In this document: positions 1 through 64,000 of the stretch, one piece after another | How positions within the stretch are numbered: position 1 is the first letter of the stretch | How the letters are laid out: each line of letters begins with the position of its first letter | Source of the DNA: Candidatus Tectimicrobiota bacterium | GTDB lineage: Bacteria > JACPUC01 | DNA: 64,000 bases | Direction of reading: 5' to 3' | Assembly (NCBI GenBank): GCA_016192455.1 | Contig: JACPUC010000012.1 | Location: 62,001 to 126,000, forward strand | Made by a program: the position numbers and the translations under genes | Notes under the pieces: generated by a model | The model's input: only the letters and a program-made list of their open reading frames with translations | Told to the model about the DNA's origin: nothing | Database searches by the model: none

Positions 1-1335
1 ATCGGCGCGCGGCACGCCTCCCTCGACTTCCAGCTTGCGGAAGACCCTGCATTCCAGCAGCTCATGACCTACATCGAGCCGGCCACAGGAGAGCGCTGCA
101 GCCGTTTCTTCAAGCTCCCCGAGAGCGCCGAGGACCTGCTGCGGCGGCGGCTGATGATCGAGACCTCGACGCGCGAAGGCGCCGGCCTGGTGCTGCTGGT
201 GAAGGAGATCGGCACCGATGCCCTCTTCGCCCTGCACGCCGTGGCGCGGCGCCTCGACGCGGCCTGCGGCACCTCGTACCGCGAGCGCGTCGCCGCCTAC
301 CACGCCGCCTGCCGCGACCACGACTGGAGCATGGCGGTGGCGCAGTCCGACGTGAAAGGGGACCGCAGCCTGCGCCCCTCGCAGCAGGCGCATCCCGACT
401 ACTACCTGCACATCGTCGAGGAGCGCCGCGACGGCATCGTGGTGCGCGGCGCCAAGGCGCACACCTCGCACGCCCCGTACGTGAACGAGATCATCGTCCT
501 GCCGACGCGCGCCCTGGGGGAGGCCGACCGCGCCTACGCCGTGGCCTTCGCCGTGCCCGCCGCCACCCCCGGCCTGCGCTTCATCGGCAGTCCCTTCTCC
601 GCGGCCGCCACCAGCACCTTCCACCACCCCCTGAGCGCCGAGCACAAGATGATCGAGACGGTGACGGTCTTCGATAACGTCCTCGTTCCCTGGGAGCGGG
701 TCTTCATGAAGGGGGAGCACCAGTTCGCCGGCGACCTGGCGAACTCCTTCGTCGAGTACCACCGCTTCACCGCGGTCTCCTACAAGACCCCCTGGCTGGA
801 GCTGATGCTGGGCGCGGCCGATCTGATGGCGGAGTACAACGGCATCGAGCGCGCCGCCCACGTGCGCGAGAAGCTCTCCGCGCTCGTCGGCTACCTGGAG
901 GCGGTGCGCGCCCTCATCCAGCAGGCGGCGCTCGGCTGCCGCCCCACCGGCGCCGGTACGGTGGCGCCCGATTCGGTGCTGACGAACATCGCCAAGTGCT
1001 ACTTCGCCACCCACTACCACCAGATGGTGTCGTACGTGCAGGACATCGCCGGCGGCCTCCTGGTGACGGGTCCGTCCGAGGAGGATTGGCTGAACCCCGA
1101 GACGCACGCCGACCTCGAGCACTACCTCGGCGGCAAGGCCGGCGTCAGCACCGAGGCGCGCCTGCGCCTGCTGAACTTCATCCGCGACATGTGCGCCTCC
1201 GACTACGGCGGCTACCACGAAATCCTCAACCTCCACGCCGAGGGCGGCCTGGAGGCCCAGAAGATGACCATCCTGCGCAACTACGACCGCACCTTCTGCC
1301 GCGACGTGGTGAAGCGGTTCGCAAGGCTCGCGTGA
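1..1335 (+). CDS. HpaB/AbfD-family flavoprotein (4-hydroxyphenylacetate 3-hydroxylase or 4-hydroxybutyryl-CoA dehydratase type), 5' partial
   Basis: The frame is open from the first base, so the gene begins upstream; about 444 C-terminal residues are visible of a family that is usually 480-520 long. Characteristic stretches are SDVKGDRSLRPSQQ, RGAKAHTSHAP, DNVLVPWERVF and QDIAGGLLVTGPSEEDW, all typical of the acyl-CoA-dehydrogenase-like fold of HpaB and 4-hydroxybutyryl-CoA dehydratase. The family either hydroxylates phenols with reduced FAD or dehydrates 4-hydroxybutyryl-CoA using FAD plus a 4Fe-4S cluster. I cannot assign the cluster cysteines confidently here; the cysteine pair expected just before the KGDRS motif is not obvious, which leans towards a hydroxylase or a divergent member. 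It is followed after 47 bp by a DinB-like gene on the same strand. Confidence 0.8.
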   Translation: MGARHASLDFQLAEDPAFQQLMTYIEPATGERCSRFFKLPESAEDLLRRRLMIETSTREGAGLVLLVKEIGTDALFALHAVARRLDAACGTSYRERVAAYHAACRDHDWSMAVAQSDVKGDRSLRPSQQAHPDYYLHIVEERRDGIVVRGAKAHTSHAPYVNEIIVLPTRALGEADRAYAVAFAVPAATPGLRFIGSPFSAAATSTFHHPLSAEHKMIETVTVFDNVLVPWERVFMKGEHQFAGDLANSFVEYHRFTAVSYKTPWLELMLGAADLMAEYNGIERAAHVREKLSALVGYLEAVRALIQQAALGCRPTGAGTVAPDSVLTNIAKCYFATHYHQMVSYVQDIAGGLLVTGPSEEDWLNPETHADLEHYLGGKAGVSTEARLRLLNFIRDMCASDYGGYHEILNLHAEGGLEAQKMTILRNYDRTFCRDVVKRFARLA

Positions 1336-1382
1336 GCGCCCGGCGTCTTGCGGCGTGCTCCGCCTCCAGGAAAGGTCAGCCG

Positions 1383-2075
1383 ATGCCCGACCCCTCTCCG
1401 GGCGCCCCGGCCCTGGCGCTCTTCCCGTACTACGAGCAGCTCGTCCCCTGGTTCGAGGAGGAGCTGGCCGGGATCACGGATGAGCAGCTCGACTTCACCA
1501 ACCCCGCGCAATGGTTCGCCGTCTGGAGCATCCGCCGGCAGGTGAGCCACGTCTGCTACGCGCACTTCTTCTGGAGCGGCATCCAATGGGGGAAGGTGCT
1601 GCGGGCCGACGACCCCGTGGACATCAAGGCTCACCTCGACCGCCGCTACGACCGCGTGCTGCGCGAGGACCGCTGGTGGGCCATCGCGGACCTGAAGACC
1701 AAGCTGCGCGACTGCGTCGGGCGCAGCCTGGCGCTGCTGCGGGGCGAGACCGTGGCGGGGGCGCAGGCGCGCGAGGTGTCGATGAAGATCCCCGCCGGCA
1801 CGCCGGTGGGGCTGGGCGACCGCGAGGACGTGCATACTTTTTGGCAGCGCTACGCCGCCTATCACCGGCGCGGCATCCGCCGCGATGCCGACGACCCGGA
1901 GAGCTGGCGCTTCAGCCTCGAGATGAGCATGCGCCACATCCTCTGGGAGGGGACGACGCACCTCTACGCCATCCAGCTCATCAAGAAGGAGCTCGGCCTG
2001 GCGACGCACGTGACCCTCCCCGCCGAGGGCTACGTGGTGAATGACATGAAGAAGGCGGCGGCTGGTTCGCAGTGA
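1383..2075 (+). CDS. DinB-like superfamily protein
   Basis: A 230-residue protein beginning MPDPSPGAP. The ATG at 1383 is chosen because AGGAAAGG lies just upstream and homology-like sequence starts there. The protein looks like a helical bundle of the DinB/YfiT type: an early LFPYYEQLVPWFEEELAGI helix, a WSIRRQVSHVCYAHFFW segment with a histidine, and a late RHILWEGTTHLYAIQL helix, which together give the three spaced histidines that bind a divalent metal in this superfamily. Members include thiol-dependent transferases and maleylpyruvate isomerases, but the substrate cannot be told here. It lies 47 bp after the HpaB-type gene, so co-transcription is likely. Confidence 0.55.
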   Translation: MPDPSPGAPALALFPYYEQLVPWFEEELAGITDEQLDFTNPAQWFAVWSIRRQVSHVCYAHFFWSGIQWGKVLRADDPVDIKAHLDRRYDRVLREDRWWAIADLKTKLRDCVGRSLALLRGETVAGAQAREVSMKIPAGTPVGLGDREDVHTFWQRYAAYHRRGIRRDADDPESWRFSLEMSMRHILWEGTTHLYAIQLIKKELGLATHVTLPAEGYVVNDMKKAAAGSQ

Positions 2076-2181
2076 TCGTCCGATGCGGGGGTAAAGCCTG
2101 GCGCAGGAATGGCTGGGCTGGAGAGGAGGGGAGGGGGGGATCGCCATCGGACCGGGGGCGAGACACGTCGGAGGTAGGGCG

Positions 2182-2928
2182 ATGGATGACCTGGTGCGGC
2201 GCACCTCTGAGGCGATTCTGGCGGCCACGCACGTGGTGGCGCTGACCGGCGCCGGCATCTCGGTGGAGAGCGGCATCCCGCCGTTCCGCGGCAAGGGCGG
2301 CCTGTGGACGAAGTACGACCCGGCGGAGTACGCCGACATCAGCGCCTTCCGCCGCAACCCCGGCAAGGTGTGGGAGATGCTGCGGGAGATGCGGCGGGTC
2401 ATTCAGCAGGCCAGGCCCAACGCCGCGCACACCGCCCTGGCGCAGCTCGAAACGCTCGACCTTCTGAAGTGCATCGTGACGCAGAACGTCGATGGCCTGC
2501 ACCAGCAGGCCGGCAGCCGCAACGTCGTGGAGTTCCACGGCAACGACCGCGCCGTCGTCTGCCAAAGCTGCGGCCGGGAGCAGCCGAGCGCCGATCTCTC
2601 CGTCGAGGTGCTGCCGCCGCGGTGCGCCTGCGGCGGCGTCCTCAAACCGAGCGTCGTCATGTTCGGCGAGATGATCCCGCGCGACGCCCTGCTGCTGGCC
2701 AGCGCGGCGGCCCAGAAGGGCGACGTCGTCCTGGTGATCGGCACCACCGCCGAGGTCTATCCCGCCGCCGAGCTCCCATTCACCGTGAAGCGCAACGGCG
2801 GGATTGTCATCGAGTTCAACCTCGAGCCGACCGTCCTCACCGACAGCATCGCCGACTGGTCGCACCTCGAATCGGCCTCAGCCTCGTTGCCCGCCGTGCT
2901 CGTGGCGCTGCGGGCGCGGCTCAATTGA
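2182..2928 (+). CDS. cobB: Sir2-family NAD-dependent protein deacylase
   Basis: 248 residues, normal for bacterial sirtuins. Visible motifs: GAGIS at 23-27 (NAD binding), GIPPFRG at 31-37, TQNVDGLH at 100-107, the catalytic His in EFHGN (His119), and four zinc cysteines as CQSC (127/130) and CAC (148/150). The enzyme removes acyl groups from protein lysines using NAD and releases nicotinamide and O-acyl-ADP-ribose. Whether it deacetylates or desuccinylates is not certain; the Tyr/Arg pair of class III sirtuins was not located. The start ATG is preceded by GGAGGTAGGGCG. The gene stands alone between the DinB-like gene and an MFS transporter on the same strand. Confidence 0.9.
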   Translation: MDDLVRRTSEAILAATHVVALTGAGISVESGIPPFRGKGGLWTKYDPAEYADISAFRRNPGKVWEMLREMRRVIQQARPNAAHTALAQLETLDLLKCIVTQNVDGLHQQAGSRNVVEFHGNDRAVVCQSCGREQPSADLSVEVLPPRCACGGVLKPSVVMFGEMIPRDALLLASAAAQKGDVVLVIGTTAEVYPAAELPFTVKRNGGIVIEFNLEPTVLTDSIADWSHLESASASLPAVLVALRARLN

Positions 2929-3037
2929 AGCCGCCCCGGCAGGTCTGGTTCCGCGGCGGCAGCGCTGGGGTCGCCGGGCGACGGGGCGGCGTGAACTCTC
3001 ACAAGGAACGAAGGGGAGGAAGGTGCAGGTACCAGGC

Positions 3038-4342
3038 ATGGCGCGGAGACATCGAGCGCTCTACTACGGCTGGATCGTGCTGGGCGTCTGCACGCTCCTC
3101 AACTTCGTCTTCTATGGCGGGCGCTTCTCCTTCGGGGTCTTCTTCAAGCCGATGGCCCAGGACTTGGGCTGGAGCCGCACCCTGACGGCGGGCGCCTTCG
3201 GGCTCAACCTGCTCCTGTCGGGAGTCTTCGCGCCGTTCCTCGGCTGGCTGATGGATCGCTTCGGCGCCCGCGCCGCCATCAACGTCGGCGCCCTCGTCGG
3301 CGCCGTCATCACCGGCCTCATCGCCTGGACGCAGTCGGCCTGGTACTTCTACCTCGTCTTCGGCGTCCTGCAGCCGCTCCTGCTGGCGGGCGCCTCGATC
3401 AACATCTGCTCGGCTTTGGCCGCGCGCTGGTTCGTGCGCTTGCGGGCCACGGCATTGGCGATCATCTCTTCCGGCGCGTCGCTGGGACAACTGGCGCTGG
3501 CGCCCCTCCTCGGCTACCTCGTGGTGCAGACCGGTTGGCGCGCCTCGATCATGGTGCTGGCGGCGATCATGATCGCCACGGCCCTGCCGGGCTTCTTCCT
3601 TTTGCGTGAGCATCCCGCCGACCTCGGCTTGCGCCCCGACGGCGCCGCAGCGGGCGACTCCCCAGCCCACCCTGGCGCCGCCGCGTCGCCGGCGCCCGCC
3701 GCGGCCGCCAGGAGCGTAGCGCCGGGGCTCGGCCTGGCGGCGGTGCTGCGCAGCGCGGCGTTCTGGCAGCTCAGCGCCGGGTTCTTCGTCTGCGGCTGGT
3801 CGGTCGGCGTGGCGCTGACGCACCTCCCCGCCTTCACCACCGACGTGGGGTATTCGACGGAGATGGCCGGACTGCTCCTTGCCATTATCGGGGGGATGAA
3901 TGTCCTCTCCACCCTGCTCTACGGCGGGCTGTGCGACAGGAGCGGGAAGAAATCGCTGCCGCTAGCGTCGGTCTACTTCATCCGCGGCATCGCGCTGCTC
4001 TTCCTCTTCGCTTCTTCCGCGGCCTGGGCGCTTTACGTCTTTGCCGTGCTGGCGGGCATCTCCTGGCTGGCCACCGTTCCCATGACGTACGGGCTGGCGG
4101 GAGATCACTTCGGGCTGCGCAACATCGCCACGATCATCGGCATCGTCTTCTTCTCCCACCAAGTTGGAGCGGCGGTCAGCTCCTGGCTGGCGGGCTGGTG
4201 GTTCGACCAGTACCAGAGCTATGCCGCCATGTGGCTCCTGGCGGCCCTCCTCTGCTTCGCCGCCAGCGCCGTCAGCGCCATCGTCAAGGAGGGAAGCGCC
4301 ATCCGCGCACCGCTGCCGGCGGAGCAGCCGGCCACCCCCTAG
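3038..4342 (+). CDS. MFS transporter, monocarboxylate/oxalate-formate antiporter-like
   Basis: 434 residues with about 12 hydrophobic segments in two halves separated by a charged, Ala/Pro-rich loop near residues 195-225. The ATG at 3038 follows GGGGAGGAAGG; upstream in-frame codons lack membrane character. The N-terminal segment YYGWIVLGVCTLLNFVFYGG, then FGVFFKPMAQDLGWSR and the loop GWLMDRFGAR after TM2, are typical of the MCT/OFA group of the major facilitator superfamily, which move small carboxylates. The substrate is unknown. The stop codon abuts the left end of a 190-nt intergenic repeat, and the next gene is convergent. Confidence 0.85.
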   Translation: MARRHRALYYGWIVLGVCTLLNFVFYGGRFSFGVFFKPMAQDLGWSRTLTAGAFGLNLLLSGVFAPFLGWLMDRFGARAAINVGALVGAVITGLIAWTQSAWYFYLVFGVLQPLLLAGASINICSALAARWFVRLRATALAIISSGASLGQLALAPLLGYLVVQTGWRASIMVLAAIMIATALPGFFLLREHPADLGLRPDGAAAGDSPAHPGAAASPAPAAAARSVAPGLGLAAVLRSAAFWQLSAGFFVCGWSVGVALTHLPAFTTDVGYSTEMAGLLLAIIGGMNVLSTLLYGGLCDRSGKKSLPLASVYFIRGIALLFLFASSAAWALYVFAVLAGISWLATVPMTYGLAGDHFGLRNIATIIGIVFFSHQVGAAVSSWLAGWWFDQYQSYAAMWLLAALLCFAASAVSAIVKEGSAIRAPLPAEQPATP

Positions 4343-4533
4343 CGTTACGTTTCACAAGTTCTATGATCAATGTGATGCTTTCCTCGTGCCATTTAGGAGG
4401 GGGAATTTTTGTGGGGGACCCTTGCTCCCCCACACCCCCAATCCCCGCGAGCTGCGCAGCAGCTCGCGTAAGGGGGGTGGGCAAGGGGAGATGGTTCCCT
4501 CGCCCACTATGTGATATACTTTGAGAAACAGCA
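4342..4533 (-). repeat. Intergenic multi-hairpin repeat, copy A
   Basis: About 192 nt, closely matching 8801-8991 and, more distantly, 27533-27713. It starts with GCGTTACGTTTCACAAGTTC and ends with TTTGAGAAACAG on the plus strand. It holds three hairpins: 4411-4418 with 4426-4433 (8 bp), 4446-4455 with 4459-4468 (10 bp, GCA loop) and 4479-4487 with 4497-4505 (one mismatch). Read on the minus strand the element begins about 20 nt after the stop of the MetE-like gene; copies B and C are placed the same way after the nitrilase and pgk. It could be a 3'-UTR/terminator element or a non-autonomous mobile element. Confidence 0.8.
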
Positions 4534-4553
4534 CATGACCGCCACGCGCCTCC

Positions 4554-5585
4554 TCAAGCCGCACCGCTGAGCTCGCGGCGGACGATCTTCGCCCCTTCGA
4601 CCAGCGCCTTCAGCTTCGCCTTGCCGAGGTAGCGCGGGATGCGCGCCAGGCCGCAGTCGGGGCTGAGGAAGAGCTTCTCCGCCGGCACCGCCTTGAGGAG
4701 GAGGCGGATGCGATCCGCCACCTGCTCCGGCGTCTCGATGGCGAAGCTCTTCAGGTCGATGACGCCGGCGGTCAGCTCCTTGTCGCACTTCACCTCCGCC
4801 CACATTCCCGCTTCCGACATCTCGCGGTTGGCGAACTCGAGGGCGAGGTTGTGCGCGGCGCAGTCGTTGAGGGCCGGGAAGAGCGGTCGATAGGTGCGGG
4901 CGCTGTAGCCGAAGCCCCCCAGGGTGCCGAAACAGATGTGCAGGCCGAGCTTGGCCTTGACGCCGTCCACGCAGCGGTTGTAGCAGTCAACGAGAATTTC
5001 GGGCCGCATCGAGAAGACCTGGAAGACCTCATCCACCTGGACGTACTCGGCGCCCGCCTCCACCACGGCGCGCAGCTCCTCGTTAATGATCTTACAGAGG
5101 TCGTAGGAGATGTCGCGGCGGCGGCCGTAGGCGGCGCCTTTCTCGATGTGCGTCGCCAGCGTCAGCGGACCCGGCACCGGCACCTTGATGGGGTGCGTCG
5201 TGCGCGTCTTCGTGTAGGCGAACTCCTCGCGCAGCCCCAGCCCGTTCGGCGCCGTGACGCGCTCCATGGCGTCGAAGTGGTGCTGGCCGTCATAAGCGAG
5301 GACGCCCACCTTGCGCGGCAGGTCGCGCTTGCGCAGCCCCGCGAAGTGATCGTAGAAGCTCAGGATGTAGCCGACGCGGCGCATCTCGCCGTCGCTGACG
5401 ATGTCGAGGCCGGCCTCCTCCATGTCTTTCAGGGCCGTATCGACGGCGTCGTCGTACGCCTCCTTTGCGTCCACCTCGCCGAACTCGCCGCCGGCCATCT
5501 TGTCATAGACGGCGTACATCCAGCTTGGGATGGAGTGGCTGCCGATGGTGGCGGTAGGGAGGAGGGGAAGGTGATCGAGGGCCAT
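4554..5585 (-). CDS. Cobalamin-independent methionine synthase (MetE) C-terminal-domain-type methyltransferase
   Basis: 343 residues, covering only the catalytic barrel of MetE without the N-terminal duplicated half. The zinc ligands of the family are recognisable: His-x-Cys in LHICFGTLGG, the Glu in LALEF, and the late Cys in SPDCGLAR. An early GSHSIPSWM and a DGEMRR segment match the UROD/MetE-like superfamily. Stand-alone core proteins occur in archaea and many bacteria, and can transfer methyl groups from a corrinoid protein or another donor to homocysteine or another thiol. The substrate is therefore not settled. The gene is monocistronic on the minus strand and is followed by repeat copy A. 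Confidence 0.8.
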   Translation of the reverse strand: MALDHLPLLPTATIGSHSIPSWMYAVYDKMAGGEFGEVDAKEAYDDAVDTALKDMEEAGLDIVSDGEMRRVGYILSFYDHFAGLRKRDLPRKVGVLAYDGQHHFDAMERVTAPNGLGLREEFAYTKTRTTHPIKVPVPGPLTLATHIEKGAAYGRRRDISYDLCKIINEELRAVVEAGAEYVQVDEVFQVFSMRPEILVDCYNRCVDGVKAKLGLHICFGTLGGFGYSARTYRPLFPALNDCAAHNLALEFANREMSEAGMWAEVKCDKELTAGVIDLKSFAIETPEQVADRIRLLLKAVPAEKLFLSPDCGLARIPRYLGKAKLKALVEGAKIVRRELSGAA

Positions 5586-5689
5586 GGAAAACTCCTTCTA
5601 CACGCCTCGGCGAACGGATTCTCACGTCGCTCGGACGTGCCGCGGTACTTCAGGATTACTGCGGGCGCCCGCGCCGCCAGGCGGAGAGA

Positions 5690-5820
5690 GACGCCCAATC
5701 TCACGACGCTTCCACCGGCGAGCTGCGCCGCATCTCGCGTAAACGGGATGCGCCCAATTCCCTGCGGATGGGGGGCGCGGCTCCCTCTCGGAACTACGTG
5801 ATGGAACGTGGGAACACGAC
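5690..5820 (-). repeat. Degenerate fragment of the intergenic repeat family
   Basis: On the minus strand this stretch has, in order, ATCACGTAGTTCC, GAGAGGGAGCCGCGCC, then GTTTACGCGAGATGCGGCGC and AGCTCGC. This is the same order as the GTGATGTAATT end, the GCGAGGG hairpin and the GCGAGCTGC hairpin of copies A and B. The stems are partly decayed. It sits in the divergent gap between the MetE-like gene and the small membrane protein, so unlike A, B and C it does not follow a stop codon. Boundaries are approximate. Confidence 0.5.
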
Positions 5821-5833
5821 GGTAGGATAGCTG

Positions 5834-6283
5834 ATGCCCGACACCCCGCCAAGCAGTCCAACCAATCTTCGCGCCGGCGGGCCACCGCAGGCGGCCGGTC
5901 CTGCCCAGGTTCCCCTGCCGGGGCGGCTGGTCGGCCTCTACCTCCTGGCGCACCCCGTCCTTAAAGTCCTCGTTCTCTGGAGCGGCAGGAGTTTCCTCAA
6001 CCTGCAGCCCGCGCGGGGCCGCGGCTGGATCATCTACGGCCTGGCCGCGCCGTTAGTCGGCTGGCTGGTGTGGCGCCGCCATCCGCGGGCGCGCTTCGCT
6101 CTCTACGTCTTCATGACCTTGGAGGCCTGGCGCGCCTTCGACCGCGCCACCTTCGCCCTGGAGCGTCCCCTGGCCCTGGCCATGGCGGCGGCGATCCTTC
6201 TTCTCTTCCAGATGCCGGCGCTGCTCCGCGCCTACCCCGCGATTGAGCGCGACCGCTACCGGCGCATCTTCAGCCGCAGGTGA
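5834..6283 (+). CDS. Small integral membrane protein of unknown function
   Basis: 149 residues. After a Pro/Ala-rich cytoplasmic-looking N-terminus (residues 1-30) come about four hydrophobic stretches: GLYLLAHPVLKVLVLW, WIIYGLAAPLVGWLVW, FALYVFMTLEAW and LALAMAAAILLLFQM. The C-terminus is basic (RDRYRRIFSRR). No family is recognised. The gene is flanked by minus-strand genes on both sides and its 3' end faces the terminator of the ferredoxin gene. A strong Shine-Dalgarno is not evident, so the exact start is uncertain. Confidence 0.55.
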   Translation: MPDTPPSSPTNLRAGGPPQAAGPAQVPLPGRLVGLYLLAHPVLKVLVLWSGRSFLNLQPARGRGWIIYGLAAPLVGWLVWRRHPRARFALYVFMTLEAWRAFDRATFALERPLALAMAAAILLLFQMPALLRAYPAIERDRYRRIFSRR

Positions 6284-6354
6284 GGGTCTGTGCCGCGGGG
6301 CCGGGCGCTCCCTGGCCTGGAACCCATTTGCATACTGCTTCCTGACGCGCGCAC

Positions 6355-6380
6355 AAAAAAGGCCGGGCAGCTCCCCGGCC
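6355..6380 (-). terminator. Rho-independent terminator of the ferredoxin gene
   Basis: On the minus strand a GC-rich hairpin with 7-bp arms (6374-6380 with 6361-6367) and a 6-nt loop is followed directly by six T residues (6360-6355). It lies about 45 nt beyond the ferredoxin stop. This is the most classical terminator visible in the window. Confidence 0.85.
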
Positions 6381-6424
6381 TCGAACCTCCGACGCACCTT
6401 TCCCCACAGCAGGGGCAGGCGGCG

Positions 6425-6877
6425 TCAGGACCCCACCGCGGCCTCTTCCTCCTCTTCCTCCGGCTGGCGGAGGTGCAGCACGCCCTTGATGCAGGCATCC
6501 TCGCAGATGTAGCAGCTCACGCAGCCCTTCGGGTCCTTCAGCACCGCCACGCCGAACGGCGGGAACTCGTCCTTCCTGCCGATCTCCAGGCAATCGAAGG
6601 GGCAGTAATCGACACAGTAGCGGCAGCCGGAGCCGGTGCAGGAGTCCAGGTCGATGACCGGCTTGGGGCGCTCCTTCGGCTTCAGGCGGTCCACTACCAC
6701 ACCGGTTTGATCCTCGATGGCGGGCTCGGGGCAGACCATGCCGCAGGCGCCGCAGTCGATGCACTTCAGCGGGTCAATGATGTGCAGCAGTTTGCTCTCG
6801 CCCGTGATCGCCTCGGTGGGACAGACCTTCACGCAGGCCGTGCAGCCGACGCATTCCTCATTGATCACAAAAGCCAT
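6425..6877 (-). CDS. Ferredoxin with four Fe-S cluster-type cysteine motifs
   Basis: 150 residues. Four cysteine groups are visible: CVGCTACVKVCP, CIDCGACGMVCP, CTGSGCRYCVDYCP and CVSCYICEDAC. The first two form a standard 2[4Fe-4S] ferredoxin unit (residues 1-55). The third has an extra residue between its first two cysteines, and the fourth ends CEDAC without proline. The protein resembles electron-transfer subunits or stand-alone polyferredoxins that serve oxidoreductases; no partner is adjacent. The C-terminus is an acidic EEEEEE tail. It is a single-gene unit with its own promoter at 7012-7039 and terminator at 6355-6380. Confidence 0.88.
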   Translation of the reverse strand: MAFVINEECVGCTACVKVCPTEAITGESKLLHIIDPLKCIDCGACGMVCPEPAIEDQTGVVVDRLKPKERPKPVIDLDSCTGSGCRYCVDYCPFDCLEIGRKDEFPPFGVAVLKDPKGCVSCYICEDACIKGVLHLRQPEEEEEEAAVGS

Positions 6878-7011
6878 GGCGGCGGAAACCTTTCATTTTC
6901 TTCGACGCTCGACCTGCCGGCTCGCCGAAACATACGTCCAAGCGTTCTGCCACAAGCTGCGTGCTGAGCAGCCGTTTCCTTCCCGGTTGGTCGCCTCTCG
7001 CGCACACTCTG

Positions 7012-7039
7012 AGTATAGGCAACGAGATCGGCGTGTCAA
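7012..7039 (-). promoter_or_regulatory. Sigma70-type promoter of the ferredoxin gene
   Basis: On the minus strand a perfect -35 TTGACA (7039-7034) and a -10 TATACT (7017-7012, 5 of 6) are separated by 16 bp. Transcription would start near 7005, leaving a leader of about 128 nt before the ferredoxin ATG at 6877. The gap 6878-7189 contains no other convincing feature. Confidence 0.75.
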
Positions 7040-7189
7040 ATGCGTTCGGGGAGCGGCCGCCTTTGGCGTGATGTGTCTGCCGCCTGGAAGGCCGCGCCGC
7101 CGGCGAGGGGAGCACGGCGCCCAATGGCTCACCCTCACGACTGCCACCGCGCTTTTCGCTGTCAGGCGAAACGCCAGGAGTTGCGTTCC

Positions 7190-7582
7190 TCAATGACGCA
7201 CCGAATTCTCTCGGAACCAACCCGCCAGGACGGCTTCGTCAGCCTGTCCCGAGGCGGCAGCCATCATGACGTGATAGGGTCTGCCTTGCGGCGGGCGGAA
7301 GGTCCAGCCGTTCAGGGCCAGGAAGGCGACTCCGGCCAGCAGGGCCGTGCGCTTGTTGCCGTCAATGAAGGGGTGATTCTTGGCCAGGGAGAGGCTGAGA
7401 GCGGCGGCGAGATCGAACAGGGTGGGGCGGTCGCCGTAGTGCCAAAGCTGACGCGGCCTCTGGAGCGCGCTCTCCAGCAGTCCCGCGTCCCGCAAACCCG
7501 ATCTGCCTCCGAAGCGCATCACGTGTTCGGCGTGGATCGCCCGCACCATCGGCACGGTGAGCCATCTCGGCTGCCGTTTCAT
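7190..7582 (-). CDS. doc: Doc-type (Fic/Doc) toxin, death-on-curing family
   Basis: 130 residues with the Doc core motif HPFIDGNKR at 70-78. The lysine in the GNKR position and the short length mark it as Doc rather than an AMPylating Fic enzyme. Doc of phage P1 phosphorylates EF-Tu and halts translation. Upstream helices RAIHAEHVMRFGG and GLRDAGLLESAL are also typical. The start overlaps the antitoxin stop by 4 bp (ATGA), giving translational coupling with antitoxin first. It is likely co-repressed with the antitoxin through the palindrome at 7838-7859. Confidence 0.92.
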   Translation of the reverse strand: MKRQPRWLTVPMVRAIHAEHVMRFGGRSGLRDAGLLESALQRPRQLWHYGDRPTLFDLAAALSLSLAKNHPFIDGNKRTALLAGVAFLALNGWTFRPPQGRPYHVMMAAASGQADEAVLAGWFRENSVRH

Positions 7583-7818
7583 TCAGCCAGGGCCTTGAGG
7601 TCGTCACGGTACTGCCGCATGAACTCCCGTGACGCCTCGAGCGCCTGAGCGAAATCGGGATCATAGGGAGTGAGCAGCAGCCCATCCGCTGTGCGCACGA
7701 TGAACACCTCGTCACCCTCGCGCAGGTTGAGGGCCTCCAGCAGATCCCGATTAAGAATCATGCCCAGGGATGAGCCGATCTTGCGGACCTTCGTGGCGGC
7801 GTTCTTGCGGCGAGCCAT
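7579..7818 (-). CDS. AbrB/MazE-type antitoxin (SpoVT-AbrB swapped-hairpin domain)
   Basis: 79 residues. The N-terminal half, TKVRKIGSSLGMILNRDLLE followed by GDEVFIVRTADG, is the swapped-hairpin DNA-binding fold of AbrB/MazE proteins. The C-terminal helix (FAQALEASREFMRQYRDDLKAL) would wrap and neutralise Doc. P1 Doc is paired with a Phd-fold antitoxin, whereas this one is AbrB-like; such AbrB-Doc pairs are common in chromosomes. ATG is preceded by GAGGAGTAGACT. It is the first gene of the pair and probably autoregulates at the AT-rich palindrome 20 bp upstream. Confidence 0.88.
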   Translation of the reverse strand: MARRKNAATKVRKIGSSLGMILNRDLLEALNLREGDEVFIVRTADGLLLTPYDPDFAQALEASREFMRQYRDDLKALAE

Positions 7819-7837
7819 AGTCTACTCCTCGTTTGGC

Positions 7838-7859
7838 TATTATAATATACATTATAATA
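7838..7859. promoter_or_regulatory. AT-rich palindromic operator/promoter of the toxin-antitoxin pair
   Basis: Two perfect 9-bp inverted arms, TATTATAAT (7838-7846) and ATTATAATA (7851-7859), are separated by 4 bp. The arms contain TATAAT -10 elements on both strands, so binding of a dimeric antitoxin would occlude the promoter. The site lies 20 bp upstream of the antitoxin ATG and stands out from the GC-rich surroundings. Confidence 0.75.
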
Positions 7860-7979
7860 CCCTCGCCCGCAACCCACCTCCCAGCGTCTCGTTGCTCGGC
7901 GCGCGCCCGTCATGCAACGGAGTGGACTGTTGCCGATGGTCCACCAAAGTGGGCGTCTCAACCAGGCCGCCCACGTCGG

Positions 7980-8747
7980 CTACTCAATATACAGCGGCGC
8001 CGTGGGAAGTTGCAGCCAGTCTCGCATGTCGTGGCCGACGACGACGCGGGCCTTCTTGGCGGTGTGCAGGTCGTGCAGGCGCTGCATGCTGGCGAGGTTC
8101 TCCTCGGCGCGCCACGATACCTTCGGGAGGATGCAGGTCTCGAGGTTCTCCAGCATGTAGCAGCTATCGGCGGCCAGCACCCAGACGCCGCTCTCCCCCA
8201 TCTCCAGACGCAGCGACTGGTGCCCCGGCGTGTGGCCGTAGGTGGGGAAGACAATTACCCGCCCATCACCGAAGAGGTCGTGCTCGCCGTCGATGAAGGT
8301 GTACTGCAGCGGGTGGTCGTAGTCGTCGGGAATGAAGGCGTTTCTCTTGATCTCCGCGGCGTCGTGAGCGGCGTCCCACTCACGCCGGTTGACGATGACC
8401 GTCGCCTTCGGGAAGAAGGCGTTGGCGCCGGCGTGGTCGAAGTGCAGGTGGGAGTTGATGACGACGTCGATGTCGGCGACGCTCATGCCGAGCTGGCGGA
8501 GCTGGCTCATGGCGTCGTCGCCGGGACGCAGGCGGGGCGCGAAGACCTTGTCCAAGCCGCGCCAACGGCTGGCGGCATCGGTGATCGCGTCGGGGTGGAT
8601 GCCGGTATCGAAGAGGACGTTTCCCTTCGGGTGGACGATGAGGAAGAACGGCAGCGGCGCCTGCACCCGCAGGCCCTTCGGCGCGCTCGGCACGAAGACG
8701 CGCTTCTCGTGCTCGACGTAGCCTGCCGACATGGCATAGAGCTTCAC
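7980..8747 (-). CDS. Metallo-beta-lactamase-fold hydrolase, N-acyl-homoserine-lactonase-like
   Basis: 255 residues. The di-zinc motif HLHFDHAG starts at His100 (ligands His100, His102, Asp104, His105), followed by GHTPGHQ, the bridging Asp in LAADSC and the last His in VVGHD. The order and length match the AiiA/AttM branch, which opens lactone rings such as acyl-homoserine lactones. No luxI or luxR gene is nearby, so a quorum-quenching role is only a possibility. The sequence MKLYAMSAGYVEHEKRVF at the start resembles AttM-like proteins. It lies downstream of the nitrilase on the same strand, with repeat copy B between them. Confidence 0.82.
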   Translation of the reverse strand: MKLYAMSAGYVEHEKRVFVPSAPKGLRVQAPLPFFLIVHPKGNVLFDTGIHPDAITDAASRWRGLDKVFAPRLRPGDDAMSQLRQLGMSVADIDVVINSHLHFDHAGANAFFPKATVIVNRREWDAAHDAAEIKRNAFIPDDYDHPLQYTFIDGEHDLFGDGRVIVFPTYGHTPGHQSLRLEMGESGVWVLAADSCYMLENLETCILPKVSWRAEENLASMQRLHDLHTAKKARVVVGHDMRDWLQLPTAPLYIE

Positions 8748-8800
8748 GACCCGCTGCTCCTCACGCGCCTTGTCGGCGCAGCCGCACCCGCCACTGGCTG

Positions 8801-8991
8801 GCGTTACCTTTCACAAGTTCGACCAAGAATTTGATGCCTTCCTCGTGCCATTTGGTGGGGGGATTTTATGGAGGGGACCTTCGCTCCTCCACACCTCCAA
8901 GCCCCGCGAGCTGCGCAGCAGCTCGCGTATATGGGGTGCGCGAGGGGACGCGGTTCCCTCGCAACATATGTGATGTAATTTGAGAAACAGC
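8801..8991 (-). repeat. Intergenic multi-hairpin repeat, copy B
   Basis: About 191 nt, highly similar to copy A along its whole length. Hairpins: 8869-8874 with 8886-8891, 8905-8914 with 8918-8927 (10 bp, GCA loop) and 8940-8946 with 8956-8962 (7 bp, perfect). In the first stem both arms differ from copy A in a matching way (G:C in A, A:T in B), so pairing is preserved. Read on the minus strand it starts 3 nt after the nitrilase stop codon. Confidence 0.85.
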
Positions 8992-8994
8992 CCA

Positions 8995-10023
8995 CTATTC
9001 GTCCCCGCCGTGCTCTTCCTCGAGCAGGAAGGGGTTGCCCTCGAGCATGTGGGGGTTGCGGGGTGGCTCCTCCTCCACGAGGACGCGCTGGCGCTTTGGG
9101 TTCAGGTGCAGGGAGAGGACCTCGGGACGGGCGTAGTCGCCCACCGCGTTGCGAATCTGCCGGGCGGAGATGGCATCCTCGAGATCGAGATCGGCGAAGA
9201 TGACCCCTTCCTTATCTTCGATCGGGCCGGCCAGCACCTCGCCGCTCGGGCCGAAGATCGCCGAGCGCCCGCCGCCGACTCGCATCATCTCCGGTCGATC
9301 GGCATAGCCCAGCTTCGCCACCGTGGCCTCGTCCGCCACGCCGTAAGCGCTGACCGTGAAGACACCGCCGGCGATGGCGTGGTGGCGCGACGAGACCTCG
9401 GTGAAATCGTTGAAGTAGCGCTCGTAGCGGGGGAAGTGGGTGATGGCGCTGACCCCCGGCCAGAGGGCGGCGTGCACCTGCTCGCCCATGGCGTAGAGCG
9501 AGTAGCGGCAGAGGTCCATGAAGTGCTCGCCGCACATCATGCCGCCGAAGATGCCGAAATCCCCCTCGACCGTGAACAGGTCCGAACCGTCGCCGTCGCC
9601 CCAGACCAGCTTCTCGGCGTGGGTCGGGCGCAGCTTGCGGCGCCGCGCCGCCAGTTCCCCCTCGCGGTTGAAGAAGAAGATGCTGTTGAAGAGGGCCGTC
9701 CCCTGGCGCTCCGTGCAGCCCATGACGACATAGGCGCGCGCCGCCCGCGCCGCCTCGCCGAGCCGCTGCGTCGCCTCGCTGCCGGCGACCAGGGCGTTTT
9801 TGTACAGCTCCTTGGCGAAGTCCATGCCCTCGAAGGAGGGGAGGAGCCAGACCCAAAAGGGGTAGCCGGGGATGTAGGACTCGGGGAAGACGATGAAATC
9901 GGCGCCTTTGGCACCGCACTCGCGGATGAGGTGGCACGCCTTCTCGACCGTCGCCTCGCGGTCAAGATAGACCGATGCCGCCTGCACCGCCGCCGCCCGC
10001 AGCTTGCCGAGTGAGTCGCCCAT
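8995..10023 (-). CDS. Nitrilase (carbon-nitrogen hydrolase, nitrilase sensu stricto type)
   Basis: 342 residues. The catalytic triad is visible at canonical positions: Glu48 in VFPESY, Lys130 in RRRKLRPT and Cys164 in MMCGEH. The RKLRPTHAEKLVWGDGDGS stretch is typical of true nitrilases and cyanide hydratases, which convert nitriles to acid and ammonia. The start shares a MGDS...AAAVQAA...LDREATVEKAC pattern with the nitrilase at 41218-42336, marking them as paralogues. It has its own promoter (10079-10108). The substrate is not predictable. Confidence 0.88.
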   Translation of the reverse strand: MGDSLGKLRAAAVQAASVYLDREATVEKACHLIRECGAKGADFIVFPESYIPGYPFWVWLLPSFEGMDFAKELYKNALVAGSEATQRLGEAARAARAYVVMGCTERQGTALFNSIFFFNREGELAARRRKLRPTHAEKLVWGDGDGSDLFTVEGDFGIFGGMMCGEHFMDLCRYSLYAMGEQVHAALWPGVSAITHFPRYERYFNDFTEVSSRHHAIAGGVFTVSAYGVADEATVAKLGYADRPEMMRVGGGRSAIFGPSGEVLAGPIEDKEGVIFADLDLEDAISARQIRNAVGDYARPEVLSLHLNPKRQRVLVEEEPPRNPHMLEGNPFLLEEEHGGDE

Positions 10024-10078
10024 CGCCGCCGCTCCTCCAGCCTGGGGTTGTTTTTGAGAGAAAGACTGGGCTGGGGGG

Positions 10079-10108
10079 AGTATAGGGTGCGGCCCGAGGC
10101 TGGGTCAA
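10079..10108 (-). promoter_or_regulatory. Sigma70-type promoter of the nitrilase gene
   Basis: On the minus strand the -35 is TTGACC (10108-10103, 5 of 6) and the -10 is TATACT (10084-10079, 5 of 6), with an 18-bp spacer. The expected start is about 50 nt upstream of the nitrilase ATG at 10023. Confidence 0.65.
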
Positions 10109-10257
10109 GAAGCGGCGCAGCGCCACGGGTTCGGTTGCTTGGCATGCCCTCCCTTAGGTAAGATTGCGGATAGAGTCTTGACGGTGAGAAGGGCGTGTGG
10201 CCTGTCCCCATGGTTTTGGGCGCGGCAGGGGCGAGGCTGAGCTACAAGGAGGAATTC

Positions 10258-11124
10258 ATGGCGTCAAGAAATCCGGAGTCCGCATCCCCCTTTCCCCCCG
10301 GCTACGACAGACAGGCGCGCCTGGCCCACGCCGACGAGGTGTACCGCGCCATCCGCTCACGCCGCACCTTCAAAGGGGGATTGAGCTCGGAGCCCATCCC
10401 TGATGAGTACGTCGAGCGCATCCTCGAGGCGGCGCGCTGGGCGCCCTCGGGGGCCAACACGCAGCCGTGGGAAGTGATCGTCGTGAAAGAGCGGGAGCTG
10501 ATCCAGCAGATCGGCCTCTTCTTCACCGACGGCTTCACGAAGATGAAGACGGCCCAGCCGGATTTCCCCGTCGATAACAAGAAGTACATGTGCCACGTGC
10601 CGCTCATGCTCGTGGTCATCGGCGACAAGCGCTTCATCAACTGCTATCCCCAAGTCGGCGGCTGGGACGGCTGCGTGGAGATCTTCTACTCCAGCCTCGC
10701 CGCCTTCGTGCAGAACATCCACCTCATGGCCTGCGCGCTGGGGCTGGGCAGCACCTGGGGGACCTGCTTCTCCTTCCACGAGATCAACCTGAAGAAGCTC
10801 CTCGGCATCCCGGATATCTACCGCACCTTTGCCGTCATCCCCATCGGCTGGCCGCGCGCCAAGCGCAAGGATAGCTGGCGCAAGCCGGTGGCGTCGTTCG
10901 TGCACGCCGAGCGTTACGACCCGGCGCGGCTGAAGTCCACCGCCGAGTTCAGGGAGTGGATCGGCCCGGTGCGCTACTCCCGCCTGCGCAGCGACGGCCG
11001 CGTGCATGCCGACCCGGCGCCGGCGATCGAATACGGCTCGCTGGTGGCTTGGGACGTGAACCTCGACTCACGCTACGGCGACAGCTTCCCCGCGCCGAGC
11101 CGCGCCAACGGCGGGGCGGCGTAA
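10258..11124 (+). CDS. Nitroreductase-family FMN oxidoreductase
   Basis: 288 residues. The ATG at 10258 is preceded by AAGGAGGAATTC, an excellent ribosome binding site. The N-terminal AIRSRRTFKGG with IPDEYVERILEAARWAPSGANTQPW is the classical nitroreductase FMN-binding segment, and a late GLGSTWGTCF matches the second FMN site. Such proteins reduce nitro groups, quinones or flavins, and some act in dehalogenation or ring cleavage. The C-terminal 80 residues (after SWRKPVASFVH) extend beyond the usual core. It is the first of two genes, with a phytoene-dehydrogenase-like gene 85 bp downstream. Confidence 0.85.
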   Translation: MASRNPESASPFPPGYDRQARLAHADEVYRAIRSRRTFKGGLSSEPIPDEYVERILEAARWAPSGANTQPWEVIVVKERELIQQIGLFFTDGFTKMKTAQPDFPVDNKKYMCHVPLMLVVIGDKRFINCYPQVGGWDGCVEIFYSSLAAFVQNIHLMACALGLGSTWGTCFSFHEINLKKLLGIPDIYRTFAVIPIGWPRAKRKDSWRKPVASFVHAERYDPARLKSTAEFREWIGPVRYSRLRSDGRVHADPAPAIEYGSLVAWDVNLDSRYGDSFPAPSRANGGAA

Positions 11125-11209
11125 GCGCTGCCTGCCGCGCCGCGGCTCAGGGCCGCGTTCCACGGCACACCCTGATCATGCGCAAGGCGCCAAGCAAAAA
11201 GGAGTGAAC

Positions 11210-12808
11210 ATGCCGGAGACCTTCGATCTTGTGGTGTTGGGGGGAGGGCACAACGGCCTGGTGACGGCGGCGCTCTTTGCCAAGGCGGGCTGGAGCGTGT
11301 GCGTGCTTGAACGGCGGCACAATATCGGCGGCGGCTGCTGCACGGAGGAGGTGACGCTGCCCGGCTTCCGCCACAACCTGCACTCCCAGGGGCACGTCTA
11401 CATCACCGGCGGGCCGGTGTTCAAGTCGCTGGAGCTCGACAAGTTCGGCTGCCAGTACGTCTTCCCCGATCCCACCTGCGCCTGCGTCTTCAAGGACGGC
11501 CGCAGCATCGTCTTCTACCGCGACCTCAAGGCGACCTGCGAGACCATCGCGCAGTTCTCGAAGAAGGACGCGGAGGCCTACCGCCAGATGGTCAACAACT
11601 TCGAGCCGCTCAACCGGCTCTTCGTGGCCTCGTGGTACCAGCCGCCGCTGCCCCCCTCGAAAATCTACGCCGCCTTCGAGAAGAGCCCCGGCGGCCTGGA
11701 GCTGTTGCAGATGTGGAACGCCTCCTGCCAGGACATCGTGAACGAGTACTTCGAGAGCGACCAGCTCAAGATCGCCGTGCTCCTCATGGCCATGCAGGGG
11801 GCGAACCTGGCGGACCTCTACGGCGTCGGCGCCTACGTGCCGATCCTCTGCTCCGGCATGCACTCGAAGCCCTATGGCCTCTGCGTCGGCGGCTCGCGCT
11901 ACCTCGCCGAGGCCATCGCCCGCTGCCTGGAGGCCAACGGCGGCGTCATCCGCAAGAACGCCAGCGTCGATCGCATCCTCATCGAGAAGGGCGAGGCCAA
12001 GGGGGTGCGCCTCGATGACGGCACGGAGATTTTCGCCCGCCGCGCCGTCGCCTCGAACACGAATGTGAAGACGCTGATGCTGCGGCACGTCGGCGAGGAG
12101 CACCTCGAGGCAAACTTCCTGCGCAGGGTGCGCGCTTACAAGCCCGACGAGGTCACCCCCTTCACGCCGCACTACGCCCTGAGCGAGCCGCCCCGCTACC
12201 TCGCCAGCGAGAAGAATCCCGACGTGCAGAAGGCGATGTTCGTCTCCTGGGGCTGCGAGGACATGGGGGCCTTCGCGCGCCACGCCGGCGACGTGCGCTC
12301 CGGTCGCCTGCCACAGGATGTCACCGGCTTCTCCATTGCGCCCTCCGTGCACGATCCCAGCCAGGCGCCGCCGGGGAAGCACACCGCCTTCGTCTGGCAG
12401 TACGCCTGCTACCACCTGGCGGGGGGGGCCGGCAAGTGGGACGCGGTGAAGGAGGAGTACGCGGATTACGTCGAGGGGGTGTGGCGCGGCTACGCGCCGA
12501 ACATGGCGGGGACGAACATCCTGAAGCGCTTCGTCTACACGCCGCTGGAGATCGAGCGCACGAACATGGCGATGTTCGAGGGCTCCTTCCACCACGGCCT
12601 TTGCAGTCCCAACCAGATGGGGAGTTTCCGGCCCTTCGCCGGCTGGTCGCACTACCGCATGCCGATCAAGAAACTTTACCTCTGCGGCTCCTCATCGCAC
12701 CCGGCTGGCGGCGTCACGGGTGCGCCGGGCTTCAACTGCGCCGGGGTGATCGCGGACGACGCGCAGACCAAGAAGTGGTGGTGGCGCGCGTCAAAAAGCC
12801 TTGCCTGA
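11210..12808 (+). CDS. Phytoene-dehydrogenase-like FAD-dependent oxidoreductase
   Basis: 532 residues. The N-terminal dinucleotide fold reads LVVLGGGHNGLVTAALFAKAG with a following VLERRHNIGGG, and near the C-terminus LYLCGSSSHPAGGVTGAPG matches the second FAD-contacting motif of the CrtI/amine-oxidase group. No other carotenoid genes are nearby, so a carotenoid role is unlikely; the group also includes uncharacterised oxidoreductases. ATG 11210 is preferred over GTG 11204 because AAAAAGGAG ends at 11203. It probably forms an operon with the upstream nitroreductase. Confidence 0.82.
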   Translation: MPETFDLVVLGGGHNGLVTAALFAKAGWSVCVLERRHNIGGGCCTEEVTLPGFRHNLHSQGHVYITGGPVFKSLELDKFGCQYVFPDPTCACVFKDGRSIVFYRDLKATCETIAQFSKKDAEAYRQMVNNFEPLNRLFVASWYQPPLPPSKIYAAFEKSPGGLELLQMWNASCQDIVNEYFESDQLKIAVLLMAMQGANLADLYGVGAYVPILCSGMHSKPYGLCVGGSRYLAEAIARCLEANGGVIRKNASVDRILIEKGEAKGVRLDDGTEIFARRAVASNTNVKTLMLRHVGEEHLEANFLRRVRAYKPDEVTPFTPHYALSEPPRYLASEKNPDVQKAMFVSWGCEDMGAFARHAGDVRSGRLPQDVTGFSIAPSVHDPSQAPPGKHTAFVWQYACYHLAGGAGKWDAVKEEYADYVEGVWRGYAPNMAGTNILKRFVYTPLEIERTNMAMFEGSFHHGLCSPNQMGSFRPFAGWSHYRMPIKKLYLCGSSSHPAGGVTGAPGFNCAGVIADDAQTKKWWWRASKSLA

Positions 12809-12989
12809 TACGACGGTGTCGTGCATAAGCTGAGCTGAGGGTACGGGCGCGACGCCAATCGCTGCGCCGCTCGTCGCCAACGCCGCCGGGGACGACGCGG
12901 CGCTGCCGTCAGTGGTGCGGTGTGCTTGGCACGCAGGAGAACCGCCAGGCCGCCCTCACGGTGACGCCGGCGCACGAAGCCGTCCGCAT

Positions 12990-13090
12990 CCCTGCCGCCG
13001 CGAGTGCGAAGCACCGGCAGAAGCGGAGTGCGCGAGGGAACCATGCTCCCTCGCGCCTCTCCTCCTACGTGAACTCCCGCCCCACGCTCC
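12990..13090 (-). repeat. Repeat-family fragment with a perfect 10-bp hairpin
   Basis: Arms GCGCGAGGGA (13030-13039) and TCCCTCGCGC (13047-13056) form a perfect stem with a 7-nt loop, the same motif as the GCGAGGG hairpin of copies A to C. On the minus strand it lies directly after the stop of the carbon-nitrogen hydrolase gene at 13095, and a second hairpin follows (CTGCCG/CGGCAG around a GTGC/GCAC). The interval 12809-13094 has no gene. Limits are approximate. Confidence 0.55.
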
Positions 13091-13094
13091 TCGT

Positions 13095-14135
13095 TCAATC
13101 CCGCGCCGGTCGCGTGTAGACGCCTTTTTGGTAGCGCTCCTCGACGATCTGGCCGAAGAGCTTGCGGGTCTCGTCGGTCCCTTCGATCGGCTTGTGCAGC
13201 CAGGTATTGAGGGGCCAGCCGGGGGCCTCGGCGTACTCCCTGGCGAACATCTGGGAGCGCAGGGTGGTGGGCCAGAAGGGCACGGCGCGCGCCTCGCGCA
13301 CGGAGTTCACGTCGACGACGGCCTTGATGACCGCCTCGCCGGCGCCGGGCACCTGAACGAGCTCGCGTCCCTCGAAGTCAATAACCGAGGACCCACCCTG
13401 GCTCTGCTGGGCCGCCATGCCGCAGCCGAGGTAGGCGCCGACGTTGGTCCCCAGCACGTAGCACTTGTTCTCGATAGCGCGGGCGACGCGCAGGTAGTGC
13501 CACTTCCACAGCTCCATCAGCTCGGCGGTCATGTGCACCAGCACCTCGGCGCCGTTCAGGCAGGTGCAGCGGGCGTTCTCGGGGTAGGCGATCTCGCCGC
13601 AGGTGATGATGCCGATCTTGCCCAGCGGCGTGTCGGCCACCGGAAAGAGCGCCTGGCGGCCGTAGCGCTCCACGAACTCATCGTAGATGTCGCTCGGCGT
13701 CGTGTACGGCAGAATCCAGGAGTTGTTGTTGTTCTTCCAGTGCTTCAGGGCGAAGTCGCCTTGCGGGCTGATGAGCAGGGCGGTGTTGAAGAAGCGCCCC
13801 GGCCAGTCCTCGTGCAGCTCGAGGAAATGGGCGGCGATGTAGACGTTCAGCTCCTTGGCGCGCTGGGAGAGGAGCTCGGTGCACTTGTTGGGGAGAGTGA
13901 CGGCGACCTGCAGCCACTCTTTCATCGGAATCTCCTGCCAGACACCGTTCAGGCTATACTCCGGCAGGGTGATGAGCCGCACCCCTTCGCGGGCGAAGGC
14001 CATGTGGAAATCAATGAGCTCGAGGATGCGGTTGAGGTTGTCCATCATATCGGTGTCGCGCCGCCGCGGCGTCGTGCTGACCTGCTTCGGGCAGGACTGG
14101 ATACACATGACGCGATATGGTTTGAGTGAGCTCAT
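13095..14135 (-). CDS. Carbon-nitrogen hydrolase (amidase/formamidase-like)
   Basis: 346 residues. The triad is Glu59 (TLPEYS), Lys134 (KHWKNN) and Cys179 (IITCGE), so the enzyme should be active. The VMCIQS start, the NLNRILELIDF helix and YDEFVERYG are shared with the proteins encoded at 19150-20214 and 33885-34910, forming a second paralogue group distinct from the two nitrilases. Family members hydrolyse amides, carbamoyl compounds or formamide. It is the last gene of the minus-strand run CN hydrolase-LivJHMGF-CN hydrolase, so it probably acts on the imported compound. Confidence 0.87.
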   Translation of the reverse strand: MSSLKPYRVMCIQSCPKQVSTTPRRRDTDMMDNLNRILELIDFHMAFAREGVRLITLPEYSLNGVWQEIPMKEWLQVAVTLPNKCTELLSQRAKELNVYIAAHFLELHEDWPGRFFNTALLISPQGDFALKHWKNNNNSWILPYTTPSDIYDEFVERYGRQALFPVADTPLGKIGIITCGEIAYPENARCTCLNGAEVLVHMTAELMELWKWHYLRVARAIENKCYVLGTNVGAYLGCGMAAQQSQGGSSVIDFEGRELVQVPGAGEAVIKAVVDVNSVREARAVPFWPTTLRSQMFAREYAEAPGWPLNTWLHKPIEGTDETRKLFGQIVEERYQKGVYTRPARD

Positions 14136-14266
14136 CTCGTCACCTCCCGAGGCGCGGAGTGGCGGCGGGGATTGGCCCCCCCGTGACCCTGCGCCGCAAC
14201 CCAGGTTGAGCGCCGGCGGCGGCCGAATGCCGGGGAGATCAGCCGCCCCGGCTGCCCTCGCTTCCC

Positions 14267-14990
<724 letters not shown>

Positions 14991-15004
<14 letters not shown>

Positions 15005-15749
15005 CGAGGTACGCCTCCATCACCTTCGGGTCGTTGCGGACCTCCGCGGGCGCCCCTTCGGCGATCTTCTGCCCGAAGTCGAGCACGGTGACGCGGTCGC
15101 AGATGCCCATGATGACCCGCATGTTATGTTCAACGACAATGAGCGTGATGCCTTGCTCGTTGAGCTTCTTGATCAAGCGGTTCAGATCCCCCACCTCGTG
15201 CAGGCTCATGCCGGCGGCCGGTTCGTCCAGGAGCAGCACCGCCGGCTGCGACATGAGCGCCCGGGCCATCTCCATCAAGCGCGTGTGCCCGTAAGAGAGG
15301 CTGTCGGCCCGCAGTGCCGCCTCCGGCTCGAGGCCCACGAACGCAAGCTGCGCCTCGGCGCGGCGGCGAATCTCCCGCATCTCCCGCCGCACCGACCGCA
15401 GACCCAGGAGCACGGCGCCCAGCCCGGAGCTCACGTGGGCCTGACAGCCCATCATGACGTTCTCCAGGACCGTCATCTCGGGAAAGATCTGCGGCGTCTG
15501 GAAGGTGCGCGTGATCCCGGCCTTGACGCGCAGGGGCGGGCTGAGGTGGGTGATCTCCCGGCTCTGGAAGAGGACTCGCCCATGGCTGGCGGGCAAAAAG
15601 CCGCTCAAGAGATGGAAAAGGGTCGTCTTCCCCGCGCCGTTGGGCCCCACGAGGCCGCGAATCTCACCGGTCTCGATGGTCACCGAGACGTGGTCGATGG
15701 CGCAGAGCTTGCCGAAGTAGCGCGTCAGGTTCTCGGTCACGAGCAGCAT
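14991..15749 (-). CDS. livG: Branched-chain-type ABC transporter ATP-binding protein LivG
   Basis: 252 residues. Walker A is GPNGAGKTT, the signature is SYGHTRLMEMARALM and Walker B is VLLLDEPAAGM, followed by LIVVEHNMRVIM. The C-terminus ends VMEAYLGASK, the LivG hallmark. The signature begins LSYGH instead of LSxGQ, as is common in LivG. It lies between livM and livF; a 111-bp intergenic stretch before it holds a repeat-family hairpin. Confidence 0.93.
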
Positions 15750-15780
15750 GCCGCAGCCTTTCGGTCAGGAGAAAGGGCGG

Positions 15781-15850
15781 CAGCTCTCTCCCCCACACCG
15801 CCTGGACCTCGTGCGCCGCTGCGCGGCGCAATTCCCTGCAGGAACAAATG
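15781..15850 (-). repeat. Short hairpin fragment of the repeat family between livM and livG
   Basis: A perfect stem with 8-bp arms (15812-15819 and 15823-15830) carries a 3-nt loop, and on the minus strand it is followed by GGTGTGGGGGAG, the same order as in copies A to C. On that strand it lies shortly after the livM stop codon. It may attenuate or process the liv transcript. Confidence 0.45.
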
Positions 15851-15860
15851 AGGCGCTTCG

Positions 15861-16895
15861 CTAGCCATCCGCCGGGGTCTCGGGCCGCATCTGCAGCAGC
15901 GCGGACGGCGGCGCCGCCTTCACCATGCCGAAGCGTCGTCGCGCCGCCTCGCCCACCTGCCTCGAGAAGCCCACAATCCCCTTCGGCATAAAGATCATGA
16001 ACACCGCCAGGATCACGCCGTAGCTCAACATGGAGTACTCGGCGAGGATGCGCAGGTAATCGGTGAGGAAGAGGAGAACGCTGACGCCGACGATGGCTCC
16101 GCCGAAGCTCTGCAGCCCGCCGACGACGATCATGGCGAGGATCGCCACCGACTGCACCCAGGAGAAGGAGAGCGGGCTGACCGAGCCGTTGAAGTGGGCG
16201 AAGAGGCTCCCCGCCGCCCCGGCGGACACGCTGCCGATCAGGATGACCTTCACCTTCAGGACGGCCAGGTTCACCCCGCAGGCCTGCGCCGCCGTCTCAT
16301 TCTGGCGAATGGCATTGAGCGCCAGGCCGAGGTGTGACACCAGCAGCCGGCGGAAGAGGAGGTACTGCCCCAGCAGGAGCAGGAGCGCGAAGTAGTAGAA
16401 GCGGCCTGACGTATCAAAAGCGAACGGCCCGAGGCCGGCGGCCGGCAGCATGGGAATGCCGTCGTGCCCCCCGGTGAGGGACGACCAATGCAGGAACACC
16501 TGCGTGGCGATGATGCCGAAAGCGAACGTCGCCATGGCGAAGTTGATGTCGCGCAGCCGCACGGTGGGGGTCATGATGAGCCCGAAGAGGAAGGCGGTGG
16601 CGAGGGCGGCGAGGAAGCCGACGCTGAACGGCAGGCCGAGCTTCTTCGTGAGAATGGCAGAGGCGTAAGCGCCGACGCCGAAAAAGGCCGCGTGGCCGAG
16701 GGAGATGATGCCGGCATACCCCAGGATGAGCTGCAGCCCCATGGCGAAGATCGAGTAGATGAGCACGCTGACCAGGAACGACACGAAGTAGCTGTCGATG
16801 CCGATGACGAGGGGGACCAGGGCCGCCAGGGCGGTGTAGAGCAGGGCCCGTCCCATGGAAGGGTCCCATCGCCAGGCCGGGATCGTCTTTGGCAT
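15861..16895 (-). CDS. livM: Branched-chain-type ABC transporter permease LivM
   Basis: 344 residues with about ten hydrophobic segments. The central stretch YAGIISLGHAAFFGVGAYA is the LivM signature, and a GGLQSFGGAIVG segment near residue 265 matches the permease loop that contacts the ATPase. The C-terminal FMIFMPKGIVGFSRQ is typical. The start ATG (16895) follows a gap of only 25 bp after livH. It forms the membrane pore with LivH. Confidence 0.92.
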   Translation of the reverse strand: MPKTIPAWRWDPSMGRALLYTALAALVPLVIGIDSYFVSFLVSVLIYSIFAMGLQLILGYAGIISLGHAAFFGVGAYASAILTKKLGLPFSVGFLAALATAFLFGLIMTPTVRLRDINFAMATFAFGIIATQVFLHWSSLTGGHDGIPMLPAAGLGPFAFDTSGRFYYFALLLLLGQYLLFRRLLVSHLGLALNAIRQNETAAQACGVNLAVLKVKVILIGSVSAGAAGSLFAHFNGSVSPLSFSWVQSVAILAMIVVGGLQSFGGAIVGVSVLLFLTDYLRILAEYSMLSYGVILAVFMIFMPKGIVGFSRQVGEAARRRFGMVKAAPPSALLQMRPETPADG

Positions 16896-16920
16896 GGAGG
16901 AGCGCTCCGCTCGCCGTCGC

Positions 16921-17799
16921 TCAGGCGACGCTGCCGCCGCTGCTGCCGAGCAGCCCTGCGGGCCGGATGAGCAGCACCAGGATGAGGATGAGGTAGGCGA
17001 TGATGTCGCTGTAGGTCGAAGAGATGTAGGTCGAACCGAGGTTCTCGATCACGCCGAGCGCGATCCCCCCGAGCATGGCGCCGGGGATGCTGCCGAACCC
17101 CCCAAGGACCGCCGCCGCCAGGCTCTTCAGCCCCAGGATGCCCATGTCGAAGGAGGCGTAGTAGAGGGAGGCGATGAGCATCCCCGCCAGCCCGGCCATG
17201 GCCCCGCTGATGGCGAAGGTGACGGAGATGACGTAGTTCGTCGGCACGCCCATGAGCTGCGCGGTGCTCGGCTTTTCGGCCGAGGCGCGTATGGCGAGGC
17301 CGAGCATGGTCTTCTTCAGGAGGAGCTGCAGCAGCACCATGACCAGGGCCCCCACCCCGAAGATGAAGAGGTACTGCGGCGCCAGGGCGATGCTGCCGAG
17401 ATGCAGCGGCTTGAGCTGCGAGAAGGTGGGATAGGAGAGCGAGTACGGCCCCCAGATGAACATGGAACCGTTGCTCATGATGATCCCCCAGCCGATGGTA
17501 GCCACGATGGCATTGATGAGCGGGCCGCGCCGCGCCCGAATCGGCCACAGGCCGACCTTATCCAGGACGATCGCCCCTGCGCCGCACGCCGCGGTGATCA
17601 GCAGGAGGGTGACCGGCAGCGGAAGCCCCAGACGTGTTAGCACGGAGTAGCCGAGCAGCCCCCCGATCATCATGAACTCCTGGTGGGCGAAGTTCAGCAG
17701 GCCGACGGCGCGGAAGACCATGCTGAAGCCGAGGGCGATCAGGGCGTAGACCGCGCCGATGGTGCAGCCGTAAATGATCTGGGTGATGAGCTGGCTCAT
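16921..17799 (-). CDS. livH: Branched-chain-type ABC transporter permease LivH
   Basis: 292 residues from the ATG at 17799 (MSQLITQIIYGCTIGAVYAL); the longer upstream reading adds a charged Arg-rich segment that does not look like a LivH start. The sequence GLLNFAHQEFMMIGG and the late GGFGSIPGAMLGGIALG are LivH hallmarks. About eight membrane helices are seen. It is second in the cassette after livJ. Confidence 0.92.
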   Translation of the reverse strand: MSQLITQIIYGCTIGAVYALIALGFSMVFRAVGLLNFAHQEFMMIGGLLGYSVLTRLGLPLPVTLLLITAACGAGAIVLDKVGLWPIRARRGPLINAIVATIGWGIIMSNGSMFIWGPYSLSYPTFSQLKPLHLGSIALAPQYLFIFGVGALVMVLLQLLLKKTMLGLAIRASAEKPSTAQLMGVPTNYVISVTFAISGAMAGLAGMLIASLYYASFDMGILGLKSLAAAVLGGFGSIPGAMLGGIALGVIENLGSTYISSTYSDIIAYLILILVLLIRPAGLLGSSGGSVA

Positions 17800-17905
17800 C
17801 CGGGTACGCTCTCGTCCTCGCTGCCACGCACAACGCCTGGGGAGGTGGACAACGCACCGTACGGCCGCGCCACCTCCCCAATACCGCCTCATGCCCGCAA
17901 TCGCT

Positions 17906-19078
17906 TTAGTCAGTCTTCTCAATCGCCACGACCGGCGTGAGGTTCCCCGCCTTCCACTCGGAGACCACGAGCGACTTGCGGATGTCGCCAGTGGGCAGGA
18001 AACTGTAGATGCCCGCGGCGCCCGGCCAGTTCTTCAATCCGGCAAGGTAGTCGCGGATTTTCTGCCGGTCCGGCCCCACCTTGCCGATCGCCTCGGCAAG
18101 CATGTTCATGGCATCGTAGCCGTGCGCCTCGAGGTCCTTCGGCATGCGCTTGAACTTCGCCTGCCACTCCTTCACGAACTCCTGCGCTTCCTTGTGCTTA
18201 AAAAGGCCGGGGGCGTAAGTGGTGACGATGAGGGTGCCGTCGCCCGCCGGGCCGGCGACGTCGCGGTACTGCTGGATACCCTGGTAGCCGCCATGACCAA
18301 GCAGGGCAACATTCCACCCCATCTCCCTGGCTTGTCGGGCCACCAGCCCGGAGACGGGCGCCGCCGCCGCCATCACCAGAGCGTCGGGGTTCTGCTGGCG
18401 CATCTTCGCCAGCACGCCTTTGAACTCCTTCGCGTCAAGGGGCACAACTTCGCGGGCGACGATCTCTCCCTTGCCTTTCTCCTTGACGGTCTTCACGAAG
18501 ACCTCGATAGAGGAGAGACCACCTTCGTCATTGTACGCCAGCGTGGCAAATTTCTTGTGTCCTAGCTTGTCAATGGCGTAGTGCGCTAATGAGCTGTACG
18601 TGAGGATCACTGAGGGATAGGTGCGGAAGATCCACTGGCTGCCCATCTCGGTGATCTTCGGCGTGCCGGCGAGGCCGGCGATCTGCGGCACCTTCAAGCG
18701 GGCCGTCTCTCCCACGGTGGCGATGGTCACCGCGCTCGAGATGCCGCCGATGATCGCCGCCACCTTGTCCTGCTGGGCAAAGCGTCGCACCGCCTGCACC
18801 GAGGTGTTGATGTCGAACTTGCTGTCGGTGTAGATCATCTCAACCTTGGCGCCCTTGATGCCGCCGCCGGCGTTGATCTTCTCGACGGCGTACTCCACCC
18901 CGGTCTTATGCTCGATGCCGTACGGAGCGAGGGTGCCTGAAAGAATGCCTAACCAGCCAACCTTGATCGGCCCCGCCTCGGCCGCCATGGCCCCCCCTGG
19001 CGGCAGCAGCAGAACCAGCGCCAAAACCGCCGCCAGCAAAACGATGCCGAGTTTCCCGACCATCCCACGCCGTTGCAT
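17906..19078 (-). CDS. livJ: Branched-chain-type ABC transporter substrate-binding protein (LivJ-like)
   Basis: 390 residues beginning MQRRGMVGKLG, with a signal peptide (hydrophobic 10-30, cleavage near AMA-AEAG). The ATG at 19078 is preceded by GGAGGCGGC, a strong ribosome binding site. Periplasmic-binding-protein type I features are clear: IKVGWLGILSGTLAPYG, AVEKINAGGGIKG, AIIGGISSAVT. The group binds amino acids, amides, ureas or aromatic acids, so the ligand cannot be read from sequence. The neighbours, two carbon-nitrogen hydrolases, suggest an amide- or nitrile-like ligand (inference). Confidence 0.9.
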   Translation of the reverse strand: MQRRGMVGKLGIVLLAAVLALVLLLPPGGAMAAEAGPIKVGWLGILSGTLAPYGIEHKTGVEYAVEKINAGGGIKGAKVEMIYTDSKFDINTSVQAVRRFAQQDKVAAIIGGISSAVTIATVGETARLKVPQIAGLAGTPKITEMGSQWIFRTYPSVILTYSSLAHYAIDKLGHKKFATLAYNDEGGLSSIEVFVKTVKEKGKGEIVAREVVPLDAKEFKGVLAKMRQQNPDALVMAAAAPVSGLVARQAREMGWNVALLGHGGYQGIQQYRDVAGPAGDGTLIVTTYAPGLFKHKEAQEFVKEWQAKFKRMPKDLEAHGYDAMNMLAEAIGKVGPDRQKIRDYLAGLKNWPGAAGIYSFLPTGDIRKSLVVSEWKAGNLTPVVAIEKTD

Positions 19079-19149
19079 GATGCCGCCTCCTTCCTGGTGG
19101 TGAAATCCCCTGCAGTCACGTGAAAGCTTGAACCTGGAGTGTGAACGCC

Positions 19150-20214
19150 TCACCTCGCCTCGCCAAGACCCTGGATGAGGTCCCATTTCTCCTGGCGGGT
19201 CTGCGGGCGCTCCTTCCAGAGGTTGGGCGGATAACAGCCCTTCCCCCAGTAGTCGTACACTTCGGGACGGTAGAGTGGCAACCCCCGGACACCCTGCACG
19301 GGGACGGACTTGGCGAGGTAGTTCGAGCCTTTGCCGCGCACCCGGCGCAGGCGCTCCACGTCGATGACCGCTGCGACGAGCGTCTCGCCGGTGGTGTGCG
19401 CCTCCGCCAGCACCGTGCCGTCGTAGCCGATGATGGTCGAGGCGCCCGACCACTCGTGCGAGGCCCAGGCGTACTTGGACGGCCCCAGGTGGGGGACGAC
19501 GTAGTAGGCGACGTTCTCGATGGCGCGGGCCCGGTCGAGCACCTGCGAGACTTTGCGCGGTTCGTGCTGGAAGAGGTCCATCTCGGCGGTGGGGCGGATG
19601 ATGACCTCGGCGCCGTTGGAGACGAGCTGCCGGTGCAGCTCCGGCACGATCATCTCGTAGCACATGCACATGCCGAGGTTGCCGATGGGCGTCTCGACCA
19701 CCGGGAAGATCGTCTCGCCGACGCTGCGGCCTTTGCTGTAGAGCTCCACGTAGCGGTCGAGCACGTCGTGCGGGCTGGCGTACATGAGGAAGCCGGCATG
19801 CTCGGTTTTGTGGCGCTTGTAGATCAGGTCGCCGTTCGGGTCGATAATGAAGCCGCAGTTGAAGAAGTAGCCGGGGAAGTCCTTGGTGACCTCGAGAGCC
19901 TGGGCGACGATGTAGATGCCCTTCTGCCGCGCCTTCTCGGCGATGCGGTCGGTCTCTTCGCCGGGGATGGTGATGCAGACCTCGAGGGGATCGACCGGCG
20001 CGTCCCACCAGGGGGCCGTCACGCCGCGCCAGTCCTGCAGGTGGTACTCCGGGAAAGCCACCAGCCTCACCGGCTCGCCGAGCTGGCGCTCGAAGAACAT
20101 GGCGCAGCGATCAATCAGGGTCAGGCAGCGGTCGAGATTGGTCTTGATCTCGGAGCGCTTCGTGCACGGCGCCACCTCGTTCTGAATGGCCACGGCAACG
20201 TAGGGTTCCATCAT
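19150..20214 (-). CDS. Carbon-nitrogen hydrolase upstream of the liv cassette
   Basis: 354 residues from the ATG at 20214 (a second ATG follows at 20211); GGAAGGAG lies just upstream. The triad is Glu56 (FPEYH), Lys136 (KRHKTE) and Cys185 (CMCYEM). A second Cys183 lies two residues earlier. The closest look-alikes in the window are the proteins at 13095 and 33885. It is the first gene of the minus-strand run leading into livJHMGF, 71 bp upstream of livJ, and probably acts on the transported substrate in the cytoplasm, as no signal peptide is seen. Confidence 0.87.
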   Translation of the reverse strand: MMEPYVAVAIQNEVAPCTKRSEIKTNLDRCLTLIDRCAMFFERQLGEPVRLVAFPEYHLQDWRGVTAPWWDAPVDPLEVCITIPGEETDRIAEKARQKGIYIVAQALEVTKDFPGYFFNCGFIIDPNGDLIYKRHKTEHAGFLMYASPHDVLDRYVELYSKGRSVGETIFPVVETPIGNLGMCMCYEMIVPELHRQLVSNGAEVIIRPTAEMDLFQHEPRKVSQVLDRARAIENVAYYVVPHLGPSKYAWASHEWSGASTIIGYDGTVLAEAHTTGETLVAAVIDVERLRRVRGKGSNYLAKSVPVQGVRGLPLYRPEVYDYWGKGCYPPNLWKERPQTRQEKWDLIQGLGEAR

Positions 20215-20340
20215 GGCTCCTTCCCTCCGCGTGCTCTCGGGCTCCCCGGCTTGCCACCTCTCCACACGTCTCCGCGGCGCCTGCGGCCGCGCGCTTGCCC
20301 GCCGGCGCCACACGCCCCACCCGCCGCGCCCGCTTTCTGT

Positions 20341-20368
20341 TGACAGATTATGGCATAGTTATGACAGA
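20341..20368. promoter_or_regulatory. Direct-repeat operator candidate upstream of the CN hydrolase-liv operon
   Basis: TGACAGA occurs at 20341-20347 and again at 20362-20368, a 21-bp period (two helical turns), within an AT-rich stretch (20338-20470) unlike the flanking DNA. On the minus strand a TTGACG -35 (20386-20381) lies 18 bp from CATAAC, a weak -10 that would be covered by the repeats. The rest of 20215-20504 holds no gene. Confidence 0.4.
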
Positions 20369-20504
20369 TCGACCCCTCTGCCGTCAAGAATCAAACACTA
20401 ATCCGTTAATTCACTCCACTAATTTCAATACTTTCTGCATCAATTGCGGTTTGCCTCCAAACGCCTGAATGTGAGAGTCTTTCGGTGTCCAGGCGGTGCT
20501 GCGC

Positions 20505-22184
<1,680 letters not shown>

Positions 22185-22271
22185 GATTGCTTCCTCTGGC
22201 CGTAGCTTCTCCCGAAGGGTTTGACTGAGGACCGACAACGATCCGCGGGGCCCGTGGGCTTGCGGGAGGCG

Positions 22272-22694
22272 TTACGAGGCGGAACGCAGGTGCCGCCGGA
22301 TGATCTGTTCCATCTCGGGGGGCAGGGGTACTTCATCGCCGAGGGTGCCGTCGCGCCTCCGGCAGACGCACTTCACGTAGCCCGACGCCAGCGTCTCGCC
22401 CCCCCGCTTGATCTGGAAGTGGTTCGTGAAGCGGCTGCCGTCGAGGTCGGAGTAGGCGCTGTGCACCTCGAGCAGATCATCGTAGACGGCGGGGCTGCGG
22501 TAGCGGCACTCCGACTCCAGCTTCGAGATCGTGGCGTTGTACTTCGCCTTCAAGTCCTTGTACGACCACGGCGACGCGCGGAACATCTCCTCCTCCGCCT
22601 GCTCCAGGTACTTGAAGTAGTTCGCGTAGTAGATGATCTGCGCGGAGTCGCAGTCCTCCCAGCGGACACGCCGTTGAAACAGAAACTCGCCCAT
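22272..22694 (-). CDS. 4HBT-type acyl-CoA thioesterase (YbgC/FcbC-like)
   Basis: 140 residues from the ATG at 22694; in-frame ATGs at 22709 and 22766 would add 5 or 24 residues of less conserved sequence. The hot-dog-fold signature WEDCDSAQIIYYANYFKYLEQ includes the catalytic Asp16. The family hydrolyses acyl-CoA thioesters, including 4-hydroxybenzoyl-CoA, in the cytoplasm. It is followed after 87 bp by ilvD on the same strand and is divergent from the ornithine-cyclodeaminase-like gene. Confidence 0.82.
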   Translation of the reverse strand: MGEFLFQRRVRWEDCDSAQIIYYANYFKYLEQAEEEMFRASPWSYKDLKAKYNATISKLESECRYRSPAVYDDLLEVHSAYSDLDGSRFTNHFQIKRGGETLASGYVKCVCRRRDGTLGDEVPLPPEMEQIIRRHLRSAS

Positions 22695-22920
22695 GGCGGG
22701 GATCTCCATCTCTGCCGCCGGTCGGGTGGCCGCGCCGCCGCAGTCCCGAGTCCTTCGGGTCATCAACTAGGAATTTCCTATACTATGCCATTCCCGCTGG
22801 AGCCACAAGCCTGGCTGGGCGTGCGCCTCGCACCCGACGCGCCGCTGCGCTATACTCTCCTCGCGAAAGAACGACCTGGCGAACGGCCTTGGCGGTACGA
22901 GGCGCGATGAGGAAGGTTCG

Positions 22921-23882
22921 ATGGCGCGCTACATCACTGAAGCGCAAGTGCGGCAGCTTGTGGATATGCGGGTCGCCCTGGCGACCGTTGAACGCGTCTT
23001 CGCCGAGCTTGGCACCGGCGCGGCGGAGAACGTTCCCCGCCAGCGCCTCTACCTGCCCCGCGGCACCATGCACCACATGATGGCCGCCTGCCGAGCCTGT
23101 CGGTGATGGGTCACAAGGTCTACACCACTTACCCGGAAGGCTCGCGCTTCCATCTCTTCCTCTACCACACGGAGACTGGGGATCTCCTCGCCATCATCGA
23201 GGCGAGCTGGCACGGCCTGCTGCGCACCGGGGCCGCCACGGGGGTGGCCACGAAGTATCTGGCGCGCAGGGACGCGCGGAGCGTCGGCATCATCGGTTCG
23301 GGCGCCCACGCGCGGACGCAGCTCGAAGCGGTCTGCGCCGTGCGCCCCATCCGTCGCGCCCACGTTTACAGTCCCACGCCCGAGCACCGGCGGCGCTTTG
23401 CCGCGGAGATGGCGGCAAGCCTCGACATTGAGGTGGCGGCCGTGGAGTCGGCTCAGGAAGCCGTCGGCGGCATGGACATCGTCATCACCGCAACGAAGTC
23501 GCCGGCGCCGGTGCTGCGGGGTGACTGGCTGGAGCCGGGGGCGCACCTCAATGCCATGGGATCGAACTCCTTGTTGCGGCGCGAGCTCGACCCGCTGAGC
23601 GTCGAGCGCGCCACCCTCATCGTCGCCGACTCCGTGGAGCAGCTTCGCCTCGAGGGGGGTGACCTGCTCGCCAGCATTGTTTCGGGCAAGCTGCGCTGGG
23701 GACAGATCGTGCCGTTGGGGAGCATCGTGGCGGCTCGCCACCCTGGACGCCAGGCGGAGAGCGACATCACCCTCTTCAAGTCCTCCGGCCTCGGCGCGCA
23801 GGATGTGGCCCTGGGCGCCGTGATCTACCAGCGCGCCGTGGAACGCGGTGTTGGCGCGGAGCTGCCGGAATCTGCACGGTGA
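22921..23882 (+). pseudogene. Ornithine cyclodeaminase/mu-crystallin family gene, frameshifted
   Basis: Two reading frames together make one full-length protein of about 320 residues. The first (22921-23106) gives MARYITEAQVRQLVDMRVAL up to MHHMMAA; it then runs out of homology and stops. The other frame continues with PSLSVMGHKVYTTYPEG and carries the NAD-binding motif GIIGSGAHARTQ and the late LFKSSGLGAQDVA. Loss of one base near 23090, after GCCGCCT, explains the shift. The family includes ornithine cyclodeaminase, alanine dehydrogenase and ketimine reductase. No homopolymer or slippery site is present, so this is a real mutation or a sequence error. Confidence 0.8.
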
Positions 23883-24023
23883 GCATCCGCTCACTTGCCC
23901 CGTACTGCTTTGTATGAGCCCAGGAGGGCGAGATTCATCCGTTTTCTCGCCAGAGTTCGTGATGAAGGCGGTGTTTTTCCTCTAGTCGCCGCCTTCCGAC
24001 GGCAAACCCGGAAGAACGTTGTA

Positions 24024-24719
24024 ATGACCCACCGCCAGCCCAAATTGCTCCTCTTCGACATCGACGGCACCCTCATCCTCAGCGGCGGCGCCGGCGGGGC
24101 GGCGCTCAACCGCGCCTGCGAGGAAATCCTCGGCGTGCAGAACGCCATGGCCGCCGTCAACCCCGGAGGCATGACCGACGGCGCCATCGTTCGCCGGATC
24201 ATCACGACCGTCCTTGGGCGGCCGCCCGAGGACGGTGAGATCGAATGCATCCTGCGGCGCTACCTCGAGCACCTGCCGCGCAGCCTCGACGGCTCGACGC
24301 GCTTCCGCCTCCTGCCGGGGTTCCCTCGCCTCCTCGATGCCCTGGGGGAACGGCCTGACATCGTGCTGGGGCTTGGCACCGGCAACCTCGCGGAGGGAGC
24401 CCGCATCAAGCTCGAGTTCGCCGGCCTCTTCCACTACTTTCGCTTCGGCGGCTTCGGGTCGGACGCCGAGGACCGCGCCGAGCTGTTGCGCCGCGGCATC
24501 GAGCGCGGCAAGGCGTTGAGCCCGCAGCCTGTCGCGCCGGAGCACATCTTCGTCATCGGTGACACGCCGCACGATGTCGAGAGCGGGCGGCGCGCCGGCG
24601 CGCGCACGGTGGCCGTGGCGACGGGAAGCACCTCGCGCCAGGAGCTGGCCCGCCACCAGCCGGATTACCTCTTCGACAGCTTCGCCGATGCCAAACCGTT
24701 CATGGAGCTGATGGCGTAA
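24024..24719 (+). CDS. HAD-superfamily hydrolase, phosphoglycolate-phosphatase-like
   Basis: 231 residues from the ATG at 24024 (MTHRQPKLLLFDIDGTLI). The nucleophile is Asp12 and the acid/base is Asp14 in DIDGT; motif II is LGLGTGN and the late motif is IGDTPHDVESGRRAG. A helical cap lies at about 20-85. The family removes phosphate from small metabolites; the exact substrate is not known. It precedes the glycolytic operon promoter on the same strand, 448 bp upstream of gap. Confidence 0.85.
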   Translation: MTHRQPKLLLFDIDGTLILSGGAGGAALNRACEEILGVQNAMAAVNPGGMTDGAIVRRIITTVLGRPPEDGEIECILRRYLEHLPRSLDGSTRFRLLPGFPRLLDALGERPDIVLGLGTGNLAEGARIKLEFAGLFHYFRFGGFGSDAEDRAELLRRGIERGKALSPQPVAPEHIFVIGDTPHDVESGRRAGARTVAVATGSTSRQELARHQPDYLFDSFADAKPFMELMA

Positions 24720-24835
24720 CCGGCGTCTCCCTGGGCTTCTCCTCTCTCCTCCTCCGCTGGCCTCCTGCAAGGTCGCGGCCCGCCGCTCCCCCGGCCCTCG
24801 CGCATTCCCCGCTTCTCAAGCGGCGGGGCCCGGTG

Positions 24836-24864
24836 TTGCGAGCCTTGGAGGGGCCGTGTATATT
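24836..24864 (+). promoter_or_regulatory. Promoter of the gap-pgk-tpiA-secG operon
   Basis: -35 TTGCGA (24836-24841, 4 of 6) and -10 TATATT (24859-24864, 5 of 6) with an ideal 17-bp spacer, in an otherwise GC-rich intergenic region. Transcription would begin near 24871. Confidence 0.6.
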
Positions 24865-24870
24865 GAGCCT

Positions 24871-25167
24871 CAGCTTCTCTCCTCCGGCGCGGGACGCGCC
24901 GCGACCGAGGTTCGGGGAAGCGCTCTGGGGGCTGCGCTCCTCCTCGCAGGCTGGGGGTCATCCACTGGCGGGGGACGAAAAGGTGGCGCCGCGCTTCTCG
25001 TCCGCTGCGGTGTGGCGGACGGCGCGTTTCCTTACCTCTCACCTGCCCTGAGCTTCCTGCTTCCGGCTCGTGCCCTCTCGGGGTTTCGGTCTTGGCGGTT
25101 GGGTGCCGCGTCGGCTGACGCTGGTCCCCCCACGTTTGATCACTCCGGTGCATAGGGAAGCCTGCTC
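24871..25167 (+). other. Long 5' leader of gap, no gene seen
   Basis: If the promoter at 24836-24864 is used, gap has an untranslated leader of almost 300 nt. It is GC-rich with many potential stems but no riboswitch class I can name, and no reading frame with convincing start or composition. A regulated leader is possible but unproven. Confidence 0.35.
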
Positions 25168-26202
25168 ATGAGCATTCGGGTTGGAGTCAACGGCTTTGGC
25201 CGCATTGGGCGGAACTTGCTGCGAGCCTGCCATGGGCATGCCATCGAGATCGTCGGCATCAACGACCTCGCCGAACCGAAGACCCTGGCGCATCTCTTGA
25301 AGCACGACAGCAACTGCGGGCGCTATCCCGAGCCGGTGGAGGCGAGCAACGCGGGCATCAGGGTGGGACGGCAAGAAATCCCAACGTTCCGCATGGTGGA
25401 CCCGCGCGATCTCCCCTGGCGCGAGCTGGGGGCGAGCATCGTGGTGGAGTCGAGCGGCCACTTTCGCTCCCGCGAGGGAGCCGCGCAGCATTTCCAGGCG
25501 GGCGCCCGCAAGGTCATCATCTCGGCCCCGGGAAAGAACCCCGACCTCACGGTGGTCATGGGGGTGAATGAAGAGCGCTACGATGCGGCACACCATCACA
25601 TCGTCAGCAATGCCTCGTGCACCACGAACTGCCTGGCGCCGGTGGCCCTGGTGCTGCACCGCGAGTTTGGGATCGTGCACGGCTTTCTGACCACGATCCA
25701 TTCCTATACGAACGATCAGCAGCTCCTTGATTTTCCCCACAACGATCTGCGGCGCGCCCGCGCCGGCGCCATCTCGATGATTCCCACCACCACCGGGGCC
25801 GCGCGGGCGCTCGCGCAAGTGCTGCCGGAGCTGGCCGGAAAGCTTGACGGCCTGTCGGTGCGCGTGCCGACCTCGAATGTCTCGCTGATCGACCTCGTCC
25901 TGGAGGTGCAGCGGCCGGTGACGGTGGAGGAGGTGAACGGCGCCTTCCAGAAGGCGGCCGCCGGCAGCTTGAGCACCATCTTGGCCTACTGCGATGAGCC
26001 CCTCGTTTCAGTGGATTTCAACCACGATCCGCACTCGGCCATCATCGACGGCCTGAGCACCAACGTGGTGGGCGACACGCTCGTCAAGGTGCTGGCGTGG
26101 TACGACAACGAGTGGGGGTATAGCTGCCGCCTGCGCGATCTCATTGAGTACATGGTGCAGCACTCGCCGGAGCTGGCATCGGAGGATGGGGGCGGACGCT
26201 GA
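25168..26202 (+). CDS. gap: Glyceraldehyde-3-phosphate dehydrogenase, type I
   Basis: 344 residues. NAD-binding start VGVNGFGRIGRNLLRA, the catalytic SNASCTTNCLAP with Cys151, and SMIPTTTGAA in the phosphate-binding region. The usual TGxF is replaced by ESSGHF. It converts glyceraldehyde 3-phosphate to 1,3-bisphosphoglycerate. First gene of the classical gap-pgk-tpiA-secG order, with a 133-bp gap before pgk. Confidence 0.96.
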   Translation: MSIRVGVNGFGRIGRNLLRACHGHAIEIVGINDLAEPKTLAHLLKHDSNCGRYPEPVEASNAGIRVGRQEIPTFRMVDPRDLPWRELGASIVVESSGHFRSREGAAQHFQAGARKVIISAPGKNPDLTVVMGVNEERYDAAHHHIVSNASCTTNCLAPVALVLHREFGIVHGFLTTIHSYTNDQQLLDFPHNDLRRARAGAISMIPTTTGAARALAQVLPELAGKLDGLSVRVPTSNVSLIDLVLEVQRPVTVEEVNGAFQKAAAGSLSTILAYCDEPLVSVDFNHDPHSAIIDGLSTNVVGDTLVKVLAWYDNEWGYSCRLRDLIEYMVQHSPELASEDGGGR

Positions 26203-26335
26203 TGGGAGGGCGGCGTTGCTCTGGCGCGGCCGCCGCGTCCCTGCGGTGCAGGGTTCTCCCCTTGCACCATGGCGGGGAAAGGCCGGCTGCGCCACATCCC
26301 TGAACCTCCCCGGCGGTTGGAGCCACGGGACCCGG

Positions 26336-27532
26336 ATGCAGTACCGAAAACGCGGCATCGACTCACTCGACCTCGCCGGCAAGCGCGTTTTCGTGCGCGC
26401 CGACCTCAACGTGCCGCTCGATGCCGAGGGCCGGATCACCGACGACACCCGCCTGCGGGCGGAGCTGCCGACGCTGCGGGCGCTCCGCCAGGCGCGGGCG
26501 CGCATCATCCTGGCCTCGCACCTCGGCCGGCCGAAAGGCAGGCGCGCCCCCTCGTTCAGCCTGCGCCCCGTCGCGGCCTACCTGCGGGAGGCGCTCGGCT
26601 GCCCTGTCGCCTTCGCAGATGACTGCGTCGGCCCGGAGGCGGAGCGCGCCGCGGCGGCCTTGCGGAAGGGTGACCTCCTGCTGCTGGAGAACCTGCGCTT
26701 CCATGCCGAGGAGGAGGCGAACGATCCCCGTTTCGCGCGGCAGCTCGCCGCCCTCGCCGAGGTCTACGTGAACGACGCCTTCGGCACGGCGCATCGGGCT
26801 CACGCTTCCACCGAGGGAATCGCGAAGCACCTGCGGCCGGCGCTGGCCGGGCCCCTCATGCAGCGGGAGCTGGAGTACGTGACGCGCGCCTTCGTGGAGC
26901 CAAAGCGCCCGGTCGTGGCGCTCCTTGGCGGCGCCAAGGTCTCCGACAAGCTCGGGCTGCTGCGCAACCTCCTCAGCCGGGTGGACAGCCTGCTCATCGG
27001 CGGCGCCATGGCGTTCACCTTCTTAGCGGCGCGGGGCGTCGGCGTGGGACGCTCGCTTGTCGAGCCGGAGAAGCTGGCGGAGGCGCGCGCCCTCCTCGAT
27101 CTCGCCGCCCACCAGGGCATAGCGATCCTCCTTCCCGAGGATGTGGCGGTGACGGAGCAGCCTTCGATCCCAGCCTCGCAGCGCACGATCGTGGCGGTCG
27201 CCGCCATCCCCGCAGAAGCCGCAGCCCTCGATATCGGCCCGGCCACCTGCCGGCTCTTTGCCGGCGTCCTGCGCGACGCCGGCACGATCATCTGGAACGG
27301 CCCGCTGGGGAAGTTCGAGACGCCACCCTTTGACCACGGCACGCTGGACATTGCCAGAGCCGTCGCCGCTTCGCCGGCGCTTTCGATTGCCGGCGGGGGC
27401 GACACCGCGAGCGCCATCCACCAGGCCGGCGTGGCTGAGCGCATCTCCTTCATCTCGACGGGGGGCGGCGCCTTCCTCGAGCTTCTGGAAGGACTGGAAT
27501 TGCCCGGCGTGGCGGCGCTCGACGACGCATAG
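26336..27532 (+). CDS. pgk: Phosphoglycerate kinase
   Basis: 398 residues from the ATG at 26336, the normal length. Hallmarks: VFVRADLNVPL, ILASHLGRPKG, LLLLENLRFHAEE, LGGAKVSDKLG, WNGPLGKFE and GGGDTASA. It transfers phosphate from 1,3-bisphosphoglycerate to ADP in glycolysis, or the reverse in gluconeogenesis. It is followed directly by repeat copy C, which separates it from tpiA by about 310 bp. Confidence 0.96.
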   Translation: MQYRKRGIDSLDLAGKRVFVRADLNVPLDAEGRITDDTRLRAELPTLRALRQARARIILASHLGRPKGRRAPSFSLRPVAAYLREALGCPVAFADDCVGPEAERAAAALRKGDLLLLENLRFHAEEEANDPRFARQLAALAEVYVNDAFGTAHRAHASTEGIAKHLRPALAGPLMQRELEYVTRAFVEPKRPVVALLGGAKVSDKLGLLRNLLSRVDSLLIGGAMAFTFLAARGVGVGRSLVEPEKLAEARALLDLAAHQGIAILLPEDVAVTEQPSIPASQRTIVAVAAIPAEAAALDIGPATCRLFAGVLRDAGTIIWNGPLGKFETPPFDHGTLDIARAVAASPALSIAGGGDTASAIHQAGVAERISFISTGGGAFLELLEGLELPGVAALDDA

Positions 27533-27713
27533 TCCTGTATTTCCGCGAGGGAGCCGCGCCTCCTCGCGCACCCCTCATCGTAGGGGCGGTTCGCGAACCG
27601 CCCCTCCCGCTCGCGGGGACTGGGGGTGTGGGGGAGCGAGGGTCTCCCCAATGAAATCTCCCTGCCAATAGCATGAGCAATGCACCGAATTTATCAGGGA
27701 ACTTGGGAGACGC
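27533..27713 (+). repeat. Intergenic multi-hairpin repeat, copy C
   Basis: The reverse complement of the A/B element as drawn on the plus strand; it begins directly after the pgk stop. Shared blocks include GCGAGGGA..CCTCGCGCACCCC, CGCGGGGACTGGGGGTGTGG, GGGAGCGAGGGTCTCCCC and GGGAACTTGGGAGACGC. The central CGCGAGCTGC hairpin of A and B is replaced by a perfect 24-nt palindrome (27582-27605) around TTCGCGAA, so the position is kept as a hairpin although the sequence differs. It is more diverged than A and B. Confidence 0.75.
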
Positions 27714-27842
27714 GACACTAGGGAGGGAGCGCCGCGCGGGCTCGCGGCACCGCGCGCGGTAGGGAGGCCAGCTCCACCTGCCGGCGAGCGGTGGGGGGAG
27801 AGATGGGGATGAGAGTGCGAGAGCCCAAGCACAGTGGGTAGG

Positions 27843-28622
27843 ATGGCGATGCGGAGACCACTCGTAGCCGGAAACTGGAAGCTGCACAAGACGGTCGCGG
27901 AATCGGTGGCGTTGGCCGAGGAACTGCTGCATCTGCTGGGGGAGGTGCGCGAAGTCGACATCCTTGTCGCGCCCACCTTCGTCGCGCTCGATGCCGTGGC
28001 GCGGGTGTTGCGGGGCACGCGCCTTGCCGTCGCGGCCCAGAACCTTTTCTGGGAGCCTGCCGGCGCCTATACTGGTGAGGTGTCGGCCCCCCTCCTCACA
28101 GCGGTGGGGTGCAGCGCGGTCATCCTAGGGCACAGCGAGCGCCGGCAGCATTTCGGCGACTCGGAGGCGCAGATCAGCCGGCGCGTGCAGGCGGCGCTGG
28201 CTTCCGGCTTGACGCCGATCGTCTGCGTGGGCGAAACCCTCGCGGAGCGACGGGCAGGGCGCACCGCCGCCATCATTGGGCAGCAGCTCGAGGGGACCCT
28301 CGGCGCCTTGACGCCGTCGGAGTTGCGCAGTATCGTGATCGCCTACGAACCGGTCTGGGCGATCGGCACCGGAGTTTCCGCCGGGCCGGCGCAGGCCCAG
28401 GAGGTTCATGCGCTCATTCGCGCCTGGGTGCGCGCGCGCGCCCCTGAGGTGAGTGCTGCTCTCCGGCTCCTTTACGGCGGCAGCGTGAAAGCCTCGAACA
28501 GCGCCGCGTTGCTGGGGGAGCCGGATATTGACGGCGCGCTGGTTGGCGGCGCCAGCCTGGACGCGCGTGAGTTCGCCGCCATCGTGCGGTCAGGAGTGCC
28601 AGCCTCGTGTACACAGCCTTGA
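27843..28622 (+). CDS. tpiA: Triosephosphate isomerase
   Basis: 259 residues from the ATG at 27843 (GTG 27834 or ATG 27849 also possible). Hallmarks are VAGNWKLHK, the catalytic His in LGHSERR, the catalytic Glu in YEPVWAIGTG, and LYGGSVK. It interconverts dihydroxyacetone phosphate and glyceraldehyde 3-phosphate. The 3' end overlaps secG by 16 bp, so the two are translationally coupled. Confidence 0.96.
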   Translation: MAMRRPLVAGNWKLHKTVAESVALAEELLHLLGEVREVDILVAPTFVALDAVARVLRGTRLAVAAQNLFWEPAGAYTGEVSAPLLTAVGCSAVILGHSERRQHFGDSEAQISRRVQAALASGLTPIVCVGETLAERRAGRTAAIIGQQLEGTLGALTPSELRSIVIAYEPVWAIGTGVSAGPAQAQEVHALIRAWVRARAPEVSAALRLLYGGSVKASNSAALLGEPDIDGALVGGASLDAREFAAIVRSGVPASCTQP

Positions 28623-28999
28623 TCATCCTCCACGTCCTGGTGAGCCTTGCCCTCATCCTCATCGTGCTGCTGCAGACCGGCAAGGGGGCTGCCCTTGGGG
28701 CCATGTTCGGGGGCGGCTCCAATCAAACCATCTTCGGCAGCCGCGGCGCCGCGACCTTCCTCAGCAAGCTGACCACCGCCGCCGCGATCATCTTCATGTT
28801 GACCTCTCTCTCCCTCTCCATGCTCTATAGCCGCGCCCCCCGGACCTCCGTGATCCAGCCCGAATCATCCGAGTCCGGGCCCGCTCCCCTCGCCCCGCCG
28901 TTGACGGAGTCGCAGCCGACGCCTGGCGCTCCAGCCGGTCAGACCGGCGCGCCGCCTGGCGCTCCGACCGGCGCCCCGGCTCCGGAACCGCAGAAGTAA
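28607..28999 (+). CDS. secG: Preprotein translocase subunit SecG
   Basis: 130 residues from a GTG start inside the end of tpiA. Two membrane helices (about 1-22 and 50-72) flank the conserved cytoplasmic loop LLQTGKGAALGAMFGGGS, the SecG signature. The C-terminal tail is a Pro/Ala/Gly-rich extension of about 50 residues (GAPAGQTGAPPGAPTGAP), longer than in E. coli. SecG assists SecYE during export. The position after tpiA is common in bacteria. Confidence 0.93.
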   Translation: MYTALIILHVLVSLALILIVLLQTGKGAALGAMFGGGSNQTIFGSRGAATFLSKLTTAAAIIFMLTSLSLSMLYSRAPRTSVIQPESSESGPAPLAPPLTESQPTPGAPAGQTGAPPGAPTGAPAPEPQK

Positions 29000-29234
29000 G
29001 GCCGGCTTACTCTGCGCGCCCTCCGACGCGACGGGTAGAGAAGGGGGGAGAGGCGAGCGCGTGGTGCCGGGGCCCACCTGCGAGAGGTTCGAGCCCCCTC
29101 CCCGAAGCGCTGGAAACAATTGCTCCAAACGCTGCCGCAGGGGGCCCCTTGGTGTTGACCTGTGACCAAGGACGCCGCACGGCGCCGAGCCGCGACCGAG
29201 GTGGGATACGGGTGCGGGCGCGGAAAGGCCGCCC

Positions 29235-31394
29235 ATGATTATTAAACGGCTCCTCATCCTCACGCCGCTGGCGGTGTTCCTCTTCTTCCTCGTTTCCTTC
29301 CTCGTCGCCTCCCGAAACTTTGACCGCAAGATCAACCAGCTCATCCTCAGCTCGTCCGGGGATGCCGAGAAGCTGAACCCGGTCCTCTCCCTGGACAGCG
29401 CCTCGAGCGACATCAACGGCTTCGTCTTCAACGGCCTCGTCAAGTACAACGAGCATCAGGAGCTCGTCGGCGACCTGGCCACCGGCTGGCGTATCGAGCA
29501 GGAGAGCTGGTTCTACCTGAAGCCCGACGCGGAGCTGGCGCCGGAGGAGGCGGTGGCGCGCCTGCGGCAGGAGCTGGCGGGGGGCGGCCTCGAGGCGGCT
29601 CAGATCGTCAGCCTCGAGGTGGCGCCGAAGCGCGGCGTGCACCTGCTTGCCCGGCGGGCCGGGAAGTTCATCGAGAGCGAGCTGCGGAAGGTGGTGCCGG
29701 AGCAGCTCCTGCGGCCGGTGCATACCCTGCCGATCATGGTGGAGACCTCGCGCAAGCTGGCGGACGGCCAGCCGGCGAACGCCGCGGCGGTCATCGCGCG
29801 GCTCACCGCGGCCCTCGCCGCCCACCCAACCCTTGGCGCACAGCTCCTCGAGGTGATCCCCGACGCCTCCTATCGCTTCGAGGTCGTGGCCCTGGGCGAG
29901 GTGGGGGAGCTTCGGGCCTGGCTCGAGGCGTTCGGCGAGGAGCTGGCGGAGAAACCCGCGACCCCTGCCGCGGCGAAAAAGCCAGCCCCCCTCCTGCGCA
30001 TCGCCGCCGCCGGTCGCGAGCTCTTCGTGCACGAGCCGATCATCACCTTCTCGCTGCGCGACGACGTTCGCTGGCATGACGGCAAGCCGTTCACGGCGGA
30101 GGACGTTGAGTTCACCCTGCAGGCCATCCTGGACGAGAAGACGAACACGGTGCGCCGCCCCATGTTCGATCTGGTGAAGTCTTTCACCATCGTCGACCCG
30201 CAGACCGTGCGGGTGCGCTACAAGCGCCCCTTCTCGGCCAGTCTGCCCAACTGGAGCATGGGGATCATCCCGAAGCATCTCTTCGCGGGGCAGGACATCA
30301 ACAGCAGCCCCTACAACCGCCGCCCCATCGGCACCGGCCCGTTCAAGTTCGAGGAGTGGGTTTCAGACGAGCAGATCACCGTGGTGGCGAATCCCGACTC
30401 CTTCGAAGGCCGCCCGTACCTGGACCGCATCGCCTACCGCATCATCCCCGAGGCGCCGCTGACGGAGCTCGAGTTCATGACCAAGGGCGTCGACCTGCAC
30501 GCGCCGCAACCGCAGCAGTACGCGCGCATCTCCGCGGATGAACGCTTCCAAGTTCTGGAGCGCCTCGCCAACGGCTACACCTACATCGGCTACAACCAGA
30601 AGGTCGAGCTCTTCAAGGACGTGCGCGTGCGCCGCGCCCTCACCATGGCGATCAACCGGCAGGAGATCGTCGATTTCCTCCTCTACGGCCTGGGGGTGAT
30701 CAGCACCGGCCCCTTCCCGCCCCAGATGTGGTACGCCAATCCCGATGTGCCGCCCATCCCGTACGACCCCGCGCGGGCCAAGGCTCTGCTCGCCGAGGCG
30801 GGTTGGAGGGACAGCGACGGCGACGGCATCCTCGACAAGAACGGCAAGCGCTTCTCCTTCGTCCTCATGACGAACAACGGCAACATCGTGCGCCAGAACG
30901 TGGCGGTGCTGGTGCAGCGCGCCTTGAAAGAGATCGGCATCGAGGTGGAGATCGAGCTCTACGAGTGGTCGGTCTTCATCCGCGACAAGATCAACCCGCG
31001 CAACTTCGAGGCCTGCGTCCTCGGCTGGTCGCTGAGCCTCGACCCCGACGTCTACGAGCTCTGGCACTCGAGCCAGATCGAGAAGGGGTTCAACTTCATC
31101 GCGTACAGCAACCCGGAGGTGGACCGCCTCCTGGAACTGGGCCGCACGACCTACGACCAGGGGGAGCAGGAGAAGGTCTACCGCCGCATCCACCAGCTCA
31201 TCTACGACGACCAGCCCTACACCTTCCTCTTCGTCGCCAAGGCCACCCCGGCCCTGCACCGCGATGAGTTTCGCATCCGCCGCCAGGTCGACCACCAGGT
31301 CATCACCGAGCCGATCCGGATGACCGAGGTCGGCCTTCTCTACTACCTGACAAAATGGTATCGTGCGCGCTACGGAGCCATGCTGGCGCAGTAG
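29235..31394 (+). CDS. Peptide/nickel-type ABC transporter substrate-binding protein with a large insertion
   Basis: 719 residues, about 150 longer than typical DppA/OppA proteins. A hydrophobic N-terminal segment (5-25) without a lipobox suggests an uncleaved anchor or a signal peptide. SBP family 5 hallmarks: LVGDLATGWRIE, then ITFSLRDDVRWHDGKPFTAE, RPIGTGPFKFEEW, DVRVRRALTMAINR and AGWRDSDGDGILDKNGK. Between the first two (about residues 90-255) lies an alpha/beta-like insert rich in Ala, Glu and Leu, ending in a Pro/Ala/Lys linker. The ligand is unknown. First gene of a three-gene importer with DppB- and DppC-type permeases. Confidence 0.87.
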   Translation: MIIKRLLILTPLAVFLFFLVSFLVASRNFDRKINQLILSSSGDAEKLNPVLSLDSASSDINGFVFNGLVKYNEHQELVGDLATGWRIEQESWFYLKPDAELAPEEAVARLRQELAGGGLEAAQIVSLEVAPKRGVHLLARRAGKFIESELRKVVPEQLLRPVHTLPIMVETSRKLADGQPANAAAVIARLTAALAAHPTLGAQLLEVIPDASYRFEVVALGEVGELRAWLEAFGEELAEKPATPAAAKKPAPLLRIAAAGRELFVHEPIITFSLRDDVRWHDGKPFTAEDVEFTLQAILDEKTNTVRRPMFDLVKSFTIVDPQTVRVRYKRPFSASLPNWSMGIIPKHLFAGQDINSSPYNRRPIGTGPFKFEEWVSDEQITVVANPDSFEGRPYLDRIAYRIIPEAPLTELEFMTKGVDLHAPQPQQYARISADERFQVLERLANGYTYIGYNQKVELFKDVRVRRALTMAINRQEIVDFLLYGLGVISTGPFPPQMWYANPDVPPIPYDPARAKALLAEAGWRDSDGDGILDKNGKRFSFVLMTNNGNIVRQNVAVLVQRALKEIGIEVEIELYEWSVFIRDKINPRNFEACVLGWSLSLDPDVYELWHSSQIEKGFNFIAYSNPEVDRLLELGRTTYDQGEQEKVYRRIHQLIYDDQPYTFLFVAKATPALHRDEFRIRRQVDHQVITEPIRMTEVGLLYYLTKWYRARYGAMLAQ

Positions 31395-31436
31395 CGGCGC
31401 GCTCTCCCGAGGCTGCCGCGGTCGGAGCGCTCGACC

Positions 31437-32396
31437 ATGTCCTCGTACCTCATCCGGCGCATTCTGCAAAGCATCCCGGTGCTCATCGGCATTACGGTGC
31501 TGTCGTTCGCCATGGTGCACATTGCGCCGGGCTCACCAATGGGGCAGTACCTGGACCCGAAGGTCCCCCAGAAGGTGGTGGAGCAGTGGGAGAAGAACTT
31601 CCACCTCGACAAGCCGCTCCACGTGCAGTACTGGCACTGGCTGCGCGACTTCGTGAGCGGCGACCTGAAGAGCTTCAAGGACGGCCAACCGGTCATCACC
31701 AAGATCCTTCAGCGCCTGCCGGCCACCATCCTGCTCAACGTCGTCGCCACCATCATCATCTTCTCCCTCGCCATCCCACTCGGCGTCTTCTCTGCCACAC
31801 GCCAGTACTCCGCCGCCGACCACATCTTCACGTTCTTCGCTTTCTTGGGCATCTCGCTGCCGAGTTTCTGGATCGCCTACATGCTCATCCTCCTCGTCGT
31901 GCAGGGGTTCGGTCTGCCGGTGCTGGGAGCCCGCACCTTCGGCCTCGTCGAGCTCGCCCCCATGGCGGGCTTAGCCGACCGTCTCTGGCACCTCGTGCTG
32001 CCGGCGACGATCGCGGCGATCACCGGTATCGCCAGCCTGTCACGCTACATGCGCGGCAGCATGCTGGAGGTGAACCGGCAGGACTACATCCGCACCGCCC
32101 AGGCCAAGGGCCTCTCCGAGCAGGACGTGCGCTACCGCCACGCCATGCGCAACGCCCTCCTCCCCATCGTGACGATCTTCGGCTTCCTCATCCCCAGCCT
32201 CATCGGCGGCTCCGTCATCATCGAGTCGATCTTCGCCTGGCCGGGCATCGGCCGCCTGGGCTACCAGGCCGTCCTGTCGCGCGACTACCCGGTCATCATG
32301 ACCCTCAACACCATCTCCGCCGTCCTCGTGCTGGCGGGCAACCTGGTCGCGGATGTCCTCTACGCCTGGGTCGATCCGCGCATCCAGTACCGATAA
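31437..32396 (+). CDS. DppB-type ABC transporter permease
   Basis: 319 residues and six membrane helices. The start MSSYLIRRILQSIPVLIGITVLS is typical. The cytoplasmic EAA loop is visible in SRYMRGSMLEVNRQDYIRTA followed by AKGLSEQDVRYRHAMRNALLP. It pairs with the DppC-type permease 9 bp downstream. No ATPase genes follow within the window, so the ATP-binding subunits must be encoded elsewhere. Confidence 0.92.
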   Translation: MSSYLIRRILQSIPVLIGITVLSFAMVHIAPGSPMGQYLDPKVPQKVVEQWEKNFHLDKPLHVQYWHWLRDFVSGDLKSFKDGQPVITKILQRLPATILLNVVATIIIFSLAIPLGVFSATRQYSAADHIFTFFAFLGISLPSFWIAYMLILLVVQGFGLPVLGARTFGLVELAPMAGLADRLWHLVLPATIAAITGIASLSRYMRGSMLEVNRQDYIRTAQAKGLSEQDVRYRHAMRNALLPIVTIFGFLIPSLIGGSVIIESIFAWPGIGRLGYQAVLSRDYPVIMTLNTISAVLVLAGNLVADVLYAWVDPRIQYR

Positions 32397-32405
32397 GGGA
32401 GTCCA

Positions 32406-33308
32406 ATGTCTGCCGCCGATGCCCTCGCCCTCGATGAGACGGCGCCGCCGTACAGCTTCTTCGGCGAGTTCAAGAAGCGCTTCCTGCGCAACCGCCTGGC
32501 GATGGGCGGCATGGTGGTGGTACTGGCGCTCTTCATTCTCTCCATCATGTGGTGGGTTTTCGAACTCAAAGACCTCAACATCCCCTACGATCCCAACGCC
32601 ACGAACGTGGCCGCGCAGCTCCGGGGGCCATCCCTGGCGCACCCGCTGGGGACCGATCAGCTCGGCCGCGATGTCCTCTCGCGCACCCTGCGGGGCGCCC
32701 GCATCAGCCTCACGGTGGGCTTCGTCGCCGTCGGCATCTCGGTCAGCATCGGCGTGCTCGTCGGCAGCCTGGCAGGGTTCTTCGGCGGCTGGGTGGACTC
32801 CCTCCTCATGCGCCTCGTCGATATCGTCATCGCCTTCCCCAGCTTCTTCCTCATCCTCACGGTCGTGGCCCTCTTGAAGCCCAACTTCTGGAACGTCATC
32901 ATCGTCATCGGCATCACCGGCTGGACGGGGACGGCTCGCTTCGTGCGCGCCGAGTTCCTGTCGCTGAAGGAGCGCGACTTTGTGCAGGCGGCCTTCGCCA
33001 TCGGGGCGCCCTCGCGGCGCATCATCCTCCTCCACATGCTGCCGAACGCCCTGGCGCCGGTCCTCGTCTCCGCCACGCTGGGGGTGGCCGGGGCGATCCT
33101 CACCGAGGCCGGCCTCAGCTTCCTCGGCTTCGGCGTGCAGCCGCCGCGGCCGACCTGGGGGAACATCCTCTCCGAAGGCCGGCTCTACATCTTCGACGCC
33201 TGGTGGCTGACGGCTTTCCCGGGCCTCGCCATCCTCCTCACCGTCCTCGCCTTCAACCTCTTCGGCGAAGGGCTGCGCGACGCCCTCGACCCGCGCCTGA
33301 AAACGTAG
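32406..33308 (+). CDS. DppC-type ABC transporter permease
   Basis: 300 residues. After an N-terminal segment with one helix, the family-typical HPLGTDQLGRDVLSRTLRGA appears, then the EAA loop FVRAEFLSLKERDFVQAAFA followed by GAPSRRIILLHMLPNALAP. The C-terminal GEGLRDALDPRLKT is the usual DppC ending. Forms the pore with the upstream permease. Followed 121 bp later by a small cupin gene on the same strand. Confidence 0.92.
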   Translation: MSAADALALDETAPPYSFFGEFKKRFLRNRLAMGGMVVVLALFILSIMWWVFELKDLNIPYDPNATNVAAQLRGPSLAHPLGTDQLGRDVLSRTLRGARISLTVGFVAVGISVSIGVLVGSLAGFFGGWVDSLLMRLVDIVIAFPSFFLILTVVALLKPNFWNVIIVIGITGWTGTARFVRAEFLSLKERDFVQAAFAIGAPSRRIILLHMLPNALAPVLVSATLGVAGAILTEAGLSFLGFGVQPPRPTWGNILSEGRLYIFDAWWLTAFPGLAILLTVLAFNLFGEGLRDALDPRLKT

Positions 33309-33429
33309 CCGCCATGCAGCCCGGCGCTCCACTCCCTATGGTGACATCGCCCCCCGCCGGCGTCGCCAGGCTTCGCCAAGCACGAAGCCGAGCGCCTCAG
33401 GCCGGGGCCGAGGCAGGAGAGAGCAAACG

Positions 33430-33753
33430 ATGGATGTGATCAGGGTTTTTGAGAAGCAGCAGTTCGCCGCCGAGAAGATGAAGAAGGTGGGCCTTTTTGA
33501 TACGCAGAACCTCTTCTGCGACCTCTACTGCCTGGAGCCTGGGCAGGAGCAGAAGAGTCATACCCATGCGCATGAGGACAAGGTCTACTTCGTGCTCGAG
33601 GGCAAGGTTCGCGTGCGCATCGGAGGTGACGAGAAAGAGCTGAGCGCCAACATGCTCACGCTGGCGCCGGCGGGTTCGGAGCACGGCGTGGCGAACCATA
33701 CCAACACCCGCAGCACGCTCCTTGTCTTTATGGCGCCGAAGCCGCAGCACTGA
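33430..33753 (+). CDS. Small single-domain cupin protein
   Basis: 107 residues. The cupin motif 1 is recognisable in QKSHTHAHEDKVYFVLEG with the metal-binding histidines, and motif 2 in LTLAPAGSEHGVANH. Such proteins bind a divalent metal and act as isomerases, oxygenases or small regulators; the activity cannot be told. ATG is preceded by AGGCAGGAGAGAGCAAACG, giving a good ribosome binding site. It follows the Dpp-type permease genes and is convergent with the carbon-nitrogen hydrolase pseudoenzyme. Confidence 0.83.
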   Translation: MDVIRVFEKQQFAAEKMKKVGLFDTQNLFCDLYCLEPGQEQKSHTHAHEDKVYFVLEGKVRVRIGGDEKELSANMLTLAPAGSEHGVANHTNTRSTLLVFMAPKPQH

Positions 33754-33884
33754 GGCGCGCCGCCGAGACGCCCCTGCGGCGCAGCGCGGCGCCGCCACAT
33801 CAGCTCCCTCCCGTCAAGCCGGTCCTCCCCTTCACGCCGCCGCGGGCCACACCGGCTCGCTGCGGCGCCCCCCCTTTCTGCGGG

Positions 33885-34910
33885 CTAACTCCCCGGTCGC
33901 TGCCAGATGCCCGCCTCCAGCAGGCGCTCGATGCTGGCGCGCACCGCTTCCGCCCGCACCTTGAGATCGTGCGACAGGGGCGAGTCGAGGGCGGCGTTGA
34001 CGGGCATGATGGGACGCTCGTAGATTTTCCGGTAGACCTCGGTGCGCAGGTCCTTCAGCCAGTTGCCGAAGGTGGTCTGGGCGCGGAAGCGCCGCTGCGC
34101 CTCGATGTCGATCTGCGCGGCGGCGAAGGTGGAGCCGGGCGCCGAGGCGTCGGCCAGGACGTTGCCGCGGAAATCCACCACCATCGAGTGGCCGCCGAAA
34201 ATGCTGACCGCAGCCCGGCTCTCTTGCCTGGGGTAATAGTCGCCGGAGTTCGGCGAGACGACGTAGCAGTTGTTGTCGAGCGCCCGCGAGCGCGTCTGCA
34301 GCTCATAGGTGCCGCGGCTGGGGAAGGGCTCGTGCGCCGTCGGGATGCAGAGGACCTCGGCGCCGTTCATGGCGAAGCCGCGCGACATCTCCGGGTAGTA
34401 GCGGTCCACGCTGACCATGGCGGCGAGGCGGCCGATGGACGTGTCGACCACCGGGAAGAAGGCGTCGAGGTCGTCGCCGTACTCCTCCACCCAGCGGTCC
34501 CAGATGTCGTGCGGCGAGGCCAGCGCCTCGCGCGGGAAGAGGTTGATCTTGTGGTAGCGGAGGATGATGTCGCCGTTCGGCGCGATGATGATGGCGGTGT
34601 TGAAGACGCGGTCCACCTTGGCGTTGCGGGCGGTGAGCTGGGCCATGAGGTAGCAGCCGATCTCCTGGGCCTTCTTGCCGAGGGCGTCGGTCTCCGGCCC
34701 GGGAATCTCGGTGGAGTAGCCCTTCGACGGCAGCCCCATGACGACGCACTCCGGCAGCGCAATGAGCTTCACCGGCAGCTCCAGGGAGGTGAAGAAGACC
34801 GCCAGCTCGAGGCAGTCGTTGATGTGGTCGAGGTTGCGCCGCACGTCCTCGCGTCGGTCGAGCGCCCAGAACGTCGGTTGCAGAGCGATGGCTGAGTAGA
34901 GCGGGACCAT
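33885..34910 (-). CDS. Carbon-nitrogen hydrolase homologue with Ser in place of the catalytic Cys
   Basis: 341 residues from the ATG at 34910 (MVPLYSAIAL). Glu54 (ALPEC) and Lys121 (RYHKIN) are intact. At the nucleophile position the sequence reads MVSVDRYYPE with Ser167 (AGC at 34412-34410), where the homologues read ITCGEIAYPE and MCYEMIVPE. The rest aligns well with the CN hydrolases at 13095 and 19150. The protein may be inactive on amides, use serine, or have another role. It lies convergent to the Dpp-type transporter and cupin. Confidence 0.83.
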   Translation of the reverse strand: MVPLYSAIALQPTFWALDRREDVRRNLDHINDCLELAVFFTSLELPVKLIALPECVVMGLPSKGYSTEIPGPETDALGKKAQEIGCYLMAQLTARNAKVDRVFNTAIIIAPNGDIILRYHKINLFPREALASPHDIWDRWVEEYGDDLDAFFPVVDTSIGRLAAMVSVDRYYPEMSRGFAMNGAEVLCIPTAHEPFPSRGTYELQTRSRALDNNCYVVSPNSGDYYPRQESRAAVSIFGGHSMVVDFRGNVLADASAPGSTFAAAQIDIEAQRRFRAQTTFGNWLKDLRTEVYRKIYERPIMPVNAALDSPLSHDLKVRAEAVRASIERLLEAGIWQRPGS

Positions 34911-35229
34911 GATCACAACTCCTGACGAGGCTCGTGGGAGCAAGGCTGGCGCGGGGCGCTCGCGAAAGGAGCCGCCGCTCGTCCCGCCTGATCGGCACGG
35001 TGATGAAGCTTACCGGGGTTAAGGGTGCGGGATCAAGCTGAAGGAGGGCGCCCCTGCCGCCCCATGCGCCGCACGCGCGGTGGAAGGGGGCTCTCCGCGC
35101 CCGGCGGCGCGGCGGCGGCCGGGTGCATCGCGCTCAGGCGGAGGGGACCAACGATCTCCCGCAGCGACATCTCCTCGGAGATTCCTCTTGCCGAACCTCG
35201 AAAGCGTCTGCTGCATTCCGAGACGCAGC
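34911..35229. other. Intergenic region without a gene
   Basis: A 319-bp gap between the DUF364 gene and the carbon-nitrogen hydrolase gene. GC-rich; I see no convincing reading frame, RNA or promoter in it. Confidence 0.5.
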
Positions 35230-36066
35230 CTAGCGGACCGTCACCTCGCTGGGCCGCAGGGTGATCTTCTCCGCGCAGGTGCCGAAGAGGTGGTAGGCCG
35301 AGCCGGCCTCGGCGAGGAGGTCGAGGAGGAGGTCCGGTTCGTAGATGGAGATGCCGCCGAGGCAGGTGACGCCGCGCGCGAAGTAGGCGGTGGGCACCAT
35401 GCTCGCGGTGGGGCCGGCGATGATCACCTCCGTGCCGGGTTGCACGTGCGCCAAGAGGCCGTCGATGGTGTTGTTCACGATGGTCGTGCCGGTGAGGATG
35501 ATGAGGTCGGCCTTGGGCAGCACCTCGCCGGCCTGCTCGGGCCAGCGGTGCAGCGGCAGTTCATCCTGCTTCAAGGCGGCGGGGTTCTTTTCGAGCACCA
35601 GAAAGGAAGCCTGCTGCCGCTTCAGCTCGCGGATGAAGGGCGTGAAGGCGCCGACGAGGACGACGCTGCGGAAGCTGCGGAAGTCGATCTCCTCGATGGC
35701 GTCGCGCCGCCGCTCGATGATGTAGCCGTGCGGTTCGTGCCCCGCCCAGAGGTGGGCCGAAAGCGCATTGAGGAGGGCCACGGCGATGCTGCTCTTCAGG
35801 ACGTTGGCATCGCCCGCGTAGGAGAGCAGTTCGACGGCGGGCAGGCCGCGGAGCTTCCCCGCCTTCGGCATGCGGGCCGCCGTGGTCGGGCAGCAGACCG
35901 CCTCCGGGATGTCGCCGATCGCCGTGAAGGCGATGCCGGCTCGGCCGGAGCTGAGCTTCAGGCCGGTGAAGAAAATGCCGACGACGACGCGCTCGACCCT
36001 GAGGCTCTCCAGCTCACCTCCCAGCTCCTCTCGCAGTAGCGCGACGGTCTCCTGGGTGCTGCTCAT
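35230..36066 (-). CDS. DUF364/DUF4213 protein (putative heavy-metal chelatase family)
   Basis: 278 residues from the ATG at 36066; ATGs at 36069 and 36072 directly follow GGGAGGAG and are also possible. N-terminal half (1-120) resembles the DUF4213 domain with GIFFTGLKLSSGRAGIAFTA. The C-terminal half has a Rossmann-like DUF364 domain with VVLVGAFTPFIREL, ILTGTTIVNNTIDGLL and IIAGPTASMVPTAYFARG. Homologues have been linked to metal or cofactor handling, often near molybdoenzymes. It sits 263 bp downstream of the molybdenum hydroxylase on the same strand, which agrees with that role but does not prove it. Confidence 0.75.
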   Translation of the reverse strand: MSSTQETVALLREELGGELESLRVERVVVGIFFTGLKLSSGRAGIAFTAIGDIPEAVCCPTTAARMPKAGKLRGLPAVELLSYAGDANVLKSSIAVALLNALSAHLWAGHEPHGYIIERRRDAIEEIDFRSFRSVVLVGAFTPFIRELKRQQASFLVLEKNPAALKQDELPLHRWPEQAGEVLPKADLIILTGTTIVNNTIDGLLAHVQPGTEVIIAGPTASMVPTAYFARGVTCLGGISIYEPDLLLDLLAEAGSAYHLFGTCAEKITLRPSEVTVR

Positions 36067-36329
36067 CATCATCTCCTCCCGTGGTGGCACGCCCGAGCGT
36101 CGTATCCCTAGTGATCTCCGACACCAAGCGCCGGCACCGCTACCGCGGGGGACGTGGTGTCGGCGCCGCGGAGCCCCGCCGGCCATGTCTCTCGCAAGAG
36201 GCGCACCCCTCTCTGCGAGCTGCTTGCAACGCGCGGCGGGGGAGGGGAGTGGGAATCCCCCAGGGAACCCGCGTACCCATGGCGCCTGCAACGCCCCGAC
36301 CTCGTCGGAAAAGGTAGCAGACTGACGAC

Positions 36330-39380
<3,051 letters not shown>

Positions 39381-39466
39381 ATGATCTGCCCTCCTGTAGG
39401 GGCTGGGACATGGTCGGAGGCGTGGAAGGGAAGCGGGAACCTCATGCGAAGCGCTGTCGTTCCTAT

Positions 39467-39495
39467 TGATTAGTCTGCCATCTCGCCCCTGTCAA
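39467..39495 (-). promoter_or_regulatory. Promoter candidate for the molybdenum hydroxylase
   Basis: On the minus strand a perfect -35 TTGACA (39495-39490) lies 17 bp before a poor -10 TAATCA (39472-39467). The -10 is weak, so an activator or a different element may be needed. Confidence 0.4.
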
Positions 39496-39983
39496 CGCCT
39501 TTCCTCCCCGAACGCGCACCCTCGTCGCAGGCTGCCCGCCGCAGCTCCGAGCGCGCCCTCCGCAACCAAACAGGCCCGGCCGCCGGCCGCCGGTCCGTCC
39601 GACCTGGCACGCCGACGTGCAAAGCCGACACGCCTCACCTCCCTGGCGGCGCTACGGCGCACTTCTCGGCGGGCGGGACGAAACGGATGCAACGACGTTC
39701 CCTGAGGCGGGATCATCTGGGATGACGAAGAGGGGATACGGGTAGCATCCCCTCCTCCTCGAACACCTCGCAGACGCCTTGGCCTGCGTCAACCAGCAAG
39801 CCTCGGAGCCGCCTCTGCGCTTCTCCACCTGACCCCCGCCCCCCGCGGCCCCTCGTCCGCGCCCTGTGCGTTCCGGGGAGGGGGGGATCGCGCTTCCCTC
39901 GCCTGGCTCTGCACGACCTCGCCGCGCTGCCCCGGCCGGTTCAGAGCCGGGAGCGCCTCCCGGATACCAGATCGGCCTCTCCC
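39496..39983. other. Intergenic region without a gene
   Basis: About 490 bp between the 3' end of the binding-protein gene (minus) and the promoter of the molybdenum hydroxylase (minus). GC-rich, low complexity in parts, no reading frame with plausible start, length and composition was found, and no RNA gene recognised. Confidence 0.45.
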
Positions 39984-41027
39984 CTACTTCGGCACGAAAG
40001 CGAAGGAGAAGGTGTCGGGGAGGAAGCGGGGTGGAAATCCCTTGCAAGCGCTGGCGGAAACCTTCCCTTTCTCCCCGCCAACCTCGGCGGAGCAGAAGAG
40101 CTTCTGCACCTCATCGGTGAAGCCCCGTAGGTCATCGAGGGAGCTCTGATTCCAGGTCGTCAGGTACTGGCCCGTGAGGGCTTTCTGGAGCATCTCGCGG
40201 CCCGCCTCATCTTCAATGCCGACGATCTTGGCGAAATCCTTCCACACCTCGGGATGGCTGTTGATGTACCCCACCGCTTCCTTGTAGGCGGCCACAAAGC
40301 CACGCACCGCCTCGGGGTGCTTGGCGATGAAGTCCTCGTTCGTGGTGATGGTGACGAGGAGCATATCCTGCCCGGTCTTCTCCTTCCAGAACTTGCCGAT
40401 ATCCATAATGGAGCGGAACGGCTTGGTGGTGAGGAACTTCGACGTGAGAGGGTGGAGCGTCAAGACGGCGTCGAGTTCACCTTTCTCCAGCAGGTTCGCC
40501 TGGAGAACGGGCGAACCGTAGCGCAGCGACGCATCAATGAGGGGATCGAAGCCGAAGTACTTCTTGCCAATGGTGCGGAACACCATCGACGTGGTGCCGG
40601 CTGGTCCGCCGAAGACACCGAGGCGCTTCCCCTTCAGATCGGCAAAGGTCTGAATCGGCGAGTCCTTGCGCACGAGGATGTCATTGACGAAGCCGATGAG
40701 GGGAAAGACCGTGACGAGCTTCATGCCCTGGGAACGGAAGAGCACATTCGAGGCCCAGGCGGGAAAACTGATGTCGACCTCATTCCCTGTCAACGCCGTA
40801 TAGAGAGCCGACACCGAGACCACATCGCGGCGGATGATGCGGAGGCCGTGCTTCTCCGCAATCTTCTGGCGTTGCATGATCTCCACCGGGAACATCTGCG
40901 TCCCTTGCAGGACGTAGACCCGCACATCGACCAGCCCTTGCGCCCGAGCCGCGAGGCCCATCCCCAGCAGCAGCCCAAGCATGACGCCGCACGTGATGGT
41001 TCGCCGTAGCCAGGTTGTGTGCCGCAT
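39984..41027 (-). CDS. NitT/TauT-type ABC transporter substrate-binding protein
   Basis: 347 residues from the ATG at 41027 (MRHTTWLRRTITCG) with a signal peptide ending near ARAQG. GGAGGAGCGT lies directly upstream. The body follows the SsuA/TauA/ThiY pattern: VEIMQRQKIAEKHGL, ALTGNEVDISFPAW, FADLKGKRLGVFGGPAG and GELDAVLTLHPLTSKF. Ligands in this family are sulfonates, nitrate, pyrimidines or aromatic acids. It is downstream of a nitrilase gene (41218) on the same strand and divergent from the matching permease and ATPase. Confidence 0.87.
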   Translation of the reverse strand: MRHTTWLRRTITCGVMLGLLLGMGLAARAQGLVDVRVYVLQGTQMFPVEIMQRQKIAEKHGLRIIRRDVVSVSALYTALTGNEVDISFPAWASNVLFRSQGMKLVTVFPLIGFVNDILVRKDSPIQTFADLKGKRLGVFGGPAGTTSMVFRTIGKKYFGFDPLIDASLRYGSPVLQANLLEKGELDAVLTLHPLTSKFLTTKPFRSIMDIGKFWKEKTGQDMLLVTITTNEDFIAKHPEAVRGFVAAYKEAVGYINSHPEVWKDFAKIVGIEDEAGREMLQKALTGQYLTTWNQSSLDDLRGFTDEVQKLFCSAEVGGEKGKVSASACKGFPPRFLPDTFSFAFVPK

Positions 41028-41217
41028 ACGCTCCTCCTCCCGATACCTCAAGAGCCACAGCCTGTGAGACGGCTCGCCCCCCGAGGTCCATGTTCCCTGC
41101 CAAGCCGCAGGACTCCTCGCGGCCGTTCCAGCGCCCACCCTCGACCCGCCCGTCGGTGTCGCAACACTGCCGCCCGTACACTCAGCCCTCGTCGCTGGCG
41201 ACTCTGCCGACCCATGC

Positions 41218-42336
41218 TCACACCAGGTGATCCCGCTCCCCCTCCAGCAGGTGCCGCACTTCATGGATGAGGGCACGCTCACGGGCATGCGTGGGAGCCT
41301 GACGCAGGTCCTCGAGGAGCCGCCGGAGGCTGGCCGCGGCGCCGGCGTCCAGGCGCTCCGCCGCGCGGCGCACGCCGCCTTCGTCCACGATCTCGAGCGG
41401 CCCATGGCTCGCCCTGTTCACCTGCAGCCGGAAGACATCGAAGCGATTGTAGTGGCCGATGAGGTCGTGGGTGATCTTCCCCTCGATGATCTGCTCGAAA
41501 TCGAGATCACCGTAGACGATGCACTCGCCCTCCTCGATCGGTCCCGCCAGGTAGCGTCCGGCGGGGTCCACGATGGCCGAGTAACCGCCGCCGTTGACGG
41601 CGATTGGCGGCGGCTGGCGGTCCGTGAAGATGCTGTCGACCATTTCCTGCGAGAAGACGCCCGAGGAGCTGACCACGAAGACCTTGCCCTCGAAGGCGTG
41701 GTAGCGGATGCGGATGCCGATGCCCTGGCGCATCACCTCGAGGGCCGGCGAGGCGAAGGCTGGCCAGCTTGCCACGTGCACCTTCTCCCCCTGGGCCAGC
41801 AGAGCGAAACGCGCCAGGCTGTTGGTGTTTTCGCCGCAGATGAGGGCGCCCACCTCGCCGAACGAGGTCGGGAAGGTGCGCAGGCTGCTGCCGTCGCCGC
41901 CGGTATGCACGAGACGTTCGCCGAAGGTCGGCATGAGCTTGCGGTGCTTGCCCAGGATGCTCCCCTCGGCGCCGATGACGAGCTGGGTGTTGTAAAGCGT
42001 GCCGAGGGTGCCGGGGTCCTTCTCATTCAAGCCCATGACCACCACCACGCCGGCATCCCGCGCGGCGCGGCAGAGGGTCTCGGTGGCGGGGCTGGGAATT
42101 TCGACGGCGTTCTTGAACAGATCGAGGAAGAAGCGGCGCCCTTCGAGCGGCGACAGGAAGCTGTTCCAGTGCGGGAAGGCGGGGATGAAGCACTCCGGGA
42201 ACGCCGCAAGCTGCGCGCCGTTCGCGCCCGCCTCACGGATCAGCCGGCAGGCTTTCTCCACCGTGGCTTCGCGGTCGAGGAACACTGGCGCGGCCTGCAC
42301 GGCTGCGGCCCGAATCTTCGGATAGCTGTCGCCCAT
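41218..42336 (-). CDS. Nitrilase linked to a NitT/TauT-type importer
   Basis: 372 residues from the ATG at 42336, which follows GGGAGGAAGC. The triad is Glu48 (FPECF), Lys133 (HRKLMPT) and Cys167 (LICGEN). The N-terminus MGDSYPKIRAAAVQAA and LDREATVEKAC match the nitrilase at 8995-10023. A C-terminal 60-residue extension (after PLEIVDEGG) is Arg/Leu/Glu-rich and probably helical. It is encoded between the divergent SBP and permease genes of the same transport system, which suggests that it hydrolyses the imported nitrile or amide (inference). Confidence 0.87.
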   Translation of the reverse strand: MGDSYPKIRAAAVQAAPVFLDREATVEKACRLIREAGANGAQLAAFPECFIPAFPHWNSFLSPLEGRRFFLDLFKNAVEIPSPATETLCRAARDAGVVVVMGLNEKDPGTLGTLYNTQLVIGAEGSILGKHRKLMPTFGERLVHTGGDGSSLRTFPTSFGEVGALICGENTNSLARFALLAQGEKVHVASWPAFASPALEVMRQGIGIRIRYHAFEGKVFVVSSSGVFSQEMVDSIFTDRQPPPIAVNGGGYSAIVDPAGRYLAGPIEEGECIVYGDLDFEQIIEGKITHDLIGHYNRFDVFRLQVNRASHGPLEIVDEGGVRRAAERLDAGAAASLRRLLEDLRQAPTHARERALIHEVRHLLEGERDHLV

Positions 42337-42581
42337 GCTTCCTCCCATTCGCCCTGCTTCACGTCGCCCGGGGCTGATTCGCGCCGCCAAGCCGCGCGTC
42401 TCCCGGCTTCTTCCCAAGAGCACTCTAGCACAAGCACAGCATCCTCTCAACCCTGCGCTCACAATCGCGGTTGTGTCAAGAAAAACGGCGCGTTGCAGTC
42501 GCGCCGCCGCCAGGACAGCGGGCCTGGCGAGAGGGGGGCGGCGAAGGTAAAAGGCCGAAATCCAAGCGGTTCAAGCCGTTC

Positions 42582-42610
42582 TGGACAGTGGACAGGGCTT
42601 GTGGTATACG
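42582..42610 (+). promoter_or_regulatory. Promoter of the permease-ATPase operon
   Basis: -35 TGGACA (42582-42587, 5 of 6) and -10 TATACG (42605-42610, 4 of 6) with a 17-bp spacer, about 70 bp upstream of the permease ATG at 42678. The divergent nitrilase gene starts at 42336. Confidence 0.55.
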
Positions 42611-42677
42611 AGGGGGTGAGGGGACGCTTTGCCTGCGCCACGTCCCCTTCTTCTACTCCAAGGGGGGTTGCGAATTC

Positions 42678-43511
42678 ATGCGCGCTGACGTTCGGGAGGC
42701 GGCTGGAGCGCACCTGGAGATCGTGGAGACCCAGGCCATGGCGCGGAGCACCGTGATCATGGGTCGGAGTCTTGCGAAGGTTGCCTCGGCGATCCTCATC
42801 GTGCTCGTCTGGTGGCTCCTCGCCCTCACCCTCTCCCCTGATGTCCTCCCCGGCCCCCTGCCGACCTTCCGGGTCTTCTGGAACAACCTCATCACCGGCC
42901 AACTCCACACCCACTTCTTCGCCACCATGATCCGTGTGGGGTTGGGGTTCCTCTTCGCCATGCTGCTCGGCATCCTGGCCGGCACCATCATGGGGTTGTA
43001 CCAGCGCGTTGAGCTCGTCGCCGACCTCTGGGTGATGGTCGCCCTGACCATCCCCGGGCTCTGCTACACCTTCCTCTCGTTCATGTGGTTTGGTCTCAAT
43101 GAGGCGGCCGCCATTATCGCCATCTCGATTACCGTCTTCCCCTCGATCACCATCAACATGTGGGAGGGGGTGAAGGATATCGACTCGCGGCTCATCGACA
43201 TGTCGAAGACCTTCCAAGCCTCGCCGCTGCGGCGCTTCTTCCAGGTCATCATCCCGCAGATTCTGCCGTACATCCTCGCCGCGTCGCGCTTCGGCCTGGG
43301 ACTGATCTGGAAGGTCACCGTGCTCATCGAGCTCATCGGCATGGGCGACGGCGTCGGCTACATGCTGAACTTCTGGTTCCAGGTCTACGACATGCGGCAG
43401 GTGCTGGCCTGGACGCTCTTCTTCACGATCATCATGCTGGTCATCGAGCTTGGTATCCTGAAGCAGGTGGAGAACCGCATCTTCGCCTGGCGTCCGCGCA
43501 TCAAGGTCTAG
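42678..43511 (+). CDS. NitT/TauT-type ABC transporter permease
   Basis: 277 residues from the ATG at 42678 (after AAGGGGGGTTGCGAATTC). About six membrane helices with the family EAA loop DIDSRLIDMSKTFQASPLRR followed by FFQVIIPQILPYILAASRFG. The pattern WWLLALTLSPDVLPGPLPT at the start matches SsuC/TauC. It forms the transporter with the ATPase encoded 32 bp downstream and, by context, the binding protein at 39984. Confidence 0.9.
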   Translation: MRADVREAAGAHLEIVETQAMARSTVIMGRSLAKVASAILIVLVWWLLALTLSPDVLPGPLPTFRVFWNNLITGQLHTHFFATMIRVGLGFLFAMLLGILAGTIMGLYQRVELVADLWVMVALTIPGLCYTFLSFMWFGLNEAAAIIAISITVFPSITINMWEGVKDIDSRLIDMSKTFQASPLRRFFQVIIPQILPYILAASRFGLGLIWKVTVLIELIGMGDGVGYMLNFWFQVYDMRQVLAWTLFFTIIMLVIELGILKQVENRIFAWRPRIKV

Positions 43512-43543
43512 CCCCGGCCGCGCCGCTCCCGGTGGTCTCACGC

Positions 43544-44338
43544 ATGGCAGCCCACATCGAAGTCCGCAACCTGCGCAAGGTCTTCCAGTTCGGCAGCTCG
43601 AAGCGCGGCCTGCTGGCGCTGAGCGAGGTGAACTTCGCCATCAAGCCCGGCGAGTTCGTCTGCATCCTTGGCCCGTCGGGGTGCGGCAAGTCCACCATCC
43701 TTAATATCCTCGGCGGCCTCGATGCGACCTACGAGGGGGAGGTCCTCGTCGACGGCGTATCGCTGAGCAGCACCCCCAGCCAGAAGCGGCGCATCGGCTA
43801 CATCTTCCAGGAGCCGCGACTCTTGCCGTGGCGCAGCGTGCTGCGCAATATCACCTTCGCCCTCGAGTCCGTGGGCCATCCGCGCAGCGCCGCCAGGGAG
43901 ACCGCGCAGAGCTTCATCAACCTGGTCGGCCTGACGGGGTTCGAGCACCACTACCCCTACCAGCTCTCCGGCGGCATGCAGCAGCGCACCTCAATTGCCC
44001 GCGCCTTCGCTGTGGACCCTGACATCCTCTACATGGACGAGCCGTTCAGCTCCCTGGACGAGATCACCGCCCGCTCCCTGCGCGAGGAGCTCCTCGAGAT
44101 CTGGCGCAAGACGCACAAGACGATCCTCTTCGTCACCCACAACTCCATGGAGGCCACCTTCCTCTCCGACCGCATCTTCCTCATGACCCGCCGCCCGGGT
44201 CGCATCTACGAGGAGGTGACGGTGGACCTCCCCCGCCCGCGCGCCCTCGACGACCCGCGCCTCTTTGCCCTGAACAACCGCATCGTCACCAACTTCCTCA
44301 GCACCATCGGCGAGCTGCGCGGCGCCAGGGGAGCCTGA
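43544..44338 (+). CDS. NitT/TauT-type ABC transporter ATP-binding protein
   Basis: 264 residues. Walker A is GPSGCGKST, the Q-loop is FQEPRLLPWRSV, the signature is LSGGMQQRTSIARAF and Walker B is ILYMDEPFSSLDE. The C-terminal RRPGRIYEEVTVDLPRPR is the SsuB/TauB family ending. The gap 44339-44661 after this gene has no separate convincing gene. Confidence 0.93.
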   Translation: MAAHIEVRNLRKVFQFGSSKRGLLALSEVNFAIKPGEFVCILGPSGCGKSTILNILGGLDATYEGEVLVDGVSLSSTPSQKRRIGYIFQEPRLLPWRSVLRNITFALESVGHPRSAARETAQSFINLVGLTGFEHHYPYQLSGGMQQRTSIARAFAVDPDILYMDEPFSSLDEITARSLREELLEIWRKTHKTILFVTHNSMEATFLSDRIFLMTRRPGRIYEEVTVDLPRPRALDDPRLFALNNRIVTNFLSTIGELRGARGA

Positions 44339-44661
44339 GGGGCCATGCGCCGCCGCTGCAGCCTGGCGCCGCCGTCGGCGAGGCCGACCCACGGCTTGCC
44401 CGCTGCCGGGCGCCTCCGCTTGCCGCCCTTTCCTCGCCGCCGAGACGCTGCAACCGCGCGACGGCCTCCTCGGCGTTGCATCGCGCCAACCCGGCAGAGG
44501 TCGCGGGAGCCGGCCGCGGCGGGTGCGTTTCGCCTTGCATCGCCGCGGCAGTTGCGCCATATCAAGGTGGCGGACCGTGCGCCACGCCGCGGTTCGACCG
44601 GCGCAGCCCCGCCGCTCCGCGGTCCAGCCGCCCCGCGCCGTGCGCGCAGGAGAACGCCACC

Positions 44662-45630
44662 GTGGAACTCACCGCCGAGACGGTCAAGGCGAAGGCGCTG
44701 GAGCTGGGCGCCGACGTCGTGGGCATCGCCAGCGGGGCCGTGCTGGATCAGTTCCCGCCCGATCCGAGCCTGCCGCAAACCCCCTCCAGCATCAGCGACC
44801 ATGACAACAAGAGCGTCATCGTCCTGGCCCGCAAGTTCGCCTGGGGGCTGACTCGGGTGCCGAAGGCCGACCAGAACAAACTCTACACGGCGCAGCTTGA
44901 ATTGCAGGGCCTCGAGGAGCTCGCCTACGACCTCGTCATCTTCCTCGAGGACCACGGCTACCCGGCCATCACCGTGCCCGCCGTGCACACCATGTGGGAG
45001 ATGCGCCAGGGACTCTACGGTCCGCTGTCGCTGCGGCACGCCGCCGTCGAGGCGGGGCTGGGCACCCTGGGGCTGAACCTGCAGCTCCTGACGCCGCGGT
45101 ACGGGCCGCGCGTCATGCTCATGGGCGTGCTCACCTGCGCGCCGCTCGAACCGGATCAGCCGATGCACGAAGCGCTCTGCAAAGGACCGGAGTGCGGCCG
45201 CTGCCTCCTTACCTGTCCGGGCGACGCGGCCTTGCACTGGAACATCGACAAAGAGAAGTGCTCCCCGCATGCCTGGCCGTATGGCTGGCAGTACCTCACG
45301 AACCACATCAAGGATCTCATGACCGCCGGCTCCTTCGACGAAAAGTGGGCGCTCGTCAAGGGGAAAGCCACCTTCGAGCTGTGGCAGAGCATGCTCCAGG
45401 GGGTGGGGGTGAACTCCGGCTGCACGCGCTGTCTGGAGGTCTGCCCCGTCGGCGAGGACTACGAGCTCTTCCTGAAGGAGGCGCAGGAGGAGATCCCCGA
45501 GGCCACCCCGGAGAAGCAGGCGCGCCTGCAGGCGATGCGCGACGCCGAGGAAGCAGGCGATCTGGGGCCGAGCTTCGCGGCCTCGCGGCGGTGGATCGGC
45601 GCCTACCCGGCCCTGCGCGTCATCCCATAG
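44662..45630 (+). CDS. QueG-like 4Fe-4S protein, first of a tandem pair
   Basis: 322 residues from the GTG at 44662, preceded by CAGGAG. The C-terminal half carries two cluster motifs: Cys173/178/181/185 (CKGPECGRCLLTCP) and Cys254/257/261 (CTRCLEVCP), plus Cys200. The order is that of epoxyqueuosine reductase and the reductive-dehalogenase C-terminal domain. The N-terminal half contains LGADVVGIASG and AAVEAGLGTLGLN, similar to the QueG corrinoid-binding region. The short length and separated paralogue suggest a different role from QueG. The reaction is unknown. Confidence 0.75.
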   Translation: MELTAETVKAKALELGADVVGIASGAVLDQFPPDPSLPQTPSSISDHDNKSVIVLARKFAWGLTRVPKADQNKLYTAQLELQGLEELAYDLVIFLEDHGYPAITVPAVHTMWEMRQGLYGPLSLRHAAVEAGLGTLGLNLQLLTPRYGPRVMLMGVLTCAPLEPDQPMHEALCKGPECGRCLLTCPGDAALHWNIDKEKCSPHAWPYGWQYLTNHIKDLMTAGSFDEKWALVKGKATFELWQSMLQGVGVNSGCTRCLEVCPVGEDYELFLKEAQEEIPEATPEKQARLQAMRDAEEAGDLGPSFAASRRWIGAYPALRVIP

Positions 45631-45700
45631 CGAGGAGCCAGTTGCCTGGCGGCGGGTCGGTCTCGAGTTGGGCTGAAGAAACGAAGGAAAGGAACCCAGC

Positions 45701-46690
45701 GTGCACCTCACCGCTGCGATGGTGAAGAAGGCGGCGCGCGAGGCGGGCGCCGATGACGTGGGCATCTGCAAGGTGGAGACGCTCGAAACGTTCCCGCCGA
45801 ACCCCCAGGCGCCGCAGGTGCCGTCGCGCACGAGCACGAAGTTCAAGAGCGCCGTGGTGCTCCTCGTGCGCATGGCAGTCGGCGAATTCCGCGCCAAGAA
45901 CAAGCTCTGCATCATGCACGTCAGCCAGATGGCCCTGCGCCGCATGGACCGGGCGGCGAACCGCCTCATCCGCTTCCTCGAGCGGCAGGGCTACCCCGCC
46001 TTGCAGACGGCGGCGCAGGAGACCGCCTGGGACCTCAAGGGGGGAAGCTACGGGCTGCTGTCGACGCGCCACGTGGCGGTGGAGGCCGGCCTCGGCAACC
46101 TGGGGCTGGAGATGAACCTCCTGCACCCGCGCTTCGGGCCGCGCTGCGACGTCACCGTCGTGCTTACCGACGCGGACCTCGAGGCCGATCAACGCATGAC
46201 CGAGACCCTCTGCATCGGCGAGTCGTGCGGCCGCTGCCTCCTCGCCTGCCCGCCGGACGCCGTGCTGCACTGGAACCTCGACAAGCGGCGCTGCGCCACC
46301 TACGCCCAGCCCCTCGGCATCTCCGGCCTCTTCCGTTACTTCCGCGAGGCCCTGCGCGCCGAGACGCCGCAGAAGAGCTGGGAGTACCTCAGCGCGCCGG
46401 CCTTCTACGACAAGTGGAAGAGCCTGCACTGGCAGATCGGCGCCTTCGCGAGCTGTCCCCGCTGCATCGAGGTCTGCCCCGTCGGCGACGACTACCTCCC
46501 CCACCTGGCGGACCGCCATCGCACGATCGAAGAGAAGACGGACGACAAGGTGGTGAAGCTGAAGCTCTACCGCGACGCCCGCAAGCACAACGAGCCGATC
46601 CCCGGACTCGATCCCTGGCGCCTGCGCTGGATCGGCGAGGAGGGCTACAAGCCGAAGAAGAAGGAGAAGGCAACGAGCCGCGAAGCGTAA
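45701..46690 (+). CDS. QueG-like 4Fe-4S protein, second of a tandem pair
   Basis: 329 residues from the GTG at 45701, which follows AAGGAAAGGAACCCAGC. It aligns with the preceding protein throughout: EAGADDVGICKV, HVAVEAGLGNLGLE, CIGESCGRCLLACPPDA and CPRCIEVCPVGDDY, so the two arose by duplication. The C-terminus is Lys-rich (GYKPKKKEKATSREA). The 70-bp gap after the first copy suggests co-transcription. Possibly the two proteins form a heterodimer (inference). Confidence 0.75.
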   Translation: MHLTAAMVKKAAREAGADDVGICKVETLETFPPNPQAPQVPSRTSTKFKSAVVLLVRMAVGEFRAKNKLCIMHVSQMALRRMDRAANRLIRFLERQGYPALQTAAQETAWDLKGGSYGLLSTRHVAVEAGLGNLGLEMNLLHPRFGPRCDVTVVLTDADLEADQRMTETLCIGESCGRCLLACPPDAVLHWNLDKRRCATYAQPLGISGLFRYFREALRAETPQKSWEYLSAPAFYDKWKSLHWQIGAFASCPRCIEVCPVGDDYLPHLADRHRTIEEKTDDKVVKLKLYRDARKHNEPIPGLDPWRLRWIGEEGYKPKKKEKATSREA

Positions 46691-47047
46691 CCGGGGCCGC
46701 TCACCTTCGCTTCGGCGCACAGGACCTGGCTGCTCGTCTGAGCGCCGCCGCGGCGCTACGACCTCGCCTTCTCTCTCCCCCCTGCCTCCGCCCCCCTTAG
46801 CCGCGCACCGCCCGCCACCCCTTGACGCTGCGCTTTCTGTAGCCCTGCCCGCGCAAGTAAGGTATGATAGCAACCAGGGTTTGCCCCAGGAGGTGACCAG
46901 GGGAGGCGCGCCACCTCTCGCGACATGCTGACGTGGTCACTCCGGGAGGCTTCCCGCCGCCGGACCTCGTCGCCTGGCGTGCCGCGCGCGCGGCGCCGGC
47001 GGCCGCCGCTCTTTCCGCGTTCCCCACTCGGATCTGGGGGTGCCATC
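46691..47047 (+). other. Intergenic region with a weak promoter signal
   Basis: 357 bp before the E1 alpha gene. A TATGAT -10-like hexamer (46863-46868) is present, but no convincing -35 lies at the right distance. Otherwise GC-rich without a convincing gene. Confidence 0.35.
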
Positions 47048-48082
47048 ATGTTGCCAGATGTCTCAGCAGAGCGCTTGGTCGCGATCGGGCGCCGGATGCT
47101 CCTCATCCGACGATTCGAGGAGCGCCTTATCACGCTCTTCCAAGACAAAGTCTTCGTCGGCCACTACCACGTCTACATCGGCCAGGAGGCCACCGGCGTG
47201 CCGGCCATCGCGCAGTTGCGCCCCGATGACTTCCTCTTCTCGACGCACCGCAACCACGGCCATAACCTGGCGCGCGGCGTTGACCCGAAGATGCTGCTGG
47301 CGGAGATCCTTGGGCGCGTCGGAGGGATGAGCCGGGGCAAGGCCGGCACCCTGCACCTGAGCGATCCGCAGCGCGGCATCTTCCACACCTCGGCGGTGGT
47401 CGGCGGCTCGATGCCGCTGGCGACCGGCGCCGCCCTGGCGGGGAAGCAGCTTGGCAAGCAGCAGGTGAGCGTCTGCCTCTTCGGCGATGGCGCCCTCGAG
47501 GAGGGAGCCGCCTACGAGGCGATGAACCTCGCCTCGCTCTGGAAGGTGCCGATCATCTTCATCTGCGAAAATAACTGCCTGGAGGCGCGCGAGGACATCC
47601 CCGGCGCCTGGCATACCACCTGCCTCACCACCCAGCGCCTCATCGACATCGCCGCGGCCCTTGGACACTCCACCGCGGCCATCGACGGCGGCGACGTGGG
47701 CGCGATGTGGTCGGCCATGTCGCAGGCGCTCGATCGAGTGCGCGGCGGCGAAGGCCCCTGCTTCATCGAAGCCGCCACCATCCGCTGGCCCGGCAACTTC
47801 GGCTTGTGGCCGGAGCTGCCGATGGGGCTGACGAATTTGGCCTGGGTCTGGGGCGCCGGCGAGGGCCCGGCAGCGTACGAGGGCTGGTTCCGCGAGCAGG
47901 ACCCCCTGCTGCGCTACCTGCGCGAGCTGCAGGCCGCCGGGATCGCCGATCGCGACACCATCTTGGCGTGGGATGAGGCGGTGAGGAAGGAGGTCGACGC
48001 GGCAGCGCAGTTCGCCCTCGGCAGTCCCTCACCCGAGCCGGCCGAAGCCCGGCGGCATGTCTTTGTGGAGGCCGGACGATGA
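47048..48082 (+). CDS. Thiamine-diphosphate-dependent dehydrogenase E1 component, alpha subunit
   Basis: 344 residues from the ATG at 47048. The thiamine-diphosphate motif runs from GDGALEEGAAYEAMNLASLW to IFICENN, and HRNHGHNLARG is a classical E1-alpha segment. The E1 alpha/beta enzymes decarboxylate 2-oxo acids or acetoin. The start overlaps the beta subunit stop-start by 4 bp (ATGA). No E2 or E3 gene is next to it; a transhydrogenase resembling E3 is at 56081 but is of SthA type. Confidence 0.9.
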   Translation: MLPDVSAERLVAIGRRMLLIRRFEERLITLFQDKVFVGHYHVYIGQEATGVPAIAQLRPDDFLFSTHRNHGHNLARGVDPKMLLAEILGRVGGMSRGKAGTLHLSDPQRGIFHTSAVVGGSMPLATGAALAGKQLGKQQVSVCLFGDGALEEGAAYEAMNLASLWKVPIIFICENNCLEAREDIPGAWHTTCLTTQRLIDIAAALGHSTAAIDGGDVGAMWSAMSQALDRVRGGEGPCFIEAATIRWPGNFGLWPELPMGLTNLAWVWGAGEGPAAYEGWFREQDPLLRYLRELQAAGIADRDTILAWDEAVRKEVDAAAQFALGSPSPEPAEARRHVFVEAGR

Positions 48083-49056
48083 GCGAAATGACTTACGCCG
48101 AGGCCAAGGCGGCTGCACTGCGGCAGGTTCTGGAAGAGGATGAGCGCGTCACCCTCATCGGTTCCTCCTTTTTCGGGTTGAGCCCTTTTCGGCGCCTCAC
48201 CGATAGCCTGCCGGCGGAATACCCGACGCGCGTCTACAAGATTCCCATCGCCGAACTGGGCGCCTGCGGCTGCGGGGTGGGGGCGGCAATGGCGGGGCTG
48301 CGTCCCATCGTGGACATCTCCACCGCCAGCTTCATTTTCGAAGCCTGGCCGCAGGTGGTGAACGAAGCCCCGCACGTGCACTACATGTCCGGCGGCCGCG
48401 CCCGGGCGCCGGTGGTCTTCCATGTCCTCCACGGCCTGCGCGGCGGCGGCGCGGCGCAGCACTCGCACAGCCCCCAGTCGATGCTCTGGAACACGCCGGG
48501 GCTGGAGATCGTGCTGCCGGCCTCGCCGGCCGACGTCAAGGGTCTGCTGATCAGCTCCGTGCGCAGCGATAACCCCACGGTCTTCCTGGATCAGCCGGTG
48601 CTCTTCGGCATGCGGGGCGAGGTGCCGGAGGGGGATGCCGCCATTCCCCTCGGCAAGGCCGAGGTCAAACGAGCGGGCAAGGATGTCACGGTGGTGGCCA
48701 CCTCGGCGGCGGTGCAGCAGTGCCTGAAGATTGCCGCGGCGTTGGCCGGCGAAGGGATCGACGTCGAGGTCGTGGACCCGCGCACCCTCGTCCCCTTCGA
48801 CGCGGAGACGATCTACGCCTCGGTCGGCAAGACCGGGCGGCTCGTCATCGTTGATGAGACGCACCAAAGCTGCGGCGTCGCCAGTGAGATCGCCGCGCGC
48901 GTCGCGGAGGAGGCCTTCGACGCCCTGCGCGGGCCGATCCGGCGGGTCTGCACGGAGGATGTGCCCATCCCCTTCGCGCCGGTGCTGGAGACGGCGATCA
49001 GCCCGAACGAGGAGAAGATCATCCGGGCCATCAAGCTGGCGGTGGGCGCCGCGTAG
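48079..49056 (+). CDS. Thiamine-diphosphate-dependent dehydrogenase E1 component, beta subunit
   Basis: 325 residues overlapping the alpha gene by 4 bp. Hallmarks: YAEAKAAALRQVLEEDERV, KIPIAELGACGCGVGAAMAG, VVFHVLHGLRGGGAAQHSHS, and the C-terminal VVDPRTLVPFDAETI. The usual E-G-I/L at the start of the PIAE motif is partly changed to IPIAELGACG. Forms the E1 heterotetramer with alpha. Confidence 0.9.
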   Translation: MSEMTYAEAKAAALRQVLEEDERVTLIGSSFFGLSPFRRLTDSLPAEYPTRVYKIPIAELGACGCGVGAAMAGLRPIVDISTASFIFEAWPQVVNEAPHVHYMSGGRARAPVVFHVLHGLRGGGAAQHSHSPQSMLWNTPGLEIVLPASPADVKGLLISSVRSDNPTVFLDQPVLFGMRGEVPEGDAAIPLGKAEVKRAGKDVTVVATSAAVQQCLKIAAALAGEGIDVEVVDPRTLVPFDAETIYASVGKTGRLVIVDETHQSCGVASEIAARVAEEAFDALRGPIRRVCTEDVPIPFAPVLETAISPNEEKIIRAIKLAVGAA

Positions 49057-49312
49057 CAGGCTGGGGAGGTGGCCCGTCGGCTGGGAGAGAGCCTTGCCCA
49101 CGTGAAGTGGTCGGTGCCGGTCCATTCAGGTGGTGCATCCAGGCCGAAGCTTCCTGCTACGCTCGCCAGGTTCACGAAGGTTGCTCGAAGCGCACAATGT
49201 CAACCTACAAGGCTTGACCCTACGTATGCGCACACTGGGGTGACGCTTCGCTGGTTTCGAACACGTAACCGAAGGCGTTGAAGTCCTAGAGGCGATGGAG
49301 TAGGAGTCTTCA

Positions 49313-49765
49313 ATGAAGAAAATCAAAGATGTCATGACAGACAGGCCCATAGTAATCAATAGCAATGCTACAGTCTTGGAAGCGCTAAAGCTCATGAGCA
49401 GCGCTGGCGAGATTCGGCACCTTCCGGTCATGGATGGGCAACAACTCGTTGGCATCGTTACGTCACGAGATCTGAAATCCTATGTCGGTCACTGGTCCAG
49501 CATGTCTATAGATGGGCTCTTAAAAAAGGAGCGTCTGGATCGTCCGATCTCGCGCTTGATGACGAGGAATGTAACAACGGTATCGCCCGAGGACTCTGTT
49601 GTCAAAGCAACCAAACTTTTTGGCAGTAAAAAGATTGGAGCGCTGCCTGTTATTGAAGATGGGAAGCTCGTCGGCATCATCAGCTATGTCGATCTCCTGA
49701 ATCGTTTCATCGTGCCTTCTATTTTAGAGACACAAGAGAAGAACCCGGAAACCAAGGAGGGGTGA
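49313..49765 (+). CDS. CBS-domain pair protein
   Basis: 150 residues with two CBS motifs: VMTDRPIVINSNATVLEALK..IRHLPVMDG..LVGIVTSRDL and LMTRNVTTVSPEDSVVKAT..IGALPVIEDG..LVGIISYVDLL. CBS pairs bind adenine nucleotides and sense energy status. No catalytic domain is fused. The gene is markedly less GC-rich than its neighbours, and both flanking gaps share that composition. Probably acquired, or under different selection. Confidence 0.9.
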   Translation: MKKIKDVMTDRPIVINSNATVLEALKLMSSAGEIRHLPVMDGQQLVGIVTSRDLKSYVGHWSSMSIDGLLKKERLDRPISRLMTRNVTTVSPEDSVVKATKLFGSKKIGALPVIEDGKLVGIISYVDLLNRFIVPSILETQEKNPETKEG

Positions 49766-50205
49766 TGCGCGCGTTCAGTAAGAGGAAGTTGAGCTGGGCG
49801 ATTATTGTGATGGTTTGGAGAATGAAAAGGAGTCAAATCTTCTCTTAGTTGGGCAGCAACCCGTTCTCTCACACTGACACGTAGCTTCTTTGTCAGCCCC
49901 TATTTTGATCGCATCGGATCGCACCCTCTTCTCCCACTCCAGAGATTCAAACGCCAAAGCACGCAGCAGTTACTCGCACGGTCAGGTCGTAGAAACGCTG
50001 CTCGAAAAGCATCGTGACCTTCCTCGGCGCATTTCCTGGAAATTGAATGCAAAGCGGGCAAGCCCGAAGGGCGCCAAAAGGCGCCCGGGGAGAACTTCGT
50101 GTCACTATCGAGACTGAGATTAAGACCCAGCCTTCGCAGCCGTTTGGGCCAGAGGAACTTCTTCAAAGTTTCAGTTTCCAGTTGCCTATGGCGTAATGGG
50201 ACAAC
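49766..50205. other. Low-GC intergenic region with tandem hairpins
   Basis: 440 bp without a convincing gene. It contains two adjoining hairpins: CGGGC-AA-GCCCG (50055-50066) and 7-bp arms GGGCGCC/GGCGCCC with an AAAA loop (50069-50086). No T-run follows either, so they are not classical terminators. They lie beyond the 3' end of the ATP-grasp gene (minus strand). Confidence 0.4.
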
Positions 50206-51495
50206 TCATGAACCGCGTGCTGCCGCGGCAGCGGTGGCGGCGGCCGCCACCGGGAGGATGGGGCTGACGGTGAAGCGCAGGGCGCGGTGGGCTTGGCGCA
50301 GAGCCTGCTCGACCTGCTGCGGCGAGTCGCCGCGGGCGAAGATGAAGCCGAGGTAGCTCCCCCCCTCCGGCAGCGGCAGGAGCGCCTGCGAGCTCTTCGC
50401 GGTGATGGTCACCTCGTCAATGCCGTCGACGGCGCGGGCGGCCTCAATCCCCTCCACCCGCTCGTAGATGCCGGGCCGTTCAATCGGCAGCATCATCACC
50501 CCGACGGCCCGATCCTCCCGCCGCGGCTCGATCTCCAGGCCGAGGGCGTGGCGGATGATGAGCTCCTCCAACGACATGCCGGTGCCGAAGCGCAGGGTGC
50601 GCGAGCAGAGTCCACCGATGGCGCGCGCGGCGATCTCGAGGATGCGCGGCCCCTGCGGCGTCAGGCGCAGCTCGGCGTGAATCGGTCCGCGCACGAGCCC
50701 CAGGGCGCGGCAGGCGCGGTCGACCTCCTTGACCATGGCGGCCTGCGTGGCCGCGTCTTCGCGTGACGGCGTGACGAAGAGCGTCTCCTCGAAGAACGGC
50801 CCCTCGAGCGGGTCGGGCTTGTCGAAGATCGCCAGGACGCGCAGCACGCCGTTGTCCAGCAACCCCTCCAGCGTCGCCTCGCGCCCCTCAAGGTAGCCCT
50901 CGACGAGAATCCAGTCGTCCGCCTCATCGCGCCGCACGCGCACCTCCGCGGTCCGCAGGAGCGCCGCAACGCGGCGGAAGGCGACGACGAACTCCGCCGG
51001 CCCGCCGGCCCGCACCACCCCGCGGCTGGCGGAGAGCGCCAACGGCTTCAGCACGCAGGGGTAGGCCACCTGGCGCGCGGCGTCCGCCGCATCGGCGTCC
51101 AGGGGGAAGCGCGCGAACGGCGGCACGCTCACGCCCGCGGCGCGCAGGAGCCGGCGCGCCAGGTACTTGTTGCGGCAGGCCGCGGCCGCGGTACTCGGGT
51201 TGTGGGGCAAGCCGAGCCGGGCGCTGGCCAGCGCCGCCGTGCGCACCGGCAGGTCGCCCACCGCCACGATGCCGTGGATGGGATGCTCGCGGGCGTACCG
51301 TTCGATGACGCGCGCCGCCGTCCGCGGTTGGTTGAACCGCAGCGCCAGGGCGCCATCGTGCCAGGGGTCGTCGAGGGAGTGGCAATGATCGGTGCCGAGG
51401 GTCACCGCCACGCCGAGCCGCTGGGCGGCGGCGGCGAAGTCGCGTCCCTCGTACCCCGTCGTGGCGAAGAGGAGGAGGAGCCGTTTCTCATCCAT
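50206..51495 (-). CDS. ATP-grasp ligase (carboxylate-amine ligase-like)
   Basis: 429 residues from the ATG at 51495 (MDEKRLLLLFATTGYEG). The ATP-grasp core is visible: CVLKPLALSASRGV (nucleotide-binding), WILVEGYLEGREATLEG, and ARAIGGLCSRTLRFGTG with the metal-binding IHAELRLTPQGPRILEIAAR. This resembles L-amino-acid ligases and biotin-carboxylase-like enzymes that join a carboxylate to an amine or thiol. The last gene of the minus-strand group YggX-radical SAM-ATP-grasp; starts 123 bp after the radical SAM gene. Confidence 0.82.
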   Translation of the reverse strand: MDEKRLLLLFATTGYEGRDFAAAAQRLGVAVTLGTDHCHSLDDPWHDGALALRFNQPRTAARVIERYAREHPIHGIVAVGDLPVRTAALASARLGLPHNPSTAAAACRNKYLARRLLRAAGVSVPPFARFPLDADAADAARQVAYPCVLKPLALSASRGVVRAGGPAEFVVAFRRVAALLRTAEVRVRRDEADDWILVEGYLEGREATLEGLLDNGVLRVLAIFDKPDPLEGPFFEETLFVTPSREDAATQAAMVKEVDRACRALGLVRGPIHAELRLTPQGPRILEIAARAIGGLCSRTLRFGTGMSLEELIIRHALGLEIEPRREDRAVGVMMLPIERPGIYERVEGIEAARAVDGIDEVTITAKSSQALLPLPEGGSYLGFIFARGDSPQQVEQALRQAHRALRFTVSPILPVAAAATAAAAARGS

Positions 51496-51618
51496 GGCGC
51501 CGATCTTCCCGCGGGAACGTGAGGTCATCCTGATTGAGCCGGCAGCCATGCTACCCCGGCGCACCTAGGCCTCGGGCGTACCCGATCATCCCTCTGCTGC
51601 CAGTCGATCTCTACGCGG

Positions 51619-53034
51619 TTACAGGAGAGCTACCTGCTCTTCGGTCGGTTCAGCTCAGCAGTACCAGGGCTCGTTCAGGAAGGGGATGCCCTGCCTCAGC
51701 GTGCCGCGCATCGCCAGCGACGGCGGCGTCCGCCCCGCCGCCTCGTGGGCCGCCTGCCAGAGCTGCGCAAAGAGCCGCCGCCGCGTCAGGCCCTGCTGCT
51801 CCCCCTCCTTGACGAGCGCCTGCAGGGTCCAGCAGAGCGTATCCAGGCGGGGATCGCTGTGCGACCAGGGGTAGGAGAGGGAGTCGGGAGCAAAGTCGCC
51901 GACCAGGCGCTGCACCTCCTGCAGCTCCAACAGCCGCGACCCGGCAGGGAGGAGGAGACGCATGGCGAGCTGGATGGGCGCCACGTTCTCGACCAGGTCG
52001 AGCTCGACGAGCACCCGCAGGAGCTCCAGGTAGGTCTCGAAGGTCGTCCAGGGCGAGAAGGGAACGAAGGTCGGCGCCAGCGTCACCCCCGCCTCGCGGC
52101 AGCGCGCCGCCACGCGGTGGAAATCGTCGCGCGTATGCCCCTTGTCGAGGAGGCGGAGGAAACGATCATCGACCGACTCGACGGCGCTGGTCACGAAAGC
52201 GCAGCCGGTGCGGCGCAGCGTTTCGAGGTGCTCCGCATGCCGCAGCAGGTGCTGCACCTTGATCGTCACATCGTAGGTGAGGGCGGGGAACTCGTCGTGC
52301 AGCGCTTCCACCAGGGCCAGCGCGTGCCGCACGCCGTTGAAGAAGTCGGGATCGCCGAAAGTGAGGTGCCGCGCCCCCGCCGCCACCTGCTGCCGGATGT
52401 CGGCCAGGACCACCTGGCGCTGCACGATGCGGAACTGTCCGTTGTAGACGGGCACGATGGGGCAATGCCGGCAGCGGTGCTTGCAGCCGCGGCTCGCCTC
52501 GGTGTAGCCGGCGAGGCGCGTCTCGCCATCGGGGAGGAGGAGCTGGGCGTAGCGATGCAGGGGGGGCAGCCCACGGCGCTCGGGCACCTTGAAGGGGAGC
52601 TTGTCGAGGGAGATGACCGGCTCGCCCTGCGATTGGTCGCGGCGCGCGGCGCCCGGGGAGGCGCCGGCGAGACGCAGGCGCTCCACCATGCGCACCAGGC
52701 CGGGTTCGAACTCGCCGCCCAGGATGGTCTGCGCCCCGAGCCGCCTGAGGTACGCCTCGTTCATCGGCGCGTAGAGTCCGTAGAAGCAGAGGTGCGCGCG
52801 GGGATTGAGTTGCCTCACCCTGTCGAGCAGGCGCGCCGCCAGCTTGGTGGCGGTGTGCATCGGCACGTAGAAGGCCACCGCATCGGCACAACTCACCTCG
52901 TCCTCGCGCAGCGGCTCCTTCGCCAAGTCCTGGCAGGAGACGGCGACGCCCGCCTGCGTCAGCCACGCCGCGGGCGAGGCGAGGCCGAAGGGCTGGCGGC
53001 CGAGGTCGTAGGTGGAGATGAGGACAACCCGCAT
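51619..53034 (-). CDS. CUAEP-tail radical SAM protein, probable selenoprotein (UGA read as Sec at residue 460)
   Basis: The radical SAM motif CKHRCRHC (Cys184/188/191) and the C-terminal half TFGDPDFFNG, HLLRHAEHLETL are typical; the N-terminal 110 residues resemble a B12-binding-like Rossmann domain (RVVLISTYDLG). The frame meets a TGA at 51657-51655 right after TGC. Continuing through it gives Cys459-Sec460-Ala-Glu-Pro-Thr-Glu-Glu-Gln-Val-Ala-Leu-Leu and a TAA at 51621-51619, for 471 residues. The named CUAEP/CCAEP-tail radical SAM family, which I recall from protein-family databases, has this ending with Sec or Cys in the second position. A SECIS-like hairpin follows. Function unknown. Located between yggX and the ATP-grasp gene. 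Confidence 0.85.
51626..51640 (-). promoter_or_regulatory. SECIS-like hairpin for selenocysteine insertion
   Basis: On the minus strand AGAGC pairs perfectly with GCUCU around the loop AGGUA. The GGU triplet lies 21-23 nt after the UGA. E. coli fdhF SECIS has GC-AGGUCU-GC with GGU 19-21 nt after its UGA, so both the loop and the distance agree. It overlaps the coding sequence, as bacterial SECIS elements do. Confidence 0.75.
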
Positions 53035-53106
53035 GGGATCGGACGTTTCTGAACGGCGCTCGGGTGAGCCTAATGAGGGATGGGAGGCCGGCCTCGCGGC
53101 GCCGGC

Positions 53107-53412
53107 TTACATCTTGCCTTGCGGCGGCACATAGCCCGGCGGCAACGCGGCATCCTCGCCAAAGAAGAACTCTTCCATCTGAGAGAGGATGAGCTCGTCC
53201 GATTCAGGCTCCGACGGCGTGAGCCGATACTCATTGATGACCATGATGAGGAACTCCTTCCACATCTCCCACGCCCGCTGCGAGACGTTCTCGTAGATGC
53301 GCGCGGCCAGCTCTTCCGGAGCCATCAGCTTGACGATCTCGTAGGTCGTCTCATCAATGCCGGGGAGCTCTTCTGACAGCTTGATGCACTTCACCATGCG
53401 CGGCTCGGCCAT
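53107..53412 (-). CDS. yggX: YggX-like Fe(II) trafficking protein
   Basis: 101 residues from the ATG at 53412, preceded by AAGGAGA. Segments PGIDETTYEIVKLMAPEELA, ISARIYENVSQRAWEMW-like (here ARIYENVSQRAWEMW), INEYRLTPSE and MEEFFFG match YggX, which has an early Cys (here in MVKCIKL), a central Trp and a late FLF. YggX protects Fe-S clusters and labile iron. It precedes the radical SAM gene by 72 bp on the same strand and probably shares the transcript. Confidence 0.72.
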   Translation of the reverse strand: MAEPRMVKCIKLSEELPGIDETTYEIVKLMAPEELAARIYENVSQRAWEMWKEFLIMVINEYRLTPSEPESDELILSQMEEFFFGEDAALPPGYVPPQGKM

Positions 53413-53544
53413 ACCGTGTCTCCTTGTGGCGAAACCCTTGCGCCAACGACCATGCGAAGGCGGCCCATCCTGAGCTTCAGTATAGTACACGAGCGGGGGG
53501 GAACAAGCGCTTCTGCCGCCGCGATGTCGCGCCGCCCCGCCCCC

Positions 53545-54405
53545 TCAGCGGAAGAGCGTCACCAGGCTGGCGCCCAGCACGATCAGGCAGGTGGCGGCGA
53601 CCACCCGCGTCGTGATGAACTCGCTGTCGCGCAGCAGCAGGAGGCTGAGGACCATCGAGAAGAGCGGCGCGGTGTTCATGAGGGTGGTCACCACGATGAT
53701 GTTGCCGAGCTGCAAGGACTTGAAATTGGCGTAGACCGCGACCAGGGAGAAGACGCCGGCGCCGCTGAAATGCAGGAGACTCCGCCTGTCGCCGACGAGA
53801 CCGCGGCCGTGGCTGCGCAGCAGGGAGACGCCGACGAGGCAGAGCATGCCGCTCGTGATGGTGATCGCCGCGCCGGCCATGGCATGCGGGTAGAGCTGCA
53901 GGCCAAGCTGGCGGAGATTGACCGACACGCCGAAGGTCAGGGCCGAGAGAATCGGGAAGAGGAAGGCCGCCCGTTGCCTCCGGCCTTCCTCGCGTGGCGC
54001 CGTGAGCAGCGCCACGCCACCCACGCAGACGAGGGTCCCGAGCACCAGCGGCAGCCGCGCCGGCTCGCCGAACGCCGCGATGGCGACCAGCATGGTCACG
54101 ATCGGCATGGTGGCGATCACCGGGTGGGCGCGCGTGACGCCCAGCCGGGCGATGCCAAGGAAGCCGAAGTACCTCCCCAGCGCCGGCGAGAGCAACCCGG
54201 CGAGGATGAAGATGACGAGGGCCTTGGCGGGGATGCTGTCGATCCCACCCGTCCCCAGGAGGATCGACCAGTAGACGAGAATGTTCACGAAGGTGGAGAT
54301 GACCGTTGCGGAGATCGGTGAGGCGGTGCGCATGCCCCACTTGGCGAAGATGTTGCTGGCGCCGAACCCGAAGGCGCTGAGCAGGGCGAAGGCCACCGCG
54401 AGCAT
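53545..54405 (-). CDS. EamA/DMT-family transporter
   Basis: 286 residues from the ATG at 54405 (MLAVAFALLSAFGFG); the upstream in-frame region is Arg-rich and non-membrane. Ten hydrophobic segments form two EamA repeats (about 1-135 and 150-286), with the typical LGVTRAHPVIATMPIVTML between TM4 and TM5. The family exports amino acids, metabolites or drugs; substrate unknown. Upstream of yggX on the same strand, 132 bp away. Confidence 0.85.
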   Translation of the reverse strand: MLAVAFALLSAFGFGASNIFAKWGMRTASPISATVISTFVNILVYWSILLGTGGIDSIPAKALVIFILAGLLSPALGRYFGFLGIARLGVTRAHPVIATMPIVTMLVAIAAFGEPARLPLVLGTLVCVGGVALLTAPREEGRRQRAAFLFPILSALTFGVSVNLRQLGLQLYPHAMAGAAITITSGMLCLVGVSLLRSHGRGLVGDRRSLLHFSGAGVFSLVAVYANFKSLQLGNIIVVTTLMNTAPLFSMVLSLLLLRDSEFITTRVVAATCLIVLGASLVTLFR

Positions 54406-54626
54406 GGTTGCCTCGACAGCGGAGAGCAGGGTGCGGCGCCGAGCGAGGCCGCGGAGGCGCCCGCGCGGCCGCCGGGCAGGCGAGCGCCGGTGGACCGCCG
54501 CGAAGTTTCGCGCCATACTTCCGGCCGGCGTTGCCGGCGACGGCCCCTGAAGGGGATCGGGGCGCCCCCCACCGGGCCGGGCAGCTCCGCAGGCCCGCCC
54601 GCCGCCCTCGGCCGCGAGGAGGTACG

Positions 54627-56018
54627 ATGACCGTCGATCTCGCCATTGTCAATGGTACGGTGGTCACACCCGCCGGCCCTCAGCCGCTCACGGTCGCGGT
54701 GCGCCAGGAACGTATCGTTGCCCTCAGCGATCGGGCGCATTGCCCCGCGGCGCGCGAGATCCTCGACGCGAGCGATCTGCACGTGCTTCCCGGGCTGGTG
54801 GAGGGGCACGTCCACTTCCGTGAACCGGGCCTGACTCAGAAGGAGGACTTCGGCAGCGGCTCGGCGGCCGCGGTCTGCGGCGGGGTGACGACGGTGATCG
54901 ACATGCCGAACACCGTGCCGCCCACCGCCGACGCGCAGAGCCTGCGGCAAAAGCAAGCCCTGGCGGAGGCCAAGTCGTTGGTTGATTTCGGGCTGCTGGG
55001 GGTCATCCTGCCGAACAACCTGCGGCAGCTCCGCGGCCTGGTGGAGGCCGGCGCCCTGGGGTTGAAGGTCTTCATGGGGATGACGGTGGGCAATCTGCCG
55101 GCGCCCGAGGACGGCGACATCCTCGAGGCCTGGAGGCTGGCCGCAGAGCTGGGAATTCCGGTGGCGGTGCACGCCGAGAGCAGCGTCCTTGTGCACCACT
55201 GCACCGAACGGCTGCGCGCCGGCGGCCGCAGCGACGCCCTGGCGCACTATGAAGCCCGCCCCGAGATCGCCGAAGAGGAGGCGATCCAGCGCGCCATCCT
55301 CCTGGCGGCGGCGGCGGGCGCGCGCCTGCACGTCCTGCACGTCAGCACGGCCCAGGGGGCGGCGCTGGTGGGGGCGGCGAAACGCCGCGGCGGCGCGGTG
55401 AGCGCCGAGACGACGCCGCACTACCTGCTCTTGCAGAGCGCCGACGCCGCGCGCCTCGGCAACACCATGAAGATCAACCCGCCGGTGCGCGCCGCCGGCC
55501 ACGCGGAGCAGCTCTGGCAGGCCCTGCGGGGCGGCGCGATTGACAGCATCGCCACCGACCACGCTCCCCACCTGCCGGAAGAGAAGCGCCGGCGGAACGT
55601 CTGGGAGGCCCCGTCGGGGTTCCCCGGCGTGGAGACAGCCCTCCCCCTCATGCTCACCCAGGTGAACGCCGGGCGCATGCGCCTCGAGGAGTACGTGCGC
55701 TGGCACTGCGAGAACCCGGCGCGCATCTGGGGACTCTACCCCCGCAAAGGGGTGATCCAGGTCGGCAGCGACGCCGACCTGACCCTCGTCGATCTCTCCC
55801 GCCGCGACGTCATCAGGGCGGCGAACCTGCACAGCAAGAGCAAGGTAACGCCCTATGAGGGGTGGGAGGTGCAAGGCGTGCCGGTCTGCACCCTGGTGCG
55901 GGGCCAGATCGTCATGCGGGAGGGACAGCTCGTGGGCAGGCCGCGGGGACGGATGCTCTGGCCAAGCCGCGAGGCAAGGGCGGGCAGGGCCTCTGATGAC
56001 GCCGCGCGACTCGCATGA
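54627..56018 (+). CDS. Cyclic amidohydrolase, dihydroorotase/allantoinase-like
   Basis: 463 residues from the ATG at 54627, preceded by GAGGAGGT. Metal ligands are visible: His61 and His63 (HVHFRE), Lys147 (LKVFMG, expected carbamylated), His182 (AVHAE), His238 (LHVS) and Asp311 (ATDHAPH). DMPNTVPPT and GSDADLTLVDLS are also typical. The sequence resembles dihydroorotase and allantoinase almost equally; the long C-terminus and VTPYEGW lean to allantoinase. No pyrimidine or purine-degradation neighbour is present to decide. Confidence 0.82.
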   Translation: MTVDLAIVNGTVVTPAGPQPLTVAVRQERIVALSDRAHCPAAREILDASDLHVLPGLVEGHVHFREPGLTQKEDFGSGSAAAVCGGVTTVIDMPNTVPPTADAQSLRQKQALAEAKSLVDFGLLGVILPNNLRQLRGLVEAGALGLKVFMGMTVGNLPAPEDGDILEAWRLAAELGIPVAVHAESSVLVHHCTERLRAGGRSDALAHYEARPEIAEEEAIQRAILLAAAAGARLHVLHVSTAQGAALVGAAKRRGGAVSAETTPHYLLLQSADAARLGNTMKINPPVRAAGHAEQLWQALRGGAIDSIATDHAPHLPEEKRRRNVWEAPSGFPGVETALPLMLTQVNAGRMRLEEYVRWHCENPARIWGLYPRKGVIQVGSDADLTLVDLSRRDVIRAANLHSKSKVTPYEGWEVQGVPVCTLVRGQIVMREGQLVGRPRGRMLWPSREARAGRASDDAARLA

Positions 56019-56080
56019 ATGTCGCAGCGCTGCCGTCGACCGGAGGGATTCCGCCGGCAGCGGCGCCTCGCGCGACTGCC

Positions 56081-57499
56081 TTACGCCGACGTGGATGCGG
56101 AGATCGAGGCTGCTTCGCGCAGTCGATTCACGCAGTCGAGGGCGGCCACCTTGTAGCACTCCGCCAGGGTGGGGTAGTTGAAGACCATGGTGAGGAAGTA
56201 GTCGATCGTCCCCTGGAAGTACATCACCGCCTGACCGATGTGGATGATCTCCGTGGTGCCGGTGCCGATGCCGTGCACCGCGAGGAGGCGCCGCGTGTCC
56301 TGGTGCACGAGGACTTTCAGCATCCCCACGTCCTCGCCGAGGAGCTGGCCGCGGGCGATCTCGCGGTAGCGGGCCCGGCCTTGCTCGTAGGGCACTCGCG
56401 CCTTGGTGAGCTGCTCCTCCGTGGGGCCGATCATGGAGATTTCGGGGATCGTGTAGATGCCGAAGGGGAGCAGCTCGGGCGTCGAGGCGCACTGCTCGCC
56501 GAAGGCGTGGCAACTGGCCAGGCGGCCCTGCTCCATGGCCGTGGCGGCCAGGCTCGGGAAACCGATGACGTCCCCGGCGGCATAGATGGTGGGGACGCTC
56601 GTCTGGTAACACTCGTTGACCTTGATGCGGCCGCGCTCGTCGACCTCGATGCCCACCTTCTCCAAGCCCAGGCCGTCGATGGCGCCGGTCCGTCCCACCG
56701 CGTACAGCGCCGTGTGGGCGGTGATGCGCTTGCCGCTCAGCAGCTCGGCGACGACGCGGCGCTCGGCGCTCTTCGCCAAGCTCGCCACCTCCTCGCCCAG
56801 CAGCAGGGTCACCCCTTTCTGGCGCATGTGGTAGGAGAGCGCTTCAGAGATCTCGAGGTCAAGGAAACCGAGCAGGCGCGCCGACCGTTCCACCAGGGTG
56901 ACCTTGACACCGAGGGCGGCGAACATACTGGCGTACTCAGCGCCCACGATGCCGCCGCCGATCACCAGGAGGGTCGGCGGAATTTCCGCCAGGTGCAGGA
57001 TGCCCTTCGAGTCGACGATGATCTCATCATCGAAGGGGATATGGCTGGGTCGGGTGGGGCTGCTGCCGGTGGCGATGACGATGAAGTCGGTGCTGCAGCG
57101 ACGGTCTCCATCACCGCTTTCGATAAAGAGGGTATGGGGGTCGATGAGGGCGGCGGCGCCGTAGATCACCTCAACGTTGTTGCGGGTGAGCTGCGACCGC
57201 ACCACGGCGATCTCGTTGCGGATCACCTGCTCGCAGCGCGCCAGGAGGTCCGCCATCGCGATGCGCCGTTTCAGAATAAGGTTGGAGTCGTAGAAGGAGC
57301 GCTCGCGCAGCCCAGCCAGATAGATCACCGCTTCGCGCAGGCTCTTGCTGGGGATGGTGCCGGTGTTGATGCAGACGCCGCCGACGACGTGCTGGCGCTC
57401 GATGACCGCCACACTCTTGCCGAGCTTCGCCGCCTGAATCGCGGCTTTCTGACCGCCCGGCCCGCTGCCGATGACGACAAGATCATAGTGCTGAAGCAC
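56081..57499 (-). CDS. sthA: Si-specific NAD(P)(+) transhydrogenase, SthA-like
   Basis: 472 residues. The FAD fold starts LVVIGSGPGGQKAAIQAAKLG. The redox site reads GVCINTGTIPSKSLREAV: Cys43 is present, but the second Cys of dihydrolipoamide dehydrogenase is Thr48, as in E. coli SthA. The NAD domain has LLVIGGGIVGAEYASMFAALG and the dimer domain ends GIGTGTTEIIHIGQAVM. It transfers hydride between NADPH and NAD. It is convergent with the amidohydrolase gene. Confidence 0.9.
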   Translation of the reverse strand: MLQHYDLVVIGSGPGGQKAAIQAAKLGKSVAVIERQHVVGGVCINTGTIPSKSLREAVIYLAGLRERSFYDSNLILKRRIAMADLLARCEQVIRNEIAVVRSQLTRNNVEVIYGAAALIDPHTLFIESGDGDRRCSTDFIVIATGSSPTRPSHIPFDDEIIVDSKGILHLAEIPPTLLVIGGGIVGAEYASMFAALGVKVTLVERSARLLGFLDLEISEALSYHMRQKGVTLLLGEEVASLAKSAERRVVAELLSGKRITAHTALYAVGRTGAIDGLGLEKVGIEVDERGRIKVNECYQTSVPTIYAAGDVIGFPSLAATAMEQGRLASCHAFGEQCASTPELLPFGIYTIPEISMIGPTEEQLTKARVPYEQGRARYREIARGQLLGEDVGMLKVLVHQDTRRLLAVHGIGTGTTEIIHIGQAVMYFQGTIDYFLTMVFNYPTLAECYKVAALDCVNRLREAASISASTSA

Positions 57500-58280
57500 G
57501 GTCCGGCATCCCTCATTGCGATGGGTTTCCGGCTCGCCCCTCGGCTGCGGGCGGTCGGGGACCTTCCCGGGCGGAGCGCCCGGCTCGTACCAGCGTCGCC
57601 GCCTCAGCTACCGGGAAGACGCGACCGCCGTCGGCTGCTCCTCGGGCTCGCCCTCCTCGATGCAGTGTGCGGGAAAACCGCGTTCATCGCAACCCTTCGT
57701 CAACGTCGGGCAAGGAGCGCCCGCGCCCTTCCAGGTGGCAAGCTCCGGGGAGCCGGAGTGGACCCCAGGGCCACCCCGAGCGGCGCAGCTCCTCGGCCGC
57801 GGGCGCCGCGCACCTCGGCCCTGCCTGCCGCGACCGCGGCCCAGGCCGGCCGCCACCGGCAGGCGCGGAGAGGCGCCCCTTCTCTTGATCCCGGCGTCTC
57901 CGGCACTCGCCGTGCTCGGAAGTGTGGGAGATGCGTGGTCAACGACCGCCTGGCAGCGTGACGAGAGCGGCTGGAAGGGGATGCCTCTCAGCCGAGGCAC
58001 GCCGTGTCACGAAAATGCTTGAGACATTCTACGGTCAGTATTACTCTTTGGCCATCACTTCTCTCGTGAAACGTTGACAGATTCCTCTAGCTGCGTGCTT
58101 GGAAACTACGGTAGAATTTGGGTAAACAAAAACCTCTTCGTTCTGGACCCTTCCTCGTGCACTGTTGTCTCTTTGGGTAGTGCCCCATCCCACCCCCAGG
58201 AAGAGGAAGCAGCGACGCAGCGCCCTGGCGGGAGAAGGCGGCTGCATGCACCCGAGAACGCCCTAAGGTGAGGCTAGACG
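57500..58280. other. Intergenic region without a gene
   Basis: 781 bp between the SthA-like gene start and the efflux adaptor. The left half is GC-rich; around 58020-58150 the DNA becomes AT-richer and includes a TTGACA (58074-58079), but no -10 at the proper distance. It probably contains the RND-operon promoter. No convincing reading frame is seen. Confidence 0.45.
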
Positions 58281-60191
58281 ATGTACCTCTCGGCGCCCCT
58301 TGCACATTGGTCGGCGCGTCGTGCCCTGATGTTCCTCGCCCTCCTACCGGCCCTCCTTGCCGGCTGCACGTCCGACACCTCCCCCGGCGCTGGGGGCCCT
58401 CGTCCGCGGCTGATCGCCGTGCGCGCCGTGCCCGCCAAGCCAGGACAGCTTGAGCGCTCCATCACCAGTACCGGGACGACCTTCCCGCTCGCCGAGGTGA
58501 AGATCATGCCGCGCACTGATGGGCAGATCGCCACGATCACGGTGCGCGAGGGGAGCGCGGTGCGGAAAGGCGACCTCCTCATCCAGCTCGATGATGCCAT
58601 TGCCAGCCACCAACTGGCGCTGGCCGGGGCCGAGCTGGGAGCGGCGCGGGCGCGCCTGAAGAAGCTGCGCGCCGGGAACCTGCCCGAGGAGATCAAGCGG
58701 GCCGAAGCCGAGATGCGCCAGAGCCGCGAGGCGGTGAACCGGACGAAGGCCGAGCTGGCCTCGGCGCAGGCGCAGCTCCATGAGGCGAAGGAGAACCTGG
58801 CCGCCTTCGAGGACCTCTTCCGGCAGGGGGTCGTGAGCTCGCAGCGCCGACTGAACTGGCAGACGACGGTGGGGACCACGACCGCGCTCCTCGCCGAGAA
58901 AGCCGCCAAGCTGCGCGAGCAAGACGAGCAACTCGCGGTGGCCGAGGAGAAGCTGGTCCTGGTGCGACGCGGCTCGCGCAGCGAAGATATCGAAGCGGCG
59001 GCCAACGAGGTGCAGCGCGCCGAGGCGAACGAGCGGCTCCTGCGGACGCGGCTCGAGTACACGAAGATCACTGCTCCCTTCGCCGGCATCATCGCTGAGC
59101 GACTCGTCGAGGAAGGCGATCTCGCCTCCCTCGGCAAGCATCTGCTGACCCTCGTCGATCTTGCCGAGCTGCGCGCGCGCGCGCCGGTCTCGGAGATCGA
59201 CCTGCCGGACCTGCGCGTGGGCCAGGACGCGACGATCCACTTCGACGCCTTCCCCAAGGGGGTGTTCCATGGCCGCATCGCCAGCATCTTCCCCACCATC
59301 GATCCGGTCTCCCGCCAGGGGACCGTGGAGGTGGTGTTGCCGAATGCGAGCGGGGAGCTCAAAGCGGGCCTCTTTGCGCGCCTGAGCATGAGTCTCGGCA
59401 AGCGATCGTCGGCGCTGCTCATCCCGCGCAGCGCATTGGCCCGATTGGCGGACGGGGAGATGTCGGTCTTTGTGCTTGATCCGGCGGCTGGCGAGGGAGG
59501 CCCCCCTGGCGGCCCGCGCGCGCAGGGGGCCGGAGGAGGCGCGGCGGGAGCGGGGGGAAAGCCGGGGGGGAGGCAGCGACCGCCGAGCCAGGGAACCGCC
59601 GAGGCTCCCGGCCTTGCGGCGAAGCGTCCGCAGGATGTGGCGATGCGCCCGCCCGGCGCGGCAACCGCTGACCACGGTGGCCCCGCCGCCGAGGGAGGGA
59701 GGGGGGAATTACCCGCGAACCGGGAGAGTGCCTCGGAGCGGCAGGAGCGCGTCACCATGCAGTTCGGCGTCGATGGCGTGGTGAGCCAGGCGGAGGCCGC
59801 GGACCCCGGCGCCTCCCAGGGACGGCCGCAGGCGACACGCGGAGAGGCGCCGGGCGGGGCGGCGCCGAGCGACGGCCAGAAGGGCGGCGCGCCGGCTGGC
59901 GAAGGCCGGGCGAGGCCGCGTGGGCAGGCGGTGCAACCGGGCGCTGCTGGGGGAGCGCCGCGGGGTGGTCCCCCGAGCCGCGTCCCTGGGCAGGCAGGAG
60001 GCGGGCCGGGCGGAGGCGGACCGGGCGGGCCGCAGGGACCGCTCTACACCGTGCGGCGCGTGGTCGTGCAGGTGGGTCTGGTGCAGGACAACACCGCCGA
60101 AGTGCTGGGCGGCCTGGGCGAGAATCAGCTCGTCCTGCTCTCTGGGCTCAGCGAGATCCCTGTCGGCGCGCGCGTCCGCGTGCGTGAGTAG
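58281..60191 (+). CDS. RND efflux membrane fusion (adaptor) lipoprotein with a long low-complexity insertion
   Basis: 636 residues, some 200 longer than usual. The signal peptide ends in the lipobox LLAGC (Cys29), so it is probably lipid-anchored. Beta-barrel and lipoyl halves (DGQIATITVREGSAVRKGD, TKITAPFAGIIAERLVEEGD) surround a coiled-coil hairpin (about 115-255). After ALARLADGEMSVFVLDPAAG a Gly/Pro/Ala/Gln-rich insert (about 410-600) interrupts the membrane-proximal domain, which resumes at GPLYTVRRVVVQVGLV. Partner is the RND pump 311 bp downstream. Confidence 0.87.
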   Translation: MYLSAPLAHWSARRALMFLALLPALLAGCTSDTSPGAGGPRPRLIAVRAVPAKPGQLERSITSTGTTFPLAEVKIMPRTDGQIATITVREGSAVRKGDLLIQLDDAIASHQLALAGAELGAARARLKKLRAGNLPEEIKRAEAEMRQSREAVNRTKAELASAQAQLHEAKENLAAFEDLFRQGVVSSQRRLNWQTTVGTTTALLAEKAAKLREQDEQLAVAEEKLVLVRRGSRSEDIEAAANEVQRAEANERLLRTRLEYTKITAPFAGIIAERLVEEGDLASLGKHLLTLVDLAELRARAPVSEIDLPDLRVGQDATIHFDAFPKGVFHGRIASIFPTIDPVSRQGTVEVVLPNASGELKAGLFARLSMSLGKRSSALLIPRSALARLADGEMSVFVLDPAAGEGGPPGGPRAQGAGGGAAGAGGKPGGRQRPPSQGTAEAPGLAAKRPQDVAMRPPGAATADHGGPAAEGGRGELPANRESASERQERVTMQFGVDGVVSQAEAADPGASQGRPQATRGEAPGGAAPSDGQKGGAPAGEGRARPRGQAVQPGAAGGAPRGGPPSRVPGQAGGGPGGGGPGGPQGPLYTVRRVVVQVGLVQDNTAEVLGGLGENQLVLLSGLSEIPVGARVRVRE

Positions 60192-60502
60192 GAACTTCTT
60201 CCCCGACCCGCCGCGCCTCCGCATGGTGGCCGCGCGGCTGCCGCAGGGTGGCGCCGAGGCGCCGCCCCGAGGCCACAACCGTGGGGGGCGATCCTGGCGG
60301 CAGCAGTGGCACGGGGGAAAGCTCTCTTCCCGGAGGTCCGCGGGACAGGGTCGTGGTGCGGCACTCCTTCGCGGGAGGGAAAGCCGACATCCCGCAGCTA
60401 ACCTGAGAGCTTGTCGGAGCGTGGTGATTGCGGCGCCGGGCGGCGACCTTCGCCCCGTGAAGGCGGACCGGTCATCCCTGCTGCCGGTGAGGAGGTTGAA
60501 GG
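60192..60502. other. Intergenic gap between the RND adaptor and pump genes
   Basis: 311 bp, GC-rich, no convincing gene or terminator. A ribosome binding site for the pump, GAGGAGG, lies at its end. Confidence 0.45.
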
Positions 60503-63500
60503 GTGTCAGTCAGTGGGCTCTCCATTCGTCGCCCCGTGGGCGTTCTCATGCTTGGGCTCTGCGTCCTGGTGCTCGGCGGTTTCTTCCTGGCGCGCCTCCC
60601 CGTCGATCTCCTGCCGTCCATCGTCTACCCGCGCATCGTGGTGATCGTGCCGTACCCCGGCGCCGATCCCGCCATCGTCGAGGAGCAGGTGACAAAGGTC
60701 CTGGAGCGCGAGCTCGCCACCACCGACGGCGTGGCGAAGATTCGCTCCACCACCCGCGAGGGGATTGCCTTCGTCAACCTCTTCTTCAACTTCGGCCGCA
60801 ACATCGACGTGGCGCTCCAGGATACCGTCGCCCGCCTGAGCGTCGCCCAGGGGAACCTGCCGGAGGACGTGGACCCCGCCCGCGTCTTCAAGTTCGATCC
60901 CTCGCAATTGCCGATCATCGAGTTCGCCCTCAGCTCGGCGACGGTGACGGGCTCCGAGCTGCGCATCTATGCCGACGAGATTCTCTCCCGCCAGCTCGGC
61001 ACGGTTCCCGGTGTGGCGGCGGCCCTCGTGCTGGGCGGCCAGAAGGAGGAGGTGCGGGTGCTGGTTGATTTCCCGCGCCTGCAGAGCTACGGCATCGGCG
61101 TGACCCAGGTGCTCGAAGCGCTGCGCAAGGAGAACCTCGATGTCGCCGGGGGCCGGGTGACCACCCAGCTCCAGGAGTTCCAAAGCCGCACCTCCGGGAA
61201 GTTCGCCTCGGTCGATGAGATCGGCGGGATTCCTTTCCTGACGCGGGCCGGCAAGAAAATCTACCTGCGGGACTTCGCCGAGGTCGTGGACCTGGGGGCG
61301 GAGCAGCGCGTCTTCGCCTGGTTCGACGGCGCCGAGGCGATCAAGCTCTCGATTCTGAAGCAGCCGGACGCGAACACCGTCAGCGTCGCCGATGCCATCC
61401 GGGAGCGCATCCGGGAGCTGCGCGCCAGCGGCATCCTGCCGCCGGCGATGGAGCTGCGACCGATCTACGACCAGAGCTGGTACGTGCGCACCTCGATCGA
61501 TAACGTGTCGGTGGCGGCGGGTCTCGGCGGCCTGCTGGCGACGCTCATCGTCTTCTTCTTCCTGGGCAGTCTGCGCCGCACCTTCATCATCGCCCTCTCC
61601 ATCCCCCTGGCGATCTTCGTCACCTTCATCTTCATGGGGCTGGGCGGGCTGACCCTCAACATCTTCAGCCTCGGCGGCCTGGCGCTGGGGGTGGGGATGC
61701 TGGTGGACGGCGCCGTGGTGATGCTGGAGAACATCCATCGCCACCAGCTCCACAAGGAGGAGCCCCTGCACGCCGCCCAGGTCGCCGGCAAGGAGGTCGA
61801 GTCGCCCCTCGTCGCCTCGACGCTCACGAACATCGTGGCCCTGGCGCCCTTCCTCCTCCTCGGCGGCTTCACCTCGCTCCTCTTCAAGGAGCTGATCCTC
61901 ACCGTCATCTTCGCCTTCGCCGGCGCCCTCGTCGTGGCGCTCACCCTGGTGCCGATGCTGAGCGCCCGCTTGCTCGCGCTGCCGCGCACCAGCGGCTTGA
62001 ACCGCACCCGCTTCTTCCGCGCCATCGAGCGCCTGCAGATCGCCATGACGACACGCTACGTGGGGGCCGTCGGGCGCGTCATCCGCCACCCCGCCCCATT
62101 CCTCATCGTGGCCCTCCGCCTCTTCGCCGCCAGCCTGCCCCTGGCAACCCAACTGGGCGCTGAACTCCTGCCGCAGAGCGATGACCATCGCGGCTCGATC
62201 TTCATCCGCCTGAAGCCCGGCGTGCGCCTGGCGGAGAACATCGAGACGGTGCGCCGCGTGGACAGCGTCGTGCGGCGCGATCCGAACGTGCTCGCCACCT
62301 TCGCCGTGGCCGGCGGGCGCATTTTCTCGCGTTCCACGTCGGAGGATGTGACGCGCGGCCAGATCGACTTCGAGGCGCGCCACACTGTCCCCACGTCGGT
62401 CGTCGCCAGCCAGTTGATGCGCAAGCTGCAGACGCTCGGCATTCCGGACACGCGCATCTTCGTCCGCGCCGCGAAAATCCGCGGCGTCGCCACCTCCTTC
62501 TCTACCCATAACAAGGACATCGGCTTCATGATTCAGGGCCCCGAGCTGCCGGTCTTGACCCAGCTTGTCTCCCTGGCCATGGACGCCGTGCGCCGGGTGC
62601 CCGGCCTGCTCAACGTCGATACGGAGGCGGACGAGCCCTCGCCGGAACTGCAGGTGGTCGTTGATCGGGAGCGGGCCATCGAGCTGGGCTTGCGGGTGGA
62701 GGACGTGGGGAACATCGTGAAGACCGCAGTGGATGGGGTGGTGCCGACCCGCCTGCGGCGCGGCGACCGCGAGGTGGACCTGCGCGTGGAGTTCGCCAAC
62801 ACGAAAATCCGCAGCCCGAGCGACCTCGAGCGCTTGGCCCTGTTCACGCCAGGCGGGCAACGGGTGCCGCTCTACCATCTGGCGCGTGTCGTGGCGGCGA
62901 TCGGCCCGGCCAGCATCACGCGCAACGACCAGTCGCGCATGATCGAGATCGCCGGAGATATCCGCGGTCGCAGCCTGGGCGAGGTGGCAGCGGACATTCG
63001 CGCCGCGCTGCGCACCCTTGATCTGCCCCCCGGCTACCACGTCGTGGAGGGGGAGGAGGAGCGCTCCCTGCGGGAGACGAACCGGAACCTCTTCATCATT
63101 GGGCTGCTGGCCGCCTTCCTCGTCTACGTCGTCATGGCGGTGCAGTACGACTCCGTCATCAATCCGCTCGTCATCATGGGGACCGTGCCGCTGGCGCTGA
63201 CCGGCAGCATCGTGGGCCTCTACGTCACGAAGACGCCGCTGGGGGCGACGGTGCTCCTGGGGGTTATCCTCCTCGTCGGCATCGTGGTGAACAACGCCAT
63301 CATCATGATCGAGTACATCGAGCAGCTCCGCAAGGAGCACGGCTACCCGCGCGCCCAGGCGGTGGTGACGGCGTGCGGTCTGCGCCTGCGACCCATCCTC
63401 ATGACGAGCATCACCACCGTCGTCGGTCTGGTGCCGCTGGCGCTGGGGGTCGGGGAGGGCTCGGAGATGACCGCCCCGCTCGGCATCGTAGTCCTCTCCG

Positions 63501-63922
63501 GCGTTTCGGTCTCACTCCTGCTCACCCTCTTTATCATCCCCTGCCTCTACCTCACCTTCGAGGACCTCGCGAACCTCGTGCGCCGCCTCGTCGGCGTGGC
63601 GCCACGCCTTGCCGCGGCGGGCCCCACTTTCGATCCCGCCAACGTGCTCAATCCCATTGAGGAGCTGCGCATCAGTCTCAGAAGCGCGGCGAACGGCCGA
63701 CCGTCCCCGGCGGTTGCGGCGCTGCCGGTCGACGGGATGGGCGACGGGATGGGCGACGCGGCGGCGTCTGCCGCGGGCAAGGAGGTTGGCGGCGCCGCCG
63801 CGGAGCCGCCTGAAAGCGCTGCCGCGCAGTCGCTTGCGAAGCCTGCTCAGGAAGCGGAGCACGACCACGATGGCGCGCCCACTAGCTCGTCGAAGCTGGA
63901 ACGGGGGCAGTGGCTGATCTGA
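60503..63922 (+). CDS. RND-family (HAE1-like) efflux transporter, inner-membrane pump
   Basis: 1139 residues from a GTG preceded by GAGGAGG. The pattern follows AcrB: SIRRPVGVLMLGLCVLVLGG at the first helix, PYPGADPAIVEEQVTKVLE in the porter domain, TM4 with LGVGMLVDGAVVMLENI carrying the proton-relay Asp, and TM10 GVILLVGIVVNNAIIMIEYI. The C-terminal 130 residues beyond the last helix are hydrophilic and Ala/Gly-rich (GDGMGDAAAS), longer than usual. Energy comes from the proton gradient; substrates are probably hydrophobic compounds. Confidence 0.93.
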   Translation: MSVSGLSIRRPVGVLMLGLCVLVLGGFFLARLPVDLLPSIVYPRIVVIVPYPGADPAIVEEQVTKVLERELATTDGVAKIRSTTREGIAFVNLFFNFGRNIDVALQDTVARLSVAQGNLPEDVDPARVFKFDPSQLPIIEFALSSATVTGSELRIYADEILSRQLGTVPGVAAALVLGGQKEEVRVLVDFPRLQSYGIGVTQVLEALRKENLDVAGGRVTTQLQEFQSRTSGKFASVDEIGGIPFLTRAGKKIYLRDFAEVVDLGAEQRVFAWFDGAEAIKLSILKQPDANTVSVADAIRERIRELRASGILPPAMELRPIYDQSWYVRTSIDNVSVAAGLGGLLATLIVFFFLGSLRRTFIIALSIPLAIFVTFIFMGLGGLTLNIFSLGGLALGVGMLVDGAVVMLENIHRHQLHKEEPLHAAQVAGKEVESPLVASTLTNIVALAPFLLLGGFTSLLFKELILTVIFAFAGALVVALTLVPMLSARLLALPRTSGLNRTRFFRAIERLQIAMTTRYVGAVGRVIRHPAPFLIVALRLFAASLPLATQLGAELLPQSDDHRGSIFIRLKPGVRLAENIETVRRVDSVVRRDPNVLATFAVAGGRIFSRSTSEDVTRGQIDFEARHTVPTSVVASQLMRKLQTLGIPDTRIFVRAAKIRGVATSFSTHNKDIGFMIQGPELPVLTQLVSLAMDAVRRVPGLLNVDTEADEPSPELQVVVDRERAIELGLRVEDVGNIVKTAVDGVVPTRLRRGDREVDLRVEFANTKIRSPSDLERLALFTPGGQRVPLYHLARVVAAIGPASITRNDQSRMIEIAGDIRGRSLGEVAADIRAALRTLDLPPGYHVVEGEEERSLRETNRNLFIIGLLAAFLVYVVMAVQYDSVINPLVIMGTVPLALTGSIVGLYVTKTPLGATVLLGVILLVGIVVNNAIIMIEYIEQLRKEHGYPRAQAVVTACGLRLRPILMTSITTVVGLVPLALGVGEGSEMTAPLGIVVLSGVSVSLLLTLFIIPCLYLTFEDLANLVRRLVGVAPRLAAAGPTFDPANVLNPIEELRISLRSAANGRPSPAVAALPVDGMGDGMGDAAASAAGKEVGGAAAEPPESAAAQSLAKPAQEAEHDHDGAPTSSSKLERGQWLI

Positions 63923-64000
63923 GGCGGAGCGCCCGACGAGGTGCGGCGTCCCGCTTCCGAGCGAGGCGGCGGGCGCCTGGCGGCAAATTCCGCACGGAGC

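Follow-up and report, generated by a model that had tools for sequence, protein, structure and literature searches.

On the minus strand of the 64-kb window (the whole stretch of DNA analysed here), the reading frame of a radical SAM enzyme starts at position 53034 and is interrupted by a TGA at 51657-51655, directly after a TGC codon; a TAA follows in the same frame at 51621-51619. The question raised by this locus is whether the TGA ends the protein or is decoded as selenocysteine (Sec), and to what kind of pathway the enzyme would belong. Under genetic code table 11 the ORF encodes 459 aa (51655-53034). The read-through product is 12 residues longer, with the C-terminus NEPWYC-U-AEPTEEQVALL. 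The first-pass annotation of this DNA had described the stop after TGC, the Cys-Sec-Ala-Glu-Pro tail obtained by read-through and the loss of 12 residues in an ordinary gene call; all of this was exact, with the strand left unstated. It had also described a 5-bp hairpin with the loop AGGUA. This hairpin, which has a G in the loop, is located 15-29 nt 3′ of the UGA and its GGU at 21-23 nt; both distances had been given correctly. An Rfam scan and a tRNA scan of the 64-kb window gave no matches. If the TGA were a true stop, the protein would be the 459-aa form and the 3′ tail a coding-looking remnant. The 459-aa ORF does end at the TGA, and RefSeq ends the homologue from Thermomicrobium roseum at the same TGA. 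The features of the locus are listed in Table 1.

Table 1. Predicted features around the in-frame TGA; positions are those of the 64-kb window.
Feature	Positions	Strand	Remarks
Putative ATP-grasp / L-amino-acid ligase	50206..51495	-	PF13535 and PF18603 (LAL_C2); Cys codon TGC at 50607-50605 in GGL-C-SR
CUAEP-tail radical SAM selenoprotein (predicted)	51619..53034	-	471 aa by read-through; CxxxCxxC at 184/188/191; Cys459-Sec460; NF040546, PF04055
Bacterial SECIS-like hairpin AGAGC-AGGUA-GCUCU	51626..51640	-	Homologue comparison
In-frame TGA, predicted to be read as Sec460	51655..51657	-	80/80 homologues have TGA or a Cys codon here
YggX-like Fe(2+)-trafficking / oxidative damage protection protein	53107..53490	-	PF04362; NF003817 90.7 bits, cut-off 74
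EamA-family transporter	53545..54516	-	Upstream of the YggX-like gene, same strand, close spacing

In the NCBIfam profile search, the read-through product matched NF040546, 'CUAEP/CCAEP-tail radical SAM (seleno)protein', at 629.2 bits (cut-off 500) over positions 1-467 of 468, which is the named family that the first-pass annotation had matched to the tail. Each testable feature of NF040546 was found in the window protein, namely a score over the cut-off, the C-[U/C]-A-E-P tail and the CxxxCxxC motif; the match is full-length and nothing that defines the family differs. C184, C188 and C191 of CxxxCxxC are invariant in 41 aligned radical SAM sequences. Cysteines 34, 83 and 278 are conserved as well, and besides the SAM-cluster cysteines only Cys278, Cys459 and Sec460 (Sec or Cys) are strictly invariant. 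The predicted fold most resembles that of AprD4 (6fd2), a match that tells little about the reaction, and the C-terminal tail has low confidence in the structural model.

The window gene belongs to a known, named and unstudied family, of which it is a member in the Sec form. The ligase and YggX-like partners reported below were not found described for NF040546. A literature search for CUAEP, RCCLKC and NF040546 retrieved no paper, and no paper joining the terms selenoprotein, radical SAM, ATP-grasp and bacterial was found. A 2026 review whose table holds 119 prokaryotic selenoprotein families includes other radical SAM selenoproteins, TIGR04167 and NF045646 (TrsS) among them, and contains neither CUAEP nor NF040546 (PMC13188914). 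TIGR04167 and NF045646 are thus likewise radical SAM selenoproteins, but neither model was among the matches of the window protein. The earlier claim of a hidden selenoprotein holds for this copy, while the family and its seleno nature were already recorded in NCBIfam.

With one genome scanned per species, 537 relatives were obtained, and 80 of these 537 were fetched for comparison. The first-pass annotation had proposed to look for a conserved Cys/Sec-Ala-Glu-Pro in homologues, and W-[YF]-C-[U/C]-A-E-P was found at the end of all 80, with TGA at the position in question in 54 and a Cys codon in 26. The tail lies in the same frame throughout the homologues, and the stem was compared without gaps. 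Two hairpin types were found in TGA members: in GAGC-AGGUN-GCUC the loop is 5 nt long, and in GGACC-AGUU-GGUCC it is 4 nt. Of the seven stem pairs, at least 6 were present in 50 of the 55 TGA members (window included) versus 6 of the 26 Cys members. When the 3′ arms were shuffled between TGA members sharing a hairpin type, the observed pairing was reached in 0 of 1000 trials. The 5-bp stem of the window taken alone is unremarkable (probability 0.034 under a synonymous-codon null), so the evidence for the hairpin comes from comparing homologues, not from this one stem. The two SECIS types within this one radical SAM family differ in pairing by an offset of one base, with near-identical encoded residues.

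The genome of the window is a 4.46-Mb draft, 88% complete. selA, selB, selC and selD, for which the first-pass annotation had suggested a search, were all present: SelB at 366 bits, SelA at 596 bits adjoining SelB, tRNA-Sec at 75.5 bits against a gathering score of 47, and SelD at 389 bits. Since the SelD gene has one in-frame TGA (L018; G000:C3:190907-191827), SelD is probably a selenoprotein itself. In a tree of 81 proteins from which the tail was left out, Sec forms occur throughout and seven Sec/Cys changes are seen, so Sec is probably ancestral in the CUAEP-tail family and gave way to Cys on several occasions. Of 26 Sec-form genomes, 23 have SelB above the cut-off. Among 217 evenly sampled Acidobacteriota, SelB was found in 34 of the 37 genomes with the radical SAM gene versus 112 of the 180 without it (Fisher p 2e-4, uncorrected for kinship). 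It had also been asked whether the UGA position is Cys in organisms without Sec. Cys does occur there in other members, but SelB exceeds the cut-off in 21 of 24 Cys-form genomes, and the use of Cys forms as markers of lost Sec decoding was rejected on this ground.

The conservation of C-[U/C]-AEP in every fetched homologue, including those with Cys codons, the association of the hairpin with TGA members and the complete Sec machinery of the genome all speak against a true stop, which we regard as extremely improbable. The comparison indicates that the radical SAM gene is a real selenoprotein gene, its UGA being predicted to be decoded by the genome's own Sec machinery.

Public annotation still truncates CUAEP-tail members, as in Thermomicrobium roseum DSM 5159. 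The RefSeq CDS WP_012643191.1 ends at the TGA in TGT-TGA-GCG-GAG-CCG (L176, NC_011961.1, 9366-9380). It is annotated as CUAEP/CCAEP-tail, yet the Cys-Sec-Ala-Glu-Pro tail is missed. A GGACCC-GUC-GGGUCC hairpin is located 3′ of this TGA.

The next gene downstream of the radical SAM gene, on the same strand, has the ATP-grasp and LAL_C2 domains and the fold features of L-amino-acid ligases, and by these features is an ATP-grasp L-amino-acid ligase of putative activity. No NCBIfam model was over its cut-off for this protein. Its structural model has a pLDDT of 90. BL00235 (3vot) came first by both sequence and fold, and BacD (3vmm) was also among the nearest; these two best matches have the ATP-grasp fold in common with the partner ligase.

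A ligase homologue was found at most 6 kb from the radical SAM gene in 58 of the 80 loci, nearly always just downstream and on the same strand; such neighbour counts depend on the 6-kb flanks and on contig ends. Most of the genomes are draft metagenome assemblies. Nineteen genomes without a nearby ligase were tested. A single copy was located elsewhere in 16 of them, at 477-634 bits, and the ligase was not found in the other 3. No common neighbour family was found at radical SAM genes without a nearby ligase, in scans that list the 25 most frequent families. Among 41 genomes around that of the window, the 3 with a radical SAM gene over the cut-off were exactly the 3 with the ligase (Fisher p 9e-5). 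The ligase search in these 41 genomes gave 3 scores >570 bits, the next best being 152. As judged from these genomes, the ligase is a near-constant partner of the CUAEP-tail radical SAM enzyme.

The ligase carries Cys296 in the motif R-x-I-G-G-L-C, which is invariant in 52 aligned ligases when Sec is counted as Cys. In 4 genomes of the Tectomicrobia phylum (L037, L083, L087 and L172), the codon of Cys296 is an in-frame TGA and the rest of the protein is intact. These four TGA ligase genes adjoin the radical SAM gene. The TGA is followed by a hairpin, GGGAC-CGGGAU-GUCCC, whose stem starts 18 nt past the UGA codon. All five pairs of this hairpin were present in 4/4 TGA forms versus 0/56 Cys forms. 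The hairpin is brought about by synonymous changes, the residues GTGMS being encoded by GGC ACC GGC ATG TCG in the window and by GGG ACC GGG ATG TCC in the TGA forms. SelB was found in 3 of 3 searched genomes with a TGA ligase (G060, G061 and G062). The codon null for the hairpin is ~0.08 per sequence and the four TGA forms are kin, so the case for Sec in the ligase is made by the Cys-to-TGA match, SelB and the hairpin together.

A second ligase copy, with Cys, is present elsewhere in 3 of these 4 genomes (L145, L174 and L175). Sec in the second ligase copy of G063 was considered and rejected, the motif Cys being TGT and the reported TGA lying at the gene end. In the alignment to BL00235, the invariant Cys is located in a loop after a conserved arginine, six residues on, at a position where BL00235 has Val. 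Trp332 of BacD has been reported as a key residue of the binding pocket (PMC6920838), and in our own reading of the motif it lies in the same loop. The Cys/Sec of the ligase would be in the presumed substrate-site loop. An ATP-grasp protein or ligase is named in neither selenoprotein review. We consider the ATP-grasp ligase a candidate new selenoprotein family, with Sec in one phylum (Tectomicrobia).

The gene upstream of the radical SAM gene encodes the YggX-like protein, and its true start is probably near 53397. YggX was found near the radical SAM gene in 43 of the 80 loci, in two different arrangements, and an Nfu/NifU-type Fe-S carrier in 11; the two were together in 0 of 80. The 58 ligase-bearing loci comprise 43 with YggX and 10 with Nfu, one more radical SAM locus having Nfu (Fisher p 8e-5). 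Nfu is located beside the radical SAM gene or the ligase in NC10, alphaproteobacteria, Chloroflexota and copy B of Tectomicrobia, and in one genome (G031) the order is radical SAM-Nfu-ligase. A ligase far from the radical SAM gene is often accompanied by Nfu or YggX (L153, L156, L157, L159, L160 and L162; L155, L158 and L169). YggX and Nfu seem to replace each other, and the comparison of loci argues for a conserved three-part module consisting of the radical SAM enzyme, the ATP-grasp ligase and a YggX-like or Nfu protein. The EamA-family transporter gene of the window probably shares a transcript with the radical SAM gene here; among relatives, such a transporter was found near the radical SAM gene in 0 of 80 loci.

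Other neighbours were seen in Acidobacteriota. In some of them a DUF169 (PF02596) protein is encoded between the radical SAM gene and the ligase (L035:7473-8255 and L081:4543-5262), and a gene of L030 falls in the same blast cluster group as these DUF169 proteins. In an Acidobacteriota genome without the ligase, an HgcAB-like fusion (NF043039, over the cut-off) is encoded downstream of a Sec-form CUAEP radical SAM gene (L051:9050-10252).

The second-best NCBIfam model for the radical SAM protein was ArsL (NF040542), the RCCLKC-tail protein of arsinothricin biosynthesis, at 287.7 bits and below the cut-off of 450. The two proteins align over 397 columns with 33% identity, and the vicinal Cys pair of RCCLKC aligns with the CU/CC tail. 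CxxxCxxC and a C-terminal vicinal Cys pair are common to both. However, the window protein has WYCUAEP instead of RCCLKC and about 50 extra residues before the tail, and the ArsL-type proteins compared lack the Cys34 and Cys278 conserved in the CUAEP family. By sequence, ArsL appears as the nearest characterised relative of the radical SAM enzyme. The enzyme is a CUAEP-tail protein that may act in an ArsL-like manner and is not an ArsL, because it has the features of NF040546 and lacks both the score and the tail of ArsL.

The gene neighbourhoods were compared likewise. An ATP-grasp gene is also present in ArsL-type clusters on Priestia and Alicyclobacillus plasmids, but its products belong to another subfamily without the GGLC motif. 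That the ArsL-cluster ligase is the same enzyme as the partner ligase was rejected, the identity being 21-25% and GGLC being absent. Neither Nfu nor YggX was annotated in the ArsL-type clusters inspected. arsM, arsQ, arsN and arsR were not detected among the scanned neighbours in the window, and in relatives, where 149 flanking ORFs were assigned to Pfam families, the 25 commonest families included no arsenic genes. Since no arsenic genes stood out nearby, the substrate of ArsL was not carried over to the window protein.

For ArsL, transfer of the 3-amino-3-carboxypropyl group from SAM to As(III) has been proposed from heterologous production of hydroxyarsinothricin (PMC8552651). An ArsL-like mechanism is proposed for the window protein because of the ArsL alignment, the aligned vicinal Cys pair and the ATP-grasp gene in ArsL-type clusters; as an exact chemistry drawn by analogy, we put it forward only tentatively. 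In this mechanism, what the enzyme acts on and makes, and what Sec and YggX or Nfu do, are inferred. The Cys-Sec tail would hold a soft atom or a cluster at the radical active site. A SAM-derived fragment, at best guess the 3-amino-3-carboxypropyl group, would be joined to the held atom to give an unusual amino acid, which the ligase would couple to another amino acid. Nfu or YggX would keep the oxygen-sensitive cluster supplied.

Lipoyl synthase LipA spends an auxiliary Fe-S cluster in each turnover, and NfuA rebuilds it. The main rival to the ArsL-like chemistry is an insertion of sulfur or selenium of this kind, in which an auxiliary Fe-S cluster (or a chalcogen on Cys-Sec) would be spent per turnover and rebuilt by Nfu or YggX, and the ligase would couple a thio- or seleno-amino acid. 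The location of Nfu beside the radical SAM gene or the ligase, and its exchange with YggX without joint occurrence in 80 loci, are consistent with such a reaction, and cysteines 34, 83 and 278 together with Cys459-Sec460 could hold a second cluster. However, strict invariance besides the SAM-cluster cysteines is limited to Cys278, Cys459 and Sec460, the nearest characterised relative, ArsL, is not a sulfur-inserting enzyme, and the role of Nfu or YggX could just be protection of the SAM cluster in aerobes. We regard chalcogen insertion as rather doubtful.

The first-pass annotation had proposed that the Cys-Sec pair makes a redox relay next to the radical SAM site. Read in this way, the pair would reduce an intermediate or, once the radical step is over, donate an electron or a hydrogen atom. 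A vicinal Cys-Sec, its exchange form Cys-Cys and the seven exchanges on the tree would suit such a pair. Against it, Sec recurs in the presumed substrate-site loop of the ligase partner, where redox is not expected, and the related ArsL-type enzyme, whose tail is RCCLKC, reportedly acts on As(III) (PMC8552651). We regard the redox pair as unlikely; the relatives suggest a biosynthetic pathway that includes an amino-acid ligase rather than a redox relay. The best explanation as a whole, that of a selenoprotein in a three-part module for which the ArsL-like chemistry is the most likely one, seems to us quite probable. Sec use, conservation of the tail, pairing with the ligase, exchange of YggX and Nfu and kinship with ArsL are supported by comparison of the homologues.

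On balance we lean somewhat towards the view that the locus represents a widespread, undescribed biosynthetic module, in which Sec/Cys would serve the radical SAM enzyme and the ligase alike at positions that hold the substrate, and YggX and Nfu interchange. An odd lone stop codon has in this way led, through comparison of relatives, to a testable pathway. To our knowledge, the partnership with the ligase, the ligase as a selenoprotein and the exchange of YggX and Nfu are new. If this view is true, the ATP-grasp ligase would add a new family to the known selenoproteins, and YggX, the role of which is debated, could supply iron or Fe-S clusters in the manner of Nfu. The bacteria concerned are Acidobacteriota, NC10, Chloroflexota, Tectomicrobia and others. 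If the ArsL-like chemistry is also true, many soil and groundwater bacteria would make an unrecognised peptide-like metabolite built around a soft atom.
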